In this document: positions 1-63,106 of the stretch, piece after piece
Layout of the letters: the number at the start of each line of letters is the position of its first letter
Numbering within the stretch: the stretch's first letter is position 1
Source of the DNA: Acidimicrobiales bacterium
GTDB taxonomy: Bacteria > Actinomycetota > Acidimicrobiia > Acidimicrobiales > GCA-2861595
Length of the DNA stretch: 63,106 nucleotides
Assembly: GCA_036262515.1 (NCBI GenBank)
Contig: DATAIT010000060.1
Span: 1 to 63,106 of the forward strand
Reading direction: 5' to 3'
The notes under the pieces: generated by a model
Databases searched by the model: none
What the model saw: the letters and a program-made list of their open reading frames with translations, nothing else
What the model was told of the DNA's origin: nothing
Program-made: the position numbers and the translations under genes

Positions 1-146
1 ACTGCGGCTGGCCACTGATCCATCGCACCTCCGACACGCGCACGACAGAAGACGAGCAGCCGAATCCCGACGGGGCGTCAGCGTTCCGGCGCAATGTCGA
101 GGGGTGATCATGGAACCGAACGGGTGACCGGGGCGCCTACATCCCC

Positions 147-299
147 GTGAGGATCGACGCCATCGGCATGAGGGCGCCGGCGCCGGCCGGCCGGATGAGC
201 TTCGACGAGCTGTACCGATCGCAGTATGCGCGCATGGTCGTCGTCGCCCGCCTGATCACCGGTCGCCTCGACACCGCCGAGGAGATCGTGCAGCGTGGC
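147..299 (+). pseudogene. ECF sigma factor N-terminal remnant
   Basis: The reading frame from the GTG at 147 encodes a stretch that reads like the start of region 2 of an extracytoplasmic-function sigma factor: FDELYRSQYARMVVVARLITG followed by TAEEIVQ. In intact members the next residues are usually D-A-F and the rest of regions 2 and 4. Here the similarity stops after EEIVQ at about base 294, and the remaining open frame is low-complexity sequence overlapping the opposite-strand aminotransferase. I therefore read it as a truncated relic of a sigma gene. Bases 1-146 and 300-421 hold nothing else I can support. The family match is by motif recognition only. Confidence 0.55.
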
Positions 300-421
300 C
301 GCAGTGAACCTGCGAAACGGGGATCCGCCGGGCTGACGACGGCCAACGGCGGGCACCGGGTGCCGCAACGGGCGAGACCAAGGCCACGTGAGGCCTCGGA
401 CCCCTCGTCCTCCCGAGCTCG

Positions 422-1735
422 TCACGCGAGGAACGTGTCGGCCACGGCCAGCGCCTCGTCGACGATGCCCAGGCCGGAGGCAGCGTCGGCGTCGCTGATG
501 TTCAGCGGCGGAGCGATGTGGACGCGGTTCCCCAGCATGAGCGACACCAGGCCGCGGTCGAGACAGGCCTTGGCGAACGCCGTCATCGGGGCGTTCGCCT
601 CGCCCGTGGCACCGACGGGCACGAGCGGCTCCCTGGTGCGCCGGTCGCGAACCAGCTCGACCGTCCAGAGGGCGCCCGTGCCTCGGACGTCGCCGACGCA
701 GGCATGGGTCTCGGTTAGCTCGGCGAGCGCCGGCCCGAGGACCTCGGCCCCGAGCCGGGCGGCCGCCGCCACGGTGTTCTCGTCGTGCATGGCGCCGATG
801 GCGCCGACGGCCGCCGCGCAAGCGAGTGGGTGCCCGCTGTAGGTCATGCCCGCCGGGTAGGGGCGTCCGGTGAAGGTGTCGTAGACGGCGTCGCCGACCA
901 ACACCCCGCCGAGCGGCACGTACCCCGAGTTCACGCCCTTCGCGAACACCAGCAGGTCCGGGGCCACGCCGTCGTGGTCCACGCCGAACCACGCTCCGGT
1001 GCGCCCGAAGCCGACCAGCACCTCGTCGGCGATGTAGACGATCCCGTGGCGCGTGCAGAGGTCGCGGACGCCGCGGAGGTACCCCACGGGCGGCACGATC
1101 ACGCCGGAGCCGCCGACCACCGATTCCAGGACCAGGCCGGCGATGGTGGCCGGGCCTTCGAGGAGGATCACCTGCTCGAGGTGGGCGAGCGCTCGCTCGC
1201 ACTCCTCCTCGGCGGTCGTCGACCCGAACGCGGAGCGGTAGAGGAAGGGTCCGAAGAAGTGGACCACTCCGGCCATGCCCGTATCCGACGCCCAGCGGCG
1301 AGCGTCGCCCGTCAGGTGAATCGAGGTGCTTGTCGAGCCGTGGTAGGAGCGATAGGCCGCGAGCACCTTGGGACGGCCCGTGTGGAGGCGGGCCATCCGC
1401 ACCGCGTGCTCGATGGCTTCGGTCCCGCTGGTAGTGAACAGCACGCGTCCGAGACCGTCCGGTGCGACCTCGATGATCGAGCGCGCCGCTTCGCCTCGGA
1501 TGTCGGACCCGTAGCCGGGCGCCAACGTGCAGAGTCGGTCGGCCTGCGCCTTGATGGCGGCGACGATGCGCGGGTGCTGGTGACCGAGGTTGGTGAAGAC
1601 CAGCTGCGAGCTGAAGTCCAGGTAACGCCGACCGTCGACGTCGACGACGTGGCTACCGGAGCCGGACACGAAGGTGGGCACGTTGCGCGGGCCCTGCACC
1701 GTCCAGGGGTGGAAGACCAGCTCGTCGAGGTTCAT
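422..1735 (-). CDS. class III PLP-dependent aminotransferase
   Basis: A 437-residue fold-type I aminotransferase of class III (the ornithine/beta-alanine/taurine-pyruvate transaminase group), expected to be cytosolic. The cofactor-site signature is clear: TSGTEAIEHA near residue 103 binds the phosphate, ADEVLVGFGRTG carries the Asp near 237 that pairs with the pyridine nitrogen, and FAKGV provides the Schiff-base Lys at about 266. The ATG at 1735 was chosen because the protein then begins at the family's normal N-terminus (HPWTVQG..., then GSHVVDVDGRRYLDF); the frame stays open upstream without family similarity. Of relatives I recall, taurine-pyruvate and omega-amino-acid transaminases look closest, but the substrate cannot be read from sequence. 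It is divergent from the next gene, with a 132-base gap between them. Confidence 0.88.
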   Translation of the reverse strand: MNLDELVFHPWTVQGPRNVPTFVSGSGSHVVDVDGRRYLDFSSQLVFTNLGHQHPRIVAAIKAQADRLCTLAPGYGSDIRGEAARSIIEVAPDGLGRVLFTTSGTEAIEHAVRMARLHTGRPKVLAAYRSYHGSTSTSIHLTGDARRWASDTGMAGVVHFFGPFLYRSAFGSTTAEEECERALAHLEQVILLEGPATIAGLVLESVVGGSGVIVPPVGYLRGVRDLCTRHGIVYIADEVLVGFGRTGAWFGVDHDGVAPDLLVFAKGVNSGYVPLGGVLVGDAVYDTFTGRPYPAGMTYSGHPLACAAAVGAIGAMHDENTVAAAARLGAEVLGPALAELTETHACVGDVRGTGALWTVELVRDRRTREPLVPVGATGEANAPMTAFAKACLDRGLVSLMLGNRVHIAPPLNISDADAASGLGIVDEALAVADTFLA

Positions 1736-1867
1736 GCGGTTCCCACGTTCTTCCCGTGTCGCACACGCGGCGCTCTCGGCCGAGAGTCTCGTCCTTCGCC
1801 GCACCCGAGTCGAGCGCCGGACGGACACGCGCAGCTCTGGACCTCCACGACGTGGTATCGCGTGGGC

Positions 1868-2386
1868 ATGCCCACCGGTGACGGACCCTCGCGTGACCGG
1901 CCCGAGATGCCCGACGGCTACGGCGTGCCGGACACAACCGACGGCCTGCTCGAGTGGAGCGCGGTCGAGGAACGGCTGGTCGCGTCGCCGCAGTACTGGA
2001 TGGCCACCACCCGCCGGGACGGGCGGCCCCACGTGGTGCCCCGCTGGGGCGTGTGGGTCGACGGGCGGTTCTGGTACGACGGGGCGCCCACGACCGTCCA
2101 CGCCCGCAACATCGCCCGCAGCGGGGCGTGCACGCTGCACCTCGAGGACGGCTGGCAGGCCGTGATCGTCGAGGGGACGTCGCAACCTGCCGACCCTCCC
2201 GGGGTCGAGCTGGGCGCCCGGCTGGCGGCAGGGTTCGCGACGAAGTACGCGACCCGCGGCTACGAGCCCGGGCCCGACTCGTGGGAGGGGCCGTCGGCCG
2301 GCGGCCTGGTGGTGTTCCGCCCGACGAAGGCGGTCGCCTGGTTCGACTTCCCGAACGACGTCACCCGATTCCGCTTCACGCCGTGA
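1868..2386 (+). CDS. PNPOx-like split-barrel flavin/F420-binding protein
   Basis: A 172-residue protein of the pyridoxamine-phosphate-oxidase-like split-barrel superfamily, which binds FMN or F420. Visible signatures are the strand pair YWMATTRRDGRPHVVPRWGVWVDG followed by FWYDGAPTTVHARNI, the usual barrel core that holds the flavin phosphate, then a second half ending in VVFRPTKAVAWFDF. In actinomycetes such proteins are often F420H2-dependent reductases or heme-binding relatives; the substrate is unknown. The ATG at 1868 has only a weak Shine-Dalgarno; a second ATG at 1908 would remove 13 poorly conserved residues. It stands divergent from the aminotransferase, and the methyltransferase follows in the same direction. 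Confidence 0.8.
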   Translation: MPTGDGPSRDRPEMPDGYGVPDTTDGLLEWSAVEERLVASPQYWMATTRRDGRPHVVPRWGVWVDGRFWYDGAPTTVHARNIARSGACTLHLEDGWQAVIVEGTSQPADPPGVELGARLAAGFATKYATRGYEPGPDSWEGPSAGGLVVFRPTKAVAWFDFPNDVTRFRFTP

Positions 2387-2534
2387 TGCAGTTGCCCGTC
2401 GAGGCAGCTCCCCCGGGCCGCTCGTAGCCGTGGTCGAGTCGCTGGGCTTCGACCCGAAGCAGGCCTAAGACGAGGCGTCCGTCGAGTACGAGGACGCGTC
2501 CCGCGACTTCTGGCAGTACCTGGCCCTGCGCACG

Positions 2535-3242
2535 GTGGAGCGCGTCGGGCTCCGGGAAGGCGAGCGGGTGCTCGACGTCCCGTGCGGGACGGGCCCGGCC
2601 CTGCTCCCCGCCGCCCAGCGGGTGGGGCCGACCGGGCAGGTGGTGGGCCTCGACGTGGCCGAGCGCATGCTCGCCATCGCCCGGGAGAAGGTCGGGCGCA
2701 GCACGCTCACCAACGTGTCGGTCCACTACGGCGACATGACGGCTCTGGACGTCCCGGCGACGCCCTATGACGCCGTGCTGTGCGTGCTCGGCATCTTCTT
2801 CGTCGACGACATGCCGGGCGTCGTGCGGTCGTTCCTCGACCTCGTGCGCCCCCGGGGTGGGCGGGTGGCGGTCACGGTCTTCGGCGAGAACGTCTTCGAG
2901 CCCGTCCGCTCGGTGTTCGTCGAAGCCGTGAACGACGTGATGCCGGGGCTGGAGGTGGTGCAGGCCTGGAACCGCACCGCACGCCTCGACGCGTTCCGAC
3001 GCGTGTTCGAGGACGCGGGCGTCGGCGCCGTCTCGATCGAGACCGACGACGACGCCGTCCCCATGCGGTCGGCCGGTGACTGGTGGCGGATCGTGATGGG
3101 ATCCGGGCTGCGCCGCGCCGTCGGCCAGCTGGGGCCGGAGCGGGCGGCCGAGGTCCGGGCCCGGTGCGAGCGCTACGTGGAGCAGCACCGGGTGGACCGG
3201 CTGCTCAACCGCAGCCGCTACGCGATCGTCGTCCGCGACTGA
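2535..3242 (+). CDS. class I SAM methyltransferase, probably N-terminally interrupted
   Basis: A Rossmann-fold SAM-dependent methyltransferase of the UbiE/MenG-like group. Motif I is VLDVPCGTG near residues 13-21, followed by VVGLDVAERML and a C-terminal half with FEDAG. From the GTG at 2535 the protein has 235 residues. The same frame is open further upstream and encodes YEDASRDFWQYLALRT, the helix that normally precedes motif I in this family, but a TAA at 2466-2468 blocks it. Before the TAA the frame reads VVESLGFDPKQA from a GTG at 2430. So either translation starts at 2535 or another rare codon after the TAA, or the gene carries a nonsense mutation or sequence error. Substrate unknown. 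Confidence 0.7.
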   Translation: MERVGLREGERVLDVPCGTGPALLPAAQRVGPTGQVVGLDVAERMLAIAREKVGRSTLTNVSVHYGDMTALDVPATPYDAVLCVLGIFFVDDMPGVVRSFLDLVRPRGGRVAVTVFGENVFEPVRSVFVEAVNDVMPGLEVVQAWNRTARLDAFRRVFEDAGVGAVSIETDDDAVPMRSAGDWWRIVMGSGLRRAVGQLGPERAAEVRARCERYVEQHRVDRLLNRSRYAIVVRD

Positions 3243-3248
3243 CATCAC

Positions 3249-3303
3249 GGCGCCGGGGCCGTCCGCCACTGGCGCCGGGGCCGTCCGCCACTGGCGTCGG
3301 GGC
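3249..3303. repeat. 22-bp tandem repeat, 2.5 copies
   Basis: Two identical 22-base units (3249-3270 and 3271-3292, GGCGCCGGGG then CCGTCCGCCACT) and a partial third copy lie between the methyltransferase stop and the convergent gene at 3335. GGCGCC is self-complementary, so the array could fold and act as a terminator between convergent genes. Function unknown. Confidence 0.8.
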
Positions 3304-3334
3304 GCAGGCCGCCGGTCGGGCACCGGCCCCGGTT

Positions 3335-4888
3335 TCAGACCCGCAGCGCCGCCTCCAGCCTGGCCCGGTCGAACAGCTCGGTGACCTTCGCCGCACTGGC
3401 CGTCTGCTCCGCCGCATCGAAGGTGGACGCCGTCTCTCTCGTGGTCGCGTTGACCTCGGCGAGGAAGTCCCGCTCGATGGTGTCGAGCGCCTGGCGCAGC
3501 GCCGCCTGCACGGGGATGGGCAGGCCGGCGACGTGTCCCGAGATCTGCCTGAAGGCGCTGAGCACTCCGGGTTCGACGGCCATCGCCTGCGCCCGCCACT
3601 CGCGGAGCCGGTCGTCGAGGCGCAGGCCGACGATGCCGTCCCGCACGCCGTTCCACTCGCTCGGGTGCAGGCCCGCCTCCACCGTGTCGGAGCTGACCGG
3701 CCCGAAGAACCGGCCCGAGTTCTCGCGGACGAAGGTGTCGAAGGTCTTCTCCATCTCGGCCAGGTAGCCGGCCCAGCCCTCCTTGACGGCGGCGGCGAAG
3801 GTGGCGGCGTCGGCCTTCAGGCCGTCCGTCGGCTGGTCGGCGGCCCAACGGTCGAGTCCGGAACGGACGTCGTCCACCAGCTTTCGGGCCACGTCGACGC
3901 CGTTGCGCTGGATGAAGTCGTCGACGTCGTGGCGCGCTCTCGAGAGGGTGGTGAGGATCACCCCCTGGTTCGGCAGCTGGTTGAGAAAGGCCTGCCGGGC
4001 CTCGGCGTAGTTGCCGATCAGGTACATCACCACGACCTTGCGCGCCTCGTTGCACATGGTGAGCAGCGCGGCGGCGTCCTTGCCGAGCAGAGCCTTCACC
4101 GTGTCGCTCACCCACATCCCGGCGTCGGGGGTGAGGAACGGGAGCGCCTTGGCGAAGGTGGCGGCAGGGATGCCCAGCTGCTTCGCCTGCTCGAACGAGT
4201 CCTTGCCCGGCGAGGAGATCTGGGTGATCAGCAGCGCGGTGTCCCGGGGGATGCCCGCCTTGGTGACGAGGATCTCGACGAGCGCCTCGTTGATCTGGTC
4301 CGGAACCTTGGCCGCCTCGTCGATGAAGCTCCCGAGGTGGTTCCCGAGCCGCTGGTACAGCGGGAGGGCCTCGTCGACGGCACGGCGGAGCGCCTCGTTC
4401 ATCCGCCTGGCTGCGTCGCGCTCGATGTCTTCGACCCGGCGGTCCTCGTCGGACGCCGTCATCCACTTGGCGTCGAGCGCCGTGATCATCGCCTCCAGGT
4501 TGCGGACGAGAGCGACCATGCGATCGCGCGCCCCGCCCAGATCCAGCCTGGCCAGCTGCTCGAGGCACCGGTCATCCTCGACCAGCGCCTTCTCGCGCAC
4601 GAGCCAGGCCCGGTGCGACGGCTCCGTGACCCCGTCGAGCAGCTGGGTGAGCGACGTCACCACGCCGAGGCGGACCCACTCGAGGGCGGTGGCGTAGTCG
4701 CCGGCGCGGTCGGCCCGGCCCGCTTCGACGGCCATGGCGCGCACGGCCTCGAGCCCCTGGTTCCGCTGGGTGGCGTAGTCGGCCAGGCCCGATTCCATGA
4801 CGGCGAGCTCCTCGATGGGGCCGTCCGATGCCCGGAGCCCCTTCACCAGCTCGAGCAGCTCGGCCGGCCGGCGGTCGTACGACGGCAC
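3335..4888 (-). CDS. hypothetical protein, mostly helical
   Basis: A 517-residue protein I do not recognise. There is no signal peptide, no clear membrane segment and no nucleotide-binding motif. The sequence is rich in Ala, Leu, Glu, Arg and Asp with long helical stretches (for example RRVEDIERDAARRMNEALRRAV near residues 150-170), suggesting an extended helical cytosolic protein. The GTG at 4888 is preceded by a strong GGGAGGGGAG-type ribosome site, which decides the start. The gene lies 10 bases downstream of the frameshifted gene on the same strand, so the two probably form an operon and may work together. No function is assigned. Confidence 0.75.
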   Translation of the reverse strand: MPSYDRRPAELLELVKGLRASDGPIEELAVMESGLADYATQRNQGLEAVRAMAVEAGRADRAGDYATALEWVRLGVVTSLTQLLDGVTEPSHRAWLVREKALVEDDRCLEQLARLDLGGARDRMVALVRNLEAMITALDAKWMTASDEDRRVEDIERDAARRMNEALRRAVDEALPLYQRLGNHLGSFIDEAAKVPDQINEALVEILVTKAGIPRDTALLITQISSPGKDSFEQAKQLGIPAATFAKALPFLTPDAGMWVSDTVKALLGKDAAALLTMCNEARKVVVMYLIGNYAEARQAFLNQLPNQGVILTTLSRARHDVDDFIQRNGVDVARKLVDDVRSGLDRWAADQPTDGLKADAATFAAAVKEGWAGYLAEMEKTFDTFVRENSGRFFGPVSSDTVEAGLHPSEWNGVRDGIVGLRLDDRLREWRAQAMAVEPGVLSAFRQISGHVAGLPIPVQAALRQALDTIERDFLAEVNATTRETASTFDAAEQTASAAKVTELFDRARLEAALRV

Positions 4889-4898
4889 CTCCCCTCCC

Positions 4899-6534
4899 TC
4901 AGATGCCCTGGATCGACGCCACGCGCCACGGCCCGCCGGCCCGGCGCTGGAGCACCCACCGGCGGTTCACCGTCACGTCGTCGAAGGCGTGGTAGTCGCC
5001 GTCGAGGAGACCCACGTGGTCCACCAGGGCTTCGACCTCCTCGAGCCGCACGGCGCCGTCGTACTCGTCGCCCTGCGACAGCACCTGCACGTCACCCGTC
5101 CAGGCGACGCGGATGTCGTAGACCCGTTCCTCGATGCGGCGGCGGGCGTCCTCCCAGAACCGCTCGGGCTCGTGGACGGCGAAGGGCTGGACGACGAGAC
5201 GGCCCTGCGATCCGGTGGTCACCGACCAGGAGGCGAACAGCGACCGCCACAGGACGACGTCGCCGAACTTCAGCGCCGCGAACAGGGCCTGGAGCACCTG
5301 GGCCGGTGACGCGTCGTCTGGCGGCGGCGGCTGGCCGGGCTTGGTGAACAGGTCCTCGCCGGCGAAGGGAGCGGCGTCGGCGTCGCCGCTTCGTGACGTC
5401 GACGAACATGGCGCCGCCCACGAGCGCCCCCAGAAGCTCGAGCGGGGCGCCGAAGTAGGCGCGTTCGCCGATCATCAGCAGGCGGGCCTCGGGCTGGATG
5501 CGGCCGCACAGCAGGTACGTCTCGGCCAGGTCGGGGGCCACGACCTTGCGGTAGCGGCCGGCGGCGACGAGCATCGCCTGGGCCGGCTCCGCCTCGGCAT
5601 CGACGAAGTACCAGTTCTCGTCCGGGCTGCCGGCCACGAACCAGCCGTGCCCGGCCTCGGCCACCCAGCTGTCGTTCCCGAGCTCGGGAAGGACGACGAC
5701 CTTGCCCGCCGCCGCGGCCAAGCCGTCGCGCACGGGGTGCGACGCCGGGAAGGCGGGCATCGTGTCCGCCGCCAATCCGGCAAGGAGGTCGTCCCACGCC
5801 GCCCGTCCGGCCCCGGCCACCTGGGCGGCACGCTCGTCGTCGGCCCGGCGGTCGTCCAGATCGGCATCGGTGAGCTCGTAGCGGCGGCCGGTCAGGCAGG
5901 CCACGGCGGCATCGAAATCGGCCTTGACCGCATCCGCGAACGGGCCGGGATAGTGCTCGACCAGGAAGTCGACCCGCGGCCGCTCCTCGCACAGCGAGGT
6001 CAACTCGCTGCGGGTCACGAGCGATTGGCGGTTCCACCCGTCGTCGAGCACCGAGGAGAGCTTGCGAACCAGGCCCTCCTCGTACCACGACCCCCACGTA
6101 CCCGAGAACCCGTCGTACCCCATCGAGTCGGGCCCGCCGGGGGCGAGGGCCCGGCGGTGGTCGGCCGTCTCATACGAGCGGTCCGGCTGGAGGGTGCCCT
6201 TGGCCTCGATGGTCTGCCATCCCTGCCCGCCCGGGTCCCGCCGGCGCGCCGCCTGCAGGACGACGTGGCCCTCACTGGCGCCTGCCGCCTGCCACCGTTG
6301 CGCCTCTTCGATCTGGCCGATGCAGCCCGCCAGCCACCGGGAACGCTCCGGCTGGTCGGCCGGCACCTCGAGCGGCACCCCGTCGACCTCCACGATCCGG
6401 TCCCCCGGTTCCAGGCCGCTGCCCCGGAACCCGCTGTCCCATGCGATCCACTCGACCGACAAGAAGGCCGGGGTGACGTCCAGCTGCGCCCGGGTGCGGA
6501 TGCGGCTGGTGACGTCGGCGGATGGCTCCCCCAC
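4899..6534 (-). pseudogene. PDZ-like hypothetical protein, split by a frameshift
   Basis: The coding path starts at a GTG at 6534 (ribosome site GGGGGAA five bases upstream) and runs in one frame to about 5390, ending ...LLGALVGGAMFVDVT. It continues one frame over as SGDADAAPFAGEDLFTKPGQ and goes on to the stop at 4899. Both sides have normal codon use, so a single indel near 5385-5395 has split one gene of about 540 codons. Residues about 20-60 resemble a PDZ fold (LSVEWIAWDSG, then GLEPGDRIVEVDGVPLE). The middle has WFVAGSPDENWYFVDAEAEP. There is no signal peptide and I cannot name the family. It probably forms an operon with the helical protein gene at 3335-4888. The frameshift may be a real mutation or an assembly error. 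Confidence 0.65.
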
Positions 6535-6699
6535 GACTTCCCCCTCGACTGTGCCCGTCCGAATTGTACCCCTCGTCGACCCGCGAAGGCAGGGCGAACG
6601 CCGTCTGGCCGGAGGTGGCGGGGCAAAAGGACCAACGGCCCACCTTCCAGGCGACGCGCGGCCCTGTCGGTCGAACGCCCGAAGGTCGATCCTGCACCC

Positions 6700-8151
6700 A
6701 TGCGCACCATCACGCCCGTCACCGACAAGCCCGCTCCGAAGCCCTCGAAGGGAACCGGCGGGCGACCGACCCCCCCGACGCCGTCGCCGGGTGGCGGCGG
6801 TGAACGGCGCGACAACCTCCTGGTGGTCGTGTACGCCCTCGCCGCCGTGGCGCTGATCGCCAGCCTGGTCGCGGTCGGGTTGGGCGTCAGGGCCGTCGAC
6901 GAGGCCGACGACGCCGCCACCCCGGCCGCCACGCGCCGGACGGACGGCGCCCCGTCGAGCGTCGCCGTCACGCTCACCGAGTTCGCCATCGCACCGGCCG
7001 CAGCCGAGATCGCACAGGGCGGCGCGCTGAGCGTGACCAACGGCGGCGCGGCGGTGCACAACCTGGCGGTGGAGGGCCAGGACCTGGCCACCGCCATGAT
7101 CGACCCGGGCGGGTCGGGCCGGCTGGCCCTGGGCGACCTCGCACCCGGGGTCTACACGATGTTCTGCCAGGTGCCCGGCCACCGCGAGGCCGGGATGGAG
7201 ACGACGTTCCACGTCGTCGCCGCCGCGGCCGGCGCGGCCACGACGGGGACCCACGCCGGCGCGCACTCGGCGACCATGACGGCCGACGAGATGGACGCCG
7301 TGATGGCCAAGGCCACCAAGGCCTTCCCCGCCGCCACCGAGGGCAAGGGCGCCCAGGACCTGAAGCCCACGGTCCTGGCCGACGGGACCAAGCAGTTCGA
7401 GGTCACCACGTCGGTGGTCCAGTGGGAGATCGAGCCGGGCAAGAAGGTCGAGGCGTGGACCTACAACGGCACCGTGCCCGGGCCGACGATCCGGGTCGAC
7501 CCCGGCGACAAGGTCCGCGTCGTGCTCCACAACGAGCTTCCGGAGTCCACCGTGATCCACTTCCACGGCATCGACGTCCCCAACGCCATGGACGGCGTCC
7601 CCGACATCACCCAGCCCCCGGTCAAGCCCGGCCAGTCCTACACGTACGACTTCACCGCGCAGGCAACACCGGCCGTGGCCATGTACCACTCGCACCACGA
7701 TGCGGCCAAGCAGGTGGCCAACGGCCTGGCCGGCGCATTCCTCGTCGGCTCGGAGCCGGTCCCGGCCGGGGTCGTCGTGAGCCAGGAGCAGGTCATGATG
7801 CTCAACGACGCCGGCACGATCGGCTTCAGCCTCAACGGCAAGTCGTTCCCTGCGACCGAGCCCCTGGTGGCCGAGCAGGGCGACTGGGTCGAGGTCCACT
7901 ACATGAACGAGGGGGTCATGGCCCACCCCATGCACCTGCACGGGATGGCCCAGACCATCATCGCCAAGGACGGGTACCCGGTGGCCCAGCCGTACAAGGC
8001 GGACACGGTGCTCGTCGGGCCGGGCGAGCGCTACACCGTGCTCGTCCAGGCGACGGCGCCCGGCACGTGGGCCTGGCACTGCCACATCCTTCCCCACGCC
8101 GAGCGGGAGGACGGCATGTTCGGCATGGTCACCGCCCTGGTGGTGACCTGA
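6700..8151 (+). CDS. membrane-anchored multicopper oxidase with N-terminal cupredoxin
   Basis: 483 residues. A Pro/Gly-rich cytosolic start is followed by one membrane segment (about 40-63) that anchors the rest outside. A plastocyanin-like cupredoxin has all four blue-copper ligands: His120, then Cys156, His161 and Met166 in FCQVPGHREAGM. After a His-containing linker comes a two-domain multicopper oxidase core with the paired-His motifs HFHG (287), HSHH (330), HPMHLHG (409) and HCHILPHAEREDGM (460). This layout fits small laccases and copper-type nitrite reductases; no test for nitrite specificity was possible. Likely roles are copper or phenol oxidation, or denitrification-type electron transfer, with the extra cupredoxin passing electrons within the molecule. 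The ATG at 6700 is supported by the membrane segment that follows; the Shine-Dalgarno is weak. Confidence 0.88.
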   Translation: MRTITPVTDKPAPKPSKGTGGRPTPPTPSPGGGGERRDNLLVVVYALAAVALIASLVAVGLGVRAVDEADDAATPAATRRTDGAPSSVAVTLTEFAIAPAAAEIAQGGALSVTNGGAAVHNLAVEGQDLATAMIDPGGSGRLALGDLAPGVYTMFCQVPGHREAGMETTFHVVAAAAGAATTGTHAGAHSATMTADEMDAVMAKATKAFPAATEGKGAQDLKPTVLADGTKQFEVTTSVVQWEIEPGKKVEAWTYNGTVPGPTIRVDPGDKVRVVLHNELPESTVIHFHGIDVPNAMDGVPDITQPPVKPGQSYTYDFTAQATPAVAMYHSHHDAAKQVANGLAGAFLVGSEPVPAGVVVSQEQVMMLNDAGTIGFSLNGKSFPATEPLVAEQGDWVEVHYMNEGVMAHPMHLHGMAQTIIAKDGYPVAQPYKADTVLVGPGERYTVLVQATAPGTWAWHCHILPHAEREDGMFGMVTALVVT

Positions 8152-8204
8152 CCCTCGAACATCCCGCCCGACCCCGACCCCGGATTCCGACCCCCACCCC
8201 GGGC

Positions 8205-8275
8205 CCTCGGCCCGTGGCGGCCCGGAGGAGCGAAGCCGACAAAGCTCGTTCTTCCGCCGCGGCCACGGGCCGAGG
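8205..8275. other. 14-bp perfect inverted repeat with 43-base spacer
   Basis: CCTCGGCCCGTGGC at 8205-8218 is exactly complementary to GCCACGGGCCGAGG at 8262-8275. It lies in the 170-base gap after the multicopper oxidase and ends 46 bases before the hydrolase start. It could be a terminator or a structured leader of the hydrolase mRNA. There is no U tract. Confidence 0.6.
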
Positions 8276-8321
8276 TCTACTCTCGGAGGCGCCGAACGAG
8301 GGGCAGAGGAGGGACCCGGCC

Positions 8322-9461
8322 GTGGACCGAGAGGTAGCCCTGTACACGCTGGAGGGCGTCGGAGACGCCGTCGTGACGACCCACCCGTTCACCACCGAGG
8401 ACAAGCTCGGCCTGAGCATGCTCCGGTTCACCCGCGGCGAGGCCGGTGAGGCGATCCTCATCATCCACGGGCTCACCACGTCGACCGACATGTTCATCCA
8501 GCCCGAGCACGAGAACCTCGTCTCCTATTTGCTCGACCAGGGGTTCGGCGACGTGTGGTGCCTGGACTACCGGATGAGCAACCGGCACTCGTACAACCTG
8601 TTCAAGCACCGCTACACGATGGACGACGTCGCCCTGTTCGACTACCCGCCGGCGCTGGAGCTGATGCGCCGCCACATCGGCGACCGGCCCATCCACGTCA
8701 TCTCGCACTGCCTCGGGGCGGCGTCGTTCACGATGAGCCTCTTCGCCAAGGCGGTGACGGGCGTGTCGAGCGTCATCGCCAACAGCGTGGCCCTCACACC
8801 CCGGGTGCCCAAGTGGTCGAAGGTCAAGCTCACGCTGGCCCCCGACCTCGTCGAGAACGTGCTCGGATTCCCGTACCTCAACCCCCACTGGGGCGACGAA
8901 CCGGGATGGTCGCGGGGCAAGCTGTTCTCGAAGGCGGTGTCGCTGTTCCACCAGGAATGCGACGTGCCCGCCTGCCACATGCTGAGCCTCATGTGGGGCA
9001 CCGGCTGGCCCGCCCTCTACAGCCACGAGAACATGAACCCCGTCACCCATCGCCGGGGCGGCGATCTCTACGGCGCGACCAGCATGAACTACTACCGCCA
9101 CGTCGTGAAGATGCTGCGGGCCGGCAATGCCGTGAAGTACGACCCTGCGAACCCGAAGTACGACCGCCTGCCCGACGACTACTTCCGCTACGTCGAGGAG
9201 ATCGACACGCCGGTCCTGTTCATGACCGGTGAGAACAACAAGGTCTTCGCCGACTCGAACGTCGTCTGCCACCAGCGCATGGAGCGGATCGTGCCCGGGC
9301 GCCACGAGCTGCACGTGTTCCCGAACTACGGCCACCAGGACCCGTTCATGGGCCAGCACGTGGGGCGGGACATCTTCCCCCGGCTGGTCGAGTTCATCGA
9401 GAAGCACCGCTACGACGTCCCGAGCGGTGTGCGGCCACCTGCCTCTGCGTCGTCCCGCTAG
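8322..9461 (+). CDS. alpha/beta hydrolase with Cys at the nucleophile elbow
   Basis: 379 residues of the alpha/beta-hydrolase group that in other actinomycetes occurs beside or fused to GMC/cholesterol-oxidase-like proteins. Matching stretches are LIIHGLTTSTDMFI, VWCLDYRMSNRHSYN and CDVPACHMLSLMWGTGWPALY. The nucleophile elbow reads SHCLGAAS, with Cys where most family members have Ser, as in dienelactone-hydrolase-type enzymes. The likely acid is in the VLFMTGENNKVF region and the His is in NYGHQD. No signal peptide, so probably cytosolic. The GTG at 8322 follows a GAGGAGG ribosome site. No oxidoreductase partner is visible nearby. The substrate is unknown; steroid or lipid esters are guesses from the family context. 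Confidence 0.78.
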   Translation: MDREVALYTLEGVGDAVVTTHPFTTEDKLGLSMLRFTRGEAGEAILIIHGLTTSTDMFIQPEHENLVSYLLDQGFGDVWCLDYRMSNRHSYNLFKHRYTMDDVALFDYPPALELMRRHIGDRPIHVISHCLGAASFTMSLFAKAVTGVSSVIANSVALTPRVPKWSKVKLTLAPDLVENVLGFPYLNPHWGDEPGWSRGKLFSKAVSLFHQECDVPACHMLSLMWGTGWPALYSHENMNPVTHRRGGDLYGATSMNYYRHVVKMLRAGNAVKYDPANPKYDRLPDDYFRYVEEIDTPVLFMTGENNKVFADSNVVCHQRMERIVPGRHELHVFPNYGHQDPFMGQHVGRDIFPRLVEFIEKHRYDVPSGVRPPASASSR

Positions 9462-9500
9462 ATCGCCCGTTCTCCCGGCCCGACGGGCTGTGGCGTTCGC

Positions 9501-10124
9501 TCATCCCTCGGGTGGGAGGTGCTCCCGCGCCCACAGGGCCGCCTGCGTGCGGTCGGTGACGCCGAGCCGGGCGAACACGCTCGTCAGGTGGGCCTTCACC
9601 GTGCGCTCGCTGATGGCCAGCCGCCGGGCGATCTGCTTGTTGGCGAGGCCGGCGGAGACGAGCCGGAGCACCTCCTCCTCGCGCCCGCTGAGGCGGTGGT
9701 CGACCCGGGTGGCCCGGCCCTCCAGGAGCACGCGCGCCGCCTTGGGGTCGAGCGGCGCGTCGCCCGCCGCCGCCGCCCGTATGGCGCCGAGCAGCGCGTC
9801 GGGCTCGGCGTGCTTCAGCATGTACCCGATGGCACCGGCCCGCAGGGCATCGGCGATGTGTCGGTCATCTGCCAGGGAGGTGAGCACCACCACCCGCGCC
9901 GTGCTGCCCGACTCCACGATGCGGCGGGTGGCGGCGACACCGTCGAGCACCGGCATCGAGAGGTCCATGAGCACCACGTCGGGCCGATGCTCGGCCACCA
10001 GCCGGACGGCCTCCTCGCCGTCAGCCGCGCTGCCGGCCAACTCGATGTCGTCGGTCGTGGCCAGGAGCTGGTCGAGCCCGCCCCGCACGACGGCGTGGTC
10101 GTCGGCGATCACGACGCGGATCAT
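9501..10124 (-). CDS. NarL/LuxR-family response regulator
   Basis: 207 residues. The N-terminal receiver domain has the acidic pair ADDH, the phosphoacceptor Asp54 in LMDLSMP, a Thr/Ser in VVVLTS and Lys in MLKHAEPD. The C-terminal LuxR-type helix-turn-helix is LSGREEEVLRLVSAGLANKQIARRL, then ISERTVKAHL. Its ATG overlaps the kinase stop by four bases (ATGA), so the two are translationally coupled and form a cognate pair. Target genes cannot be read from sequence; the neighbouring exported proteins are candidates only by position. Confidence 0.93.
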   Translation of the reverse strand: MIRVVIADDHAVVRGGLDQLLATTDDIELAGSAADGEEAVRLVAEHRPDVVLMDLSMPVLDGVAATRRIVESGSTARVVVLTSLADDRHIADALRAGAIGYMLKHAEPDALLGAIRAAAAGDAPLDPKAARVLLEGRATRVDHRLSGREEEVLRLVSAGLANKQIARRLAISERTVKAHLTSVFARLGVTDRTQAALWAREHLPPEG

Positions 10125-11476
10125 CGGACGGCCACCGCCGCTCGCACGACGGTCCCCTTCCCAGGTTCACTGGTGACGTCGAGCGAGCCGCCGGCATCGA
10201 CCACCAGCCCTCGAAGCGCGATGAGCCCCATGTGGCCGGAAGCCTGCCGTTCGGCCAGGCGCGCCACGTCGAAGCCCCGGCCGTCGTCCGAGACGGCCAC
10301 CGAGAAGGCGTCGCCGTCGGCGGCCACGCGCACGGTGACAGCGGCGGCACCGGCGTGTTCGAGCACGTTGCGCAGCGCCTCCTGCGCCACCCGGTACACC
10401 AGGCGGGCCACCGGGTCGGGAACGGCCCGGTGCAGGGCGCTGCCGTCCAGGGTGGCCTGGACACCTTGCTCCTCGACGCGGGCGAGGAGATCGGTGAGGG
10501 CAGACTCGAGGCTCACCTCGCCGAAGTCCGGCGGGTAGATGTCGACCAGCAGCGAACGCAGCGCCCGGATGCTGCCGCGGACCGCCTCGGCCGAATCGGC
10601 CATGACGCGCCCGTCGGCCTCGGGATCGGGCGCGCGCCGGGTCGCCGCCGACAGAGCCAGGGCCACGCCGGCGAGGTCCTGGACGACGCCGTCGTGCAGA
10701 TCGCTGGCGATCTGGCGGCGCTCCACGTCCGTCGCCTCCAGCGTCCGCCGCAGCAGCGCCTCACGCTCGCGCAGCCGCTGGCGCAGCCGGCGGGCCAGCG
10801 ACCACGCCAAGGGAAGCTGCACGAGCTCGAGCATGACCAGGGCGCCGAGTGCGATGGGCGCGAAGCTCCGCCACAGCCGACGCCCGTTGGATACCACGAG
10901 CCCGTACCGGTAGTAGGCCTCGAACAACAGGGTCTGGCCGGTCGGCGTCCGCACGGGCAGGTACACCTCGAGCAACTTGCCGTAAGTGCGCTCGTACGTG
11001 TTCTCCGGCTCGTCGAGGTCGCTCACGTCGGCCTCGATGCGGCCGGTCGACAGGGCCTGCCGCTCGTCGTCCTCGAAGCGCCATTGGGTCCCGATGAGCG
11101 CCGGCTCGTCCGAGTACACGACCCTGGCGGTGGCGGTCCACAGCTTCACCCGCACGAGCGTGTCGTCGAGAACGTCCCGGCGCACCACCTCGTCCAGCCG
11201 GTCGACGGCATCCCGGTCGCCGTCGAGGAGGGCGTCGGTCAGCGCCGGCGTGACGACGCCCTGGGCTCGGATGACGGTGGTGATGCGGGCCTCGGCGATC
11301 GCCTCGCGCTCGCCCACCCGCCTGCTCGCCACGGCCGTGGCGACGCCCACGATGGCGAGCGCCACCAGGCCGGCCAGGGCGAACTGGCCGACCTGGAGCG
11401 CAACCAGTCGACGCCCCGACACGTCCGGTCCGGCGGCCGCCGACTCGGACCACGAGCCCGGTTCGGCGTCCGGCAT
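10121..11476 (-). CDS. sensor histidine kinase, NarX/DesK (HisKA_3) type
   Basis: 451 residues. A first membrane segment (about 25-50) and a second near 210-230 bracket an extracytoplasmic sensor region of about 155 residues (IRAQGVVTPALTDAL ... RTYGKLLEVYLPVRTPTG), consistent with a double-Cache-like sensor. The dimerisation box is ERRQIASDLHDGVVQDLAG with the phosphoacceptor His. The ATPase domain has EALRNVLEHA (N box), SDDGRGFD (G1) and GHMGLIALRG (G2). The ATG at 11476 was chosen because the membrane segment follows soon after; the frame is open upstream with low-complexity sequence only. It is the first gene of a two-gene operon with the response regulator. The signal is unknown. Confidence 0.9.
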   Translation of the reverse strand: MPDAEPGSWSESAAAGPDVSGRRLVALQVGQFALAGLVALAIVGVATAVASRRVGEREAIAEARITTVIRAQGVVTPALTDALLDGDRDAVDRLDEVVRRDVLDDTLVRVKLWTATARVVYSDEPALIGTQWRFEDDERQALSTGRIEADVSDLDEPENTYERTYGKLLEVYLPVRTPTGQTLLFEAYYRYGLVVSNGRRLWRSFAPIALGALVMLELVQLPLAWSLARRLRQRLREREALLRRTLEATDVERRQIASDLHDGVVQDLAGVALALSAATRRAPDPEADGRVMADSAEAVRGSIRALRSLLVDIYPPDFGEVSLESALTDLLARVEEQGVQATLDGSALHRAVPDPVARLVYRVAQEALRNVLEHAGAAAVTVRVAADGDAFSVAVSDDGRGFDVARLAERQASGHMGLIALRGLVVDAGGSLDVTSEPGKGTVVRAAVAVR

Positions 11477-11525
11477 CGGGCCGAGCGTAACCGCCGGGGG
11501 CGACCGGTCGGACCGGGACGACCGC

Positions 11526-12209
11526 TCAGTCGCCGCCGCCGCCACCCGAGCCGCTGTGATCCTCGTCGCCGCCGCCGGGCCCGCGGTTGCCGCCGTCGTC
11601 GTCCCCCCCGCCGGGACCGCTGTTGTCGCTGGTGCCGTCCCCGCCGCCAGGACCGCTGTTGTCCTCGATGGTGGTCGTGGTCGTCGTGGTCGTCGTGGCG
11701 GTTCCGCCATCGCCACCACAGCGGGGGTCGGTCGCGTGCTCGGCCTCGTCGCAGGGTCCGGAGAGGTCCTCGTCGCCGTCATTGTCGGCGACTGTCACGG
11801 GCACCGGGGACGACGTCGGCGACGTGGTGGGCGAGGTCGACCTCGGGGCGGTGGTCACGGTGGTCTCCGGCGTCGCGCCGGCGCACCGGGCATCGGTGGC
11901 GTGCTCGGCCTCGTCGCAGGGACCTGACACGTCGTGGTCGCCGTCGACCTCGTCCCGGTCGTCCCCGCCGTCCAGGTCCTCGCCGTCCGGAACCGACGGA
12001 GCGACGGTCGTGGCCGTGATCCCTGCACATGCGCGATCGCCGGCGTGTTCGGTCTCGCCGCAGGGGCTCCGGAGGCCGGCGGCCTCGACGGACGGGGAGG
12101 ACGGGCGGTGCGGGGCGTCGGTGGCGGCAGCCACACCGACGGCTGCCACCAGCCCGAAGGCCGGGAGGGCGGCGGTGCAGAGGAGCCGGCGGAGGTTGGT
12201 CGTAGCCAT
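11526..12209 (-). CDS. exported low-complexity protein with three Cys-EHA-Cys repeats
   Basis: 227 residues with a signal peptide (MATTNLRRLLCTAALPAFGLV, then AAVGVAAA). The mature part carries three copies of a short cysteine-paired motif: SPCGETEHAGDRACAG, GPCDEAEHATDARCAG and GPCDEAEHATDPRCGG. They are separated by Asp/Glu/Gly and Thr-rich linkers, and the protein ends in a run of GPGGGD-type repeats. Each motif could close a small disulfide loop, and the His and acidic residues could bind metal. I do not know this family. The ATG at 12209 has AAGGA eight bases upstream. It is divergent from the next gene, and its stop lies 50 bases upstream of the sensor kinase start on the same strand. 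Confidence 0.75.
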   Translation of the reverse strand: MATTNLRRLLCTAALPAFGLVAAVGVAAATDAPHRPSSPSVEAAGLRSPCGETEHAGDRACAGITATTVAPSVPDGEDLDGGDDRDEVDGDHDVSGPCDEAEHATDARCAGATPETTVTTAPRSTSPTTSPTSSPVPVTVADNDGDEDLSGPCDEAEHATDPRCGGDGGTATTTTTTTTTIEDNSGPGGGDGTSDNSGPGGGDDDGGNRGPGGGDEDHSGSGGGGGD

Positions 12210-12391
12210 GGAGTTCCTTTCGGAGTCGGGCGCCGGGAGGTGGCGCCTGTGCTGACTCCATGCTTCGACCGCCGCGGTGCGAGCCGCCATGGCACGTTGG
12301 TGCTACGACCACACGGCGGACGCCTGGGCGAACGGGGTACTACGACCATCGTCCACTACCGGCCTCGCGCCGGACGCCCGACAATCGAGAC

Positions 12392-13066
12392 GTGTCCCGG
12401 ACTCGCGCACGGGTGGTGCGGCGGCGGGCCCTCGGCGCGTTCCTCACCATGTCGGCGGCCGGGCTGGGGGCCGTCGTCGCCCTCGCCGCCGCCTCGCAGG
12501 TGAGCACCGAGCCGCCGCCTGCGTTCGTGTCCCCCTACAGAAACGGCGCCAGCGCCGACCCGCCCGTGCCCCCGCCGGGCTCGACCACCGATCCTGACCA
12601 CCCGGTCGAGGCCGCCGTGCCTCGCCGCGATCCCACGACCTCGTCGCCCGCCGCGCCCGCCAAGGGCACGACCTCGACGACCCACCCCCTGTCGGGGTCA
12701 GCCGGCTCGAACACCTCCGGTGGCTCCGAAGGGCCCGGCGGGGCCACGACCACGACGTCGGTGCCGGACCACTCGACGACGACGACCTCGGTCCCCGACG
12801 ACCACGGCGGCGCCGGGGAGGACGACGGGCCGCTGGTGGACGACGGCACCAGCGGCCCGTCGGGCACCAGCGATTCGTCGGGCACCGGGTCGGGCGGGGC
12901 GTCCGGCTCGGGCGGGGCGTCCGGCTCGGGTTCGTCGACCTCGGGCTCCGGTTCGGGATCGCTGTCCGGGTCGAGCTCGGGGCCGGGCTCGGGTTCGACG
13001 TCAGGCTCGGATTCGATATCCGGCTCGGGTTCGACCTCCGGCGCCGCAGGCGAGCCCGGGTCCTGA
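12392..13066 (+). CDS. exported Ser/Gly/Asp-rich protein
   Basis: 224 residues. An Arg-rich start (RTRARVVRRRALG) and a hydrophobic stretch (FLTMSAAGLGAVVALAAAS) give a signal peptide or signal anchor. The rest is a Pro/Thr/Ser-rich spacer and then a long tail made mostly of Ser-Gly and Ser-Gly-Ser steps with some Asp and Thr, which looks like an unstructured stalk. There is no recognisable domain or sorting motif. The GTG at 12392 is chosen because it leads directly into the signal sequence; its ribosome site is weak. The 182-base divergent gap upstream contains two copies of TACGACCA (near 12304 and 12341), which may be regulatory. Function unknown. Confidence 0.6.
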   Translation: MSRTRARVVRRRALGAFLTMSAAGLGAVVALAAASQVSTEPPPAFVSPYRNGASADPPVPPPGSTTDPDHPVEAAVPRRDPTTSSPAAPAKGTTSTTHPLSGSAGSNTSGGSEGPGGATTTTSVPDHSTTTTSVPDDHGGAGEDDGPLVDDGTSGPSGTSDSSGTGSGGASGSGGASGSGSSTSGSGSGSLSGSSSGPGSGSTSGSDSISGSGSTSGAAGEPGS

Positions 13067-13101
13067 CGGGAGTCGGCGCACGCACCCGGATCAGATGGAC
13101 G

Positions 13102-13145
13102 GGCGCCGGAGCGGGGCCGGCTGCCGGCCCCGCTCCTCTGGCGCC
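13102..13145. terminator. bidirectional terminator hairpin
   Basis: GGAGCGGGGCCGG (13108-13120), a three-base loop and CCGGCCCCGCTCC (13124-13136) form a perfect 13-bp stem, with GGCGCC on both outer sides extending it. It lies between the convergent ends of the Ser/Gly-rich gene and the propeller gene. No U tract, as is common for high-GC actinomycetes. Confidence 0.75.
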
Positions 13146-13153
13146 TCCCGGGA

Positions 13154-14262
13154 TCAGCGCGCGGCGATGCCGGCCGCCCCCGGCGGAAGGCCGGGCACGG
13201 CCCCGAGGGTCTCCAGCGATCCATCCGCTCCGACCGCCCAGGCGCCCACCGTGCCGTCGCCGAGCCGCCCGTAGAGGAAGCGGCTGTTCGAGCTGACGGC
13301 AAGGTCGGTGACCCCGGAGGCGGCCGAGGCCGTCTTGCCGTCCGCATCCAGGATCGACAGGGAGCCATCGGGGGCGACGCCGTATCCGGTGATCGAGGCG
13401 GTGCCCGCATTGCCGGCGTAGGCGAACCGCCCGTTGCCGGTGATTGCGATCCAGCACGCCGCCGTCTCGGTGGTCGGCACGGACGCGCTCACCGTCTCCA
13501 GGCCGCTCCCGCCCAGCCGGTAGGACGACACGGCGCTGGCGTCGGGCGCGCCACCGAAGGCCTCGGACACGATGAGGTGGTCCTTGTTGTCGAAGCCGAA
13601 CCCGAACGGCGTCGGACCGGCCGACGGCACGACCGTCGCGTCGCCGGCCACCCCGGCCTCGTCGACGGGGAACAGGTCGATGCGCTGCGTGGCCCGTTCG
13701 GCGACGACGATGGTGCCGCCGTCGGGGCTGAACGACACCTGGGCCGGCGCCGTGGCGGCGGAGCTCAGGCTGCGGGTGGAGCCGGCCAGCGGCTGGAGGT
13801 GCCCTGCGTCGACCGTGAAGCCGGTGATCGATCCGGAGCCGCCGGCGTTGAGCACGTACAGCAGCCCATGGCGCACGGTGAGACCGGCGGGCATCGAGCC
13901 ACCGGTGCTCGCGGTGTCCACGCGGCTCAGGCCGTCCTGCCCGATCCGGAACGACGTGACGGTGCCAGAACCGGCGTTGACGGCGTAGAGGTACCGGCCG
14001 GCGTCGTCGACGGCCACGGCGCCCTGGGAACCGAGGCCGGCCCCGGTGCCGGTGCCGCCCGTGGGGTAGCTCCCGGCGGGAGTCAGGGAGCCACCGGCCC
14101 CGCGGTCGAACATGAGGACGGCGTTGGCGACACCTGGTTCCCGAGCACGTAGACGGCGCCCGGCGACGCCGGGACGTCGGCACCGGCGGGCGCCGGTCCA
14201 CCGCCGGCGAGTGCGACCAGTGCGGCACCGGCCACTGTGGCGGCGCGACCGAACAGGGACAT
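13154..14262 (-). pseudogene. exported lactonase-like beta-propeller, frameshifted after the signal peptide
   Basis: The ATG at 14262, with GGAGG upstream, begins a signal peptide (MSLFGRAATVAGAALVALAG) followed by mature sequence AVYVLGNQV. The next expected residues, ANAVLMFDRGAGGSLTPAG, are present but in another frame from about base 14128. The rest of the protein (to 13154, about 320 residues) is then intact. It contains YVE/lactonase-type blades such as GRYLYAVNAGSGTVTSF, DGLLYVLNAGGSGSITGF, VSFSPDGGTIVV and GNGRFAYAGNAGTASITGY, as in 6-phosphogluconolactonase-like or quinoprotein-like seven-bladed propellers. A one-base indel at 14128 separates secretion signal and domain. Without it this would be a normal exported propeller of unknown ligand. 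It may be a sequence error. Confidence 0.7.
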
Positions 14263-14376
14263 GGAGAGCCTCCGGGTGACGGGTGAGGGGCTGGTCCGCC
14301 GCTCACGTTGCGTACCTCATCCGTCTCCCGGCCGAGCTCCCCGTTACGGTGAGGCCGATCCGGGTCCGCTCGCGAC

Positions 14377-14401
14377 GCCGGGCCCGCAGCGCGGGCCCGG
14401 C
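14377..14401 (-). terminator. hairpin terminator after the YeaQ-like gene
   Basis: GCCGGGCCCGC (14377-14387), loop AGC and GCGGGCCCGGC (14391-14401) form an 11-bp perfect stem 30 bases past the stop of the gene at 14432-14710. Confidence 0.7.
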
Positions 14402-14431
14402 CGGATGTTTCCTACCGCCTTGACGTTCGAA

Positions 14432-14710
14432 CTACCGGGTGACGGTGCGGCGGTGCGTCGCCGCGTTGTAGACGAGCAGCGCCACGACCGCACCGAGGAT
14501 CGAGCCGAGCAGGCCGGACGGCTGGAGGGCGCCGTCGTTCACGTCACGCCCCATCAGCGCGTACCCGAGGAACCCGCCGACGAAGGACCCGACGATGCCG
14601 AGGACGATCGTCGCGCCGAACGACATGGGATCGCGCCCGGGGACGAGCAGGCGGGCGATGAAGCCGGCGACCGCGCCGAGAACGAGAAAGGTGAGGAGAA
14701 GACCGAGCAT
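14432..14710 (-). CDS. GlsB/YeaQ/YmgE family small membrane protein
   Basis: 92 residues with three hydrophobic segments: MLGLLLTFLVLGAVAGFIARLL, ATIVLGIVGSFVGGFLGYAL and LLGSILGAVVALLVYNA. The spacing and the motif GxxAGxIAxxLxPGRDPM are those of the transglycosylase-associated (GlsB/YeaQ) family, small inner-membrane proteins often linked to stress responses. The biochemical role is not established. The ATG at 14710 has a GGAGGTG ribosome site. It is divergent from the thioredoxin-like gene. Confidence 0.88.
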   Translation of the reverse strand: MLGLLLTFLVLGAVAGFIARLLVPGRDPMSFGATIVLGIVGSFVGGFLGYALMGRDVNDGALQPSGLLGSILGAVVALLVYNAATHRRTVTR

Positions 14711-14857
14711 GAGCACCTCCGTGGTGACGACCGGGACGATTTGGTGTGGACCGGATATCCCCACCGGACCGGCGACCCACACGTTGCGGAACGATTCGGA
14801 CATCCGCCCCCTGCCGCCGCGTCCGGACATGGGGCTGGCAGGCCGTAGTGTCGCGAG

Positions 14858-15466
14858 GTGCGCCCCTGGCGGATGGTGACCGTCCTCGTCGCAGCCCTCG
14901 GGCTCGTCGCGTCCGCCTGCGGCGCCAAGGGCGACCGTGGTGACGACGTGCAGGCGGGCACCTCGGTCCCCGCGCCACGCGCCCCCGAGACGGCGCCGGC
15001 GGCCGCGCCGGGAGTGCCGTATGCGCCGACTACGACCGCCCCCGGTGTGGAGGTTCCCAAGGCGTTGCGCTTCACCGCCACCGGCGTCGACGGGATGAAG
15101 ATCGTCGGTGCCGACTACGCCGGCAAGGACGTGGCGCTGTGGTTCTGGGCACCCTGGTGAGGACCGTGCAATCGGGCGGCGCCCGGTGTCGCGCAGGTGG
15201 CGCGGCAGTACGAAGGGAAGGTGCAGCTCATCGGCGTGCCCGGCCGCGACAGCGTCGCCGCCATGCGCTCGTTCGTCGACGAGTACGGGCTCGGCTTCGT
15301 GCAGCACGCCGCCGACCCGGACGGCAAGCTGTGGGCCAAGCTCGGCGTGCGGTACCAACCCACGTGGATCTTCGTGGAAGGCACGACCGGCAAGGCCACG
15401 GTGGAGTTCGGCGACTTCGAGGGCGACCTGCTGCGTCAGCAGTTCGACGCCCTGCTCGCCACGTGA
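14858..15466 (+). CDS. thioredoxin-like lipoprotein with in-frame UGA at the active site (probable selenoprotein)
   Basis: One continuous frame of 203 codons from GTG 14858 to the stop at 15466 is broken only by a TGA at 15158-15160 (codon 101). The sequence around it reads FWAPW-(TGA)-GPCNRAAPG. The TGA therefore sits exactly where thioredoxin-fold proteins have the first Cys of WCGPC, with the second Cys at 104. Downstream the fold continues normally (YEGKVQLIGVPG, VRYQPTWIFVEG with the cis-Pro). Residues 6-21 form a lipoprotein signal (VLVAALGLVASAC, Cys21), so the protein should face outside as an extracytoplasmic disulfide/thiol enzyme of the TlpA/DsbE-like type. A hairpin right after the TGA fits a bacterial SECIS. 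The alternative is a Cys TGC-to-TGA nonsense mutation. No Sec machinery lies in this window. Confidence 0.72.
15171..15187 (+). other. candidate bacterial SECIS hairpin
   Basis: Twelve bases after the TGA, CGGGC (15173-15177) pairs with GCCCG (15181-15185) around a GGC loop. A G-U pair and an A-U pair extend the stem to seven base pairs (15171-15187). Bacterial SECIS elements lie inside the coding region close after the UGA, with a G among the first loop bases, and this hairpin meets both conditions. GC-rich sequence forms such hairpins easily, so support is moderate. Confidence 0.5.
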
Positions 15467-15597
15467 GTCCGGCGCCGTAACGCGGCCCGGCCCACGAGGA
15501 CCGTACCTCCACAGGTTTGGTGACCGGCAGGGGCCGGACGCCGACATACTGGACGGGGTGGTGCCGGCCGACCGGGACCGCCGGAGAAGGAGGTGCC

Positions 15598-16242
15598 ATG
15601 TTCGGCAGACACAAGGCGGAGATGGTGGATCCCGGCAGCGCCCTGGCCGGGCGAGCGCAGGCCATGCCGGTGCCCGAGCGCCACTACGTGAAGGGCACGC
15701 CGATCGCCCCGCCCTTCCCCGACGGGCTCGAGCAGGCGGTGTTCGCCATGGGCTGCTTCTGGGGCGCGGAGCGGAAGTTCTGGGAGCTGGACGGGGTGTA
15801 CACCACCGCCGTCGGCTACGCCGGAGGCTTCACGCCCAACCCCACCTACGAGGAGACGTGCAGCGGCCGGACGGGCCACACCGAGGCGGTGCTCGTCGTG
15901 TTCGACCCCGCCCAGGTCGGCTACGAGGTGCTGCTCAAGACGTTCTGGGAGAACCACGACCCGACCCAGGGGATGCGCCAGGGCAACGACGTCGGCTCGC
16001 AGTACCGCTCGGCCATCTACACCACCACCCCCGCCCAGGCCGATGCGGCGGCCATGTCGCAGAAGGCCTACCAGGAGGGCCTCACGGCGCGCGGCTACGG
16101 CTCGATCACCACCGAGATCGAGCCGGCCGGGCCCTTCTTTTACGCCGAGAGCTACCACCAGCAGTACCTGGCCAAGAACCCCGGCGGCTACTGCGGCCTG
16201 GGCGGCACCGGCGTCAGCTGCCCGATAGGGCTCGGCGCGTAG
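15598..16242 (+). CDS. msrA: peptide methionine sulfoxide reductase A
   Basis: 214 residues. MsrA reduces the S-epimer of methionine sulfoxide in proteins and free methionine. The catalytic Cys53 is in the signature [10 protein letters not shown]. Substrate-site motifs follow: [21 protein letters not shown] and GSQYRSAIY. Two C-terminal resolving Cys lie in [11 protein letters not shown], so the enzyme should recycle through thioredoxin. The ATG at 15598 has GGAGG six bases upstream. There is no signal peptide, so it is cytosolic. It follows the thioredoxin-like lipoprotein gene by 131 bases on the same strand. Both are redox genes, but the lipoprotein is predicted to be on the other side of the membrane, so a direct partnership is uncertain. 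Confidence 0.96.
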
Positions 16243-16257
16243 CTTCCGAGGGCGGAG

Positions 16258-17265
16258 CTACGCGAGCGTGGCCAGCGCGGGACAGCAGGTCTCGACCATG
16301 AGACGGGTCACCACGTAGGGGTCGCAGTTGGCGTTGGGCCGCCGGTCCTCCAGGTAGCCCTTGCCCTCCTGGGCGACCTGCCACGGGATGCGCACCGAGG
16401 CTCCCCGGTTGGACACGCCGTAGCTGAACTCGTGGTACGGCGCCGTCTCGTGCTCCCCGGTGAGGCGGTGCTCGATGCCGTCGCCGTAGTTGGCCACGTG
16501 GTGGTCGGCGTTCTTGCCCAGCGCCTCTGCGGCGGCGATGACGGCGTCGTAGGACGACCGCATCTCCTTGGTGGAGAAGTTGGTGTGGGCGCCGGCGCCG
16601 TTCCAGTCGCCGCGGACCGGCTTCGGGTCGAGGGTGATCGAGACGCCGAAATCCTCCCCGACGCGGTGCAGGAGCCAACGGGCCAGCCACAGCTTGTCCG
16701 ACACCTCCAGCGGTCCGAGGGGCCCGACCTGGAACTCCCACTGGCCGGGCATGACCTCGGCGTTGATGCCCGACAGCTCGATGCCCGCCCGCAGGCAGGC
16801 GTCGAGGTGCGCCTCCACGACCGGGCGGCCGTAGATGTCGTCGGACCCGACGCCGCAGTAATAGGGGCCCTGGGCGGCCGGGTAGCCGGTGTGCTCGGGG
16901 AAGCCGAGCGGGCGGCTCCCCTTGAACATCGTGTACTCCTGCTCGATACCGAACCACGGCTCGTGGTCGCCGTACTTCTCCACCGCGGCCACGAGGGCGG
17001 CCCTCGTGTTCGTGGCGTGCGGCGCCAGCTCGGTGGTGAGTACCTCGGACATCACCAGCACGGCATCGCCGCCCCGGATGGGATCGGGGACGGAGCACAC
17101 GGGGCGCAGCACGCAGTCGGACGCCTCACCCGTGGCCTGGTTCGTGCTCGACCCGTCGAAACCCCAGATCGGCAGGTTCTTGACGTCCTCGACGACCTTG
17201 GTCTTCGACCGCAACAGCGGGGTGGGCTCGGTGCCGTCGATCCAGATGTACTCGGCCTTGATCAT
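16258..17265 (-). CDS. glnII: glutamine synthetase type II (eukaryote-like)
   Basis: 335 residues, the size of GSII rather than the 440-470 of GSI. It condenses ammonia with glutamate using ATP. Recognisable stretches are the beta-grasp start AEYIWIDGTEPTPLLRSKTK, the flexible-loop Asp region WGFDGSSTNQATGEASD, the metal-site FGIEQEYTMF, AEVMPGQWEFQVGP, and the ATP/glutamate site NGAGAHTNFSTKEMR. The adenylylation site of GSI is absent, as expected. The ATG at 17265 has a GGAGC ribosome site. GSII is common in actinomycetes such as Streptomyces and Frankia beside the main GSI. It is convergent with msrA (15-base gap). I could not confirm a GlnR box upstream. Confidence 0.96.
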   Translation of the reverse strand: MIKAEYIWIDGTEPTPLLRSKTKVVEDVKNLPIWGFDGSSTNQATGEASDCVLRPVCSVPDPIRGGDAVLVMSEVLTTELAPHATNTRAALVAAVEKYGDHEPWFGIEQEYTMFKGSRPLGFPEHTGYPAAQGPYYCGVGSDDIYGRPVVEAHLDACLRAGIELSGINAEVMPGQWEFQVGPLGPLEVSDKLWLARWLLHRVGEDFGVSITLDPKPVRGDWNGAGAHTNFSTKEMRSSYDAVIAAAEALGKNADHHVANYGDGIEHRLTGEHETAPYHEFSYGVSNRGASVRIPWQVAQEGKGYLEDRRPNANCDPYVVTRLMVETCCPALATLA

Positions 17266-17624
17266 TCGTGCGGTGCTCCGTTTCGAGGTCGGTTCCGATG
17301 GCGGTCGGTTGACGTTGACAGAGGGCCGTTTCCGACCTCTTTCACCGACGTGAACGCTGTGTTGCCCGGCCCTGGGGGGCCGACCGTCTCGTCCGTTGTC
17401 GCCGGTTTCGGCGGAGGGAAGCCCGACGGCAAGGACCGCCGCCGGGGCTTCCCCGGCGCCCTACGTAAACACGTCCGGCGACGCATCCGCCAACCCGCCG
17501 CGGCCCCACCGCCTCGGCTGCGGTCGGTCCATCGGGCACATACCGGACGCCGGCCGCGGTGCGCCTCAATGCGGAGCCCGTTCCCGCCGATGTGGGGAGA
17601 GGACATGCAGGTCAAGGAGGGTGC
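17266..17624. other. intergenic region with glnII promoter side and a hairpin
   Basis: This 359-base gap holds the upstream region of glnII and the leader of the small membrane gene pair. The only clear structure is a hairpin CGCCGGGG-CTT-CCCCGGCG at 17440-17458. TTGAC occurs twice near 17309-17320 on the plus strand. I see no coding sequence in it. Confidence 0.5.
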
Positions 17625-17807
17625 ATGCCTTCGACGATCGGGTGGCTCGCCGTGGCCATCGCAACCGGAAGCCTCGCTGGACGCATGATCGGCCACTGGC
17701 CGGTCGTCTCCGGCTGGCTCCGCCGCTGTCTGGAGGATCCCGTCGTGGGCGCCGGGGACGCCGGCCGTGCCACACCGTCGGACGAGCGACTGAGGAGGAG
17801 GTCGTAG
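17625..17807 (+). CDS. small membrane protein
   Basis: 60 residues. The N-terminal half is a hydrophobic segment (MPSTIGWLAVAIATGSLAG) followed by an amphipathic helix (WPVVSGWLRRCL) and a charged tail. A strong AAGGAGG ribosome site five bases before the ATG makes it a convincing gene despite its size. The stop TAG overlaps the GTG of the next small gene by one base (TAGTG), so the two are translationally coupled. I do not recognise the family; a single-span membrane peptide is the likely product. Confidence 0.65.
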   Translation: MPSTIGWLAVAIATGSLAGRMIGHWPVVSGWLRRCLEDPVVGAGDAGRATPSDERLRRRS

Positions 17808-17959
17808 TGCCCATCGATCTGGTTCTGGTGGTGAGCGGGGTGGCCCTGTTGTCGTCGGCGGCGGGCGTCGTCGTCGGTGCCCGTTCCGAGCGGCGGCGCC
17901 TCGTGCGCGGCCTGCCGGACCAGGCCCAGGCCTGGCTCGACCAGCACAGCTCCACCTGA
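17807..17959 (+). CDS. small membrane protein, coupled partner
   Basis: 50 residues: one membrane segment (MPIDLVLVVSGVALLSSAAG, then VVVGA) followed by a basic tail RSERRRLVRGL and a short acidic/polar end. The GTG start overlaps the previous stop, and GAGGAGGAG sits 6-8 bases upstream. It resembles one-span inner-membrane peptides with a positive cytosolic tail. Function unknown. It precedes the PIG-V-like gene by 59 bases and could be co-transcribed with it. Confidence 0.6.
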   Translation: MPIDLVLVVSGVALLSSAAGVVVGARSERRRLVRGLPDQAQAWLDQHSST

Positions 17960-18018
17960 CCCTGGCCGCCGCGAACAGCGCCTGCTCGCCGGGAAGAGCG
18001 GCGACGTAGATTCCCGCC

Positions 18019-19146
18019 ATGGAGCACGGCGACGGCGATGTCGCGGCTGCGCCGCTCCTCACCGCCCGCCTGGCCATACCCGTGGCCGTCTTCCTGTCGT
18101 CCCGACTGGTCACCATGGCGGTGGCCCACGTGGCCCGGCTGCTGAAGCCGCAGGAGATCATCGCCGTGCTGTGGCGGTGGGATGGCCAGCACTACCTGGA
18201 GATCGCCCGGTCCGGGTACCCGCCGTCGCTGGAGGCCGGGCCGGACCGGGGGTCGCAGAGCGTCCACGCCTTCTTCCCCGGCTTCCCCCTGATGCTGCGC
18301 GCCGTGGCCCGGGTCACGGGGCTGGCCCTGGAGACGTCGGGCGTCGTGACCACCGTCGCCCTGGCGACGGTGGCGTCCGCCCTCATCTGGCTGCTGGCGC
18401 GCGACCTGGCCGGCGAGGAGGTGGCCACCCGCGCCGTCCTGCTGTTCTCGTTCTTCCCCGGGTCGTTCGTGCTCGGCCTGATCTACTCCGAAGGCGCCTT
18501 CCTGGCCTTCGCCGCCGGGTGCCTGCTGGCGCTCCAGCGCCGCCGGTGGGTGGCAGCCGGCCTCGCCGCCGCCGCCGCCGGCGCGACCCGCCCCACCGGC
18601 CTCGTCCTGGGCCTGTGCTGCGCGTGGGCCGCAGGCGAGGCGGTCCGTCGAAGGAGGCAGTGGTGGGCCCTGGCCGCACCGGCGCTGGCACCCCTCGGCT
18701 TCGTCGCCTGGTCGGTGTTCCTGGCCGTCCACACCGGCAGCCCGACCACGTGGCTGCGGAGCCAGCAGCGGGGATGGGGCCAGGGCTTCGACTTCGGCGC
18801 CCACACGGCCCGCTCCATCGGGAGCTTCTTCGCCCACCCGATCGTGGACTTCAACCGCACCGTGTGCGTTCTGACCATCCTCGTCGTCGCCGCCGGGCTC
18901 GGGCTGCTGTCGAGGACGCGGCCGCCGGCCGCCGCCTGGATCTACACCGCCGGGATCCTCGCTCCGGCCCTCCTGTCGGCGGTCCTGACGTCGACGCCGC
19001 GCTTCGCGCTCACCGCCTTCCCACTCCATATCGCCGCCGCCCGCAGCCTCACGGGCACCGCCTTCGCGGTGACGCTGGCGCTGTCCGCAGCGGCGATGGC
19101 TCTGCTCATGCTGGTGGCCGAGACGTCGCTGCTCGTCACGCCGTGA
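18019..19146 (+). CDS. PIG-V/GT-C-like mannosyltransferase
   Basis: 375 residues with about nine hydrophobic segments. The first outer loop carries RWDGQHYLEIARSGYP, a pattern of the PIG-V / mannosyltransferase-2 group of GT-C enzymes, in which the acidic WD residue is thought to be catalytic and a polyprenyl-phosphate sugar is the donor. HAFFPGFPLMLR and FFPGSFVLGLIYSEGAFLAF follow, both typical of the family. The product probably transfers a mannose or similar sugar outside the membrane. The ATG at 18019 fits the family start. Its end overlaps the convergent glycosyltransferase gene by 11 bases. Adjacent glycosyltransferases suggest shared work in surface glycan assembly. Confidence 0.8.
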   Translation: MEHGDGDVAAAPLLTARLAIPVAVFLSSRLVTMAVAHVARLLKPQEIIAVLWRWDGQHYLEIARSGYPPSLEAGPDRGSQSVHAFFPGFPLMLRAVARVTGLALETSGVVTTVALATVASALIWLLARDLAGEEVATRAVLLFSFFPGSFVLGLIYSEGAFLAFAAGCLLALQRRRWVAAGLAAAAAGATRPTGLVLGLCCAWAAGEAVRRRRQWWALAAPALAPLGFVAWSVFLAVHTGSPTTWLRSQQRGWGQGFDFGAHTARSIGSFFAHPIVDFNRTVCVLTILVVAAGLGLLSRTRPPAAAWIYTAGILAPALLSAVLTSTPRFALTAFPLHIAAARSLTGTAFAVTLALSAAAMALLMLVAETSLLVTP

Positions 19147-20323
19147 GCCGGGCCAGCACGTCCTGGTAGCGGTCGAGCACCGTGTCCCACCCGAAGTGCG
19201 CCTCCACGTACCGCCGGCCGGCTCGCCCCAGGGCGGCGGCCAGCGCGGGGTCCGCCGTCACCAGGTCGAGGGCGGCCTCGAACTCGGCATAGCCCCGGTA
19301 GGGCACCGCTCCCCCGCTGCGCCTGGCGTGGCCCTCCAGGACGGCGCAGCGTCCCTGCACGAGCGCGGCGCGTCCCTGGGCCCAGGCCTCGGCCAGGACC
19401 ATGGAGAAGCTCTCGAAGTACGACGGCTGCACGAGGGCCAGGGCGCCGTCGACCGCGGCCTGCTTCACCTCGTCGGCCACGAACCCGGTGACCACCACGT
19501 CGGGGTGGGGCGGGGGCGGGTCCACCGGCTCCCCCACCACCACCAGGCGGAGCGGACCGGGGTGGCGCTCCTTGTACTCGGCGAAGAACGAGAACAGCTC
19601 GGTGGAACCCTTGGCCGGGTCGACCCGGCCGACCACGACCACGTACGGGCCGTCGCCGAGGCCGTAGCGGCGGCGGAACGAAGCGCCGTCCCCAGCCACG
19701 TCGAGGTCGAATCCGATGCCGACGACAGCCGATGCCGGCCGGCTCACCCGGAAGCGGCGCTCGACCAGGTCGCGTTCCTCCTCGGTCGAGAAGGCGAAGG
19801 CGTCGGGCAACCGGAACACGGCGTCGAAGAGGGGCAGGCCCAGGGTGGGCTCGTCGTGGGCGGTCGGATGGAGCAGCACGGGCACCCGGCCGGCGACCCG
19901 GGGCAGGCCGGTGAAGGCGGTGGCGTAGAGGTAGGTGAAGAAGATGACGGCGTCGAAGCGGCCGGCGTGGTCGTCGAGCCACGGTGCCAGTCCGGGGACG
20001 TCGGGGCCCTGGGCCCGCATCCACTCCTGCTGCACGTGCAGGGCCACCGGCTTCTCCCCGAGGGTGACGCGACCGTTGAGCGGCCCGAACAGGCGCAGGT
20101 CGCGAGGGCTCGCCGTCGGCAGGCGATGCACCCGGAGGCCGTCGAGGTCCGTCGTCCCGGGCGCGTACTCGTTGGCCCATGTGACGTAGTCGCGCGCGCA
20201 CGTGGTCACGACCTCCACGCGGTGACCTCCGGCGGCCAGGCGGGTGGCGAACTGCCGGCAGTGGAGCTCGGCGCCGCCGGCCACCTCACGGCCGTACCGC
20301 TGGGTCACGTAGAGCAGGCGCAT
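19136..20323 (-). CDS. GT4 glycosyltransferase (type A of the duplicated module)
   Basis: 395 residues of GT-B fold family 4. The acceptor half starts RLLYVTQRYGREVAGGAELH with the Gly-Gly loop. The donor half has VVVVGRVDPAKGSTELF and the nucleotide-sugar motif SYFESFSMVLAEAWAQG (the EX7E-like region). It is paralogous to the gene at 51827-53014: both share VVTTCA(R/L)D, the TWANEYAPG/TWADEYPPG stretch, HP(T/A)AHDEP and the donor-site text. It is the last gene of a minus-strand run (coiled-coil protein, GT4-B, GT4-A). Cytosolic or membrane-associated. The sugar is not predictable. Confidence 0.85.
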   Translation of the reverse strand: MRLLYVTQRYGREVAGGAELHCRQFATRLAAGGHRVEVVTTCARDYVTWANEYAPGTTDLDGLRVHRLPTASPRDLRLFGPLNGRVTLGEKPVALHVQQEWMRAQGPDVPGLAPWLDDHAGRFDAVIFFTYLYATAFTGLPRVAGRVPVLLHPTAHDEPTLGLPLFDAVFRLPDAFAFSTEEERDLVERRFRVSRPASAVVGIGFDLDVAGDGASFRRRYGLGDGPYVVVVGRVDPAKGSTELFSFFAEYKERHPGPLRLVVVGEPVDPPPPHPDVVVTGFVADEVKQAAVDGALALVQPSYFESFSMVLAEAWAQGRAALVQGRCAVLEGHARRSGGAVPYRGYAEFEAALDLVTADPALAAALGRAGRRYVEAHFGWDTVLDRYQDVLARLTA

Positions 20324-20331
20324 GGCGTCGA

Positions 20332-21429
20332 TCAACCCAGGGCGACGAGGTGGCCGAGGAAGGTCTCGGTGGCGCGTGCCAGGCCCACGTGGTCCAGACG
20401 CCGCCGGCCCGCCTCGACCAGGCGGCCGCGCAGCCGGTCGTCGTGCAGGACGGCGTGCATCGCCTCCGCCAGCAGGGCCGGTCCGCCGTCGAGCGGCAGG
20501 AGGACGGCGGCGTCCCCCGCCGTCTCGGGGAGGGCCCCGGCGGCGCGGGCCGCCACCGGGACGTCGAAGGCCATCGCCTCGAGCACGGGGACGCAGAAGC
20601 CCTCGTGCTCGCTCGCCGTCACGAAGGCGTCGGCCCGGCGGTAGAACGCGGCCAGCGCCTCCCGGCTCACCGCTCCCGCCACCCACGCGCCGGGAAGGCT
20701 CAGCTCGTGGACGAGGTGCTGGACGGCATTGGCGAATGCGGACACACGGGCCGGGCCGACCAGGATCAACCGGGCGTCGGGGTCGAGGTAGGTGACGAGG
20801 ACGTGGAAGGCCTGCACGAGCAGGTCGGCCCGCTTGTGGGGCAGCAGCTGGCCGACGTGGAGGAGCACCGGTCCCTCGACCTCGGTGGCCAGGTGGTGGG
20901 CCGTCGCCGGGTCGGGCTCGACGCGTGTCAGCTCGGCCGGATCCGCCACCAGCGGGCTGACCCGTACGTCGTCGTAGCCCATCGCCGCCAGGTCGGCGGC
21001 GTTGTAGGCCGAGTCGCACAGGGCCAGCACGACCTGCGGCTGCAGCGCCGCCACCTCCCGCCGCCCGTCGTCGAGCAATGCGGCGAAGGCGGGGTCGTAC
21101 GGGCGGAACGGCGCCGCCGGCGAGATGTTGTGGTAGCGGAGCACCAGCCGCTCCGGTCGGGCGGCCAGGAAGGAGGCGACCGACGCCTCGCCGATGGAGC
21201 CGTGCACGACGAGCACGTCGTCGGTCGCTCCCGGCCTGCCCGCAGGCGCCTGCCGGTCGTACTCGTCGAGGGCGAGGACGTCACCGGCCAACGACGGGTC
21301 GTAGTAGCGGGCGAAGATCTCGGACGGCCCGAGCGTGCGCAGCGCGGCCCGCAGGGCCATGGCCTCGTTGGTGACGGCATCGCCCGGCGAGGCCGACACG
21401 AGCACCTGCGAGAAGCGGCGTCCCGTCAC
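20332..21429 (-). CDS. GT4 glycosyltransferase (type B of the duplicated module)
   Basis: 365 residues of GT4 type. Donor-site motifs are LLHVGQLLPHKRADLLVQAF and ASEHEGFCVPVLEAMAFDVPVAA. The acceptor half has RLVLRYHNISP and CDSAYNAADL, which recur in the two type-B paralogues at 53011 and 54096 (for example YHNVTT and SAYNEAELREAG). The GTG at 21429 overlaps the previous gene's stop by four bases. A gap of eight bases separates it from the type-A gene. It works presumably in sequence with its neighbour on one glycan. Confidence 0.86.
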   Translation of the reverse strand: MTGRRFSQVLVSASPGDAVTNEAMALRAALRTLGPSEIFARYYDPSLAGDVLALDEYDRQAPAGRPGATDDVLVVHGSIGEASVASFLAARPERLVLRYHNISPAAPFRPYDPAFAALLDDGRREVAALQPQVVLALCDSAYNAADLAAMGYDDVRVSPLVADPAELTRVEPDPATAHHLATEVEGPVLLHVGQLLPHKRADLLVQAFHVLVTYLDPDARLILVGPARVSAFANAVQHLVHELSLPGAWVAGAVSREALAAFYRRADAFVTASEHEGFCVPVLEAMAFDVPVAARAAGALPETAGDAAVLLPLDGGPALLAEAMHAVLHDDRLRGRLVEAGRRRLDHVGLARATETFLGHLVALG

Positions 21430-21962
21430 GGAGCGGGCGTGGAGGACGCCTCCAGCTGTTCGACGCGGGCGGCCAAGGCTGCGAAGGCCGCCTCGGCACC
21501 GACCGCCCGCCGCTCGGCCTCGGCCAGCCGCTCGAGCACGGCGTCGAGCTGCTCCACCAGGTCGGCGTGCACGTGGAGAGGGTCCTCCAGGGAGGCCAGC
21601 ACGCCCTCCAGCACGTCGCGCATGGCGTCGGCGTAGCGCTGCACCTGGTCGAGGACACCCTGGGTCTGGCGGGCCACCACCTTGGCGACGGCCCGGTGCA
21701 GCGCCTGGCCGCCCGGGCGCTGCGAGTGGGCGTGGATCGAGCCGGCGTCGAAGCGGGCCTGCTCGTCGAGGGCGGCGACCCGGGCCCGCAGCCCGGTGAA
21801 GTCCGGCGTGGCCCGGTGGGCGACGATGCGCCGGAAGTGCTCCTCGAGCGCATCCTCGAGCCCGGGGGGGTAGGCACCCGACCGCCGGCGCTGCTCGACT
21901 CTCGCCTGGAGCTCGGCGACCACGTCGTCGAGGTCGGGCGCCGCTCCCGGCTCGTCCGCCAC
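21426..21962 (-). CDS. coiled-coil protein, stand-alone form of the MTase-linked domain
   Basis: 178 residues, start GTG at 21962. It is helical and charged, with a start LDDVVAELQARVEQRRRSGAYPPG and a terminal heptad-like coiled coil (LVEQLDAVLERLAEAERR). The first ~130 residues match in layout the N-terminal part of the 340-residue methyltransferase at 55216-56238 (LLDEIDAEVRRRRESGDLPAD, then a similar middle helix), but here no methyltransferase domain follows. It is the first gene of the operon and overlaps the GT4-B start by four bases. A scaffolding or chain-length-measuring role for the glycosyltransferases is my inference only. Confidence 0.7.
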   Translation of the reverse strand: MADEPGAAPDLDDVVAELQARVEQRRRSGAYPPGLEDALEEHFRRIVAHRATPDFTGLRARVAALDEQARFDAGSIHAHSQRPGGQALHRAVAKVVARQTQGVLDQVQRYADAMRDVLEGVLASLEDPLHVHADLVEQLDAVLERLAEAERRAVGAEAAFAALAARVEQLEASSTPAP

Positions 21963-22051
21963 GCCGGCGATGCTACCGACGGGCGCCCGTGCGCGAGCGG
22001 GCTGGCGGGGGCCGGGGCGGGCCGTCCCGGCGCTAGCCTGCCGGCGAGCCG

Positions 22052-23737
22052 ATGACGACGCTGCTCGATGCGCCCGTACGGCGACCCTCCGGTGCTCCGC
22101 CAGCCCCCGGGCGCAACGTCGACCGGATGGTCCCGGCCGGGCTGTTCGCCGCCGCAGTGGCCGTCTACGCCGCTGCGTCGGCCCGCTGGCCGACCGAGTG
22201 GGACTCGGTGAACCTGGTGCTGGGGGTGGACCGCTTCGACGTCAGGGAGGCCAGCCCCCACGCGCCCGGGTATTGGTTGTACGTCGCCGCCGGCCGCCTG
22301 GTCCGGGCGGTGACGCCCCTGAGCACGTCCGACAGCCTGCTGGCCGCGTCGGCCGTGGCGGCGGCGGCGACGGTCGCGCTGGCGTACATGGTCGGGCGGG
22401 CCCTGGGCGGGCGATGGCTGGGCGCAGCGGCGGCGGCCGTCATGCTGACGTCGCCGTTCCTCGCCTTCTACGGGGCGTCCGTCGCCACCTACCCGTTCGA
22501 CGCCCTGGCCAGCCTCGTGCTCGTCCTGCTGGCCTGGCGGGCCGCGCCGGGCTCGTGGCACGGTCCCGCCGCCGCCGCCGCGCTGGGGCTGTCCGGTGGG
22601 ACCCGGCAGTCCTCGGTGCTCCTCCTCGCCCCCGTGGCGGCCGTGGCAGTGGCGCGCAGCGTGCGCCGGGCGCCCCGGCCGCTGCGCCGGGCAGGGGGCT
22701 GCGCAGTTGCAGGGATGGCCGGGCTCGCCGTCTGGCTGGTGCCGATGGGCCTGGCCCAGCCGGGTGGGCTGGCCGTCGTGTGGGACGAGGGTGCCCGCAT
22801 CTGGCACCAGGCGGTCAGCGTGAGCTCCCCCTTCTACGGCGCGCCCGCCGACGGGGTGCGATACAACATCGGGCAGGCGACCGGCTACACCCTTGCCGCC
22901 GTGGCGCTCCTGCTCCCCGCCACCGCCGGCGCCGTCGTATTGGCCTGGCGGGCCCGCCTCCACGCACGGGCGCACCACAACGATGCGGACGCGCGCCCTC
23001 GCAGCCGCGACCGGCTGACCCCTCCGGTGCTGCTCCTGATCACCGCCGCGCCGCCGTTCGCCTTCGTGACCCTGCTCCACTTCGGCAAGGCCGGCTACGT
23101 GCTGTCGTACCTCCCGGCCCTCGTCCTGCTCCTCCTGTGGCCGGCCGCCGGCCTGAGCCGGCGGCCGCGCCTACTCGTCACCGTTCTGGTCGTCGCCGGC
23201 TGTGCCGTCGCCGCCCTGCGCTTCGCCGGTGCCCCCGGCATCGTCCCCCAGGCGCTCGTCGACAACGGGCCGTGGTTCGTCGCCAGCCGCTTCGGCGCTC
23301 CCTACCGGCTCACGGCGCCGGCCCTGCGCGACACCGACCGGGACGTCGACCGCTACCTCGCCCTCGGACGGTCGTTCGATCCCGGCACCGACGAGCTCGT
23401 CTACGTGTACCTCGACGGTGGCCACCGCTTCCGCCACGCCATGCTGACGATGCCGGCCTTCCGCATGCACTATCTCCAGCTCGGCTTCGACGAGTGGTCC
23501 GCCCATGCATTCCGGTGGCACCACGAGCGGGACCACGTGCTCGAGCTGCGGCCGGGCGCCGACGCCGTGTTCGTGGTCGACGAGCCCCGCGAGGACATCT
23601 CGGCGCTGGTCGCCTCGGGCGTCGCCCGGGTGGTCCAGCTCGACACCGGTCCCCTGGTCTACGTGGTGCCGCCGGGGGTCACGGTGTTCGGCGTCGACGT
23701 GGTGGCCACGGGGCCGACCTCCCCGGCCCGCCGCTAG
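22052..23737 (+). CDS. GT-C type membrane glycosyltransferase
   Basis: 561 residues. After a short cytosolic start there are about ten membrane segments, then a soluble C-terminal domain (about residue 420 on). The first large loop contains RWPTEWDSVNLVLGVDRFDVREASPHAPGYW with an acidic Asp in W(E)WDS, the usual place of the GT-C catalytic acid, and APHPPGYW-like text as in dolichyl-phosphate-type transferases. These use lipid-phosphate sugars on the outer face. It is divergent from the coiled-coil gene (89-base gap) and followed after nine bases by the methyltransferase. The acceptor is unknown. Confidence 0.8.
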   Translation: MTTLLDAPVRRPSGAPPAPGRNVDRMVPAGLFAAAVAVYAAASARWPTEWDSVNLVLGVDRFDVREASPHAPGYWLYVAAGRLVRAVTPLSTSDSLLAASAVAAAATVALAYMVGRALGGRWLGAAAAAVMLTSPFLAFYGASVATYPFDALASLVLVLLAWRAAPGSWHGPAAAAALGLSGGTRQSSVLLLAPVAAVAVARSVRRAPRPLRRAGGCAVAGMAGLAVWLVPMGLAQPGGLAVVWDEGARIWHQAVSVSSPFYGAPADGVRYNIGQATGYTLAAVALLLPATAGAVVLAWRARLHARAHHNDADARPRSRDRLTPPVLLLITAAPPFAFVTLLHFGKAGYVLSYLPALVLLLLWPAAGLSRRPRLLVTVLVVAGCAVAALRFAGAPGIVPQALVDNGPWFVASRFGAPYRLTAPALRDTDRDVDRYLALGRSFDPGTDELVYVYLDGGHRFRHAMLTMPAFRMHYLQLGFDEWSAHAFRWHHERDHVLELRPGADAVFVVDEPREDISALVASGVARVVQLDTGPLVYVVPPGVTVFGVDVVATGPTSPARR

Positions 23738-23746
23738 CCTCCACCC

Positions 23747-24796
23747 ATGGCCCCGAGAGCGGTGTGGCCGGTCGCCTCGGCGGTGCGCGGCGGGCTCCGG
23801 TCGGTGGCCCGAACCCGGCCCGGGATCCGCCGCCTGATGGCCATCGCCGCCCGAGAGCTGGCCCGGGCGCTCGACGACGACGTGTACGGCGCCCAGTACT
23901 TCGGGTCCGGCCGCGATCCCCTGGACCGCATGGGCCTGTCCGGCTATGAGCGCTACGACCGCGACACGAGCAACGCCAACGTGGCCGCCTACCTCGTGTG
24001 GCGGTGGTTCGACGTCGCCCTCACTCTCGACGTCGGCTGCGCGACCGGCTTCGTCGTGGAGGCGCTGCGCGAGCTCGACGTCGACGCGGCGGGCGTCGAC
24101 GTGAGCCAGTACGCGGTCGAGCATCCCGCCCAGGGGGCGCGAGGCCACATCGGCTACGGCGACCTGTCCCGGCGCCTCCCGTTCACCGACGGGCACTTCG
24201 ACCTCGTCACCGTGCTGGAGACGCTCGAGCACCTGCCGCCGGGTGTCGTGCCCTCGGCTCTGGCCGAACTGCGCAGGATCACGCGCGGCTACGTCATCGC
24301 CACCATCCCGTCGTTCGGTCCCAACGAGAACGGGCCGGGCGGCTGGTTCACCGTCAAGGTGCGCAACGAGCGGGTCCCCCACTACGAGGCCCTCGGCCCC
24401 GGCTACGAGGGGCCGATCCCGTTCGAGGACCTGTATTGCGACGCTCGGGGCGAGCCGATCGAGGGCCACCTCACCATCGCCTCGTTCGGGTGGTGGACGA
24501 AGCGGTTCGCCGAGGCCGGGTTCATCCGATGCGACGCGGTGGAGCGGGCCATGCACCCGCACCTGGCCCGCTTCGGCCTCACCAAGTACTGGAACCTCTA
24601 CGTGTTCCGGGTGACGGGGGCGCCGGAGCCGGGCCCGGACCTGCGCACGCCGGCCGAGATCGCCCACTGGGAGGCGAACCTAGGCCTGGCCGAGCGCATG
24701 GCGTCGGCCGATGACGTGGCCGCGGTCGAGGCCACGCTGGGCCCCGAGGCGGCTGCGCTGGCGGCGGGGGCCGGCGCCGGGACCGGCCGCCGCTGA
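23747..24796 (+). CDS. class I SAM methyltransferase, glycan-cluster type
   Basis: 349 residues. A basic N-terminal region is followed by the Rossmann core: LTLDVGCATGFVVEAL (motif I, near residue 95), AAGVDVSQYAVEH (acidic motif II), then FDLVTVLETLEHLPPG and YVIATIPSFG. Such enzymes in surface-polysaccharide loci methylate sugars. Nine bases after the GT-C gene, so co-transcribed with it. The last 15 residues are an Ala/Gly tail. It is one of two methyltransferases linked with the two glycan clusters; the other is fused to a coiled coil at 55216. Confidence 0.85.
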   Translation: MAPRAVWPVASAVRGGLRSVARTRPGIRRLMAIAARELARALDDDVYGAQYFGSGRDPLDRMGLSGYERYDRDTSNANVAAYLVWRWFDVALTLDVGCATGFVVEALRELDVDAAGVDVSQYAVEHPAQGARGHIGYGDLSRRLPFTDGHFDLVTVLETLEHLPPGVVPSALAELRRITRGYVIATIPSFGPNENGPGGWFTVKVRNERVPHYEALGPGYEGPIPFEDLYCDARGEPIEGHLTIASFGWWTKRFAEAGFIRCDAVERAMHPHLARFGLTKYWNLYVFRVTGAPEPGPDLRTPAEIAHWEANLGLAERMASADDVAAVEATLGPEAAALAAGAGAGTGRR

Positions 24797-24805
24797 GCCG
24801 CCACT

Positions 24806-24850
24806 GAGTCGGCCGCCACTGAGTCGGCCACCACTGAGTCGGCCACCACC
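24806..24850. repeat. 15-bp tandem repeat, three copies plus flanks
   Basis: Three units GAGTCGGCC(G/A)CCACT/C (24806-24820, 24821-24835, 24836-24850), flanked by partial units at 24795 and 24851, fill the gap between the methyltransferase stop and the convergent binding-protein gene. Its position and the shared CCGCCACT text recall the repeat at 3249. It may help termination. Confidence 0.8.
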
Positions 24851-24898
24851 GAGCCGGCGGACCTCCGCGGCGGCGGGGCCGGCTCTCGCCGGCCGGCG

Positions 24899-26587
24899 CT
24901 ACGCCTCCTCGCCCGGGGACCGGATGTCGAGTCCCACCTTCCGTCCGGTGATGTAGGCGTGCTTGTTGTAGACGTCGGAGAAGCCGGTGGCGATGCCGCC
25001 CGGCGTGTAATACCACTGGTCGAACACCTTTTTGCGGAACACGAAGTACCACTTCGTGTAGTAGAGCATCGCCACCGGCAGGTCCTCGGCGACGATCTCT
25101 TGGACCTGGCCCACCAGCTTCTTGCGCTCCTCCACGTCGAAGATGGAGATCTGGGCGTCCAGCAGGCGGTCGACCTCCGGGTTGACGTAGCCGTTGGCCC
25201 GGTGGAAGGGGTTCGGCGGCGTCGAGTGGTAGACGCCGCGCAGCATCTCGGGGTCCCCCAGGGGACCGATGCCCGACGGGCCGGGGTAGTTCGTCACCAG
25301 CAGGTCGTACTTGGCCTGGAGCTTGAAACCGAACAGCCGCACCAGGTCGATCACCTGGAGATCGATGTCGACGCCGACGTCCTTGAGGCTGGCGGCGAGC
25401 AGTTCGGCCAGGGCCGTGGGCACCTGCTCGGCCATGTGCAGCGTGTAGTGCAGGGGGCTTCCGTCGGGGTTCGTGCGGCTCTTGCCGGGGGCCGACCGGC
25501 GGTAGCCCGCCTCGTCGAGGAGCCGCTCGGCCTCGCCCCGGTCGAACGGATAGTCGCGCAGGCCGTCGCGGAAGTAGGGATGTCCAGGCGGCAGCCAGCC
25601 CTGGCTCCCCACCTGGCCGTTGCCGGTGAGCAGCCGGTTCACCATGTCGTTGCGGTCGATGGCGTGGAGGCAGGCCCGGCGGAATCGCAGGTCAGCCAGC
25701 GCCCCGCCCTTGGTGATGTTGAAGAACAGTGGGAAGGCGAAGCCTGCGTCGCGCTCGATCATGCCGTACTGCGGGTCGTCCCGGAACTTGTCGATCACGT
25801 CGTTCCTCACGCCCTCCGCCGCGCTGTTGGCGCCGTCGAGGATGCCCACCCCGAGCGCGGTCAGGGGGTCGTCGTTGGCGGCGGGGAGCATCTCGATGCG
25901 CTTGACGTAGGGCCGGCCGAGGAAGAAGGTGTCCTTCGCCTCGTAGGCCTCCGTGTCCTGGATGGCGTCACGCGACCGCAGCGAGTACGCACCGGTGCTG
26001 ATGAGCACCCGCTTGTCGAAGGTGCCCATCGGGTCGGTGATCTTCGAGAAGATGTGCTCCGGGACCACCGGCATCGTCCCCAGGACGAACTGCACGAAGG
26101 TGGCATCGGGCTTGTCCAGACGGAACTCGACGGTGCGGTCGCCGAGCGGCCGGACCTCGATCCCCTTCCGGGGCACGCCGACGAGGAGCGGCGTGAAGAT
26201 CTGCGACGTGTAGTACTCGTACGTGAACGCCACGTCGTGGGCCGTCATCGGCCGGCCGTCGTCCCATTTCACGTCCCGCAGCTCGAGCGTGTGCACCAAG
26301 CCGTCCTCCGACGCCGTGTGCGACGACGCCAGCCAGGGCAGCTGCTTGCCCGTCGAGTCGGGCCACAGCAGCGTGTCGAAGATGAGGCTCATCCGCCAGT
26401 AGCCGGGAGGAGCGGTGTAGGTGAACGGCGCCGGGTATCCGAGCGACGTCCACGACGAGACCCGCACGGTGGGCCGGCCGCCACTGGCCCGAGGTCGCTC
26501 CGAGTCGGAGCAGGCCCCTCCGAGGAGGACCGCTCCCGCCAGGCCCGTCATCCCTTGCAGGAACCGTCGTCGGTTCATCTCGATCAT
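24899..26587 (-). CDS. ABC transporter substrate-binding protein, family 5
   Basis: 562 residues, the size of DppA/OppA-type solute-binding proteins for peptides, nickel or related ligands. The start MIEMNRRRFLQGMTGLAGAVLLGGAC has a twin-arginine motif (RRRFL) and a lipobox ending in Cys, so it is an exported, lipid-anchored protein. Family text includes DVKWDDGRPMTAHDVAFTYEYY, STGAYSLRSRD, FRRACLHAIDRNDMVNRLL and LLDEAGYRRS. The ATG at 26587 has GAGAGGG six bases upstream; an ATG at 26593 is less well placed. It is the third gene of an operon with the permeases (35-base gap). No ATPase follows; the fused one at 35193-36938 is the candidate. Confidence 0.93.
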   Translation of the reverse strand: MIEMNRRRFLQGMTGLAGAVLLGGACSDSERPRASGGRPTVRVSSWTSLGYPAPFTYTAPPGYWRMSLIFDTLLWPDSTGKQLPWLASSHTASEDGLVHTLELRDVKWDDGRPMTAHDVAFTYEYYTSQIFTPLLVGVPRKGIEVRPLGDRTVEFRLDKPDATFVQFVLGTMPVVPEHIFSKITDPMGTFDKRVLISTGAYSLRSRDAIQDTEAYEAKDTFFLGRPYVKRIEMLPAANDDPLTALGVGILDGANSAAEGVRNDVIDKFRDDPQYGMIERDAGFAFPLFFNITKGGALADLRFRRACLHAIDRNDMVNRLLTGNGQVGSQGWLPPGHPYFRDGLRDYPFDRGEAERLLDEAGYRRSAPGKSRTNPDGSPLHYTLHMAEQVPTALAELLAASLKDVGVDIDLQVIDLVRLFGFKLQAKYDLLVTNYPGPSGIGPLGDPEMLRGVYHSTPPNPFHRANGYVNPEVDRLLDAQISIFDVEERKKLVGQVQEIVAEDLPVAMLYYTKWYFVFRKKVFDQWYYTPGGIATGFSDVYNKHAYITGRKVGLDIRSPGEEA

Positions 26588-26621
26588 GGTCATCCCTCTC
26601 GTCGGTTGCCCCCGAGCCGGG

Positions 26622-27458
26622 TCAACTGGCCCGGCTCCATCGGGGGTTGAACTGCGGTTCGAGCGCCACGCCGATCAGCGTGAGGCTCAAGATCGCGATC
26701 GTCAGTGCCAGACCGGCCGGCAGCAGCCACCACATCCACAGCTGGCCGATGCCGATCTGCGGACTGTTGATGGCCCGGTTCAGCTCGGCGCCCCAGCTCA
26801 CGGCGGCGGGATCACCGAGGCCGAGGAACCCGAGCGCCGCTTCGATCACCACGGCCAGTCCGGCCACGTACACGAGGTTGGCTCCGATGATCGGGCCGAG
26901 GGCGGGCGCGATGTGGCGGCGCATCACGTAGATCGGGCCGCCGCCGAAGCCCCGCGCGCAGTCGACGAAGCCCCGCGTGCGCAACGTGAGCGTCTGGCTG
27001 CGCACGATCCGGGCCGTCTGCGGCCAGCTGAAGGCCCCGATCATGAGGATGGACAAGGTGAGGCTCGGCCCCGCCAGTGCCGTGATGAAGATCAGCAGCG
27101 GCACCACCGGCAGGGCCATGAAGACGTCGACGACGCGCATCGCCACCGTGTCGACCAGGCCCCCTCGCAGGCCGGCGGTGAGCCCGACGGCCAGGCCGAT
27201 GGCGAGGACGATGGCGGTGGCGAACACGGCCACCGCGAGCGTGGTGCGGCTGCCCCAGATCAGGCGGGAGAGGATGTCGGAGCCGGCGTCGTTGGTCCCG
27301 AGGAGGTGGTTGGACGACGGCGGGGCGAACGATTCCCCGGTGATGCCACGCGGGTCGTACGGCGCCAGCCATGGTGCCAGCGCGGCGACCAGCACCAGCA
27401 CGGCCGACATCGACCCGCCGATCACGAGCAGGGGGGACCGGCGCAGCGCCGCTCTCAT
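26622..27458 (-). CDS. oligopeptide-type ABC permease, DppC/OppC family
   Basis: 278 residues with about six membrane segments. The N-terminal Asp-Pro turn (APYDPRGITGESFAPPSSNHLLGTNDAGSDILSRLIWG) is the DppC signature, and FVDCARGFGGGPIYVMRRHIAPALGPII is the EAA loop that contacts the ATPase. The ATG at 27458 has GAGG eight bases upstream and lies five bases after the DppB stop. The start was set there because the frame, though open far upstream, contains no family sequence before it. It works with the DppB-like subunit as a heterodimeric channel. Confidence 0.93.
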   Translation of the reverse strand: MRAALRRSPLLVIGGSMSAVLVLVAALAPWLAPYDPRGITGESFAPPSSNHLLGTNDAGSDILSRLIWGSRTTLAVAVFATAIVLAIGLAVGLTAGLRGGLVDTVAMRVVDVFMALPVVPLLIFITALAGPSLTLSILMIGAFSWPQTARIVRSQTLTLRTRGFVDCARGFGGGPIYVMRRHIAPALGPIIGANLVYVAGLAVVIEAALGFLGLGDPAAVSWGAELNRAINSPQIGIGQLWMWWLLPAGLALTIAILSLTLIGVALEPQFNPRWSRAS

Positions 27459-27463
27459 CGCCG

Positions 27464-28576
27464 TCACCTCGCCGTCCTCGGATCGAGCCGGCGGTACAGG
27501 AGGTCCACGGCCAGGTTCGTGAGCACCACTGTGATCGTCAGCACGAGGAAGGCGCCCTGCATGGCCGGGTAGTCGCGTGTGCCGATGGCTTCGAACATGT
27601 ACCCGCCCACACCGGGATAGGAGAAGATCCGCTCGACGAACACGACGTTGGTGATGCTCATGCTGAAGCTCAGGCCCACGACGGTGACCACCGGCAGCAG
27701 GGCGTTGCGCCCGGCGTAGCGATACTTGAGGCGCCGCTCCCGGAGACCCTTGGCCCGGCCGCCGAGTAGGTAGTCGGACCCCAGCTCGCCCACCATGGAC
27801 GAACGCATCACGAGGTACTCGTAGGTGGCCGAGTCCAGACCCATCAGCAGGGCGGGAAGGGTGAGGTGGCGGGCCACGTCGAGCACGTGCTGGATGCCGC
27901 TGTACTCGTTGAACGGCGACGCGCCACCGCCCAGCGGGAAGACGCCAAGCTTGGCCGAGAAGATGACGAAGGCCACGGCACCGAGGAGGAAGATGGGCAG
28001 GTTCTGGAGCGCGAGGAAGAAGCTGAGCAGGCCGCGGTCCACCCGCTTTCCGCGTTTCCACCCGGAATGCACGCCTGGCGGGATCCCGATGGCGATCGAC
28101 AGGAGCATGGCGGTGGTGATGAGCAGGAGCGACCAGCCGACACGCCCGCCCAGCTCCTCGCCCACGCCCACGTTCGAGACGATGGACACGCCGAGGTCGC
28201 CGTGCGCCAGCCGGGTCAGGTAGTGCACGTACTGCTGGGGCAACGACTCGTCCAGGTCGTAGTACTCGGCGAGCTGGCCGCGCGTCTCGTCGTTGGTGAC
28301 GTAGTTGGGTGACCCGAAGGCGAGGAGAGCGTCGATCGGGTCACCCGGCATCAGCCGCGGCAACGCGAAGTTGAAGCTGATCAGGACGAAGATCGTGACG
28401 AGATAGGAGACGACCGGGAAGCGCTGCCTGCGCCGGCGGGTGGCGTCGAAGCGGGCGTCGAGCGAGCCGACCCCCAGCACCGGCGGGATGGCCGCCAGCG
28501 GCCCGGCGCCGTCGGGGCCGGCGGGCGCACCGGCGGGAGACGCCTCCGGCACCCCGGTCCCGACGGCCGAGCTCAT
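27464..28576 (-). CDS. oligopeptide-type ABC permease, DppB/OppB family
   Basis: 370 residues: a Gly/Ala/Pro-rich cytosolic extension of about 50 residues, then about six membrane segments. Family text: FALPRLMPGDPIDALLAF, LPQQYVHYLTRLAHGDLGVSI, LGGRAKGLRERRLKYRYAGRNALLPVVT (EAA loop) and FVERIFSYPGVG. The long N-terminal extension is unusual for the family. It is first in the operon DppB-DppC-binding protein. 33 bases separate it from the exported protein upstream. Confidence 0.93.
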   Translation of the reverse strand: MSSAVGTGVPEASPAGAPAGPDGAGPLAAIPPVLGVGSLDARFDATRRRRQRFPVVSYLVTIFVLISFNFALPRLMPGDPIDALLAFGSPNYVTNDETRGQLAEYYDLDESLPQQYVHYLTRLAHGDLGVSIVSNVGVGEELGGRVGWSLLLITTAMLLSIAIGIPPGVHSGWKRGKRVDRGLLSFFLALQNLPIFLLGAVAFVIFSAKLGVFPLGGGASPFNEYSGIQHVLDVARHLTLPALLMGLDSATYEYLVMRSSMVGELGSDYLLGGRAKGLRERRLKYRYAGRNALLPVVTVVGLSFSMSITNVVFVERIFSYPGVGGYMFEAIGTRDYPAMQGAFLVLTITVVLTNLAVDLLYRRLDPRTAR

Positions 28577-28609
28577 CTCATCCGTTCTGTCTGCCGCCGC
28601 CGCCCGCCT

Positions 28610-29767
28610 CTACTTCTCGGCATTCGGCGGTGGCTCGCCCCCCGCCATTCGCCGGCGCCTCGTCCAGGGAACGACGACGGCGACCGTGGCGACGAGACCG
28701 ACGCCGACGAGCAGCAGTGGCAACGCGCTGCTCCCCGACTTCTTGTCCGAGATGTTCGACGCCTTCAAGGATGCCGATGGCGACGAGGACGAGGTGGTCG
28801 TCGTCGGCTCCTCGGCCGTCGTGACCGGGACCGACGTGTCGGTGGCGACGGTGACGGGAGCGGTGGTCGGCGCCGGTGCCGCAGTCGTCGTCGTCGCCTT
28901 GCCGGCCTTCGCCGTGGTGGGCGTCGTGGTGGCGGGCGCAGCCGAGGTGGGCGTCGTCGTGGCGGGAGCGGCGTCCACGTGCGTGACCCCGCAGCGGACC
29001 TGGCCGACGATCTGCTCGCCGACGGCGATCTCGCCGAGAAGGAACATGTGGATGGCGTTCACCGTCAGCGACCCGTCGGCCCCCTTGATCTGCTCGTTGT
29101 AGACGATCCTCCAATGGTCGCCCACGTTGGTGATCTCACCCGTGCGGGTGTAGTTCACGGGCGGGTTGTCGGGGATGGGTTCGGTGTCCTTGGGTTCGCC
29201 GGACTCGTCCGTGGATGTGGCGAGAATGGCGTTGACGAACCGGACCGAGCCGGTGACGCCCGACTCGTTCGCGGTGCACGAGCTGTGCAGCTCGTCGCCC
29301 TCGTTCGGCACGGTGGGGCCGAAGCCGCCGGGCGACGCCGGGTTGGCCGGCGTGCGCAGCACGATGTCGACCGTGCTGGTGACCGAGCCACCCGGGCCCG
29401 TCGTGCCCTTCGTGCTGACCGTGATGGGCCCCGAGGGCGGGGCGGTGTCCTGGTCGATCGGCCACTTCCCGCCGAAGATGGTCGCCGGGCCGTACACGGC
29501 CGAGGCGGAGGGCACCTTGCCGATCAGCGCCGGATCGGCACCCGTGGGGGGCAGGCTGACCGTGGGGTTCGGGCCCCGCACGCTCGACGGGCCGCCGAAG
29601 AGGCTCACGTTCGTCCAGTGACCGTAGGCACCGCCGATGACCTGGCCCACGTCGGCGCTCGCCGGCGCCGCCGCGAACGTGAAGGTGGCGGCGCCCAGCG
29701 CCACCATGGTGGCAACCAGTCCGACCTGGCGAACCATCCGGGTGTTCCGCCGCTCTCGAGAAAGCAT
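28610..29767 (-). CDS. exported surface protein with shared anchor domain and C-terminal membrane anchor
   Basis: 385 residues. A signal peptide (RQVGLVATMVALGAATFTFA, then AAPASA) precedes a ~230-residue domain with the landmarks NVSLFGGPSSVRGPNPTVSLPP, YGPATIFGGKWP, GGFGPTVPNEGDELHSSC, NYTRTGEITNVGD and DGSLTVNAIHMFLLG. The same landmarks occur at 29889-31739 and 37311-39389. A Thr/Ala/Pro-rich stalk of about 80 residues follows, then ALPLLLVGVGLVATVAVVV and WTRRRR, a membrane anchor with a basic stop. There is no LPxTG. The domain resembles actinobacterial 'choice-of-anchor' exported proteins; ligand unknown. The ATG at 29767 has AGAGGA upstream. Confidence 0.78.
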   Translation of the reverse strand: MLSRERRNTRMVRQVGLVATMVALGAATFTFAAAPASADVGQVIGGAYGHWTNVSLFGGPSSVRGPNPTVSLPPTGADPALIGKVPSASAVYGPATIFGGKWPIDQDTAPPSGPITVSTKGTTGPGGSVTSTVDIVLRTPANPASPGGFGPTVPNEGDELHSSCTANESGVTGSVRFVNAILATSTDESGEPKDTEPIPDNPPVNYTRTGEITNVGDHWRIVYNEQIKGADGSLTVNAIHMFLLGEIAVGEQIVGQVRCGVTHVDAAPATTTPTSAAPATTTPTTAKAGKATTTTAAPAPTTAPVTVATDTSVPVTTAEEPTTTTSSSSPSASLKASNISDKKSGSSALPLLLVGVGLVATVAVVVPWTRRRRMAGGEPPPNAEK

Positions 29768-29852
29768 GGTGTCCTCTCTACCGCATCGCCGTTCCGTGTC
29801 GAGCAATTCGCAGTGCTTGCACTCTGCTGCTACCGGGCACGAGCCGACCGCA

Positions 29853-29877
29853 GGGGGGCCAACGAACGTGGCCCCCC
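29853..29877 (-). terminator. hairpin terminator after the Calx-beta protein gene
   Basis: GGGGGGCCA (29853-29861) pairs with TGGCCCCCC (29869-29877) around a seven-base loop, 12 bases past the stop of the gene at 29889-31739. Confidence 0.8.
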
Positions 29878-29888
29878 GCACGGCCTGC

Positions 29889-31739
29889 TCAGTCGTTGTT
29901 CACGATGGTGCCGACGCCCTTCTTGTCGGAGATGGAGGCGCCCGACGGGGACGACAGCTTGAGGGTGAACGTCTCGTCGGACTCGACCGTGAGGTCGCCG
30001 GTCACCGTGACCGTGACCGTCTTGGTGGTCTGTCCGGCGGTGAAGGTGAGCGTCGTCAGCGGCTTGGCCGTGTAGTCGCTGGCCGCCACTGCGGACCCGT
30101 CGACGGTGAGGTAGTTGACCGTGGTCGTCCCGGACGTGTTGCCGGAACGGGTGACCGTGAAGATGGCCGGGACGTTCACGCCCGTGTTGCCCTCCATGAC
30201 CGACACGTCGTTGACGCTCAGGAAGGTGCTCGGTCCCGGCGTGACGGTGCCCTCGTTGTCGACGATCGTCCCCGTTCCCGACAGGTCGGAGATGATGGCG
30301 CCGACCGGCGACGACAGGTTCACCTTGAACGTCTCGTTGGGCTCGTCGACCAGGTCCCCCTTGATGGGGACGGTCAACGTCTTCGTCGTCTCGTAGGCGG
30401 CGAAGCTGACCGTCGTGATGGCGACGGTCGTGAAGTCGCTCGTCGACGCCGTGCCCGTGGCGGTGGCCCATTTCACCGACGAGGTGCCGGTGAGGTTCCC
30501 GGAGCGGGTGAGTGTGAAGTTGGCGTTCGACGTCCCCGAGTCACCCTCGGTGACCGACAGGTCGTTGACCGAGAGGTAGGTGGGTCCGGCCACGCCCTTG
30601 CAGTGCTTCGTGTGGCCCGCCACGTCCGTGGCGTCGAACGACCACGACATCGGTTGCGACTCGTCGACGCGCGTCGCCGTCATGGCCAGCGGCCCGGTCT
30701 GGCCCGGCGTGAACTTCAGGTACGCGTACGCGGAGCTCGGGTCTCCGATCTGCACCGTGGCGTTCACGGCCTGGATGTTGGTGATCGACTGGAGACCACC
30801 TGCGTCGAACACGCCGACAAGCTCCTTGCGGGGCACCTGGGGCGTGGGGTCGTCCGGGGCCACGGGTTCGGCCACCGGGATGCCGCAGGTGGGGTTCACC
30901 GTGTCGTTCGGCGCGATGGCCGACGGCGTGGTGCCGCAGGTGACCTGGCCGCCGACGCTCTCACCCACGGCCGTCGGGCCGAACAGGTACATGTGGAAGG
31001 CGTTGACGGTGAGCGAGCCGTCGGCGTTCACGATCTGCTGGTTGAACACGACGGTGAACACATCTCCCACGTTGGTGATGACGCCCGAGCGGGTGTAGTT
31101 GACCGCCGGGCTGGCAGGGATGGGCTCGGTGAGGAGCGGCGAACCGTCGGGCGTTGTGGTCTTGGTGAGGATCCCGTTCACGATCGACACGGTGCCGGTC
31201 ACGCTCGTCGCCGTCGCCTTGCACGAGGCATGCAGCTCGTCACCCTCGACCGGCCCCGGTCCGAACCCACCCGGGGAATCGGGATCGGCGGGCGAGCGCA
31301 GCTTGATGTTCACGGCGCTGGTGACCACGCCGCCCGAAGGCGTCCCCTTGGTGCTCACGTCGATCGGGCCCGACGGCGGAGCGGTCGACACGGTCTCGGG
31401 CCACTTGCCGGCGAAGATGGAGGCGGGGCCGTAGTCGGCCCGCGCCCCGTCGGCGTCGAGCGCCGTCAGCGCCGTCGCCGAACCGTTGGGGGTGGGCAGC
31501 GTCACCTGGGGGCTGTAGCCGATGTCGCTCGTGGGAAGGCCCGACCCGCAGCCCTTGAGCATCTGGGGCCCACCGAAGAGCCCGACGTTGACGTAGAAGC
31601 CGCACGCATCTCCCCGCACGGCACTGATGGCGGCTGCCGCCGGGCGCTGGGTCAGCGCGATCAACGTCGCCGCCAGCATCGCCGAGGAAACGAGGGCGGC
31701 CAGAACGGGGTGTCGGCGAGCTCGCGGGCGTGACTTCAT
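29889..31739 (-). CDS. exported protein: shared anchor domain plus two Calx-beta domains
   Basis: 616 residues. The signal peptide (RRHPVLAALVSSAMLAATLIA ... RPAAAA) is followed by the shared domain (about 40-300: NVGLFGGPQMLKGCGSG, YGPASIFAGKWPE, GGFGPGPVEGDELHASC, NYTRSGVITNVGDVFTVVFN, NAFHMYLFGPTAVGE). A small domain with KELVGVFDAGGLQSI and FTPGQTGPLAM follows, a text found again at 37311. The C-terminus has two Calx-beta repeats (TYLSVNDLSVTEGDSG ... and TFLSVNDVSVMEGNTG ...), each ending G(T)GTIV(D/N)N; these folds bind calcium. The ATG at 31739 has AGGAG eight bases upstream. A 26-base motif shared with two other genes lies 104 bases upstream. Likely a surface or secreted adhesin-type protein. 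Confidence 0.82.
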   Translation of the reverse strand: MKSRPRARRHPVLAALVSSAMLAATLIALTQRPAAAAISAVRGDACGFYVNVGLFGGPQMLKGCGSGLPTSDIGYSPQVTLPTPNGSATALTALDADGARADYGPASIFAGKWPETVSTAPPSGPIDVSTKGTPSGGVVTSAVNIKLRSPADPDSPGGFGPGPVEGDELHASCKATATSVTGTVSIVNGILTKTTTPDGSPLLTEPIPASPAVNYTRSGVITNVGDVFTVVFNQQIVNADGSLTVNAFHMYLFGPTAVGESVGGQVTCGTTPSAIAPNDTVNPTCGIPVAEPVAPDDPTPQVPRKELVGVFDAGGLQSITNIQAVNATVQIGDPSSAYAYLKFTPGQTGPLAMTATRVDESQPMSWSFDATDVAGHTKHCKGVAGPTYLSVNDLSVTEGDSGTSNANFTLTRSGNLTGTSSVKWATATGTASTSDFTTVAITTVSFAAYETTKTLTVPIKGDLVDEPNETFKVNLSSPVGAIISDLSGTGTIVDNEGTVTPGPSTFLSVNDVSVMEGNTGVNVPAIFTVTRSGNTSGTTTVNYLTVDGSAVAASDYTAKPLTTLTFTAGQTTKTVTVTVTGDLTVESDETFTLKLSSPSGASISDKKGVGTIVNND

Positions 31740-31843
31740 GTCTGTCTCTCCTGGGTCGGCGGAAACGGCACTGCAAAACCCCACATCTCGGACACTTCGT
31801 CCCCGAAGCGGGGACATCTCTGAGGCTAAAGGGGCGGCGGGCC

Positions 31844-31869
31844 GAAAACATCAGCCACCATGGCCTATT
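31844..31869 (-). promoter_or_regulatory. shared 26-base upstream motif, copy A
   Basis: On the minus strand this reads AATAGGCCA, TGGT, then GGCTGATGTTTTC. It matches the copies at 37182-37207 and 45378-45403 with identical spacing (consensus WATAGGYCA, four free bases, GGCNGATGTTTYC). It lies 104 bases before the ATG of the Calx-beta protein gene. Confidence 0.7.
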
Positions 31870-32089
31870 GCGCGGGATTGCTTGGTGCTGTATATGCGCA
31901 GCGCCACCATTCCGAGGGGTATGCCGGTCTGGGCACGAGCAGGATCCGACCCGACCGGCCCCGCCGCCGGATCTCCCCGAAGTGGACGACTGGCACCCTC
32001 GCCGACCTGCCCCAGCCCCCCACCCGTTCCCCCATCACGTCACCCTGCCGCCGACCTCGAACCGGTGGTTCCCCCGCCGTCGGCTGAGG
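31870..32089. other. gap between the Calx-beta gene promoter and the LuxR-type regulator
   Basis: Together with 31740-31843 this makes a 350-base gene-free stretch. Besides motif copy A there is a small hairpin GTCCCCGAAGCGGGGAC (near 31798-31814) in the leader of the Calx-beta gene. I see no coding gene. Confidence 0.5.
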
Positions 32090-35071
32090 TCAGGAGCCGG
32101 CCCCGTCATCGTCTGCGTCGACGTCTTCCTCTGCGTCTGCCTCGGCGGCGATGCGGGCGAGCTCCCGCCGGGAGTTGACGCCCAGCTTGGCGTAGACGTG
32201 CCCGAGGTGATGCTGCACGGTGCGGCGGGAGATGAACAGGCGCTCGCCGACCTCGGGGTTCGTGAGACCCGTGACGACGAGGGCCACGACCTCCCGCTCG
32301 GCCGGGGTGAGGCTGTCGAGACCGGTGGTGGCTCGGCGACGCCCACCTCTGCCCTTGCGGGCGTAGGACAGCGCCTCGGGGATCGACAGGCTCCACCCCT
32401 GCTCCCAGGCCAGCTCCCACACGTCGTCGCCCAAGCGGCGGCGGGCGTGCGCCACGTCGTCGTCGTGCGTGTGCTGGTAGGGCTTGGGCCGGGCGAAGCC
32501 GTGCCGGTCGCGGAGCCTGGTGGCGGCGCCGAACAGCCGGGCGCTCTTCTCGAAGGACTCCCCGTGCGCCATCAACCCCGCCAGTGCCTCCAGCGACCGG
32601 GTGACGGCGGCCAGGTCTGCGATCTGCTCCTCCAGCTCGAGGGCCTGATGGCGCAGCTGGAGCGCGGCCTCGAAGTCGCCCTCCATGCGGGCGACGCCGG
32701 ACTGGCCGGCGTAGACGCGCGCCATGCCCTGATCGTCACCGCTGCTGCGGGCGCTGTCATACGCGTCGTCGTAGAGCTGGGCCGCGAAATCGCCGTCGCC
32801 GGCGGCGGCGGCGGCGTCGGCCAGCCCGAGCGTGCAGCGGACCTGGTGGTACGGGAAGGGTGCGCCGACCGCGGCCCGCCCAGCCGCCCGCGCGTACAGC
32901 TCGTGGGCCCGGTCGAGATCTCCGTCGGCGAACTCCACGCCGGCCAGGAAGAGCTCGCAGCGGCCGATGGACAGCGGGAGCCCGGCGTCGCGCGCCAGCT
33001 CCAGCGCGTCGCCGAGCAGGGCCCGAGCGAGGCGGCTCTCGCCTCTCGCCCGGGCCAGGTCGCCCAGAAGGCTCAACGCCGCGCTGCGCCCGTCACCGTC
33101 GCCCAGGCGTACCGAGCGGTCGAGCACCTCCCGCAGCAGCGGCTCGACGGCGTCGTAGTCGCCGGTGAGGAAGGCGGCCCGGGCCAGACCGAAGTACGCA
33201 TCGTCCACCGCGTCGGCGTTGATCCCGCCGGCGCGGAGACCGAGGACCTCGGCGTAGCAGGCGCGCGCCCCGGCCGCGTCGGCACGGAAGAACCGGGCCT
33301 GCCCCAGGTTGCACAGCGCGTGGGCGAGGCGCTTGGGGTCGTCGTCGTCCCGCATCCGGGCGACCTGCTGCTCCATCATCGGAATCGAGTGCAGCGGGTT
33401 CCTGCACATCTCGAGCACGTCGTGGCACATGCACTCGCCGACTTCCTCGGTCTCGCCGCTCTGGCGGGCGAGCACGACGCTGCGGTCGACGAGCGTCAGG
33501 CCGGTGGTGTGATCGCCCAGCGAGTGCACGAACCGGCCGGCGTTCCGCAGCGCTTCGGCCCGCACCGAGGCCGGCAGCTCGTCGCCGGCCGACTGGGCGC
33601 CCTGCAACCAGGCGATGCCCTCCCGCAGGTGCCCGCGTGCCTCCCAGAACCAGGTGAGCGAGTTGGCCAACCGGAGCATCGTCTCCGCATCGCCGGATCG
33701 GCGGGCCCAGGTGAGGGCGGCGGTGAAGTTCTCGCGGTCCACGTCGAGCTGCTCCAGCGCCGCCTGCTGGGTCGGGCCGGCCCGACCCTGCTCGAGCTCG
33801 GCCGCCCACTCCAGGCACCACTCCACGTGGCGGGCCAGGATGCTGGCCGATTCGCCGGCCTCGTCGAGCTTGGCGCGAGCGAACGAACGCACCGTCTCCA
33901 GCATGCGGAACCGCCGGCCGGTGCTCACCTTCTCCATGGCGACCAGCGACTTCGTCACGAGCGCCCCGAGCAGGTCGAGGATCTGCTCGGCAGCAAGACC
34001 GTCGCCGCTGCACACGGCCTCGGCCGCCGCCAGCGACAACCCACCGGCAAACACCGATGTCCGCCGCAGCATCATGGCCTCGGCGTCGCTCAGAAGGTCG
34101 TGGCTCCAGTCGAACGCCGCCTGCAGACTCTGGTGGCGGGCGCAGACGGCCGCGCTGGCGCCGGCCAGGAGCCGGAACGTCTGGTCGAGGCGGGCGACGA
34201 TCTCCTGCGGCGACAGGATCGAGACGCGCGCCGCGGCCAGCTCGATGGCGAGCGGGAGACCGTCGAGGCGGCGGCAGATCTCCGCCACGGCCGGCGCCAC
34301 CTCGAGCGTGAGCGTGAACCCCGAGCACGTGTCGCCGGCGCGTTCGGCGAACAGCCGGACGGCCTCGTTGGCCGACAGGGCCTCGAGGTCGACGTCGTTG
34401 GGACCGGGGACGTCCAGGGGCTGGAGCCAGTGGACGCGCTCGCCGTTCATCCCCAACGGCTCGCGGCTGGTGGCCAGGACGCGCAGACCGGGGCACCCCT
34501 GGAGCAGCTTGCTCACCAGCGCCGCACACGCCTCGACGACGTGCTCGCAGTTGTCGAGGACCAGCAGCGCCTGACGGGTGCGGAGGTGGTTGACGAGATC
34601 CGTGATCCGTGAGCCGTGACCGGGGCCGCGCGGCAGGACGGCGGTGGAGACGGCCTGGGCGACGAGCGTCGGATCCTCCACGGACGCCAGCTCGACCATC
34701 CACAGGTCGTCGCGGGCTGCTCCCGGCTCGCTCCGCAGGAGCCAGGCGGCGTCGGCGTCGTCGGCCATCTGCTGCCTGGCCAGCTCGAGCGCGACACGAG
34801 TCTTCCCTGTGCCGCCAGGCCCGCACACCGTGACCAGACGGGACCGCGACAGCGCGTCGGCGAGCGCGGCCAGATCGCCGTGGCGACCGATGAAGCTGCT
34901 CAACGGCGCAGGCAGCTCGGTCGACCGTCGCCGGCTGTAGCCCCGCCGCGCCGTCCCCTGGTCGGCCTCGCCGTGGCGGCCGGTGGCCGGCCGGTGCTCG
35001 CCGATTGCGGTGGTCAGCAGCGTCAGCGAATCACGCGGATTCCCCTCGTTCTCGATCCATGAAGACGTCAT
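32090..35071 (-). CDS. LuxR-type regulator with large ATPase (AAA/NB-ARC-TPR) domain
   Basis: 993 residues. After about 60 residues comes an NTPase of the AfsR/MalT-like STAND class: Walker A GPGGTGKTR near residue 85, Walker B ALLVLDNCEHV, then LATSREPLGMNGE and GLPLAIELAAAR. A long TPR-like helical region fills the middle (ALCNLGQARFFRADAAGARACY). The C-terminus is a LuxR helix-turn-helix (LTPAEREVVALVVTGLTNPEVG, then LFISRRTVQHHL), followed by an acidic tail EEDVDADDD. Such proteins switch on transcription when a ligand binds. Its targets could include the flanking exported-protein genes, by position only. An inverted repeat CAACAC-TG-GTGTTG lies 28 bases upstream of the start. Confidence 0.9.
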   Translation of the reverse strand: MTSSWIENEGNPRDSLTLLTTAIGEHRPATGRHGEADQGTARRGYSRRRSTELPAPLSSFIGRHGDLAALADALSRSRLVTVCGPGGTGKTRVALELARQQMADDADAAWLLRSEPGAARDDLWMVELASVEDPTLVAQAVSTAVLPRGPGHGSRITDLVNHLRTRQALLVLDNCEHVVEACAALVSKLLQGCPGLRVLATSREPLGMNGERVHWLQPLDVPGPNDVDLEALSANEAVRLFAERAGDTCSGFTLTLEVAPAVAEICRRLDGLPLAIELAAARVSILSPQEIVARLDQTFRLLAGASAAVCARHQSLQAAFDWSHDLLSDAEAMMLRRTSVFAGGLSLAAAEAVCSGDGLAAEQILDLLGALVTKSLVAMEKVSTGRRFRMLETVRSFARAKLDEAGESASILARHVEWCLEWAAELEQGRAGPTQQAALEQLDVDRENFTAALTWARRSGDAETMLRLANSLTWFWEARGHLREGIAWLQGAQSAGDELPASVRAEALRNAGRFVHSLGDHTTGLTLVDRSVVLARQSGETEEVGECMCHDVLEMCRNPLHSIPMMEQQVARMRDDDDPKRLAHALCNLGQARFFRADAAGARACYAEVLGLRAGGINADAVDDAYFGLARAAFLTGDYDAVEPLLREVLDRSVRLGDGDGRSAALSLLGDLARARGESRLARALLGDALELARDAGLPLSIGRCELFLAGVEFADGDLDRAHELYARAAGRAAVGAPFPYHQVRCTLGLADAAAAAGDGDFAAQLYDDAYDSARSSGDDQGMARVYAGQSGVARMEGDFEAALQLRHQALELEEQIADLAAVTRSLEALAGLMAHGESFEKSARLFGAATRLRDRHGFARPKPYQHTHDDDVAHARRRLGDDVWELAWEQGWSLSIPEALSYARKGRGGRRRATTGLDSLTPAEREVVALVVTGLTNPEVGERLFISRRTVQHHLGHVYAKLGVNSRRELARIAAEADAEEDVDADDDGAGS

Positions 35072-35099
35072 CGCTCACCCGACTCCGACCGCGGAGCAC

Positions 35100-35113
35100 C
35101 AACACTGGTGTTG
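35100..35113. promoter_or_regulatory. inverted repeat upstream of the regulator gene
   Basis: CAACAC (35100-35105) and GTGTTG (35108-35113) with a two-base spacer lie 28-42 bases before the start codon, a position fitting an autoregulatory operator. No promoter hexamers are obvious. Confidence 0.45.
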
Positions 35114-35192
35114 CGCCCCTCTTTGAGCATGACACGCGGAGTTGCGTCTGTCAGCTCGTACCGCAAACAACGAGCTGCTCCGGCGCCCTTTT

Positions 35193-36938
35193 TCAGGACG
35201 TACTGAGCTCGATGACGGCCGGTCGAAATGCCGGCGAGGCATCGACGAGTCGGCGCGCCGTATCGCTCTGCGGCGTGGTGGAGACGATCGACGACGGGCC
35301 CTCCTCCACCACCCGTCCCTCGTCGAGGACCACCGTGCGATCCGTCACCTTCCGGACGACGGCGAGATCGTGGGAGACGAGGACCAGGCCCAGTCCCATC
35401 TCCACCTGTCGCTCCCGGAGCACCACCAGGAGGCGGGCCTGTTCCGACGCGTCGAGCATGGCCGTGGGCTCATCCGCCACGAGCAGCTTCGGCCCCATGA
35501 CGAGAGCCCTCGCCAGCGCAATCCGCTGGAGCTGACCACCCGAGAGCTCGTGCGTGCGCACGTCGAGGAACGATCCGGTCCCCGGCAGCCCGACGCCCTC
35601 CAGTGCCTCGGCCACCAGCGCCCGCCGCTCCCGGTCGTCGCCGGCGCCGGCGATGTCGAGCGGTTCCCGGACGAGGTCGGCCACGCACAACCGGGGGGAC
35701 AGCGCATCCGCCGGGTCCTGCATCACGAGCTGGACCCGGCGCCGCCGGGACCGGTGCTCACCGCGCCACGTGCTGGGAAGTGGCTCTCCTTCCAGCACCA
35801 CCTCGCCCGAGTCGGCGGCCAGGTGCCCCGACAGGATGCGGGCCAGCGTGGACTTCCCACTCCCCGACGGCCCGACGATCCCGACGGACTCACCTTCGCG
35901 GACCTCGATCGACACGCCCGCCAAGGCTGCGACGGCGCCACGGCCGCGCCCGAAGGTCTTGGTGACGGCGCGAGCGGACAGCAGCGTCTTCAACCCGCCG
36001 AAGTGGCACAGGACCCGGCGGTCACGCGACGGCTGCAGGTCGGGGTGGGCGTCGGCGCACAGGGCTTCGGCCTGGGTGCACCTCGGGTGGTACGGACAGC
36101 CGCCCGGGACGGCACGGGGATCGGGGGCGCGCCCACGTATCGGCCGGAGGTCCTTCGTCGTCGTCATCACCGGGTAGGCGTTGACGAGGGCCCAGCTGTA
36201 GGGATGGGCGGGCTCGGCCACCACGCGGCCGGTGGTCCCCTCCTCCATCACCTCGCCGGCGTACATCACCATGGTCCGGTCGGCCAGGCTGGCGGCATCC
36301 GGCAGGTCGTGGGAGATCACGATGAGGGCGAACCCGCGCCCGGCCCGGAGGCCGACGATCCGTTCGACCAGCTCCCTGCGGGTGGCCGGATCCAGACCGG
36401 CGGTCGGCTCGTCGAGCACCACCAGGGCGGGATCGAGGGCGAGCACGGCGGCCAGGCTGGCCCGGCGCCGCTGCCCGCCTGACAACTCGTGCGGGTACCG
36501 GTCCAGCAGCGCGGGATCGAGCAGCACCTCGCCGGCCAGCTCGGCCGCCCGGCGTCGAGCCTCGCCACTGCGCAACCCGAGGCGGTCGACCATCGGTTCG
36601 GCCACCTGCTGCCCGATGGTGACGACCGGGTTGAACGGCGCGCCCTGGAGCGCGAGTGCCACCGTCGCCCAGCGCACCGAGCGCAACGCCTCGTCGGACG
36701 CCCCGAACATCTCGACGCCGTCCACCCGGACGCTTCCGCTCGCCTCCGGCGGCTGCACCAGCCCGGCCAGGCACAGGGCGAGGGTGGACTTTCCCGACCC
36801 GCTCTCGCCGACGATGGCCAGCGACTCACCACGATCGAGGGTGAAGCTGACGCCGCGGACGGCGTCGACCTCGCCCCCGAAGCGAACGGCCAGATCGGAT
36901 ACGGCGACCAGCGGCCCGGAGCCGGCGTCGCCGTTCAC
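35193..36938 (-). CDS. fused DppD-DppF type ABC ATPase (two ATPase domains)
   Basis: 581 residues with two complete ABC ATPases. Domain 1 has Walker A GESGSGKST, signature LSGGQRRR, Walker B LVVLDEPTAGLD and the oligopeptide-ATPase tail (HPYSWALVNAYP ... GGCPYHPRCTQAEALCADAHP, where Cys residues often hold a cluster). Domain 2 has GPSGSGKST, LSGGQLQRIAL and LLVADEPTAML. Oligopeptide/nickel importers usually have two separate ATPases; here they are fused. The best partners are the permeases and binding protein at 24899-28576, which lack an ATPase. The GTG at 36938 was chosen as the nearest start before VAVSDLAVRFGGE; the frame is open further up without family sequence. Confidence 0.9.
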   Translation of the reverse strand: MNGDAGSGPLVAVSDLAVRFGGEVDAVRGVSFTLDRGESLAIVGESGSGKSTLALCLAGLVQPPEASGSVRVDGVEMFGASDEALRSVRWATVALALQGAPFNPVVTIGQQVAEPMVDRLGLRSGEARRRAAELAGEVLLDPALLDRYPHELSGGQRRRASLAAVLALDPALVVLDEPTAGLDPATRRELVERIVGLRAGRGFALIVISHDLPDAASLADRTMVMYAGEVMEEGTTGRVVAEPAHPYSWALVNAYPVMTTTKDLRPIRGRAPDPRAVPGGCPYHPRCTQAEALCADAHPDLQPSRDRRVLCHFGGLKTLLSARAVTKTFGRGRGAVAALAGVSIEVREGESVGIVGPSGSGKSTLARILSGHLAADSGEVVLEGEPLPSTWRGEHRSRRRRVQLVMQDPADALSPRLCVADLVREPLDIAGAGDDRERRALVAEALEGVGLPGTGSFLDVRTHELSGGQLQRIALARALVMGPKLLVADEPTAMLDASEQARLLVVLRERQVEMGLGLVLVSHDLAVVRKVTDRTVVLDEGRVVEEGPSSIVSTTPQSDTARRLVDASPAFRPAVIELSTS

Positions 36939-37310
36939 GCCGCGTGCCCCGCCGGGGCGCCCGGCCCGCCGCGGGGAAGGACCTGGTGGCGCGCCGCCTC
37001 GTCTTCGTCGTGGGATGCCATGCCGCCCCCCTTCGCCTCGCAGCCTGCCTGGGTGGCGCAACCGTCGCATACCGGGCGGCGCTTTGGGAAGTCCTCCCGC
37101 CGCAAACCCCGGTCTGTCGACCGATTTTTCGGGGTTTGACCTACAAGCTGCGCACACATAGCACAGCGAATTTCCTTGCACAATAGGTCACCCTGGCGGA
37201 TGTTTCCGCGGACTGGTACCACTACCGTCGCAGCAACGGCGCGCTGGATGCGCCATTTCCGACACATCGGCGGTCGAGTGTCGGATTCGTGGGGGATTGG
37301 AGTGAGGACA
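36939..37310. other. divergent intergenic region with leader inverted repeat
   Basis: A 372-base gap between divergent genes. It holds motif copy C (37182-37207) and, further down the leader, an eight-bp inverted repeat TCCGACAC (37258-37265) / GTGTCGGA (37278-37285). No coding sequence is convincing: the frames overlapping the start of the ABC ATPase lack family similarity. Confidence 0.5.
37182..37207 (+). promoter_or_regulatory. shared 26-base upstream motif, copy C
   Basis: AATAGGTCA, CCCT, then GGCGGATGTTTCC, 103 bases before the ATG at 37311. It has the same spacing as copies A and B. Confidence 0.7.
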
Positions 37311-39389
37311 ATGGTCCAAGAATCGGCAGGGACCCCTCGGCGGCGGTTGCGCTCCGCCCTTGCATGCACGGCGCTGGTGGTACCGCTGCTCGTGGCGGCC
37401 GGGCAACGACCGGCCGCCGCCGCCCTCTCCGGGGTTCGAGGGAGTGCGTGCGCGTACAAGGTCAACGTCGGCCTTTTCGGCGGCCCGCAGAACCTGAAGG
37501 GCTGCGGGTCGGGTGTTGATCCCTCGACCATCGGCTACGCCCCCGACGTGTCGCTGCCGCCCGGCGGGTCGGCCACGGCCGTGACGGCCAGCGACATCGA
37601 CGGTGCCAAGGCGCAGTACGGGCCGGCCGTCATCCACGGCGGCATGTGGCCCGACGACGTGGCCTCGCCCACGGCGTCGGGGCCGCAGTACGCCAGCACC
37701 CAGGGCACCGCCGAGGGGGGCACAGTCACCAGCTCGGCCGACATCACACTCAGGGCCCAGCCGTACCCCATCGTGACCTGCGAGGCCGGCTTCACCCCCC
37801 CGTGCGACGATCCCGGCGGTTTCGGCCCCCCGCCCGTGTGGGGTGACTCGCTCCACGCCGAGTGCACCGCCACGGCCAGCTCCGTGACGGGCAAGGCCAC
37901 CTTCTCCCAGTCCTTCATCGCCAGAGGCACCGACGCCGGTGGAGCACCCGACCCCACGAAGGTCGAGGCCATCCCGCCCGAGCCGCCGCCGAACTACACC
38001 CGCCACGGCGTGATCACCAACGTCGGGGACGTGTTCGCCGTCGTCCTGAACGAGCAGATCGTGAACGCCGACGGGTCGCTCACCGTGAACGCCGTGCACA
38101 TGTACCTGTTCGGGCCGGTCGCCGTGGGCGAGCTCATCAGGGGCCAGGTCACGTGTGGCACCAGCCCGTCGGCCATCGCCCCCAACGACACCGTGGCACC
38201 GACGTGCGGAACCCCTGTCGTGGCGCCCATCGGCCCCCAGGACCCCACGCCGAAGACGCCCCACGAGGAGCTGGTCGGCGTGTTCGACGCCGGAGGGCTC
38301 AAGGACATCGTCAACAAGGTCGTCGTGAACGGCGAGATCCGCGTCGGGTCGCAGCCGCCCTCGCTCCAGCCCTACCTGAACTTCACACCGGGGCAGACGG
38401 GCCCCCTGCCCGTGACCGCCGTGCGTTCGGCTGCGGCCGAAGACGCGGGGCTGCCGCTGAAGTGGTCGTTCGACGCCGTCGACATGGCCGGCAACGTCTC
38501 CCACTGCGCGGGTGTCATCGACTCGAACCCGCCCGTCGGCGGGGGTGGCTCGACGGGCGGCGGATCGACGGGCGGCGGGTCGGGTGGCACGTCGGGCGGG
38601 GTGGGCGTGGCCGGCGAGGCCTTCCTGACCCTCGCCGGCTACCGCCTCGTCGGGTCCGACGGCGGGATCTTCGCCTTCGGCGCCGCCCCCTTCCTCGGGT
38701 CCACCGCCTCGCTCGCCCTCAACAAGCCGATCGTGGCCACGGCAGCCACCAAGTCGGGCCTCGGCTACTGGCTGGCTGCCGCCGACGGAGCGGTGTTCGC
38801 CTTCGGCGACGCCAAGTTCTCGGGCTCGATGGGCGGAAAGCCACTCAACAAGCCGATCGTGGGCTTCGCGGCGACGCCGACGGGAGCCGGGTACTGGCTG
38901 GTCGCCTCCGACGGAGGGATCTTCGCCTTCGGGGACGCCACGTTCTACGGGTCCATGGGTGCCAAGCCCCTCAACAAACCGATCGTCGGCATCGCCGTCG
39001 CGCCGTCGGGTGGCGGGTACTGGATGGTCGCCTCGGACGGAGGCATCTTCGCCTTCGGTGACGCCAAGTTCTTCGGCTCGACCGGAGCGATCGCGCTCAA
39101 CCAGCCGATCGTGGCCCTTGCCGTGTCGCCCGGCGGGAGCGGCTACCTGCTGGCCGCCTCGGACGGAGGCATCTTCGCCTTCGGCGACGCCAAGTTCTAC
39201 GGCTCCATGGGTGCCAAGCCGCTCAACAAGCCGATCGTCGCCGTGGCCGGCACGCCCGCCGGCTACCTCCTCGCCGCCTCCGACGGAGGGATCTTCGCCT
39301 TCGGGGACGCCAAGTTCCTCGGATCCACGGGGGCGCTGACCCTCAACAAGCCGATCATCGGGATGTCGACCACGCGGGTGACGATCTAG
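37311..39389 (+). CDS. exported protein: shared anchor domain plus six-unit propeller
   Basis: 692 residues. The signal peptide (RRRLRSALACTALVVPLLVA ... AAAA) leads into the domain shared with 28610 and 29889 (NVGLFGGPQNLKGCGSG, YGPAVIHGGMWPD, GGFGPPPVWGDSLHAEC, NYTRHGVITNVGDVFAVV, NAVHMYLFGPVAVGE), then FDAGGLKDI and FTPGQTGPLPV. A Gly/Ser linker (GGGGSTGGGSTGG) joins six 42-residue units from codon 443 (38637), for example GYWLVASDGGIFAFGDA, TFYGSMGAKPLNKPIVGI. So this gene combines the two exported families of the window. The ATG at 37311 follows GAGG closely; a GTG at 37302 is the alternative. Motif copy C lies 103 bases upstream. Confidence 0.85.
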   Translation: MVQESAGTPRRRLRSALACTALVVPLLVAAGQRPAAAALSGVRGSACAYKVNVGLFGGPQNLKGCGSGVDPSTIGYAPDVSLPPGGSATAVTASDIDGAKAQYGPAVIHGGMWPDDVASPTASGPQYASTQGTAEGGTVTSSADITLRAQPYPIVTCEAGFTPPCDDPGGFGPPPVWGDSLHAECTATASSVTGKATFSQSFIARGTDAGGAPDPTKVEAIPPEPPPNYTRHGVITNVGDVFAVVLNEQIVNADGSLTVNAVHMYLFGPVAVGELIRGQVTCGTSPSAIAPNDTVAPTCGTPVVAPIGPQDPTPKTPHEELVGVFDAGGLKDIVNKVVVNGEIRVGSQPPSLQPYLNFTPGQTGPLPVTAVRSAAAEDAGLPLKWSFDAVDMAGNVSHCAGVIDSNPPVGGGGSTGGGSTGGGSGGTSGGVGVAGEAFLTLAGYRLVGSDGGIFAFGAAPFLGSTASLALNKPIVATAATKSGLGYWLAAADGAVFAFGDAKFSGSMGGKPLNKPIVGFAATPTGAGYWLVASDGGIFAFGDATFYGSMGAKPLNKPIVGIAVAPSGGGYWMVASDGGIFAFGDAKFFGSTGAIALNQPIVALAVSPGGSGYLLAASDGGIFAFGDAKFYGSMGAKPLNKPIVAVAGTPAGYLLAASDGGIFAFGDAKFLGSTGALTLNKPIIGMSTTRVTI

Positions 39390-39474
39390 CCCGGGAGGCA
39401 ACACCGAGGGCCGGGGCAGGGAGGACCTTCTGACCACCGTCGCAGGCTTCCTCCCGAGCGGCTCCCGGTACGCA

Positions 39475-40734
39475 GTGGAAGCCCCCTCGACCTGGAACGG
39501 CCGTTTGCTGCTGTACAGCAAGCCGATCCCGGTCGAGGCGGGCGAGCCGCCCTGGCAGGCCGACGACGCCCTCGTGTCGACCCTCGTCCGGAGCGGCTAC
39601 GCCGTGGCCGGCTCGGCGAACACCATCTTCTGGCCGCTCGAGCGCGCCTTTTGCGACCAACCCGCGCTCGTGGACACGGCGCTCGACGTCCTCGGGACCC
39701 CCGAGCACACCATCGGGTTCGGGCTCTCCATCGGCGGCATCATGACGGCGGGGCTGGTCCAGCGCTTCCCGGAGCTGTTGTCGGGGGCGTTGCCGATGTG
39801 CGGGAACCTGGCCGGCGCCGTCGCCGTGCACAACCGCGAGCTCGACATGGCGTTCGTCGTCAAGACGCTGCTCGCACCGGAGTCGACGCTGGAGATCGTC
39901 CGCATCACCAACCCCCACGCCAACTTCCAGGCGGCCATGACGGTGCTGCGCGAGGCGCAGGGCACGCCCGCGGGCCGGGCCCGCCTGGCGTTGGCGGCGG
40001 CCATCGGCAACATCCCCGGGTGGCACGACCCGGCCTCGGCCGAGCCGGCCCCCCGGGACTTCGAGACCCGCCAACGCAACCAGTTCGCCTGGTTCGAGGA
40101 GCCGGGCTTCCTCGTGTTCTTCCTCACCCGCGCCCAGGTCGAGATGCAGGCCGGTGGGAACGGCTCGTGGAACACGGGCGTCGACTACGCGGCGTTGCTC
40201 GCCTCGTCCTCCAACCGGGAGGAGGTGGAGGCGCTGTACGCATCGGCCGGCCTCGACCTGGCCGACGACCTGGTGCGCCTCGCCGCCGAGCCCCGCGTCG
40301 ACGCCGATCCCGGCGCAGTGGACTACCTGGAGCGCCACATCGTCTTCGACGGCGACCTCGGCGGCGTCCCCGTGCTCGCCGCCCACACCGACGGTGACGG
40401 TCTCGTGACCCCGGACAACCAGCATGCGTACGCGGACGTCGTCGCCTCCGCCGGACAGCAGGACTTGTTGCGCCAGCTCTTCGTGCACCGGGGAGGGCAC
40501 TGCACGTTCACCGTCGCCGAGATCCTCACCGCCCTCGACGCGCTCGTCCACCGCATCGAGCACCGGGCGTGGCCTGCCCTCGACCCGGGCGGCCTCAACG
40601 ACGCCGCCCGCGCGCTGGGTCCCGACGCCAACGTGCTCGCCATGGGCGGCAAGCCCACGGAGGCGCAGTTCTTCGCGTACGAGCCGCGCCCGTTCCCCCG
40701 GCCGTACGACATCCGCCACATCGGCACGCGTTAA
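39475..40734 (+). CDS. alpha/beta hydrolase-like protein
   Basis: 419 residues from the GTG at 39475. The nucleophile elbow is GFGLSIGGIM (Ser in GLSIGG); a likely catalytic His is in HRGGHCTFT and the Asp in HTDGDGLVTP. So a serine hydrolase of the alpha/beta fold. Fifteen codons upstream in frame (CTG at 39430, after GGGAGGA) encode TTVAGFLPSGSRYAVEAP, which looks like a first beta strand of the fold. The true start may therefore be this CTG, a rare start codon. No signal peptide in either form. It stands alone between the propeller gene and the exporters. Substrate unknown. Confidence 0.72.
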   Translation: MEAPSTWNGRLLLYSKPIPVEAGEPPWQADDALVSTLVRSGYAVAGSANTIFWPLERAFCDQPALVDTALDVLGTPEHTIGFGLSIGGIMTAGLVQRFPELLSGALPMCGNLAGAVAVHNRELDMAFVVKTLLAPESTLEIVRITNPHANFQAAMTVLREAQGTPAGRARLALAAAIGNIPGWHDPASAEPAPRDFETRQRNQFAWFEEPGFLVFFLTRAQVEMQAGGNGSWNTGVDYAALLASSSNREEVEALYASAGLDLADDLVRLAAEPRVDADPGAVDYLERHIVFDGDLGGVPVLAAHTDGDGLVTPDNQHAYADVVASAGQQDLLRQLFVHRGGHCTFTVAEILTALDALVHRIEHRAWPALDPGGLNDAARALGPDANVLAMGGKPTEAQFFAYEPRPFPRPYDIRHIGTR

Positions 40735-40765
40735 CCGCTTTCGCACCGGCGATCGGCGTGGTCTC

Positions 40766-42616
40766 GTGGTGGACGTGAAGGCGAGGCCCTGGACGTCGCC
40801 GGTCCTCCACACGCTGCGGCTCCTGCCGCGGGCGAGCAGGCCCCTGACCGCCTGGGTCGCCGCCCTGGTGGTGCTCACCGCCGCCCTGCCCGCCACGTTC
40901 GCGGTCGCCGGAGGTGCGCTGGTCGGAGCCATCGACGCGGCAGTGGCCGGTGGGTGGGACTCGGCCGGCGGCCACCGGCTGATCGCCGCCATCGCCGGCG
41001 TCGCCGCCCTGTTCGTCCTCCAGCAGCTGAGCGGGCCCTCCCTGCGTGCGGTGGCCGACGGCCTCGGGCGGCGCGTGGAGGGACGCCTCCGAGAGCGGGT
41101 CATGGCCGCCGCCCTCGCGCCACCGGGCGTCGCCCACCTGGAGGATCCCGACGTCGTCGACCGCGTCTCCGACGCCCAGAGCATCGGCACCGGGCGCACC
41201 ACCGTCACCGACGCGGTGGTCGGCATGGCCGCCGTCTCGTCGAACACGCTGGCCGGGGTCCTCGCCGGTGCCGTGCTGGCCGTGTACCGATGGCAGGTGG
41301 CGCTGGGGCTGCTCGGCGTCTACGCGGCCATGACCTGGGTGCGGGCCGACCAGCTCCGCCGCACGGCCGGCGCTCTCCGGGGCCACGCCCGGCGCTTCCG
41401 GCGCTGCCTGTACTTCCGCGACGTCGGCCTCACACCGGGCCCGGCCAAGGAGCTTCGCATCTTCGGTCTCGGCCCGTGGCTCACCGAGCGCTTCGTGGAC
41501 GAGTGGGAGACGGCCATGGCCGGCTTCTGGCGGGACCGGCCGCGCGGGCGATGGGTCCCGCCGGCGTGCGCGGTGCTGGTCGGCAGCGGCCTCATCGTCA
41601 CCTATGGGCTCCTCGGCCGCTCGGCCGCCCGCGGCGAGATCAGCCTGGGCCAGCTGACCACGTTCGCCGGTGCGGCCACGGGAATGGCGGCGCTCTCCAG
41701 CGTGGGGATGGACAACCTCAACATCGGCTATGGCACCGCCGCCGTCCCCGCCGCCCTGGAGCTGGAGGAGATCGTCGCTCGGCCGCGGTTCGAGCTGCCC
41801 GGCAGCCGGCCCGCCGACGGCCTGCCGGCGACGGCGATCCGCTTCGAAGGCGTCTCCTTCCGCTATCCCGGCCGCCCCGACGACGTGTTCTCGGGCCTCG
41901 ACCTCACCATCCCCGCCGGGCGGTCGCTGGCCGTCGTCGGCGCCAACGGCGCCGGGAAGACGACGCTGGTGAAGCTGCTCGCCCGCCTGTACGACCCGTC
42001 CGGCGGGCGGATCACGGTGGACGGCGCGGACCTGGCCGACCTCGACCCGCATGCCTGGCACCGTCGCATCGCCGCCCTCTTCCAGGACTTCGTCCACTAC
42101 GAGCTCTCCGCCGCCGACAACATCGCCTTCGGGCATCCGGCCGGCGGCAGGGACCGCTCCGCCGTGGCGGCCGCCGCCGAGCGGGCCGGCGCGGCGGAGA
42201 TCGTCGGGGGGCTCCCGGACGGGTGGGACACCGTGCTCTCCCGGCGGACAGCCGGCGGTGTCGACCTGTCGGGCGGGCAGTGGCAGCGCGTTGCCCTCGC
42301 CCGCGCCATGTTCGCGGTGGGCGCCGGCGCCTCGGTCCTGATCCTCGACGAACCCACCGCCGCCGTCGACGTTCGGTCCGAAGCGGCGTTCTACGACCGC
42401 TTCCTCCAGTTGACCGCCGGCCTCACGACGGTCGTGATCTCCCACCGCTTCTCGACCGTGCGCCGGGCCGACCAGATCGCCGTGCTCGAGGGCGGTGTGG
42501 TCGCCGAGACGGGTGACCACGCCTCGCTGATGGCGGCTGCGGGCCGGTACGCCCGGATGTTCACCCTCCAGTCCGCCCACCTGGAGACGGCTCACACCGA
42601 GGGCACCGGTGGGTAG
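40766..42616 (+). CDS. ABC exporter half-transporter, first of a coupled pair
   Basis: 616 residues from the GTG at 40766 (GTGs at 40769 and 40775 are alternatives). An N-terminal membrane domain of about six segments carries EIIRFG-like text AKELRIFGLGPWLTERFVDEW. The ATPase domain has Walker A VGANGAGKTTLV near residue 395, Q loop, signature VDLSGGQWQRVALARAM and Walker B LILDEPTAAVD, with the switch His in VISHRFSTVR. It overlaps the next exporter by eight bases, and the two are alike, so a heterodimer is likely. No precursor peptide or binding protein lies beside them; the cargo is unknown. Confidence 0.9.
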   Translation: MVDVKARPWTSPVLHTLRLLPRASRPLTAWVAALVVLTAALPATFAVAGGALVGAIDAAVAGGWDSAGGHRLIAAIAGVAALFVLQQLSGPSLRAVADGLGRRVEGRLRERVMAAALAPPGVAHLEDPDVVDRVSDAQSIGTGRTTVTDAVVGMAAVSSNTLAGVLAGAVLAVYRWQVALGLLGVYAAMTWVRADQLRRTAGALRGHARRFRRCLYFRDVGLTPGPAKELRIFGLGPWLTERFVDEWETAMAGFWRDRPRGRWVPPACAVLVGSGLIVTYGLLGRSAARGEISLGQLTTFAGAATGMAALSSVGMDNLNIGYGTAAVPAALELEEIVARPRFELPGSRPADGLPATAIRFEGVSFRYPGRPDDVFSGLDLTIPAGRSLAVVGANGAGKTTLVKLLARLYDPSGGRITVDGADLADLDPHAWHRRIAALFQDFVHYELSAADNIAFGHPAGGRDRSAVAAAAERAGAAEIVGGLPDGWDTVLSRRTAGGVDLSGGQWQRVALARAMFAVGAGASVLILDEPTAAVDVRSEAAFYDRFLQLTAGLTTVVISHRFSTVRRADQIAVLEGGVVAETGDHASLMAAAGRYARMFTLQSAHLETAHTEGTGG

Positions 42617-44390
42617 CGCCCGGCGGGCCTGGGGACTCGCCGTGGCCACCGCCTTTCGCGCCGATCCCTGGCGGGCGACCGGCGTGCTCGTCCTGTCGAC
42701 GGCTGCGTCGCTGGCCGGTGTGCTCGGTGCCTTCTGGCTGCGCTACCTGGTCGACGCCGCCGTGACCGGTGACGAGGTAGCCGCCTTCACCGGCGCGGCA
42801 GGCATCGCCGTGTCGGCTGCCCTGGCCCTGCTGGCACGCGCCGCCGTCACCCGGATGCAGTTCCCCCTGAAGGAGAAGACGGGGCTGTACCTCGACCGGC
42901 GGATCGTCGCCATGGTGGCCGGGATCACCACGGTCGAGCACCACGAGCGCCCCGGGTACCTCGACCGGCTGGACGTGCTGCGCCGGGAGATGCCCGCCCT
43001 CGGCTTCGCCGGGATGCAGGCGGCCGGTGCCGTGGCCCTCGTCGTCCAGGTCCTGGCGACCGGGTTCCTGTTGGTCTCCGTGGATCCCGTGCTCCTCGCC
43101 ATCCCGGTGTTCGCCCTTCCGTCGCTGTGGGCCGGCCCGAGGGCGGAGCGGATCCGTTCCGAGGCGCTCGACCGGGCCGGCGAACCGGCCCGGCGGGCCC
43201 GGCACCTCTTCGAGCTGGCCACGTCACCGCAGGCGGCGAAGGAGCTTCGGGTCTTCGGGGCCGGCGACGAGCTGCTGCACCGCCACCAGGAGGACTGGGC
43301 CGCCGCCGACCGGCTCGTCGATGGCGCGGCCCGACGGGCGCTGGCGTGGACGGCGTCCGGCTGGTTGCTCTTCAGTCTGGGGTACGCCGGCGCCATCGCG
43401 CTGGTCGTGACGAAGGCGGTCAACGGCCACGCGTCCCCCGGCGACGTCGTGCTGGCCCTGGCCCTGGTCGCCCAGGTCAACGCCGAGGTCAGCGCGGCAG
43501 CGACGACGATGACCACGTTCGCCAGGATCCTGGAGGTGGCGAGGCGGTATCTGTGGCTGGAGGACTACGCCCGGGCCCGGACGCCCAGGGCGTCGCTCGC
43601 CCCGCCCGACCGCCTGGCCGGCGGGATCGAGCTGCGGGGCATCACGTTCCGCTACGAGGGCACCGACGTCGACGTGCTGTCCGACGTGGATTTGGTGCTG
43701 CCAGCAGGGGCCACCGTCGCCATCGTCGGCGCCAACGGCGCCGGCAAATCCACCCTGGTGAAGCTGCTGTGCAGGTTCTACGAGCCGTCGGCCGGGTCGA
43801 TCACCGTCGACGGGACGGACCTGTCCTCCATCGACGCCGCCGAGTGGCGCCGGCGCATGAGTGCCGGCTTCCAGGACTTCACCCGCCTGGAGCTGCGTGC
43901 CGGGCAGACGGTCGGCGTGGGTGACCTGCCGTTCGTGGACGACGCCGCCGCCATCGCCGCCGCCCTCGAACGAGCCGCCTCCACCGACCTCGTCGCCGCC
44001 CTCCCCTCCGGGCTGGCCACGCAGCTGGGCGCCAGCTACGACGGCGGGGTCGAGCTCTCCGGCGGGCAATGGCAGAAGCTGGCGCTGGCCCGGGCCATGA
44101 TGCGGCCGGCGCCGCTCCTCCTCGTGCTGGACGAGCCGACCGCCGCGCTCGATGCGGAGACCGAGCACCGGCTGTTCGGGCGCTTCGCGGCGGCCAATTC
44201 GGCCATGGCGGCGCGAAACGGGGCCATCACGCTGCTGGTGTCCCACCGGTTCTCGACCGTGCGCGGCGCCGACCGGATCGTGGTGCTCGACGGCGGGCGC
44301 GTCACCGCCAGCGGCACCCACGACCAGCTGATGGCGGCGGGCGGCCTGTACGCGGAGCTGTACGAGCTCCAGGGCCGCGCCTACCGCTGA
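42609..44390 (+). CDS. ABC exporter half-transporter, second of a coupled pair
   Basis: 593 residues starting with a GTG inside the end of the previous gene (eight-base overlap). It has about six membrane segments with the matching text AKELRVFGAGDELLHRHQEDW, then an ATPase with VGANGAGKSTLVKLL, VELSGGQWQKLALARAM and LLVLDEPTAALD; the switch is VSHRFSTVRGADR. Both ATPases have normal catalytic residues. The pair resembles actinomycete exporters found with small natural-product clusters, but no biosynthetic gene is visible except the convergent methyltransferase 10 bases away. Confidence 0.9.
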   Translation: MGSARRAWGLAVATAFRADPWRATGVLVLSTAASLAGVLGAFWLRYLVDAAVTGDEVAAFTGAAGIAVSAALALLARAAVTRMQFPLKEKTGLYLDRRIVAMVAGITTVEHHERPGYLDRLDVLRREMPALGFAGMQAAGAVALVVQVLATGFLLVSVDPVLLAIPVFALPSLWAGPRAERIRSEALDRAGEPARRARHLFELATSPQAAKELRVFGAGDELLHRHQEDWAAADRLVDGAARRALAWTASGWLLFSLGYAGAIALVVTKAVNGHASPGDVVLALALVAQVNAEVSAAATTMTTFARILEVARRYLWLEDYARARTPRASLAPPDRLAGGIELRGITFRYEGTDVDVLSDVDLVLPAGATVAIVGANGAGKSTLVKLLCRFYEPSAGSITVDGTDLSSIDAAEWRRRMSAGFQDFTRLELRAGQTVGVGDLPFVDDAAAIAAALERAASTDLVAALPSGLATQLGASYDGGVELSGGQWQKLALARAMMRPAPLLLVLDEPTAALDAETEHRLFGRFAAANSAMAARNGAITLLVSHRFSTVRGADRIVVLDGGRVTASGTHDQLMAAGGLYAELYELQGRAYR

Positions 44391-44400
44391 TCCTCTTCGC

Positions 44401-45279
44401 TCAGCGCCCGTCGGCCACGGCGACGCACCGGAGGAGCCGGATGCGTCCCTCGTCGAAGTTCCGCTCGGCGTTGGCGACCTTGACGGGCAGCAGCCCGCCC
44501 ATGATGAGATGCAGCCCCAGCGGCGACGGGTGCGCCGCCGCCGCCGGTCGCCGGGCCCGCCCCGTGACCGCCCACGGCGGTGGCGGGAGGGGCTGCGGGT
44601 CCTCCGGGGGCGGCGGGGGGCCCATCTCGTCGTAGGTCGAGTCCTCGAAGACGGTGACCCGGAAGCCGGCGTCCTCGAGCAGGGCGCGGATGGCGGTCGC
44701 GGGGACGAGATGGTTCTGCGAGCTGTCCGTGGCCCACGGGACGGGAAGGTGGATGACCCCCTCGTTGCACTCGCCGGCGACGATGTCGAACAGCCCGAGG
44801 CGGCCCCCCGGCCGGATCACCCTGCGCAACTCGTGGTACAGACGGGACTTGTCGGCGATGTTCATGGCCACGTGCTGCGTCCACACCACGTCGAACGTCG
44901 ACGCCGCGAAGGGCAGGTGCACGGCGTCGCCGGCGCAAACGCTGACCCGGCCCGACAGGTGCAGCCGGGCATTGAGGTCGGCGGCCACGGCAAGGAAATC
45001 CGTGGTGAGGTCGACGCCGACCACCCGGCAGCCGCGGAGGCGGGCCAGGTGCCGTGCCGGACCGGCCACGCCGCATCCCACGTCGAGGACGTGATCCGAG
45101 GCGGTGATGGCGCACGCGTCGGCCAGGGCGGCCGTCGCCCAGCGACCGAGCGTGTGGAGGTGCTCGAACCGGGCCAGCGCTTCGGGATCGAGCTGGTCGG
45201 GGTCGTGGCCCGCCTCGCGGAGGGCGGAGAGCACCCTCGGCAGGAGGGGCTCGGGATGGGCGGGGGTGGCGGTGCTCAT
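44401..45279 (-). CDS. UbiE/sarcosine-dimethylglycine-type SAM methyltransferase
   Basis: 292 residues. Motif I is VLDVGCGVAGPARHLA near residue 68; motif II VVGVDLTTDFLAVA; post-motifs VCAGDAVHLPFAASTFDVVWTQHVAMNI and RRVIRPGGRLGLFDIV. The text WTQHVAMNIADK recalls sarcosine/dimethylglycine and tocopherol-type methyltransferases. A Pro-rich insert (PPPPPEDPQPLPPPP) near residue 225 is unusual. It is convergent with the exporters. Motif copy B lies 98 bases upstream of the ATG at 45279, so it may share regulation with two exported-protein genes. Confidence 0.85.
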   Translation of the reverse strand: MSTATPAHPEPLLPRVLSALREAGHDPDQLDPEALARFEHLHTLGRWATAALADACAITASDHVLDVGCGVAGPARHLARLRGCRVVGVDLTTDFLAVAADLNARLHLSGRVSVCAGDAVHLPFAASTFDVVWTQHVAMNIADKSRLYHELRRVIRPGGRLGLFDIVAGECNEGVIHLPVPWATDSSQNHLVPATAIRALLEDAGFRVTVFEDSTYDEMGPPPPPEDPQPLPPPPWAVTGRARRPAAAAHPSPLGLHLIMGGLLPVKVANAERNFDEGRIRLLRCVAVADGR

Positions 45280-45377
45280 CCCGTCACCCCGTCCGCGTTC
45301 CCCGCGCTGTCGCTCTGGTCTCGGTCATCGGCCATCGGTCGCTCCTTCCGCAGACCAGTGTTGCGGGGCGTTTTCCG

Positions 45378-45403
45378 GAAAACATCGGCCGGAGTGGCCT
45401 ATA
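45378..45403 (-). promoter_or_regulatory. shared 26-base upstream motif, copy B
   Basis: On the minus strand TATAGGCCA, CTCC, then GGCCGATGTTTTC, 98 bases before the methyltransferase ATG. It lies in the 235-base gap 45280-45514, which has no gene. Confidence 0.7.
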
Positions 45404-45514
45404 TCCGGGCCGCGTGGCTAGTTCTGGACACCGCGAAGACCGCCTCGCGGAGCTCTCGGAGCCCGTCGGCCGGACATTTCAGGGGTTTCGACGACTTCGA
45501 CGGTGCAGGAGCGC

Positions 45515-47542
45515 TCAGAGCGTGTAGCGGGCCGTGATCCCCCGGACGCCGCCCTTGTAGCCCGGGACGGCGGTGGCCACGTCGCCCAGGAACGGCGCGT
45601 CACCGAAGGCGAAGACCTTTCCGGCGTCGTTGGCGACCAGGTAGCCCCCGCCCGAGTTGGTGGCCTGGATGCCACGCGCCGGCCCTGCGCCTCCGACGCC
45701 GGGGAGCGACCCCAGGAACCGGGCGTCGCCGAAGGCGAAGATCCCACCGTCGGCGGCCAGCAGCCAGTAGCCGTTGCCCGTGGGCGTCGGCGCCATGCCG
45801 ATCACGGGCTGGTTCAACCTGATGGCGCCGGTGGACCCCCAGAATCTGGCGTCGCCGAAGGCGAAGATGCCGCCGTCGGACGCCACCAGCCAGTAGCCGC
45901 TGCCGGTCGGGGTGCGGGCCATGCCCACCACCGGTTGGTTCAGCTTGATGGCGCCGGTGGACCCGGCGAACCGGGCGTCGCCGAAGGCGAAGATGCCGCC
46001 GTCCTTGGCCACCAGCCAGTAGCCGTTGCCGGTGGGCGACGACGCCATGGCCACCACGGGCTGGTTCAGCTTGATGGCGCCGGTGGAACCCCAGAACCGG
46101 GCGTCGCCGAAGCTGAAGATGCCGCCGTCGGCGGCGACCAGCCAGTAGCCCCCGCCGGTGGGCGACGCCGCCATGCCGAGCACCGGCTGGTTCAGCTTCT
46201 TGGCGCCCATGGACCCGTAGAACTTGGCCGCCCCGAAGGCGAAGATGCCGCCGTCGGACGCCACCACCCAGTACCCGGCCACGCCGCCGCTGGCGTTGTT
46301 GGTGACGAGGAACCAGTTCGACTTGAGGCCGAACTTGATGCGGAAGTCGTCCCCGGACAGCGTCTGGCGCGCTGCCGTGCCGACGAGCACGAGCTCGAGC
46401 ACCCGGCCGCCGAGGTCACCCAGCCCGTTGCGCCGGACGACGTCGACCGACTGCAACGCGCCGATGGACGGGTAGGCCGCCTCGATCGCCGGGACGGGGA
46501 CGCTGGCCGTCCAGTCGTGGTTCGTGTTGCTGGCGACCGAGTCGCCGGCGTCGACCACGGCCGGGAACGTGCCTCCGGCCGTGTAGCCGCCCGTGGACGA
46601 CGAGAACTCCGTGGACACGACCGTCGACGTCCCGGTGAACACCCGCACCTGCCCCGCCGTCTCGGCGACGGCCGTGTTCGTCAGGGCGGACTCCAGATCG
46701 CGGTAGCCCGTGGCGTCCTGGATCCCGAAGCCGCCGTACACCTGGCACGACTCGGTGTCGCACGTCTTGGCGAACCCCGGGATGCGGTTCTGGGCCTGGG
46801 CGTAGGAGCGGGCGGCCACCGCCTGCGCCCGCAGCGCGTGCATACCGGCTCCGCCTCCGAGTGAGCCCCACGACGCCGGGCTCTCCCGCGGCACCACCCC
46901 GCGGAGGTACCCCTCCATGCCCAGGTTGTTCACCGTGCGGACGATGCCGTCCGCGTAGCCGACGGTGAAGTGGCCCCGGTACCAGCGGGTCGTGGTCCCC
47001 TCGCACAGCTGCGGCAGGGTCGTGCGGTCGTCGGTCTGCGGTATGGCCGATCCGAGATCGATCGGGCCGACGACGTTCTGGGCGATCACCGTCCACTGGC
47101 CCGTGCACGAGTCGCTGCTCGAGACCTCGAACAGGTTCGTCGCGGGGACGGCGTGGACCTTGAGCGCCCGGTACAGCCCCGGAGTGGTGCTGGTCGTGGC
47201 GCCGCCCTGCTCCTGGGTGACGATGGTGTCGAGGTTGTCGAGGCGCACGATGCGGACGGACATCGGCACCTCGCCGATGGACCCCGCCGCCGTGCCCCCG
47301 TAGTAGTAATCCAGGATCTGGGAGGAGGACCACCCGGCCAGGGCGTAGCCGAGCGCCCCGTACTGTCCCATGCCCCGTCCGTGACCGAACCCGTGCCCCC
47401 GCAACTCGACGGTGGCAGCCGGGTAGGCGTGCGCAGGCGACGTCGCCACCGCACCGGTCAGGGTCGCCGCGATGGCCACCGCGAGGACCGCGGCGACGGG
47501 GCGGCGGACGCGCGAGGACAGAGCGGGTACCGGCGGGCGCAT
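45515..47542 (-). CDS. exported SpoIID/LytB-domain protein with six-unit propeller
   Basis: 675 residues. Signal peptide (RRPVAAVLAVAIAATLTGAVA ... PAHA). Then a SpoIID/LytB region: ELRGHGFGHGRGMGQYGALGYA near 46, YLRGVVPRESPASWG, ALRAQAVAARSYA and the pattern CQVYGG ... FSSSTGGYTAGG. The domain is known from SpoIID (a lytic transglycosylase) and LytB (an amidase enhancer). From about residue 425 come six 42-residue propeller units (GYWVVASDGGIFAFGAAKF, ending GGYLVANDAGKVFAFGDAPF). It is followed upstream, 28 bases away, by the amidase gene with the same tail, so the pair is a putative operon for peptidoglycan remodelling. Confidence 0.87.
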   Translation of the reverse strand: MRPPVPALSSRVRRPVAAVLAVAIAATLTGAVATSPAHAYPAATVELRGHGFGHGRGMGQYGALGYALAGWSSSQILDYYYGGTAAGSIGEVPMSVRIVRLDNLDTIVTQEQGGATTSTTPGLYRALKVHAVPATNLFEVSSSDSCTGQWTVIAQNVVGPIDLGSAIPQTDDRTTLPQLCEGTTTRWYRGHFTVGYADGIVRTVNNLGMEGYLRGVVPRESPASWGSLGGGAGMHALRAQAVAARSYAQAQNRIPGFAKTCDTESCQVYGGFGIQDATGYRDLESALTNTAVAETAGQVRVFTGTSTVVSTEFSSSTGGYTAGGTFPAVVDAGDSVASNTNHDWTASVPVPAIEAAYPSIGALQSVDVVRRNGLGDLGGRVLELVLVGTAARQTLSGDDFRIKFGLKSNWFLVTNNASGGVAGYWVVASDGGIFAFGAAKFYGSMGAKKLNQPVLGMAASPTGGGYWLVAADGGIFSFGDARFWGSTGAIKLNQPVVAMASSPTGNGYWLVAKDGGIFAFGDARFAGSTGAIKLNQPVVGMARTPTGSGYWLVASDGGIFAFGDARFWGSTGAIRLNQPVIGMAPTPTGNGYWLLAADGGIFAFGDARFLGSLPGVGGAGPARGIQATNSGGGYLVANDAGKVFAFGDAPFLGDVATAVPGYKGGVRGITARYTL

Positions 47543-47570
47543 GGCCGGAATCTACCGTGCTCGGCGGCGG

Positions 47571-49418
47571 TCATCCGAGGGCGACGGGAACGTCGTAGAC
47601 GACCATGTCGACCGCCGCCGCTGCGCCGGACAGCCCTGGCGTGGCGCCGAAGAAGGGTGCCTGGCCGAACGTGAAGATCCCGCCGTCGGCGCCCAGGACG
47701 TAGTACCCGAGCCCGGCAGGGGTGCTCCGGAGGGACTCGCTGCCGGCGTAGGAGGGCAGGCCCAGACCGGGAATGCTCCCGTGGAACGGCACGCCGAAGG
47801 CGAAGACACCGCCGTCGCGTGCCACCAGCCAGTACCCGCGGCCGTCGTCAGCCGGCTCCATGGCGGAGATCGGCGAGTTCAGGGCGATCGACCCCGTCGA
47901 CCCGGCGAAGCGGGCGTCGCCGAAGGCGAAGATGCCGCCGTCGGAGGCCACCAGCCAGTACCCCTTGCCCGACGCCGTCGGCGCCATTCCCACGACCGGC
48001 TTGTTCAGCCGCATTGCACCGGTGGACCCGAAGAACCCGGCGTCGCCGAAGGCGAAGATCCCCCCGTCGGACGCCACCAGCCAGTAGCCCCCGCCCGTGG
48101 GAGTCGCCGCCATCCCCACCACCGGCTTGTTGAGGCGCATGGCACCGGTCGATCCCCGGAAGGCGGCGTCGCCGAAGGCGAAGATGCCGCCGTCGCCGCC
48201 CAGCAGCCAGTAGCCCCGCTGCGCCGGTGTGGACGCCATGCCCCGTATGGGCGACGTGAGGCGGATCGCTCCGGCGTCGCCGAGGAACGGCGCCGCGCCG
48301 ATGGCGTGCACGGCCCCGGACGCGCCGACGATCCAGTAGCCGCGGGGGACGCGGACGGCCGTGCGGGCGGCGGCGACCCGCAACCGAAGGGCCGGGAGAG
48401 CAGCGTAGAGCTGGTCGCCCGGGCAGTCGGTGGCCCGCACGTCGCGGTGGCCGGAGATGTTGGGGAAGCGGCTCGTCGTCCCGTCGACCGCTTTGTACAG
48501 GTCGGACCCGACCGGGTCGATCTCGTGGCGGGCCGCCTTCCAGGCCAGCCAGGATTCGAGCCCGGCCATCGCCGCCTGGGTGGGTCCGGTCGAGGTGAAG
48601 TCGCCGAGCAGGGCGATGCCGGCCGACCCCGTGTTGGTGCCCTCGGCGTGGGCTCCCACCACGCCGTTGCGCTGGAGATCCTCACCCGTAGGCACCTCGC
48701 CGACGCCGTACTGGCGGGCCCAGCGACCTTCGTAGACCCGGCCGCTGGCGTCGACCAGGAAGTTGTAGCCGATGTCCTCCCATCCGCGGACCTGCGTGTG
48801 GAACGCGTAGATCGCCCGGATGGTCGCCGCCGGGTCGGCGTCGAGGTTGTCGGTGGCCGTGTGGTGGACGATGAGCTTGGTGACAGGGGCGAACAGCGGC
48901 GTGTCCTTGCGCAGGGACTCGTCCGCGCCCCACTGCGCCCGGGTCACCACGGCGGGCTGGGGCGGCGTCCCCGGGGGATCGCCCGGCGCCCCTGCCGCCG
49001 CGGGCGGAGCGGCCCGCACGAGATGCCGGGGACCGTGCTCGGCGTCGATGGCGGCGACCTCCACGTGCCTGGCCGGGCCCTCCAGCACGCGCGTCTGCAC
49101 CCGCGACGCGCCGGGCACCCGCAGCAGGCCGCTGTAGACGATCCCCCGCTCGTCGTCGTCCATGTCGTGGGCGACGGGCGCATCCTCCCAGTGGCTCCAC
49201 CGCCCACCCACCTCCCAGCGCACCTGTACCCGCGCCTCGTGGGTCCCGCTCCAACGCAGCCCGAGGTGCGATGCGGCGAACTCCACGCCGGCGCCCTGGG
49301 CGCCACCCGACGCGTCGAGCACGACGAGGCGCGTCCGCGGCGCGCTCCACGCCATCGGGACGGGCACGACCGACGCGACCGCACCGACGACCACGGCGAC
49401 GAGAAGTCGTATTCTCAC
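47571..49418 (-). CDS. exported PGRP/N-acetylmuramoyl-L-alanine amidase with six-unit propeller
   Basis: 615 residues from a GTG at 49418; a TTG at 49445 is the alternative. Signal peptide VRIRLLVAVVVGAVASVVPVP. The middle holds an N-terminal accessory region, then a PGRP/amidase_2 domain: RAQWGADESLRKDTPLFAPV, LIVHHTAT (zinc His), GWEDIGYNFLVDASGRVYEGR, and FPNISGHRDVRATDCPGD (second zinc His and Cys). It cleaves the lactyl-amide bond between MurNAc and the stem peptide. Six propeller units close the protein (GYWIVGASGAVHAIGAAPF ... GYYVLGADGGIFTFGQAPFFG). The units are more divergent here than in other members. Divergent from the FG-GAP gene. Confidence 0.88.
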   Translation of the reverse strand: MRIRLLVAVVVGAVASVVPVPMAWSAPRTRLVVLDASGGAQGAGVEFAASHLGLRWSGTHEARVQVRWEVGGRWSHWEDAPVAHDMDDDERGIVYSGLLRVPGASRVQTRVLEGPARHVEVAAIDAEHGPRHLVRAAPPAAAGAPGDPPGTPPQPAVVTRAQWGADESLRKDTPLFAPVTKLIVHHTATDNLDADPAATIRAIYAFHTQVRGWEDIGYNFLVDASGRVYEGRWARQYGVGEVPTGEDLQRNGVVGAHAEGTNTGSAGIALLGDFTSTGPTQAAMAGLESWLAWKAARHEIDPVGSDLYKAVDGTTSRFPNISGHRDVRATDCPGDQLYAALPALRLRVAAARTAVRVPRGYWIVGASGAVHAIGAAPFLGDAGAIRLTSPIRGMASTPAQRGYWLLGGDGGIFAFGDAAFRGSTGAMRLNKPVVGMAATPTGGGYWLVASDGGIFAFGDAGFFGSTGAMRLNKPVVGMAPTASGKGYWLVASDGGIFAFGDARFAGSTGSIALNSPISAMEPADDGRGYWLVARDGGVFAFGVPFHGSIPGLGLPSYAGSESLRSTPAGLGYYVLGADGGIFTFGQAPFFGATPGLSGAAAAVDMVVYDVPVALG

Positions 49419-49579
49419 GGGCACCACCGCCGCCAATAGGGGCAAACCACCGCGGGGTCGGTGGCGAGCTCGTCACCATTCAACCAGACGTCGAGATTGA
49501 CGAATGAGATGGGCGGGACCGGGGAACGCTCCCGCGGCCCGCTTCCTCCCGCCCCACACATCGAACGTCGAGGAGCCCC

Positions 49580-51808
49580 ATGCGCACGATGCAACCCGAC
49601 CGGCGGATCGTTCCGCTCCTGCTCGCCGCCCTCGTGGCCACCGCCGGTCTCGTCGCCGGCGCCTCACCGGCGGCCGCCCTGCCGGCCCAGAAGTGGGCGG
49701 TGGACCTTCCGGGCGCGGCCGTGCGCGAGTCGTCCCCCCTCGCCGTCGACCTCGACGGCGGAGGGCTCGACGTCGCCTTCGGCGCCCACGACGGCAAGCT
49801 GTACGCCCTCCACGGCAGCGACGGCTCGGCCGTGGGCGGTTGGCCCCGCCAGACGACGCACGCCATCAACTCGTCGCCTGCGGCGGCCGACACCGACGGC
49901 GACAACCGCCCCGAGCTGTTCGTCGGCAGCGGCGTCGGCAGCCACGGCGTCTGCTCGGGCGGAGCCCTGTACTCGTTCGACCACGACGGCACCCAGCGCT
50001 TCCGCCACCAGGGCAGCGACCAGGACTGCGCCAGCCAGGCCGTCCACTCCACGCCGGCCATCGGCGACATCAACCGGGACGGCGTGGCCGACGCCACCGT
50101 CGGGATGCTCGGCCTCACCATGCCGTCGGTCTCCCAGTCGGGTGCGTTGAACCCCGGTTGGCCGTACTACACGGACGACACGGTGTTCTCGTCCCCGGCG
50201 CTGGTCGACGTGAACGGCGACGGCCAGACCGACGTGGTGATCGGTGGGGACTCCACCCCCGGTGCGCCGATCGACCACCGCGGCGGCCTGGTGCGGGCCA
50301 TCGGCGGCGGCGGGAACACGATCTGGGAGTTCCGGGTCAACGAGATCGTGCGGTCGTCGCCCAGCGTGGGCGACATCGACGGCGACGGCAAGCCGGAGAT
50401 CGTCTTCGGCACCGGCGACTTCTGGGTCCGCAACGGCGGGGCCAGCGACGCCACCAAGGTGTTCGCGCTCAACCTGAACGGCACGCTCAAGTGGGTCCGC
50501 GACACCGGCGGGTACACCCTCGCCTCCCCCACCCTCGCCGACCTGAACGGCGACGGCGTGCTCGACGTCGCCATCGCCACCTTCGAGGGGTCCGTGCCGG
50601 GCACGGTGTTCGCTCTGCGGGGCACCAACGGCTCCGACCTGAGCGGCTACCCGCGCTCGTCCGGCGGCGGTGTCGTCCTCGGCCAGATCACCACGGCCGA
50701 CTTCAACAGCGACGGCGGCCAGGACCTCCTCGTGCCCACCGGCGGCGGCCTGTTCGCCTACGACGGCAAGTCCGGGCGGCTCCTGTTCGGCCTGGCCCAG
50801 GGCACCACCGCATTCCAGAACTCCCCCACCATCACCGACGTCGACGGCAACGGGCTGCTCGACATCCTGGCCGTCGGCACCCGCCCGAGTGGCTCCGGCG
50901 TGGCGTACCGCTGGGAGATCCCGTCCGGCGACAACGCCCGCCTCGGCTCGCTGGGCTGGCACACGTTCCGCAAGGACGACCGCCGCACCGGATCGTGGGT
51001 CGCCGCACCGCTCACGCAGGCGCCGGTGAACGCGTGCGCGGCGTCCGGGCCCGGCGGGTACTGGCTGGTGGCCAGCGACGGCGGCATCTTCGCCTTCTGC
51101 GACGCCAAGTTCTTCGGCTCCACCGGGGCCATCAAGCTCAACCAGCCCATCGTCGGGATGGCCACCACGCCGTCCGGCAACGGCTACTGGCTGGTCGCCC
51201 GGGACGGCGGCATCTTCGCCTTCGGCGACGCCGTGTTCCGAGGGTCCACCGGCGCCATCACGCTGAACCAGCCGATCGTGGGCATGGCCCGGACCCCGTC
51301 GGGCAACGGGTACTTCCTCGTGGCGGCCGACGGGGGCATCTTCGCCTTCGGCGACGCCGTGTTCCGGGGGTCGACCGGGGCGATCAAGCTGGCCCAGCCC
51401 ATCCGGGGCATGACCACCACCCCGTCCGGCAACGGGTACTGGCTGGTGGCCAGCGACGGCGGCATCTTCGCCTTCGGCGACGCCGTGTTCCGCGGGTCCA
51501 CCGGGGCCATCAAGCTGGCCCAGCCCATCGTCGGCATGGCCGCCACGCCCACCGGCAACGGGTACTGGCTGGTGGCCAGCGACGGCGGCATCTTCGCCTT
51601 CGGCGACGCCGTGTTCCGCGGGTCAACCGGGGCGATCAAGCTGAACCAACCGATCGTGGGCATGGCCCGCAATCCGAGCGGGTCCGGCTACTGGCTGGTG
51701 GCCACCGACGGGGGCATCTTCTCCTTCGGCGTGGGCTTCTTCGGCTCCACCGGGGCCATCCGGCTGAACCAGCCCATCGTCGGGATGGCGGTCCCCCGTG
51801 GCGCCTGA
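49580..51808 (+). CDS. exported FG-GAP/VCBS protein with six-unit propeller
   Basis: 742 residues. Signal peptide (PLLLAALVATAGLVAGASPAAA). The N-terminal part (about 37-470) is built of FG-GAP/VCBS-like repeats with calcium-type Asp motifs: DLDGGGLDVAFGAHDGKLYA, DTDGDNRPELFVG, DVNGDGQTDVVIG, DIDGDGKPEIVFG, DLNGDGVLDVAIA, DVDGNGLLDILAV. They suggest a seven-bladed integrin-like propeller. From codon 493 follow six units of the family repeat with an exact 126-base period. The first unit has AFCDAKF where all other copies have Gly. The ATG at 49580 has GGAG seven bases upstream. Likely a surface or secreted binding protein. Confidence 0.87.
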   Translation: MRTMQPDRRIVPLLLAALVATAGLVAGASPAAALPAQKWAVDLPGAAVRESSPLAVDLDGGGLDVAFGAHDGKLYALHGSDGSAVGGWPRQTTHAINSSPAAADTDGDNRPELFVGSGVGSHGVCSGGALYSFDHDGTQRFRHQGSDQDCASQAVHSTPAIGDINRDGVADATVGMLGLTMPSVSQSGALNPGWPYYTDDTVFSSPALVDVNGDGQTDVVIGGDSTPGAPIDHRGGLVRAIGGGGNTIWEFRVNEIVRSSPSVGDIDGDGKPEIVFGTGDFWVRNGGASDATKVFALNLNGTLKWVRDTGGYTLASPTLADLNGDGVLDVAIATFEGSVPGTVFALRGTNGSDLSGYPRSSGGGVVLGQITTADFNSDGGQDLLVPTGGGLFAYDGKSGRLLFGLAQGTTAFQNSPTITDVDGNGLLDILAVGTRPSGSGVAYRWEIPSGDNARLGSLGWHTFRKDDRRTGSWVAAPLTQAPVNACAASGPGGYWLVASDGGIFAFCDAKFFGSTGAIKLNQPIVGMATTPSGNGYWLVARDGGIFAFGDAVFRGSTGAITLNQPIVGMARTPSGNGYFLVAADGGIFAFGDAVFRGSTGAIKLAQPIRGMTTTPSGNGYWLVASDGGIFAFGDAVFRGSTGAIKLAQPIVGMAATPTGNGYWLVASDGGIFAFGDAVFRGSTGAIKLNQPIVGMARNPSGSGYWLVATDGGIFSFGVGFFGSTGAIRLNQPIVGMAVPRGA
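51056..51805 (+). repeat. six 126-bp coding repeats (42-residue propeller units)
   Basis: Units begin at 51056, 51182, 51308, 51434, 51560 and 51686, exactly 126 bases apart, each starting with the codon for Gly in GY(W/F). Units 4 and 5 are nearly identical at DNA level. The same six-unit array is present in the genes at 37311 (first unit 38637), 45515, 47571 and 61342. Confidence 0.9.
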
Positions 51809-51817
51809 GCCACGGGG
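51794..51817. terminator. hairpin over the stop codon of the FG-GAP gene
   Basis: CCCCGTGGC (51794-51802) and GCCACGGGG (51809-51817) with a six-base loop that includes the TGA. It lies between convergent genes and can serve both. Confidence 0.7.
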
Positions 51818-51826
51818 AAGGAGCCG

Positions 51827-53014
51827 TCAGCCGGCGGCCCGCTCGGCGGCCCGCTCGAGAAAGGCGCGGTAGCGGTCGATGATCGCCGGCCAGGTGAAGT
51901 TGCGCGCCACGTAGTCCCGGCCGCGGCCGGCCAGCGCGGCGCATAGGCGATCGTCGCCGGTGAGTCGCTCGACCGCCACCTCGAACTGGCCGTAGCCGGC
52001 GAAGGAGAGGCCGCCGCCTGAGCGCCGCACGTGCTCGCTGGTGGCCAGGCACGACGCGTTCACCAGCACGGGGACGCCTGCCGTCCACGCCTCGACGAGC
52101 ACGATGGAGAACGCCTCGAACGGCGACGGCGACACCAGCGCGTCCGCTCCCCGCAGCAGCCCCCACTTCACCGATTCGCCCACCGGGCCGGTCACCACCA
52201 CGTCGGGGTGGGCGGGCGGGCGGTCGACCACCGGACCGGCCAGCACCAGCCTCAGCGGGCCGGGACGCCGGGCCTTGAAGGCGGCGAAGAGCCGGGCCAG
52301 CATCCCGGTGCCCTTGCCGTCGTCCACCCGGCCCAGGCACAGGACGTACGGCTCGCCGCCGTCGAGGCCCACCCCCCGGCGGGCCGCAGCCGGCTCCCCG
52401 TCGGTGGGCTCGACGCCGAGGCCCATCACGATCTGGGGCGTCGACGCGATCGGGAAGAGCCGCTCGGCCAGGCGGCGCTCGCCGACGGTCTGGAAGACGA
52501 GGCCGCCGGCGGTCGTGAACACCTCCTGGAACAGCGGGAGGCGAAGGGGCGGCTCGTCGTGGGCGGCCGGATGCATCACGGACCGCCGCCCCACGGCGGG
52601 CACGCCCCGCACGGTGGGGTGGTACAGGTAGGGGTAGAACACCACGACATCGGCGTCGCTGTCGACGGCCGCCGCCACCACGTCGGGGTTCAAGGGCCCC
52701 TGGAGGTCGATCCACCGCTGCTCGTCGCCCGACGAGGCCGACTCCGGTGCGCGCAGGACCCCGGCCGAGAACGCCTCGAAGCCGGGGTCGCGGCCGGCCA
52801 CCGAACGGAAGCGCCGCACCCGTACGCCGTTGAGGTCGGCGTCTCCCGGCGGGTACTCGTCGGCCCACGTGCGGGCGTCGAGGGCGCACGTGGTGAGGAC
52901 CTCGACCTCCCACCCGAGCTGCCCCACCAGCCGCTCGGCCAGCATGCGGGCGCCGTACTCGGCGCCCCCCAGCACCTCCACGCCGTAGCGGGGGACCACG
53001 TAGGCGACCTTCAT
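51827..53014 (-). CDS. GT4 glycosyltransferase (type A, second module)
   Basis: 395 residues, the same length as its paralogue at 19136. Starts MKVAYVVPRYGVEVLGGAEYG; then VLTTCALDARTWADEYPPG, VMHPAAHDEPP, VLCLGRVDDGKGTGML and PSPFEAFSIVLVEAWTAG. The ATG overlaps the stop of the GT4 gene before it by four bases. It is the final gene of the minus-strand run methyltransferase/coiled-coil, GT4-B1, GT4-B2, GT4-A. Confidence 0.86.
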   Translation of the reverse strand: MKVAYVVPRYGVEVLGGAEYGARMLAERLVGQLGWEVEVLTTCALDARTWADEYPPGDADLNGVRVRRFRSVAGRDPGFEAFSAGVLRAPESASSGDEQRWIDLQGPLNPDVVAAAVDSDADVVVFYPYLYHPTVRGVPAVGRRSVMHPAAHDEPPLRLPLFQEVFTTAGGLVFQTVGERRLAERLFPIASTPQIVMGLGVEPTDGEPAAARRGVGLDGGEPYVLCLGRVDDGKGTGMLARLFAAFKARRPGPLRLVLAGPVVDRPPAHPDVVVTGPVGESVKWGLLRGADALVSPSPFEAFSIVLVEAWTAGVPVLVNASCLATSEHVRRSGGGLSFAGYGQFEVAVERLTGDDRLCAALAGRGRDYVARNFTWPAIIDRYRAFLERAAERAAG

Positions 53015-54099
53015 GCCTCCAGGCCCCGCAGCACCTCCAGCCACCGGGCCCGCGTGCGGGGCAGGCTGAAGACGTCGAGGCGGGCGGTGCCGGCAGCCAC
53101 CAGTGCGGCCCGCAGGGGTGCGTCGGACAGCACCCGGTGCACGGCCGCAGCCACCGTGCCCGGCCGCTTGGAGGCGAGCAGCACGCCGGCGTCGCCGAGG
53201 GTGCCGGGAACGGCGCTCGACGCGAAGGCGACGATGGGCACCCGGTTGGCCATGGCCTCGAGGAGCGGGATGCAGAACCCCTCGTGCTCCGACAGGCACA
53301 CGAACGCGTCGGCGACCAGGTAGTGGGCCAGCAGCTCGCCGGCCGTCACCGCCCCGGTGAGGCGGACGGCGTCGCCGAGGCCGAGGGCGTCGATGTAGCC
53401 CTCCAGCGCGGCCCAGTAGGCGACCGACGACGACCCGCCCACCACGTGCAGCCGGGCCGCCGGGTCGTACATGCGGCGGTAGGCGGCGAACGCCTTGACG
53501 ACGTCGTGCTGGCACTTGTTGGGCGATACCCGGCCGACGAAGAGCCAGTCGGCCCCTGCCTTGGTGTCCACCAGCCGGGCCAGTGCCGCCGGGTCCACAC
53601 CGGTGTCACCGCTGTCGAACACGGCCGGGTCGAGGAGGATGGGCGCCGTCGCCGTCGCCGCGAAACCGACCCGGCGCAGCTCGTCCTCGTTGTACGCCGA
53701 GTCGGCCACCCCGAGCGCGGTGCGCGACGCCAGCTCGGGCAGCTGGGCCCGGCCCCACGAGCACCCGTAGGCGGCGGCCGGCTCCCAGCGCTCGTACAGC
53801 TCGGGGGGCGTGATGTTGTGGTGGTCGACCACGAGCGCCTCCGGCCGCTGGCGGACGAAGTCGGCCACCACCGACCCGATGGCCACGTGGTACACGAGCA
53901 CGTCGCCCGGGCGCGCGGGCACGCGCCGGCCGTAGTCGGTGTGCTTGCGGGCCTGGCCCTCCCGGGCCGGGTGGACGAACTCGGCGAACAGCTCCGCCTC
54001 CACGCCAAGCGTCTCGCGCGCCAGGCGCTGGAGCTCGAGCATGTGGCCCCCCACCGCCCCGGGCTCGAAGGTGGGGACGAACTGGTGGAGCGCCCTCAA
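53011..54099 (-). CDS. GT4 glycosyltransferase (type B2, second module), TTG start
   Basis: 362 residues. The frame starts with a TTG at 54099 whose last two bases overlap the TGA of the preceding gene (TTGA, four-base overlap); this gives LRALHQFVPTFEPGAVGGHML, matching the start of its neighbour MGAIHQFLPTFASRDAIGTHA. So the TTG is well supported. Other text: VVDHHNITPPELYERWEP, DWLFVGRVSPNKCQHDVVKAF, CLSEHEGFCIPLLEAMANRVPIV. It is a tandem paralogue of the gene at 54096. Confidence 0.86.
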   Translation of the reverse strand: MRALHQFVPTFEPGAVGGHMLELQRLARETLGVEAELFAEFVHPAREGQARKHTDYGRRVPARPGDVLVYHVAIGSVVADFVRQRPEALVVDHHNITPPELYERWEPAAAYGCSWGRAQLPELASRTALGVADSAYNEDELRRVGFAATATAPILLDPAVFDSGDTGVDPAALARLVDTKAGADWLFVGRVSPNKCQHDVVKAFAAYRRMYDPAARLHVVGGSSSVAYWAALEGYIDALGLGDAVRLTGAVTAGELLAHYLVADAFVCLSEHEGFCIPLLEAMANRVPIVAFASSAVPGTLGDAGVLLASKRPGTVAAAVHRVLSDAPLRAALVAAGTARLDVFSLPRTRARWLEVLRGLEA

Positions 54100-55196
54100 G
54101 ACGCCGCGCCCTGGCCGGCGAGGAACTTGGCGATCACCTCGGTGAACCGGCGGCTCGAGTTGGCCAGGGAGAAGTCGGCGGCCCGGCGGGTGCCGGCGGC
54201 CACGAGGTCGGCGCGCAGCCGGCTGTCGCCGAGGACGCGCCACACGGCGGCGGCGACCGTCACGGCGTCCTTCGCCTCCAGCAGCACCCCCGCGCCCGCC
54301 GCCGTCTCCGGCACGGCGGTGGAGGCGAAGGCGACCACCGGGACGGACAGGCGCATGGCCTCGATGATCGGCACGCAGAAGCCCTCGTGCTCGGACAGGC
54401 ACACGAACACGTCGGCCGAGCGGAAGTATGCCCGGAGGGAGGCGGCCGGCACCGAACCGGGAAGGGTGACCGCGCCGGCGAGCCCGAGAGAGGCCACGTA
54501 CCGCTCGAGCATGCTCACGTAGGCGCCGGACCCGGCCCCGCCGACCAGGTGCAGCCGGGCGTCGGGGTCGTAGAGGCGGCGGTAGACGGCGAGCGCCCGC
54601 ACCACGTCGTGCTGGCACTTGTGGGGAGCGACCCGGCCCACGAACAGCCACGTGGCGCCGCCGCCCCGCCTGGCCCGCTCGAGACGGGCGAGGACCTCCG
54701 GGTCCGGGTCGACGTCGGCGCTGTCGAGGTCGACCAGCACGGGCGCCACCGCCGTCTCCTTGTACCCGGCCTCGCGCAGCTCGGCCTCGTTGTAGGCCGA
54801 AACGGCGATCCCGAGGTCGACCTCGCCGGCCATGTCCCGGAGTTGGCGGCGGCCCTCGGTGCACTCGACCGCCACGTGCGGCTCCCACGGGGCGAACAGC
54901 GCCGCGGTGGTGACGTTGTGGTAGTTGACCAGCTTGGGCTCGGGGCGGGCGCGCAGGAAGTCGGCCACCGCGCTTCCGGTCGACAGCTGGTACAGCAGCC
55001 ATGTCCGCCCCGGCGACGGCCGGCGCCCGTACGTGCGATAGGGATGGGCGTGGCGCCGCCCCGGCCGGGGGATGCCCTCGGCGTAGATCTCCGACTCGAG
55101 GCCCATCCCCCGCAGGATCCGCCGGGCGTGCAGCGCATGGGTGCCGATGGCGTCGCGCGACGCGAACGTCGGCAGGAACTGGTGGATCGCGCCCAT
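54096..55196 (-). CDS. GT4 glycosyltransferase (type B1, second module)
   Basis: 366 residues of GT4 type: IHQFLPTFASRDAIGTHALH, LVNYHNVTTAALFAPWEP, TWLFVGRVAPHKCQHDVVRAL and CLSEHEGFCVPIIEAMRLSVPVVAF. It is close to the next gene in length and text, so the two arose by tandem duplication. It follows the coiled-coil methyltransferase by 19 bases on the same strand. Likely cytosolic, adding one sugar to a lipid-linked surface glycan. Confidence 0.87.
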   Translation of the reverse strand: MGAIHQFLPTFASRDAIGTHALHARRILRGMGLESEIYAEGIPRPGRRHAHPYRTYGRRPSPGRTWLLYQLSTGSAVADFLRARPEPKLVNYHNVTTAALFAPWEPHVAVECTEGRRQLRDMAGEVDLGIAVSAYNEAELREAGYKETAVAPVLVDLDSADVDPDPEVLARLERARRGGGATWLFVGRVAPHKCQHDVVRALAVYRRLYDPDARLHLVGGAGSGAYVSMLERYVASLGLAGAVTLPGSVPAASLRAYFRSADVFVCLSEHEGFCVPIIEAMRLSVPVVAFASTAVPETAAGAGVLLEAKDAVTVAAAVWRVLGDSRLRADLVAAGTRRAADFSLANSSRRFTEVIAKFLAGQGAAS

Positions 55197-55215
55197 GCCG
55201 GAGGATGCGGCGCGC

Positions 55216-56238
55216 TCAGCGCCGCGTGGCCACCACGGCGTACGCCGCTGGTGGGAAAAGCACCTCGTTGAGGCGGGCGATGTTGGCGGCGAGGACCGGG
55301 TCGGCGCCGGGTACCGGCTGGAGGACCTCGCCGCTCGGCACGGCGATCTCGGCCACCACGCCCGCCTGCATGCGCTCGGACCGGAACAGGTGGCACCACG
55401 TCTCGCTCCGCAGCGGGCGGCCCGACGACAGGTCCGCCTCCACGGCGGAGCGCCCCTGCGCCCACCCCCGTGGATCGGCGCTCAGCACCACCACCGCGCC
55501 GCCGGTCGCGACCTTGGCCGCGGCCAGGGCGGCGAGATCGGCCTGGGCACCCACCGGCAGGCGCTCGACGCAGCCGCTCAGCACCAGCGCTCCGAGGCCA
55601 CCGTCGGGCAGCGCGGTCAGGTGGTCGAGCGCCTCGTCGGTGCGCACCTCCACGCCGGCCGGCGCCGCCTGCTCCACCGGGTCCACCCCGTAGGCGTCGA
55701 AGCCGGCATCGCCGAGCAGGGCCAGCAGGGCGCCGTCGCCGCACTCGGCGTGCAGCACGCGCCCGGTGGTGCCCTCCAGCGCGGCGACCACCGTGGCACC
55801 CCACCGCGTGGCGTCGAGCGAGGCCGCCGCCCCGCCCGCGGCCCGGAGCCGGGCCGGCGGCGGAGCGATCTTCTCGAGGGCGTCGACCCGGCGGCTGAGC
55901 AGGCGGACGGCGCGGGTGATGGCCGACGAGAAGCCGCTGACCTGCTGGGCGACATAGCGGACCTCCCAGATGATCGCCTTGCGGATGACCCGCTTCACCT
56001 GGGCGACGAGAGGCTGGGCCGACTGCGTGGGCGCCAGCACGTCGACGAAGGTGGACTGCTCGGCCCGCTCCAGCACCTGGTCGAAGTCGTCGCCGATGGC
56101 GTGCACGGGCGCGAACCGGGCGAAGGCGAGGTCGAGCTCGCGCTCGAAGTCGGCCGGCAGGTCTCCGGACTCCCGCCGCCGCCGGACCTCGGCGTCGATC
56201 TCGTCCAGCAGGCGCCGGTGGTCGATGACGTCGCTCAT
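55216..56238 (-). CDS. coiled-coil/methyltransferase-like fusion protein
   Basis: 340 residues. The first 130 are helical (LLDEIDAEVRRRRESGDLPADFERELDLAF ... AVRLLSRRVDALEKI) and resemble the stand-alone protein at 21426. The second part is a SAM-methyltransferase fold: RVLHAECGDGALLALLGDAGF (motif I, with Glu-Cys in place of the usual Asp-Val-Gly), AYGVDPVEQAAP (motif II), then LGALVLSGCVERLPVGAQADL and GGAVVVLSADP. The altered motif I may weaken SAM binding. First gene of the second glycan module. A chain-terminating or chain-measuring role by analogy to WbdD-like coiled-coil methyltransferases is a guess. Confidence 0.75.
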   Translation of the reverse strand: MSDVIDHRRLLDEIDAEVRRRRESGDLPADFERELDLAFARFAPVHAIGDDFDQVLERAEQSTFVDVLAPTQSAQPLVAQVKRVIRKAIIWEVRYVAQQVSGFSSAITRAVRLLSRRVDALEKIAPPPARLRAAGGAAASLDATRWGATVVAALEGTTGRVLHAECGDGALLALLGDAGFDAYGVDPVEQAAPAGVEVRTDEALDHLTALPDGGLGALVLSGCVERLPVGAQADLAALAAAKVATGGAVVVLSADPRGWAQGRSAVEADLSSGRPLRSETWCHLFRSERMQAGVVAEIAVPSGEVLQPVPGADPVLAANIARLNEVLFPPAAYAVVATRR

Positions 56239-56247
56239 TGGGGGACG

Positions 56248-57141
56248 TTACCGCCGGGGCGAGCCCGGCCCACTGGGCCCCGCCGGCGCCGGCTCACCCT
56301 CGGCCACGCACGGGTTGCGCATGGCACCGACGCCCGAGATCTCGGTCTCCACCACGTCGCCCGGCCGCAGGTACCGCTGCGGGGTGCGCGCCGTCCCCAC
56401 GCCGGCCGGCGTGCCGGTGAGGCACACGTCGCCTGCGGTCAGCGTCATCACCGCCGACAGGAGCTCGACGAGGTGCGGCACGTCGACGATCATGTCGGCC
56501 GTCGACTCGTCCTGCATCAGCTCGCCGTTGACGTAGCAGCGGATGCGGAGGTCCAGGGGATCGTCGAGCTCGTCCACGGTGACGATGGCGGGCCCGATGG
56601 GGCAGAACGAGTCGAAGCTCTTCCCCAGCGAGTACTGGTGGCCGGCCGCCTGCTGCACGAAGCGCTCCGACACGTCCTGGGCCACCATGAACCCGCGCAC
56701 GGCGTCGAGCCCGGTCGCCGCCGTCAGGTGGCGCCCGCCGTGGCCGATCACGAAGGCCAGCTCCGCCTCCCAGTCGGTGGTGCCCTCCCCCGCCGGGAGG
56801 ACGATCGGGTCGTACGGCCCGTTGATGGACGACGGGAACTTCGTGAACACCGGCGGGATGGCGCCGATCGCCGTGCCGGTCTCCTCGGCGTGCCGCCGGT
56901 AGTTGAGGCCGACGGCGTACACCGAGCGCGGCGAGGGCACGGGTGGTCCGAGGTGGACGTCCTCCACCCGCTGCCCGCCGTCGAACGAGCCCGTCGCGTG
57001 CGCCTCGAGGGCGTCGGACCAGTGGTCGACCACCACGTCCATCGGGGCGGCCGGGATCCTGCCGCCGCTGATCCGGTTCAGGTCGTGGACGGTGCCGTCC
57101 ACGAGGAGGGCGGACCGGCCCCCCGCGTTCACGAATCGCAT
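56248..57141 (-). CDS. fumarylacetoacetate hydrolase family protein
   Basis: 297 residues of the FAH/HpcE (2-hydroxyhepta-2,4-diene-1,7-dioate isomerase-like) superfamily. Signatures: VYAVGLNYRRHAEETG, PVFTKFPSSI, the metal ligands in DWEAELAFVIG, GFMVAQDVSER, YSLGKSFDSFCPIGPAI and LTGTPAGVG. Members cleave or decarboxylate beta-diketo acids (oxaloacetate, acylpyruvate, homoprotocatechuate products) with Mg2+ or Mn2+. The exact substrate is unknown. The ATG at 57141 fits the family start. Nine bases separate it from the glycan module downstream on the same strand. Confidence 0.9.
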   Translation of the reverse strand: MRFVNAGGRSALLVDGTVHDLNRISGGRIPAAPMDVVVDHWSDALEAHATGSFDGGQRVEDVHLGPPVPSPRSVYAVGLNYRRHAEETGTAIGAIPPVFTKFPSSINGPYDPIVLPAGEGTTDWEAELAFVIGHGGRHLTAATGLDAVRGFMVAQDVSERFVQQAAGHQYSLGKSFDSFCPIGPAIVTVDELDDPLDLRIRCYVNGELMQDESTADMIVDVPHLVELLSAVMTLTAGDVCLTGTPAGVGTARTPQRYLRPGDVVETEISGVGAMRNPCVAEGEPAPAGPSGPGSPRR

Positions 57142-57222
57142 GCGCTCATGATGGCCGACGCCGGTCGGACGGCCGCCGCCGAGTGGGACGGCCGGTCGGG
57201 CTGTGGGCCGTGCGGCAGGGTC

Positions 57223-57828
57223 TCAGGGGGTGAGGGCGGGCGCCTGGCTGGCCTTCTCGATGACCCGGTCGATGAAGCCGTAGTCCAGCGCCTCCTGGGC
57301 CGTGAACCAGCGGTCGCGGTCGGAGTCGGCCTCGATGCGCTCCACCGGCTGGCCGGTGTGGTGGGCGATCCGCTCGGCCATCATCCGCTTCAGGTAGATG
57401 ATCTGCTCGGCCTGGATGGCGATGTCGGCCGCCTGGCCCTGCATGGACCCGGACGGCTGGTGCATCAGGATCCGCGAGTGCGGGAGGGCGTAACGCTTCC
57501 CGGGCGTCCCCGAGCACAGGAGGAACTGGCCCATGGACGCGGCCAGGCCCATGCAGACCGTGGAGACGTCGTTGGGGACGTACTGCATCGTGTCGTAGAT
57601 GGCCAGGCCGGCGGTGACCGAGCCGCCAGGGGAGTTGATGTAGACGTTGATGTCGGCCTCCGGATCCTCGGCGGCCAGCAGCAGCAGCTGGGCGCACAGG
57701 AGGTTGGCCGACTGGTCGTCGACCTGGGTGCCGAGGAAGACGATGCGCTCCTTCAGGAGGCGCTGGTAGATGTCGCTGGAACGGTCCGCGTACTGCTGGG
57801 CCACTGCGGCGGGAAACGGGGAGGGCAT
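57223..57828 (-). CDS. clpP: ATP-dependent Clp protease proteolytic subunit
   Basis: 201 residues. The catalytic triad is Ser98 in GLAASMGQ, His123 in LMHQPSG and Asp172 in [27 protein letters not shown] is the oxyanion/handle region. ClpP forms a 14-mer that degrades unfolded proteins delivered by ClpX or ClpC. Actinomycetes usually have two or more clpP genes, commonly paired beside tig and clpX; here it is alone, without clpX, which suggests an extra or separately placed copy. The ATG at 57828 follows family length. Confidence 0.95.
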
Positions 57829-57903
57829 GCCTTCAACGCTACCCGCGGTCCCCCCTCTCCACGGCGGGCGGGTCCGCCCGCACCGACCCGCGCCGGCGGC
57901 GCA

Positions 57904-58782
57904 TCACCTGGATCGCACGGCGGCGACGACCAGGTCGGCCAGGTGGGCCGTGGCCGACGGGACCACGTGGAGGTACAACGACGGCTCGATCAGCTCCAGC
58001 TCCATCAGCAGCGGGCCGCCGTCGCCGGCGACGAGGTCGGCCCGGGCGTAGAGGATGGCGTCGCCGGTGGCGTCGCGCGCCGCCTCGTACGCGGCCAGCG
58101 CCACCTCTCGATGCGCGGCTGACGCCTCGACCTCGGCATAGGTGCCCCCGCGATGGGCGTGGATGCGGAACTCCCCCGCCGCCGGACGCTTGGCGACGGC
58201 ATGGCTGACCCGGCCCCCCAGCACCACCACGGACGTCTCCCCGTCGGTCTCGATGCTCGGGACGTAGGGCTGGACGAGCACGTCACCGCCGGCCAGCAGC
58301 GCCCGCACGTGGTCGGCGGTGGCCGGGTCGTCCGCCCTGCCCCGCACGGCGCCGTCGCCGCCGATGCCGACGGCGGGCTTCACCACGACGAAGGCGTCAC
58401 CGGCGAAGGCGGCGAGGGCGGCGCCGGCGTCGCCCGAGCCCGCCCGCACGACGGCCGTCGGGACGGTCGGCACCCCTGCGCCGGCGAGCTGGCGGAGGTA
58501 CTCCTTGTGGTGGTTCCAGCCCACGACGCCCGGCGGGTTCACCAACCGCGTGGCGACCGCCACGTCGTCGATCCAGCCCAGGAACCTGTCCAGGTGCGCC
58601 GTGTAGTCCCACGTCTCGCGCAACAGCACCAGGTCGTAGCGCGACCAGTCCGCCGCCGGGTCTTCCCACGACAGCCAGTCGGCGCCAGCCCCTCGGTCGG
58701 CCAGCGCCTCGGCCAGACCGGCATGGTCTCCGCTCCCGCCGGGCCACAGGGAACAGCCGGCCAGGGCGACGCGGAACGGCAC
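57904..58782 (-). CDS. ATP-grasp family protein
   Basis: 292 residues, start GTG at 58782. The layout is that of RimK/glutathione-synthetase-like ATP-grasp proteins found beside cell-wall or peptide genes: DLVLLRETWDYTAHLDRFLGWID, GWNHHKEYLRQLAGAGVPTVPT, DAFVVVKPAVGIGGDGA (ATP-binding Lys), VLVQPYVPSIETDGETSVVVLGG, and LYARADLVAGDGGPLLMELELIEPSLYL (Mg-binding Glu/Asp). The family joins a carboxylate to an amine or thiol with ATP. The substrate is unknown. Divergent from the PilZ gene (91-base gap). Confidence 0.85.
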   Translation of the reverse strand: MPFRVALAGCSLWPGGSGDHAGLAEALADRGAGADWLSWEDPAADWSRYDLVLLRETWDYTAHLDRFLGWIDDVAVATRLVNPPGVVGWNHHKEYLRQLAGAGVPTVPTAVVRAGSGDAGAALAAFAGDAFVVVKPAVGIGGDGAVRGRADDPATADHVRALLAGGDVLVQPYVPSIETDGETSVVVLGGRVSHAVAKRPAAGEFRIHAHRGGTYAEVEASAAHREVALAAYEAARDATGDAILYARADLVAGDGGPLLMELELIEPSLYLHVVPSATAHLADLVVAAVRSR

Positions 58783-58873
58783 GAGCGGCGAGGCTAGGAC
58801 CGCAGCGAGTGGGACCCGTGCGGCCACACCGAGCCGGTGGCGTATCGTCGTGTGCGGAAGACAAGGGAGCACC

Positions 58874-59263
58874 ATGGCGATGATGGAGATGTTCCGCAGC
58901 GAAGAGGACTCCCGGCGCCACTGGCGACGCATACCCATGCGCTTCCCGATGCGCTGCCGGCGCCTCGGGCGGGCGGAACGTGAGATGGCCGTGGAGACCG
59001 TCGACCTGTCACCGGGTGGAGTGCGCCTGCGGGCACCCGGCTCGCTCATGACCGGCGACGTCGTGCTCTGCTCGACCGACGGGGACGGCTCCGAGGTCCG
59101 GGTGGGTCTGAAGGGCCTCGTCGTGCAGGCCCGCAAGCAGGACGACCGTTCCTGCATCGTGCACATCGCGTGGACGAACCTCTCCCCCGAGGCCCGGGAG
59201 GAGCTGAGCCGGCTCCTGACGCTGCACGACGCCGAGCGATCGGCCACCGGCGACCACGACTGA
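58874..59263 (+). CDS. PilZ-domain cyclic di-GMP receptor protein
   Basis: 129 residues, one PilZ domain. The cyclic di-GMP binding motifs are both present: RxxxR as R19-IPM-R23 and DxSxxG as D44-LSPG-G49 in VDLSPGGVRLRAPG. The rest is a beta barrel (VVLCSTDG, VRVGLKGLVVQARKQ, CIVHIAWTNLS). Stand-alone PilZ proteins relay cyclic di-GMP levels to partners in motility, surface attachment or envelope synthesis. The ATG at 58874 has AAGGGAG five bases upstream; a GTG at 58850 is the alternative. A GEMM-type riboswitch lies 3.4 kb away, a second sign of cyclic di-GMP signalling. Confidence 0.9.
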   Translation: MAMMEMFRSEEDSRRHWRRIPMRFPMRCRRLGRAEREMAVETVDLSPGGVRLRAPGSLMTGDVVLCSTDGDGSEVRVGLKGLVVQARKQDDRSCIVHIAWTNLSPEAREELSRLLTLHDAERSATGDHD

Positions 59264-59364
59264 GACTGACGCCACGCCGGCCGGCGGCGGGAGCCGTGCC
59301 GGCGTAGGACCATGACGTCGACCGCGCCACGGCCGCGGACGCCGGTGCGGGACAACCCGGGCCG

Positions 59365-61272
59365 GTGATGCGGGAACGCCCTGGCGGGGGCGGCCGGCAC
59401 CGGGCGGCCCGCATCGATCCGGAGGTGCTGGCCAACGCCCGGATCAACCAGGCCACCCTGCGCCGGGCATGGCGGTTCACCAGGCCGTACCGGCTCCTTC
59501 TCGCCGGGTACCTGACCACCATCGTCGCCGTGTCGCTCGTGGCCGTCCTGCCGCCGTTGGTGATCAAGCGGCTGATCGACACCGCCATCCCCGGTCGGGA
59601 CCTCGGGATGATCAACCTCCTCGTGGCCGCCGCCGTCGGCCTGGCCCTGGCCGAGACCGGGCTCCGCCTGGTCAACCGCTGGTTGTCGGCCCGCATCGGC
59701 CAGGGCCTCATCCTCGACATGCGCCTCGCCCTCTTCGACCACGTCCAGCGCATGCCCATCGGCTTCTTCACCAGGGCCCAGACCGGGGCCATCGTCAGCC
59801 GGCTGACCAGCGACGTCGTCGGCGCCGAGGGCACCGTCACCACGGTCGGCACCGTCACCTCGAACGTCCTCCTCGTGGCCGCGACGATCGTCGCCATGGT
59901 CACGCTCAGTTGGCAGGTGACCCTGTTCGCCCTGTGCATCCTGCCCGTAGTCGTGGCCGTCGACCGGGTCCTGAGCACCAGGCTGGTGGCGCTGTCACGC
60001 GGCCGGATGCAGCTCAACAGCGACATGGGGGCGATCATGGCGGAGCGCTTCAACGTCTCCGGCGCCCTGCTGGTGAAGCTCTTCGGGCGGCGGGAGGTCG
60101 AGCTGGCCGCCTTCGCCGAGCGGGCCGGCGCCGTGCGGGACAACGCCGTCCACCAGGCGCTGATGTCCCGCGTCTACTTCGCCATCCTGGCCGTCACCGG
60201 CGCCGTCGGGACGGCCGGGGTGTACTGGGTGGGCAGCCGCGCCGTCATCGACGGGACCCTCGGGATCGGCGGGCTGACGGCCCTCGCCGCCTACGTGGCC
60301 CGCCTGTACACGCCCCTCACCGACCTGTCGAACGCGAGGGTCGACCTGCTCACTGCGCTGGTCTCGTTCGAGCGCTGCTTCGAGGTGCTCGACGCTCCCC
60401 ACGCCGTCACCGAGCCGCCCGGCGCCGTCGCCCTCGACGGTCCCTCCGGTCGGCTGGACGTCGACGACGTGTTGTTCCGCTACCCCGAGGCGGCCACCGT
60501 GTCCATCCCGTCGCTCGAGGCCGAGGGGGCGGCCGGGCTCTCCGACGGGCCCTCCGACTGGATCCTCCGGGGCGTCTCCTTCACGGCCGCCCCGGGCACG
60601 ATGACGGCCCTCGTCGGGCCCACCGGGGCGGGCAAGACCACGCTCGCCGGGCTGCTGGTGCGGCTGTACGACGTCACCTCGGGCGCCGTTCGGGTGGATG
60701 GCCACGACGTGCGCGAGCTCACCCTGGGCAGCCTGGCGGCGGCCACCGGCGTGGTCGCCCAGGACGTCCACCTGTTCCACGACTCGATCGCCGCCAACCT
60801 CCGGTACGCCCGGCCGCGGGCGACCGACCGGGAGCTGGAGGAGGCGTGCCGGGCAGCGAGGATCCACGACCTCATCGCCGGCCTTCCGGACGGCTACGAG
60901 ACCATCGTGGGCGAGCGGGGCTACCGCCTGTCGGGCGGAGAGAAGCAGCGGCTGGCCATCGCCCGCATCCTGCTCAAGGACCCCGCCGTCGTGGTTCTCG
61001 ACGAGGCCACCGCCCACCTCGACTCCGAGACCGAGGTGCTGATCCAGCAGGCCCTGGCCTCGGCGCTGGAAGGCCGGACCTCGGTGGTGATCGCCCACCG
61101 CCTGTCCACCGTCCGCTCGGCCGATCAGATCCTGGTCATGGATGGCGGGGTCATCGTGCAGCGCGGCACCCACGACCAGCTGGTCGACGCGCCCGGCCTG
61201 TACGGCGTGCTCCACCGCACGCAGTTCGGAACCGGGCCGGACGCCCCGGAGTCGGAGCCGGCGGCGTCGTGA
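59365..61272 (+). CDS. ABC exporter (multidrug/lipid type), full half-transporter
   Basis: 635 residues. Six membrane segments start at LLLAGYLTTIVAVSLVAVLPPL; the loop text is MPIGFFTRAQTGAIVSRLTSD, typical of MsbA/LmrA-type exporters. The ATPase: Walker A VGPTGAGKTTLAGLL near residue 415, signature YRLSGGEKQRLAIARILL, Walker B VVVLDEATAHLDSE, switch IAHRLSTVRSAD. An insert EAATVSIPSLEAEGAAGLSDGPSDW before Walker A is unusual and may be a spacer. The GTG at 59365 (VMRERP) was chosen; ATG one codon on is possible. It probably works as a homodimer. Cargo unknown. Confidence 0.93.
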   Translation: MMRERPGGGGRHRAARIDPEVLANARINQATLRRAWRFTRPYRLLLAGYLTTIVAVSLVAVLPPLVIKRLIDTAIPGRDLGMINLLVAAAVGLALAETGLRLVNRWLSARIGQGLILDMRLALFDHVQRMPIGFFTRAQTGAIVSRLTSDVVGAEGTVTTVGTVTSNVLLVAATIVAMVTLSWQVTLFALCILPVVVAVDRVLSTRLVALSRGRMQLNSDMGAIMAERFNVSGALLVKLFGRREVELAAFAERAGAVRDNAVHQALMSRVYFAILAVTGAVGTAGVYWVGSRAVIDGTLGIGGLTALAAYVARLYTPLTDLSNARVDLLTALVSFERCFEVLDAPHAVTEPPGAVALDGPSGRLDVDDVLFRYPEAATVSIPSLEAEGAAGLSDGPSDWILRGVSFTAAPGTMTALVGPTGAGKTTLAGLLVRLYDVTSGAVRVDGHDVRELTLGSLAAATGVVAQDVHLFHDSIAANLRYARPRATDRELEEACRAARIHDLIAGLPDGYETIVGERGYRLSGGEKQRLAIARILLKDPAVVVLDEATAHLDSETEVLIQQALASALEGRTSVVIAHRLSTVRSADQILVMDGGVIVQRGTHDQLVDAPGLYGVLHRTQFGTGPDAPESEPAAS

Positions 61273-61341
61273 GACGAGAAGGCGCGGCTGCGCAACGTCA
61301 GGCGGTCCGCCGCCCCGTGGGGAGACGAGGGCCTGGCCCGG

Positions 61342-62586
61342 TCAGGCGGCGGCCACCAGGGCGGTGACGGGCGAGGCGAGGGGCAGGCCGCCGGTCGAGC
61401 CGAGGAAAGGGGCGTCGCCGAAGGAGAAGATCCCGCCGTCGGCGGCCACGAATCGGTAGCCCGCGCCGGACGACGACCGGGCCATGCCCACGATGGGCTG
61501 GTTGAGCTTGATGGCACCCGTGGACCCGTAGAACTTGGCGTCGCCGAAGGCGAAGATGCCGCCGTCGCGGGCGACCAGCCAGTAGCCCTTGCCGCCCTTG
61601 CTGGACGCCATGCCGACGACCGGCTGGTTGAGCTTGATGGCACCGGTGGAACCGGCGAAGGCGGCGTCGCCGAAGGCGAAGATCCCGCCGTCAGCGGCCA
61701 CGAACCAGTACCCGTTGCCGGTCGGTGAGGCGGTCATGCCCACGATGGGCTGGTTGAGCTTGATGGCCCCGGTCGAGCCGTAGAACTTGGCGTCGCCGAA
61801 GGCGAAGATGCCGCCGTCGCGGGCGACCAGCCAGTAGCCGTTGCCCGTGCCCGTGGCCGCCATGCCCACGATCGGCTGGCTCAGGGCCTTGCCCGACATG
61901 GACCCGAAGAACCCGGCGTCGCCCTGGGCGTACACCGATCCGTCGGCCGACGCCATCCACGTGCCGGAGCCGTTGGCCTTGGAGGCGATCGACACGACGG
62001 GTGACTTGGCGCCGACGCCGGGCAGGCCCGAGACGGCACCGAACGAGTGGGTCTCACCGTTGGACCCGGCCAGGCGGTACCAGTCGGTTCCCGAGTAGGG
62101 CACGGCTGTGGCGGCCGGCACGGAGGTGGCGGCGGCCACCACGATCTCGTTCGCCTGCATGAACACCTGCGTCACCCACAGCGTCGACCCGGAAGTGACG
62201 ACGCCGATCCCGACCGCGTTGAACTTCGGGTCGACCATGTTGGCGTAGTGCGGCGGGCTGGCCACGAGGGCGTCGTGCAGGCTCGTCACGCTGGGCCCGT
62301 AACCGACGTTCTCGCCGAGCTTGAGCCAGCCCGAGGGCGCCTGCGTGACGAGCAGCGGGTTGTGCGACATCACGTTTGCGGCCGCCATCTGGGCGGACCA
62401 GGCACGGGCCACGTCGGTGAGGCGGGGATCGACGCTCAGGCGGGGAAGGCCCTTGGACGCCCGCAGGTCGTTGAGCTTGGTGACGAACAGCTGCTCGTCG
62501 GCGGCCGAGGCCTGCGCCGGGGTCGCGAGGGCGAGGCCCGAGAGCACGACTGCGATAGCGAGCATGCCCTTGAAGAGTCTGGCCAC
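61342..62586 (-). CDS. exported CAP-domain protein with six-unit propeller, riboswitch-controlled
   Basis: 414 residues, GTG start at 62586 with GGGAGG six bases upstream. Signal peptide (LFKGMLAIAVVLSGLALATPAQA). Residues about 30-150 form a CAP/SCP (YkwD-like) domain: FVTKLNDLRASKGLPRL, ARAWSAQMAAANVMSHN, LKLGENVGYG, HYANMVDPKFNAVGIGVV and LWVTQVFM. These domains are found in exported proteins whose activity is often unknown. Six units of the family repeat follow, the first two divergent (DWYRLAGSNGETHSFG and GTWMASADGSVYAQGD). Its leader contains a GEMM-type riboswitch and a Shine-Dalgarno hairpin, so translation is likely controlled by a cyclic dinucleotide. Confidence 0.9.
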   Translation of the reverse strand: MARLFKGMLAIAVVLSGLALATPAQASAADEQLFVTKLNDLRASKGLPRLSVDPRLTDVARAWSAQMAAANVMSHNPLLVTQAPSGWLKLGENVGYGPSVTSLHDALVASPPHYANMVDPKFNAVGIGVVTSGSTLWVTQVFMQANEIVVAAATSVPAATAVPYSGTDWYRLAGSNGETHSFGAVSGLPGVGAKSPVVSIASKANGSGTWMASADGSVYAQGDAGFFGSMSGKALSQPIVGMAATGTGNGYWLVARDGGIFAFGDAKFYGSTGAIKLNQPIVGMTASPTGNGYWFVAADGGIFAFGDAAFAGSTGAIKLNQPVVGMASSKGGKGYWLVARDGGIFAFGDAKFYGSTGAIKLNQPIVGMARSSSGAGYRFVAADGGIFSFGDAPFLGSTGGLPLASPVTALVAAA

Positions 62587-62592
62587 TGCGTC

Positions 62593-62611
62593 CCTCCCTG
62601 CTGCTGGGAGG
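62593..62611 (-). promoter_or_regulatory. Shine-Dalgarno sequestering hairpin
   Basis: On the minus strand CCTCCC (62611-62606), loop AGCAGCA and GGGAGG (62598-62593) form a six-bp stem. GGGAGG is the ribosome site of the CAP-propeller gene (start at 62586). It lies directly after the riboswitch, so it is the likely expression platform. Confidence 0.65.
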
Positions 62612-62627
62612 CACGGCCCCCCGGTTC

Positions 62628-62710
62628 GGAAACCCGGCTGCCATGCGAGGAGCTCGCAGAAGGCCCGTGGGCTTTGCGTCGCCCGGGTTTCCCCGGGGTT
62701 GCCGTTTCGT
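62628..62710 (-). promoter_or_regulatory. GEMM-class (cyclic di-GMP-I) riboswitch
   Basis: The minus-strand leader of the CAP-propeller gene contains the conserved core GACGCAAAGCCCACGGG and, further on, GGCAGCCGGGTTTCC. Before the core, CCCGGG-GAAA-CCCGGG forms the P2-type stem with a GNRA tetraloop. TGCGAG-CTC-CTCGCA caps P3. GAAAC at the 5' end pairs with GTTTC at the 3' end to close P1. All parts fit the GEMM-I consensus (Vc2-like). GEMM-I senses cyclic di-GMP, and a variant cyclic AMP-GMP; which one cannot be settled here. Confidence 0.85.
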
Positions 62711-62740
62711 CGGTTGTTCATGTCTGTTTTCGGCATCCAA

Positions 62741-62763
62741 GGCGACCACCTTGAGTGGTCGCC
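62741..62763. promoter_or_regulatory. 9-bp inverted repeat upstream of the riboswitch
   Basis: GGCGACCAC (62741-62749) and GTGGTCGCC (62755-62763) with a five-base spacer form a perfect palindrome 30 bases upstream of the riboswitch 5' end. Candidate operator or promoter-proximal element of the CAP gene. Confidence 0.5.
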
Positions 62764-62860
62764 GCCACGCCGGGCGTCAGGGTCGGGTGCGAACGGACAC
62801 GTCGTCGGGAGGACGGCGTCGCTTCGGTGACATCCGTGTGCCCAGGTGTGCGACCTTCGA

Positions 62861-62885
62861 AAAACCCTTGCGCCACAAGGGTTTT
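62861..62885. other. 10-bp perfect inverted repeat with A/T ends
   Basis: AAAACCCTTG (62861-62870), loop CGCCA and CAAGGGTTTT (62876-62885). It has the look of a bidirectional terminator but lies between divergent genes (337-base gap 62587-62923). It may instead be an operator or the edge of a DUF222 repeat element. Confidence 0.6.
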
Positions 62886-62900
62886 GGGTTGCTTTGCGAG

Positions 62901-62916
62901 TCGAACAGGTGTACGA
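62901..62916 (+). promoter_or_regulatory. LexA (SOS) box
   Basis: TCGAACAGGTGTACGA matches the actinobacterial SOS box TCGAAC-N4-GTTCGA with one mismatch (GTACGA for GTTCGA). It overlaps a possible -10 hexamer TACGAT (62912-62917), seven bases before the GTG of the next gene. The binding of LexA here would block transcription. Confidence 0.7.
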
Positions 62917-62923
62917 TGGAAGG

Positions 62924-63106
62924 GTGCTGGAGGCTCTGAAGGAAGCGCTGGACGGGGTGTGCGCCGGCGCCGCCACACTGGGCGACGCCGACGGCATCAT
63001 CGAGCTGCACCGCTGCCTGGCCCGGCTGGAGGCGGCCACCACGGTGGCCACCGCCGCCTTCGACGCCGGCGGCCAGTGGGGCGAGAGCGGAGCCCGCTCG
63101 GCACCG
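62924..63106 (+). CDS. DUF222 (REP13E12-like) protein, N-terminal part, cut by window end
   Basis: The first 61 codons of a gene running off the window. They read VLEALKEALDGVCAG, ELHRCLARLEAATTVATAAFDAGGQWGESGA, the start of the DUF222/13E12 domain, which is usually followed by an HNH endonuclease domain. The RNA may be leaderless because the putative -10 TACGAT ends six bases before the GTG. Mycobacterial REP13E12 genes are known to carry LexA boxes, which agrees with the box found here. Confidence 0.7.
   Translation, partial: MLEALKEALDGVCAGAATLGDADGIIELHRCLARLEAATTVATAAFDAGGQWGESGARSAP

Follow-up and report, generated by a model that had tools for sequence, protein, structure and literature searches.

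An in-frame UGA that almost certainly encodes the active-site selenocysteine of a predicted surface-anchored thiol-redox lipoprotein

We found that a stop codon within a gene of the order Acidimicrobiales almost certainly specifies selenocysteine (Sec) in the active site of what is predicted to be a surface-anchored thiol-redox lipoprotein. The gene lies on a 63,106-nucleotide stretch of DNA, the whole of which is referred to here as the window (Table 1). That the gene encodes a selenoprotein in which UGA 15158-15160 is decoded as Sec is the best explanation as a whole, and we put its probability at about 0.93. The sequence itself shows the recoded frame, the decoding machinery of the host, the conservation of the codon, the covariation of the SECIS in relatives and the predicted fold; Sec insertion in the cell, which hairpin is the SECIS of the window gene, the location of the protein at the membrane, its redox direction, its partner and its substrates are inferred.

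Table 1 Features of the selenoprotein locus and of a second UGA-containing gene in the host genome
Feature	Position	Strand	Description
Selenoprotein gene	14858..15466	+	lipoprotein signal peptide, linker, DsbE/DsbF-like thioredoxin domain; GTG start, TGA stop 15464-15466
Lipoprotein signal peptide (predicted)	14858..14920	+	MRPWRMVTVLVAALGLVASAC, lipobox VASAC, Cys21
Thioredoxin-fold domain	15050..15463	+	residues 65-202; resolving Cys 104; cis-Pro-type QP 167-168
UGA codon	15158..15160	+	residue 101, almost certainly selenocysteine, in place of the first active-site Cys (WUGPC)
Hairpin 1	15171..15187	+	AUCGGGC-GGC-GCCCGGU, 7 bp, loop GGC starting 17 nt after UGA
Hairpin B (best SECIS candidate)	15187..15207	+	8-bp stem UGUCGCGC/GCGCGGCA, loop AGGUG starting 34 nt after UGA
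msrA	15598..16242	+	normal catalytic Cys (GCFWG); downstream neighbour of selenoprotein gene
FdhA-type gene	L144 (contig G000:C88), UGA 1816-1818	minus	one in-frame TGA at FdhA selenocysteine site

Translation of the frame gave 202 residues with a single internal TGA at codon 101. This bore out the claim of the first-pass annotation that one frame is interrupted only once, as well as its claim that the TGA falls precisely where the first active-site Cys belongs (WFWAPW-U-GPC). The redox-active Cys of homologues aligns with this in-frame UGA. TGA is also the normal terminator of the gene itself and of 6 of the 10 other window genes checked. Over the 94 codons 3' of the internal TGA, 28 synonymous and 15 nonsynonymous differences separate the window gene from that of its congener, which indicates that the C-terminal half is under selection as a protein.

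The product is predicted to carry a signal peptide with a lipobox Cys and to be processed as a lipoprotein, and in 69 of 74 TGA homologues a loose lipobox pattern, a simple one of our own making, precedes the domain. With Cys substituted for the UGA, the protein matched the AhpC-TSA/Redoxin/Thioredoxin families of Pfam; models of ResA, StoA and DsbE matched it weakly. The best solved relatives were Mycobacterium tuberculosis DsbF (3ios, E 4e-26) and Mpt53/DsbE (1lu4, E 4e-24). AlphaFold2, run on the family alignment, predicted a confident domain with block pLDDT of 90-98 from residue 61 on, and the model compared well with both structures (TM 0.95 by target and 41% identity for 3ios; TM 0.89 and 36% for 1lu4). 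The predicted protein therefore has a single thioredoxin fold nearest to 3ios and 1lu4, but it departs from the two-Cys CxxC of DsbE/DsbF in having UxxC, as a homologous Sec variant.

The internal TGA is conserved. Among 59 relatives, three other members of the same family have the gene, one from the same genus (68% identical) and two from other genera (65% and 64%), and each has TGA at this codon. The close relatives, which were inspected for truncated genes, had none. We then surveyed 397 genomes of the order at E<=1e-19 and obtained 125 matches in 94 genomes, 112 with the TGA and 13 without an internal stop. At each locus inspected codon by codon, the aligned codon was TGA, TGC or TGT, and those of the 13 stop-free homologues that were inspected had Cys at the site; the relatives thus show either TGA or Cys, as the first-pass annotation had expected of a selenoprotein. 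The family also reaches into other orders of the class. A scan of named organisms returned one close relative, the MAG 'Actinobacteria bacterium YU_71_112', and otherwise only distant thioredoxin-like matches. Several genomes of the order (G031, G046, G213, G276 and G140) contain at least three TGA-containing paralogues each, indicating that the family has expanded in those genomes.

The host genome, a draft of 3.41 Mb in 129 contigs that is 97.8% complete, encodes the whole set of Sec-decoding genes for which a search had been proposed: SelA, which scores above the Pfam cut-off, and SelB immediately after it; a tRNA-Sec (selC) with anticodon UCA; and SelD. A further UGA-containing gene of this genome encodes FdhA, a molybdopterin enzyme related to formate dehydrogenases. 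Its UGA stands in the context NQARI-U-HSSTVPGLGTSFGRG (ARI-U-HSSTVPG) and is followed by a canonical SECIS, GUCCCC-GGUCU-GGGGAC, whose loop lies 18 nt downstream of the codon. This in-frame TGA and its SECIS hairpin make it very likely that the host decodes UGA as Sec elsewhere too. Across the order, SelA was found in 82 of the 85 genomes that carry a TGA homologue (completeness of the other three is 73-83%), whereas it was found in 3 of the 9 genomes that have stop-free homologues only (Fisher p=8e-6). Together with the TGA or Cys homologues and the lack of any truncated close relative, this machinery supports the proposal, made from the sequence of the stretch, of a Sec-containing extracytoplasmic thiol-redox lipoprotein.

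No gaps are needed to align the sequences 3' of the UGA, which allowed us to count base pairing directly, numbering from the U of the UGA as position 1. Outside the window's clade, 63 of 65 distinct TGA sequences have GGUC at positions 30-33, flanked by a stem at 26-29/34-37, placing the loop 26 nt after the UGA. With the two exceptions (L036 and L037) set aside, GGUC and all four pairs occur in 58 of 63 sequences, against 2.3 expected by synonymous codon resampling. In an alignment of 42 sequences, pairing is seen in 95.2% of cells, and covariation scores 0.559, compared with 0.156 in shuffles (0/500 as high) and with values at or below 0.13 in slid controls. Pair 28-35 switches from G-C to A-U or U-A along with both encoded residues (Ala/Ala, Thr/Val, Ser/Glu). 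Among Cys homologues, GGUC is at this position in only 2 of 21, neither with the full stem. By base pairing and covariation, most relatives clearly have a predicted SECIS, a hairpin shortly 3' of the UGA whose small apical loop contains a G.

The window's own family differs. There, Gly replaces Ala at the site of the relatives' stem (APGVAQV), and the GGUC stem is absent because this codon change breaks it. The hairpin described by the first-pass annotation, 7 bp beginning about 11 nt after the UGA with a loop that starts with G, does exist (hairpin 1), and its inner five pairs are kept in the clade beyond what codon use predicts; we looked for compensatory change in it within the clade and saw none. 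Farther downstream, however, there is a longer and better supported hairpin, hairpin B. It is common to the window's family, the nearest outside sequence (L022), L036 and L037, with a stem at 31-37/43-49 and a loop at 38-42. All five core pairs form in six of these seven sequences and four form in the seventh, whereas none of the 63 other sequences pairs more than three of the five. One pair is compensatory, changing from C-G to A-U in L036 and L037; hairpin B was recognised post hoc, in a small sample of seven sequences, and its covariation is not significant by itself (66/500 shuffles as high). Hairpin B is likely to be the SECIS of the window gene. An Rfam search of the stretch matched no selenocysteine element. 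For the 51 nt that start at the UGA, the folding energy was unremarkable given their composition (z = -0.95), and single-sequence folding was rejected as proof of a SECIS; the case for Sec therefore rests on comparison and not on the fold. The two hairpin placements are mutually exclusive, with the loop 34 nt after the UGA in L018-L022, L036 and L037 and 26 nt after it in all other TGA homologues. This distribution suggests that the SECIS moved during the evolution of one family.

These comparisons bear on three other readings of the TGA. The first is that the gene is a normal thioredoxin-like one with CxxC, altered by nonsense mutation or by sequencing error; a single base change, TGC to TGA, would suffice, and the host genome is a draft. 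We consider this explanation extremely improbable: the identical codon is present in the three family genomes described above, one from a congener and two from other genera, all independently assembled, as well as across many families of the order. A nonsense mutation was rejected on this conservation, a base-call error is ruled out because the same TGA was assembled independently, and continued selection on the C-terminal half at the protein level argues against both. A UGA-decoding frame alone leaves the inserted residue unspecified, and UGA might be decoded as another amino acid, either because the code has changed throughout or through a suppressor tRNA. This reading is very improbable, given a dedicated UGA-reading tRNA-Sec with selA, selB and selD, Cys as the alternative residue in homologues and covarying downstream hairpins; a general code change was rejected on the ordinary TGA stops in the window, the conservation and the Sec machinery. 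The remaining reading is that the gene is an ancestral selenoprotein whose SECIS has decayed in the window's clade, leaving a truncated 100-residue lipoprotein. The loss of the strong GGUC hairpin speaks for it, but throughout the family the protein part encoded 3' of the UGA is conserved and synonymous changes are in excess, and hairpin B, rare elsewhere, is shared by the clade and by L036 and L037, the sole other sequences without the GGUC stem. We regard decay as improbable, although less so than the other two.

For the selenoprotein reading, we propose that SelB, carrying a Sec-tRNA(UCA) made by SelA and SelD, would read the UGA as Sec, aided by an mRNA hairpin a short way 3' of it, most likely hairpin B. 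The product would be an exported lipoprotein anchored at the outward side of the membrane, where its thioredoxin fold would present a U-G-P-C active site. It would most likely exchange disulfides with secreted proteins: Sec101 would attack, Cys104 would resolve the mixed selenenylsulfide, and either VKOR or a CcdA/DsbD-type electron carrier in the membrane would reset the enzyme. A DsbD/CcdA-type membrane protein and VKOR are both encoded in the host genome, on other contigs, and a search beside the selenoprotein gene found that neither adjoins it. In two relatives, a gene for a flavoprotein of the dihydrolipoamide dehydrogenase/mycothione reductase type lies near the selenoprotein gene on the same contig (L128, 7172-8596; L125, 9963-11444), a proximity that may be due to chance.

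The direction of the exchange is less certain, because the genome encodes membrane proteins of both types, DsbD/CcdA and VKOR, with neither adjoining the gene. The protein is most likely an extracytoplasmic disulfide exchanger, with oxidase favoured over reductase at roughly 60:40. A reductive selenoprotein would instead pass electrons to an extracytoplasmic methionine sulfoxide reductase, to cytochrome c maturation or to peroxide removal, and we hold this to be a substantial possibility, somewhat short of an even chance. It is consistent with the weak matches to the ResA, StoA and DsbE models, with the DsbD/CcdA-type protein of the host and with msrA being the downstream neighbour in the genus. 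On the other hand, oxidative folding of hirudin, and no reduction of insulin, is what the nearest proteins of solved structure, Mt-DsbE and Mt-DsbF, carry out (PMC3853704). Synteny of msrA with the selenoprotein gene and glnA is retained only within the genus (L123), and a functional link to msrA was rejected on the ground that the neighbourhood is confined to it; the MsrA of the window has no evident export signal and is probably cytoplasmic.

A subclade of the family has TGA at both active-site Cys codons (L083, L084, L085, with two tandem copies, L086, L087, L088 and L089). These 8 sequences from 7 genomes form one clade with support of 100/99, counting in the mislabelled L086. Their motifs are WUPFU, WUPHU and WUPTU, with the two UGAs three codons apart; a single GGUC hairpin follows the second of them at a distance of 17 nt. 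The encoded UxxU lipoproteins would be putative diselenide proteins, judging from these motifs.

Genes of this kind tend to appear in annotations as truncated or missing, and a widespread extracytoplasmic redox system of the order may go unseen for this reason. According to a 2026 review, aerobic bacteria rarely keep selenoproteins (PMC13188914); beside that statement stands a strong SelA match in 236 of the 397 genomes of the order, whose organisms may or may not be aerobic. The family also supplies natural Sec/Cys pairs of one enzyme, the UxxU subclade and natural variation in SECIS position, which could be used to test what favours Sec over Cys and how far SelB accepts a SECIS at different distances.

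We compared the family with known systems. M. tuberculosis DsbF (Rv1677, 3ios) and DsbE/Mpt53 (Rv2878c, 1lu4) share its thioredoxin domain, WFWxPWxxC active site and secreted location, but the window protein would have Sec for the first active-site Cys, encoded by an in-frame UGA with a candidate SECIS. The apical loop of the Escherichia coli fdhF SECIS is GGUC. The relatives' hairpin and that of the host's own fdhA share the GGUC apical loop with this classical bacterial element; the distance of the loop from the UGA differs, being 18 nt in FdhA, 26 nt in most relatives and 34 nt, with AGGUG, in the window's clade. The ResA-like WAxxUGC selenoproteins (NCBIfam NF041054) are another thioredoxin-like group with a Sec form. 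Their model matched 13 of 42 family members weakly and did not match the window protein at E<=1e-3; their Sec motif is UGC, whereas that of the window protein is WUGPC (UxxC), which places it outside the WAxxUGC group.

Closer in kind are the catalogued UxxC selenoproteins, namely 'Trx-like 1' (COG0526) from the Global Ocean Sampling study and, in a 2026 inventory, 'thiol-disulfide isomerase-like protein' (cd02966) and 'redoxin family protein' (PF08534); between them, two marine surveys of 2005 and 2008 and this inventory cover the three types (PMC1088965, PMC2398784, PMC13188914). These share the superfamily and the Sec position with the window protein. A literature search on selenoproteins in Acidimicrobiia found nothing relevant, and in the literature on the catalogued UxxC selenoproteins we found no account of the order's DsbF-type lipoproteins, the two SECIS placements or the UxxU subclade. 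The impression of the first-pass annotation that such a protein had not been described for this type of actinomycete needs two corrections: the family is no oddity, being widespread in the order and class, and the UxxC TlpA/Trx-like kind is on record. UxxU itself has a precedent in Prx-like selenoproteins (PMC2398784, PMC13188914). We give even odds to the larger proposal that these proteins form a distinct, uncatalogued group of Sec-dependent DsbE/DsbF-type lipoproteins that is a main Sec user in the order, in which the SECIS would have shifted about 8 nt downstream (GGUC to AGGUG) along with amino-acid changes, and in whose UxxU subclade one hairpin would serve two UGAs to yield a cell-surface diselenide. 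The catalogued UxxC classes are broad and come largely from marine reads, and the window's family may overlap with them. It is a real, unannotated selenoprotein family of a known general kind, and the parts most likely to be new are the UxxU subclade and the two SECIS placements within one family.
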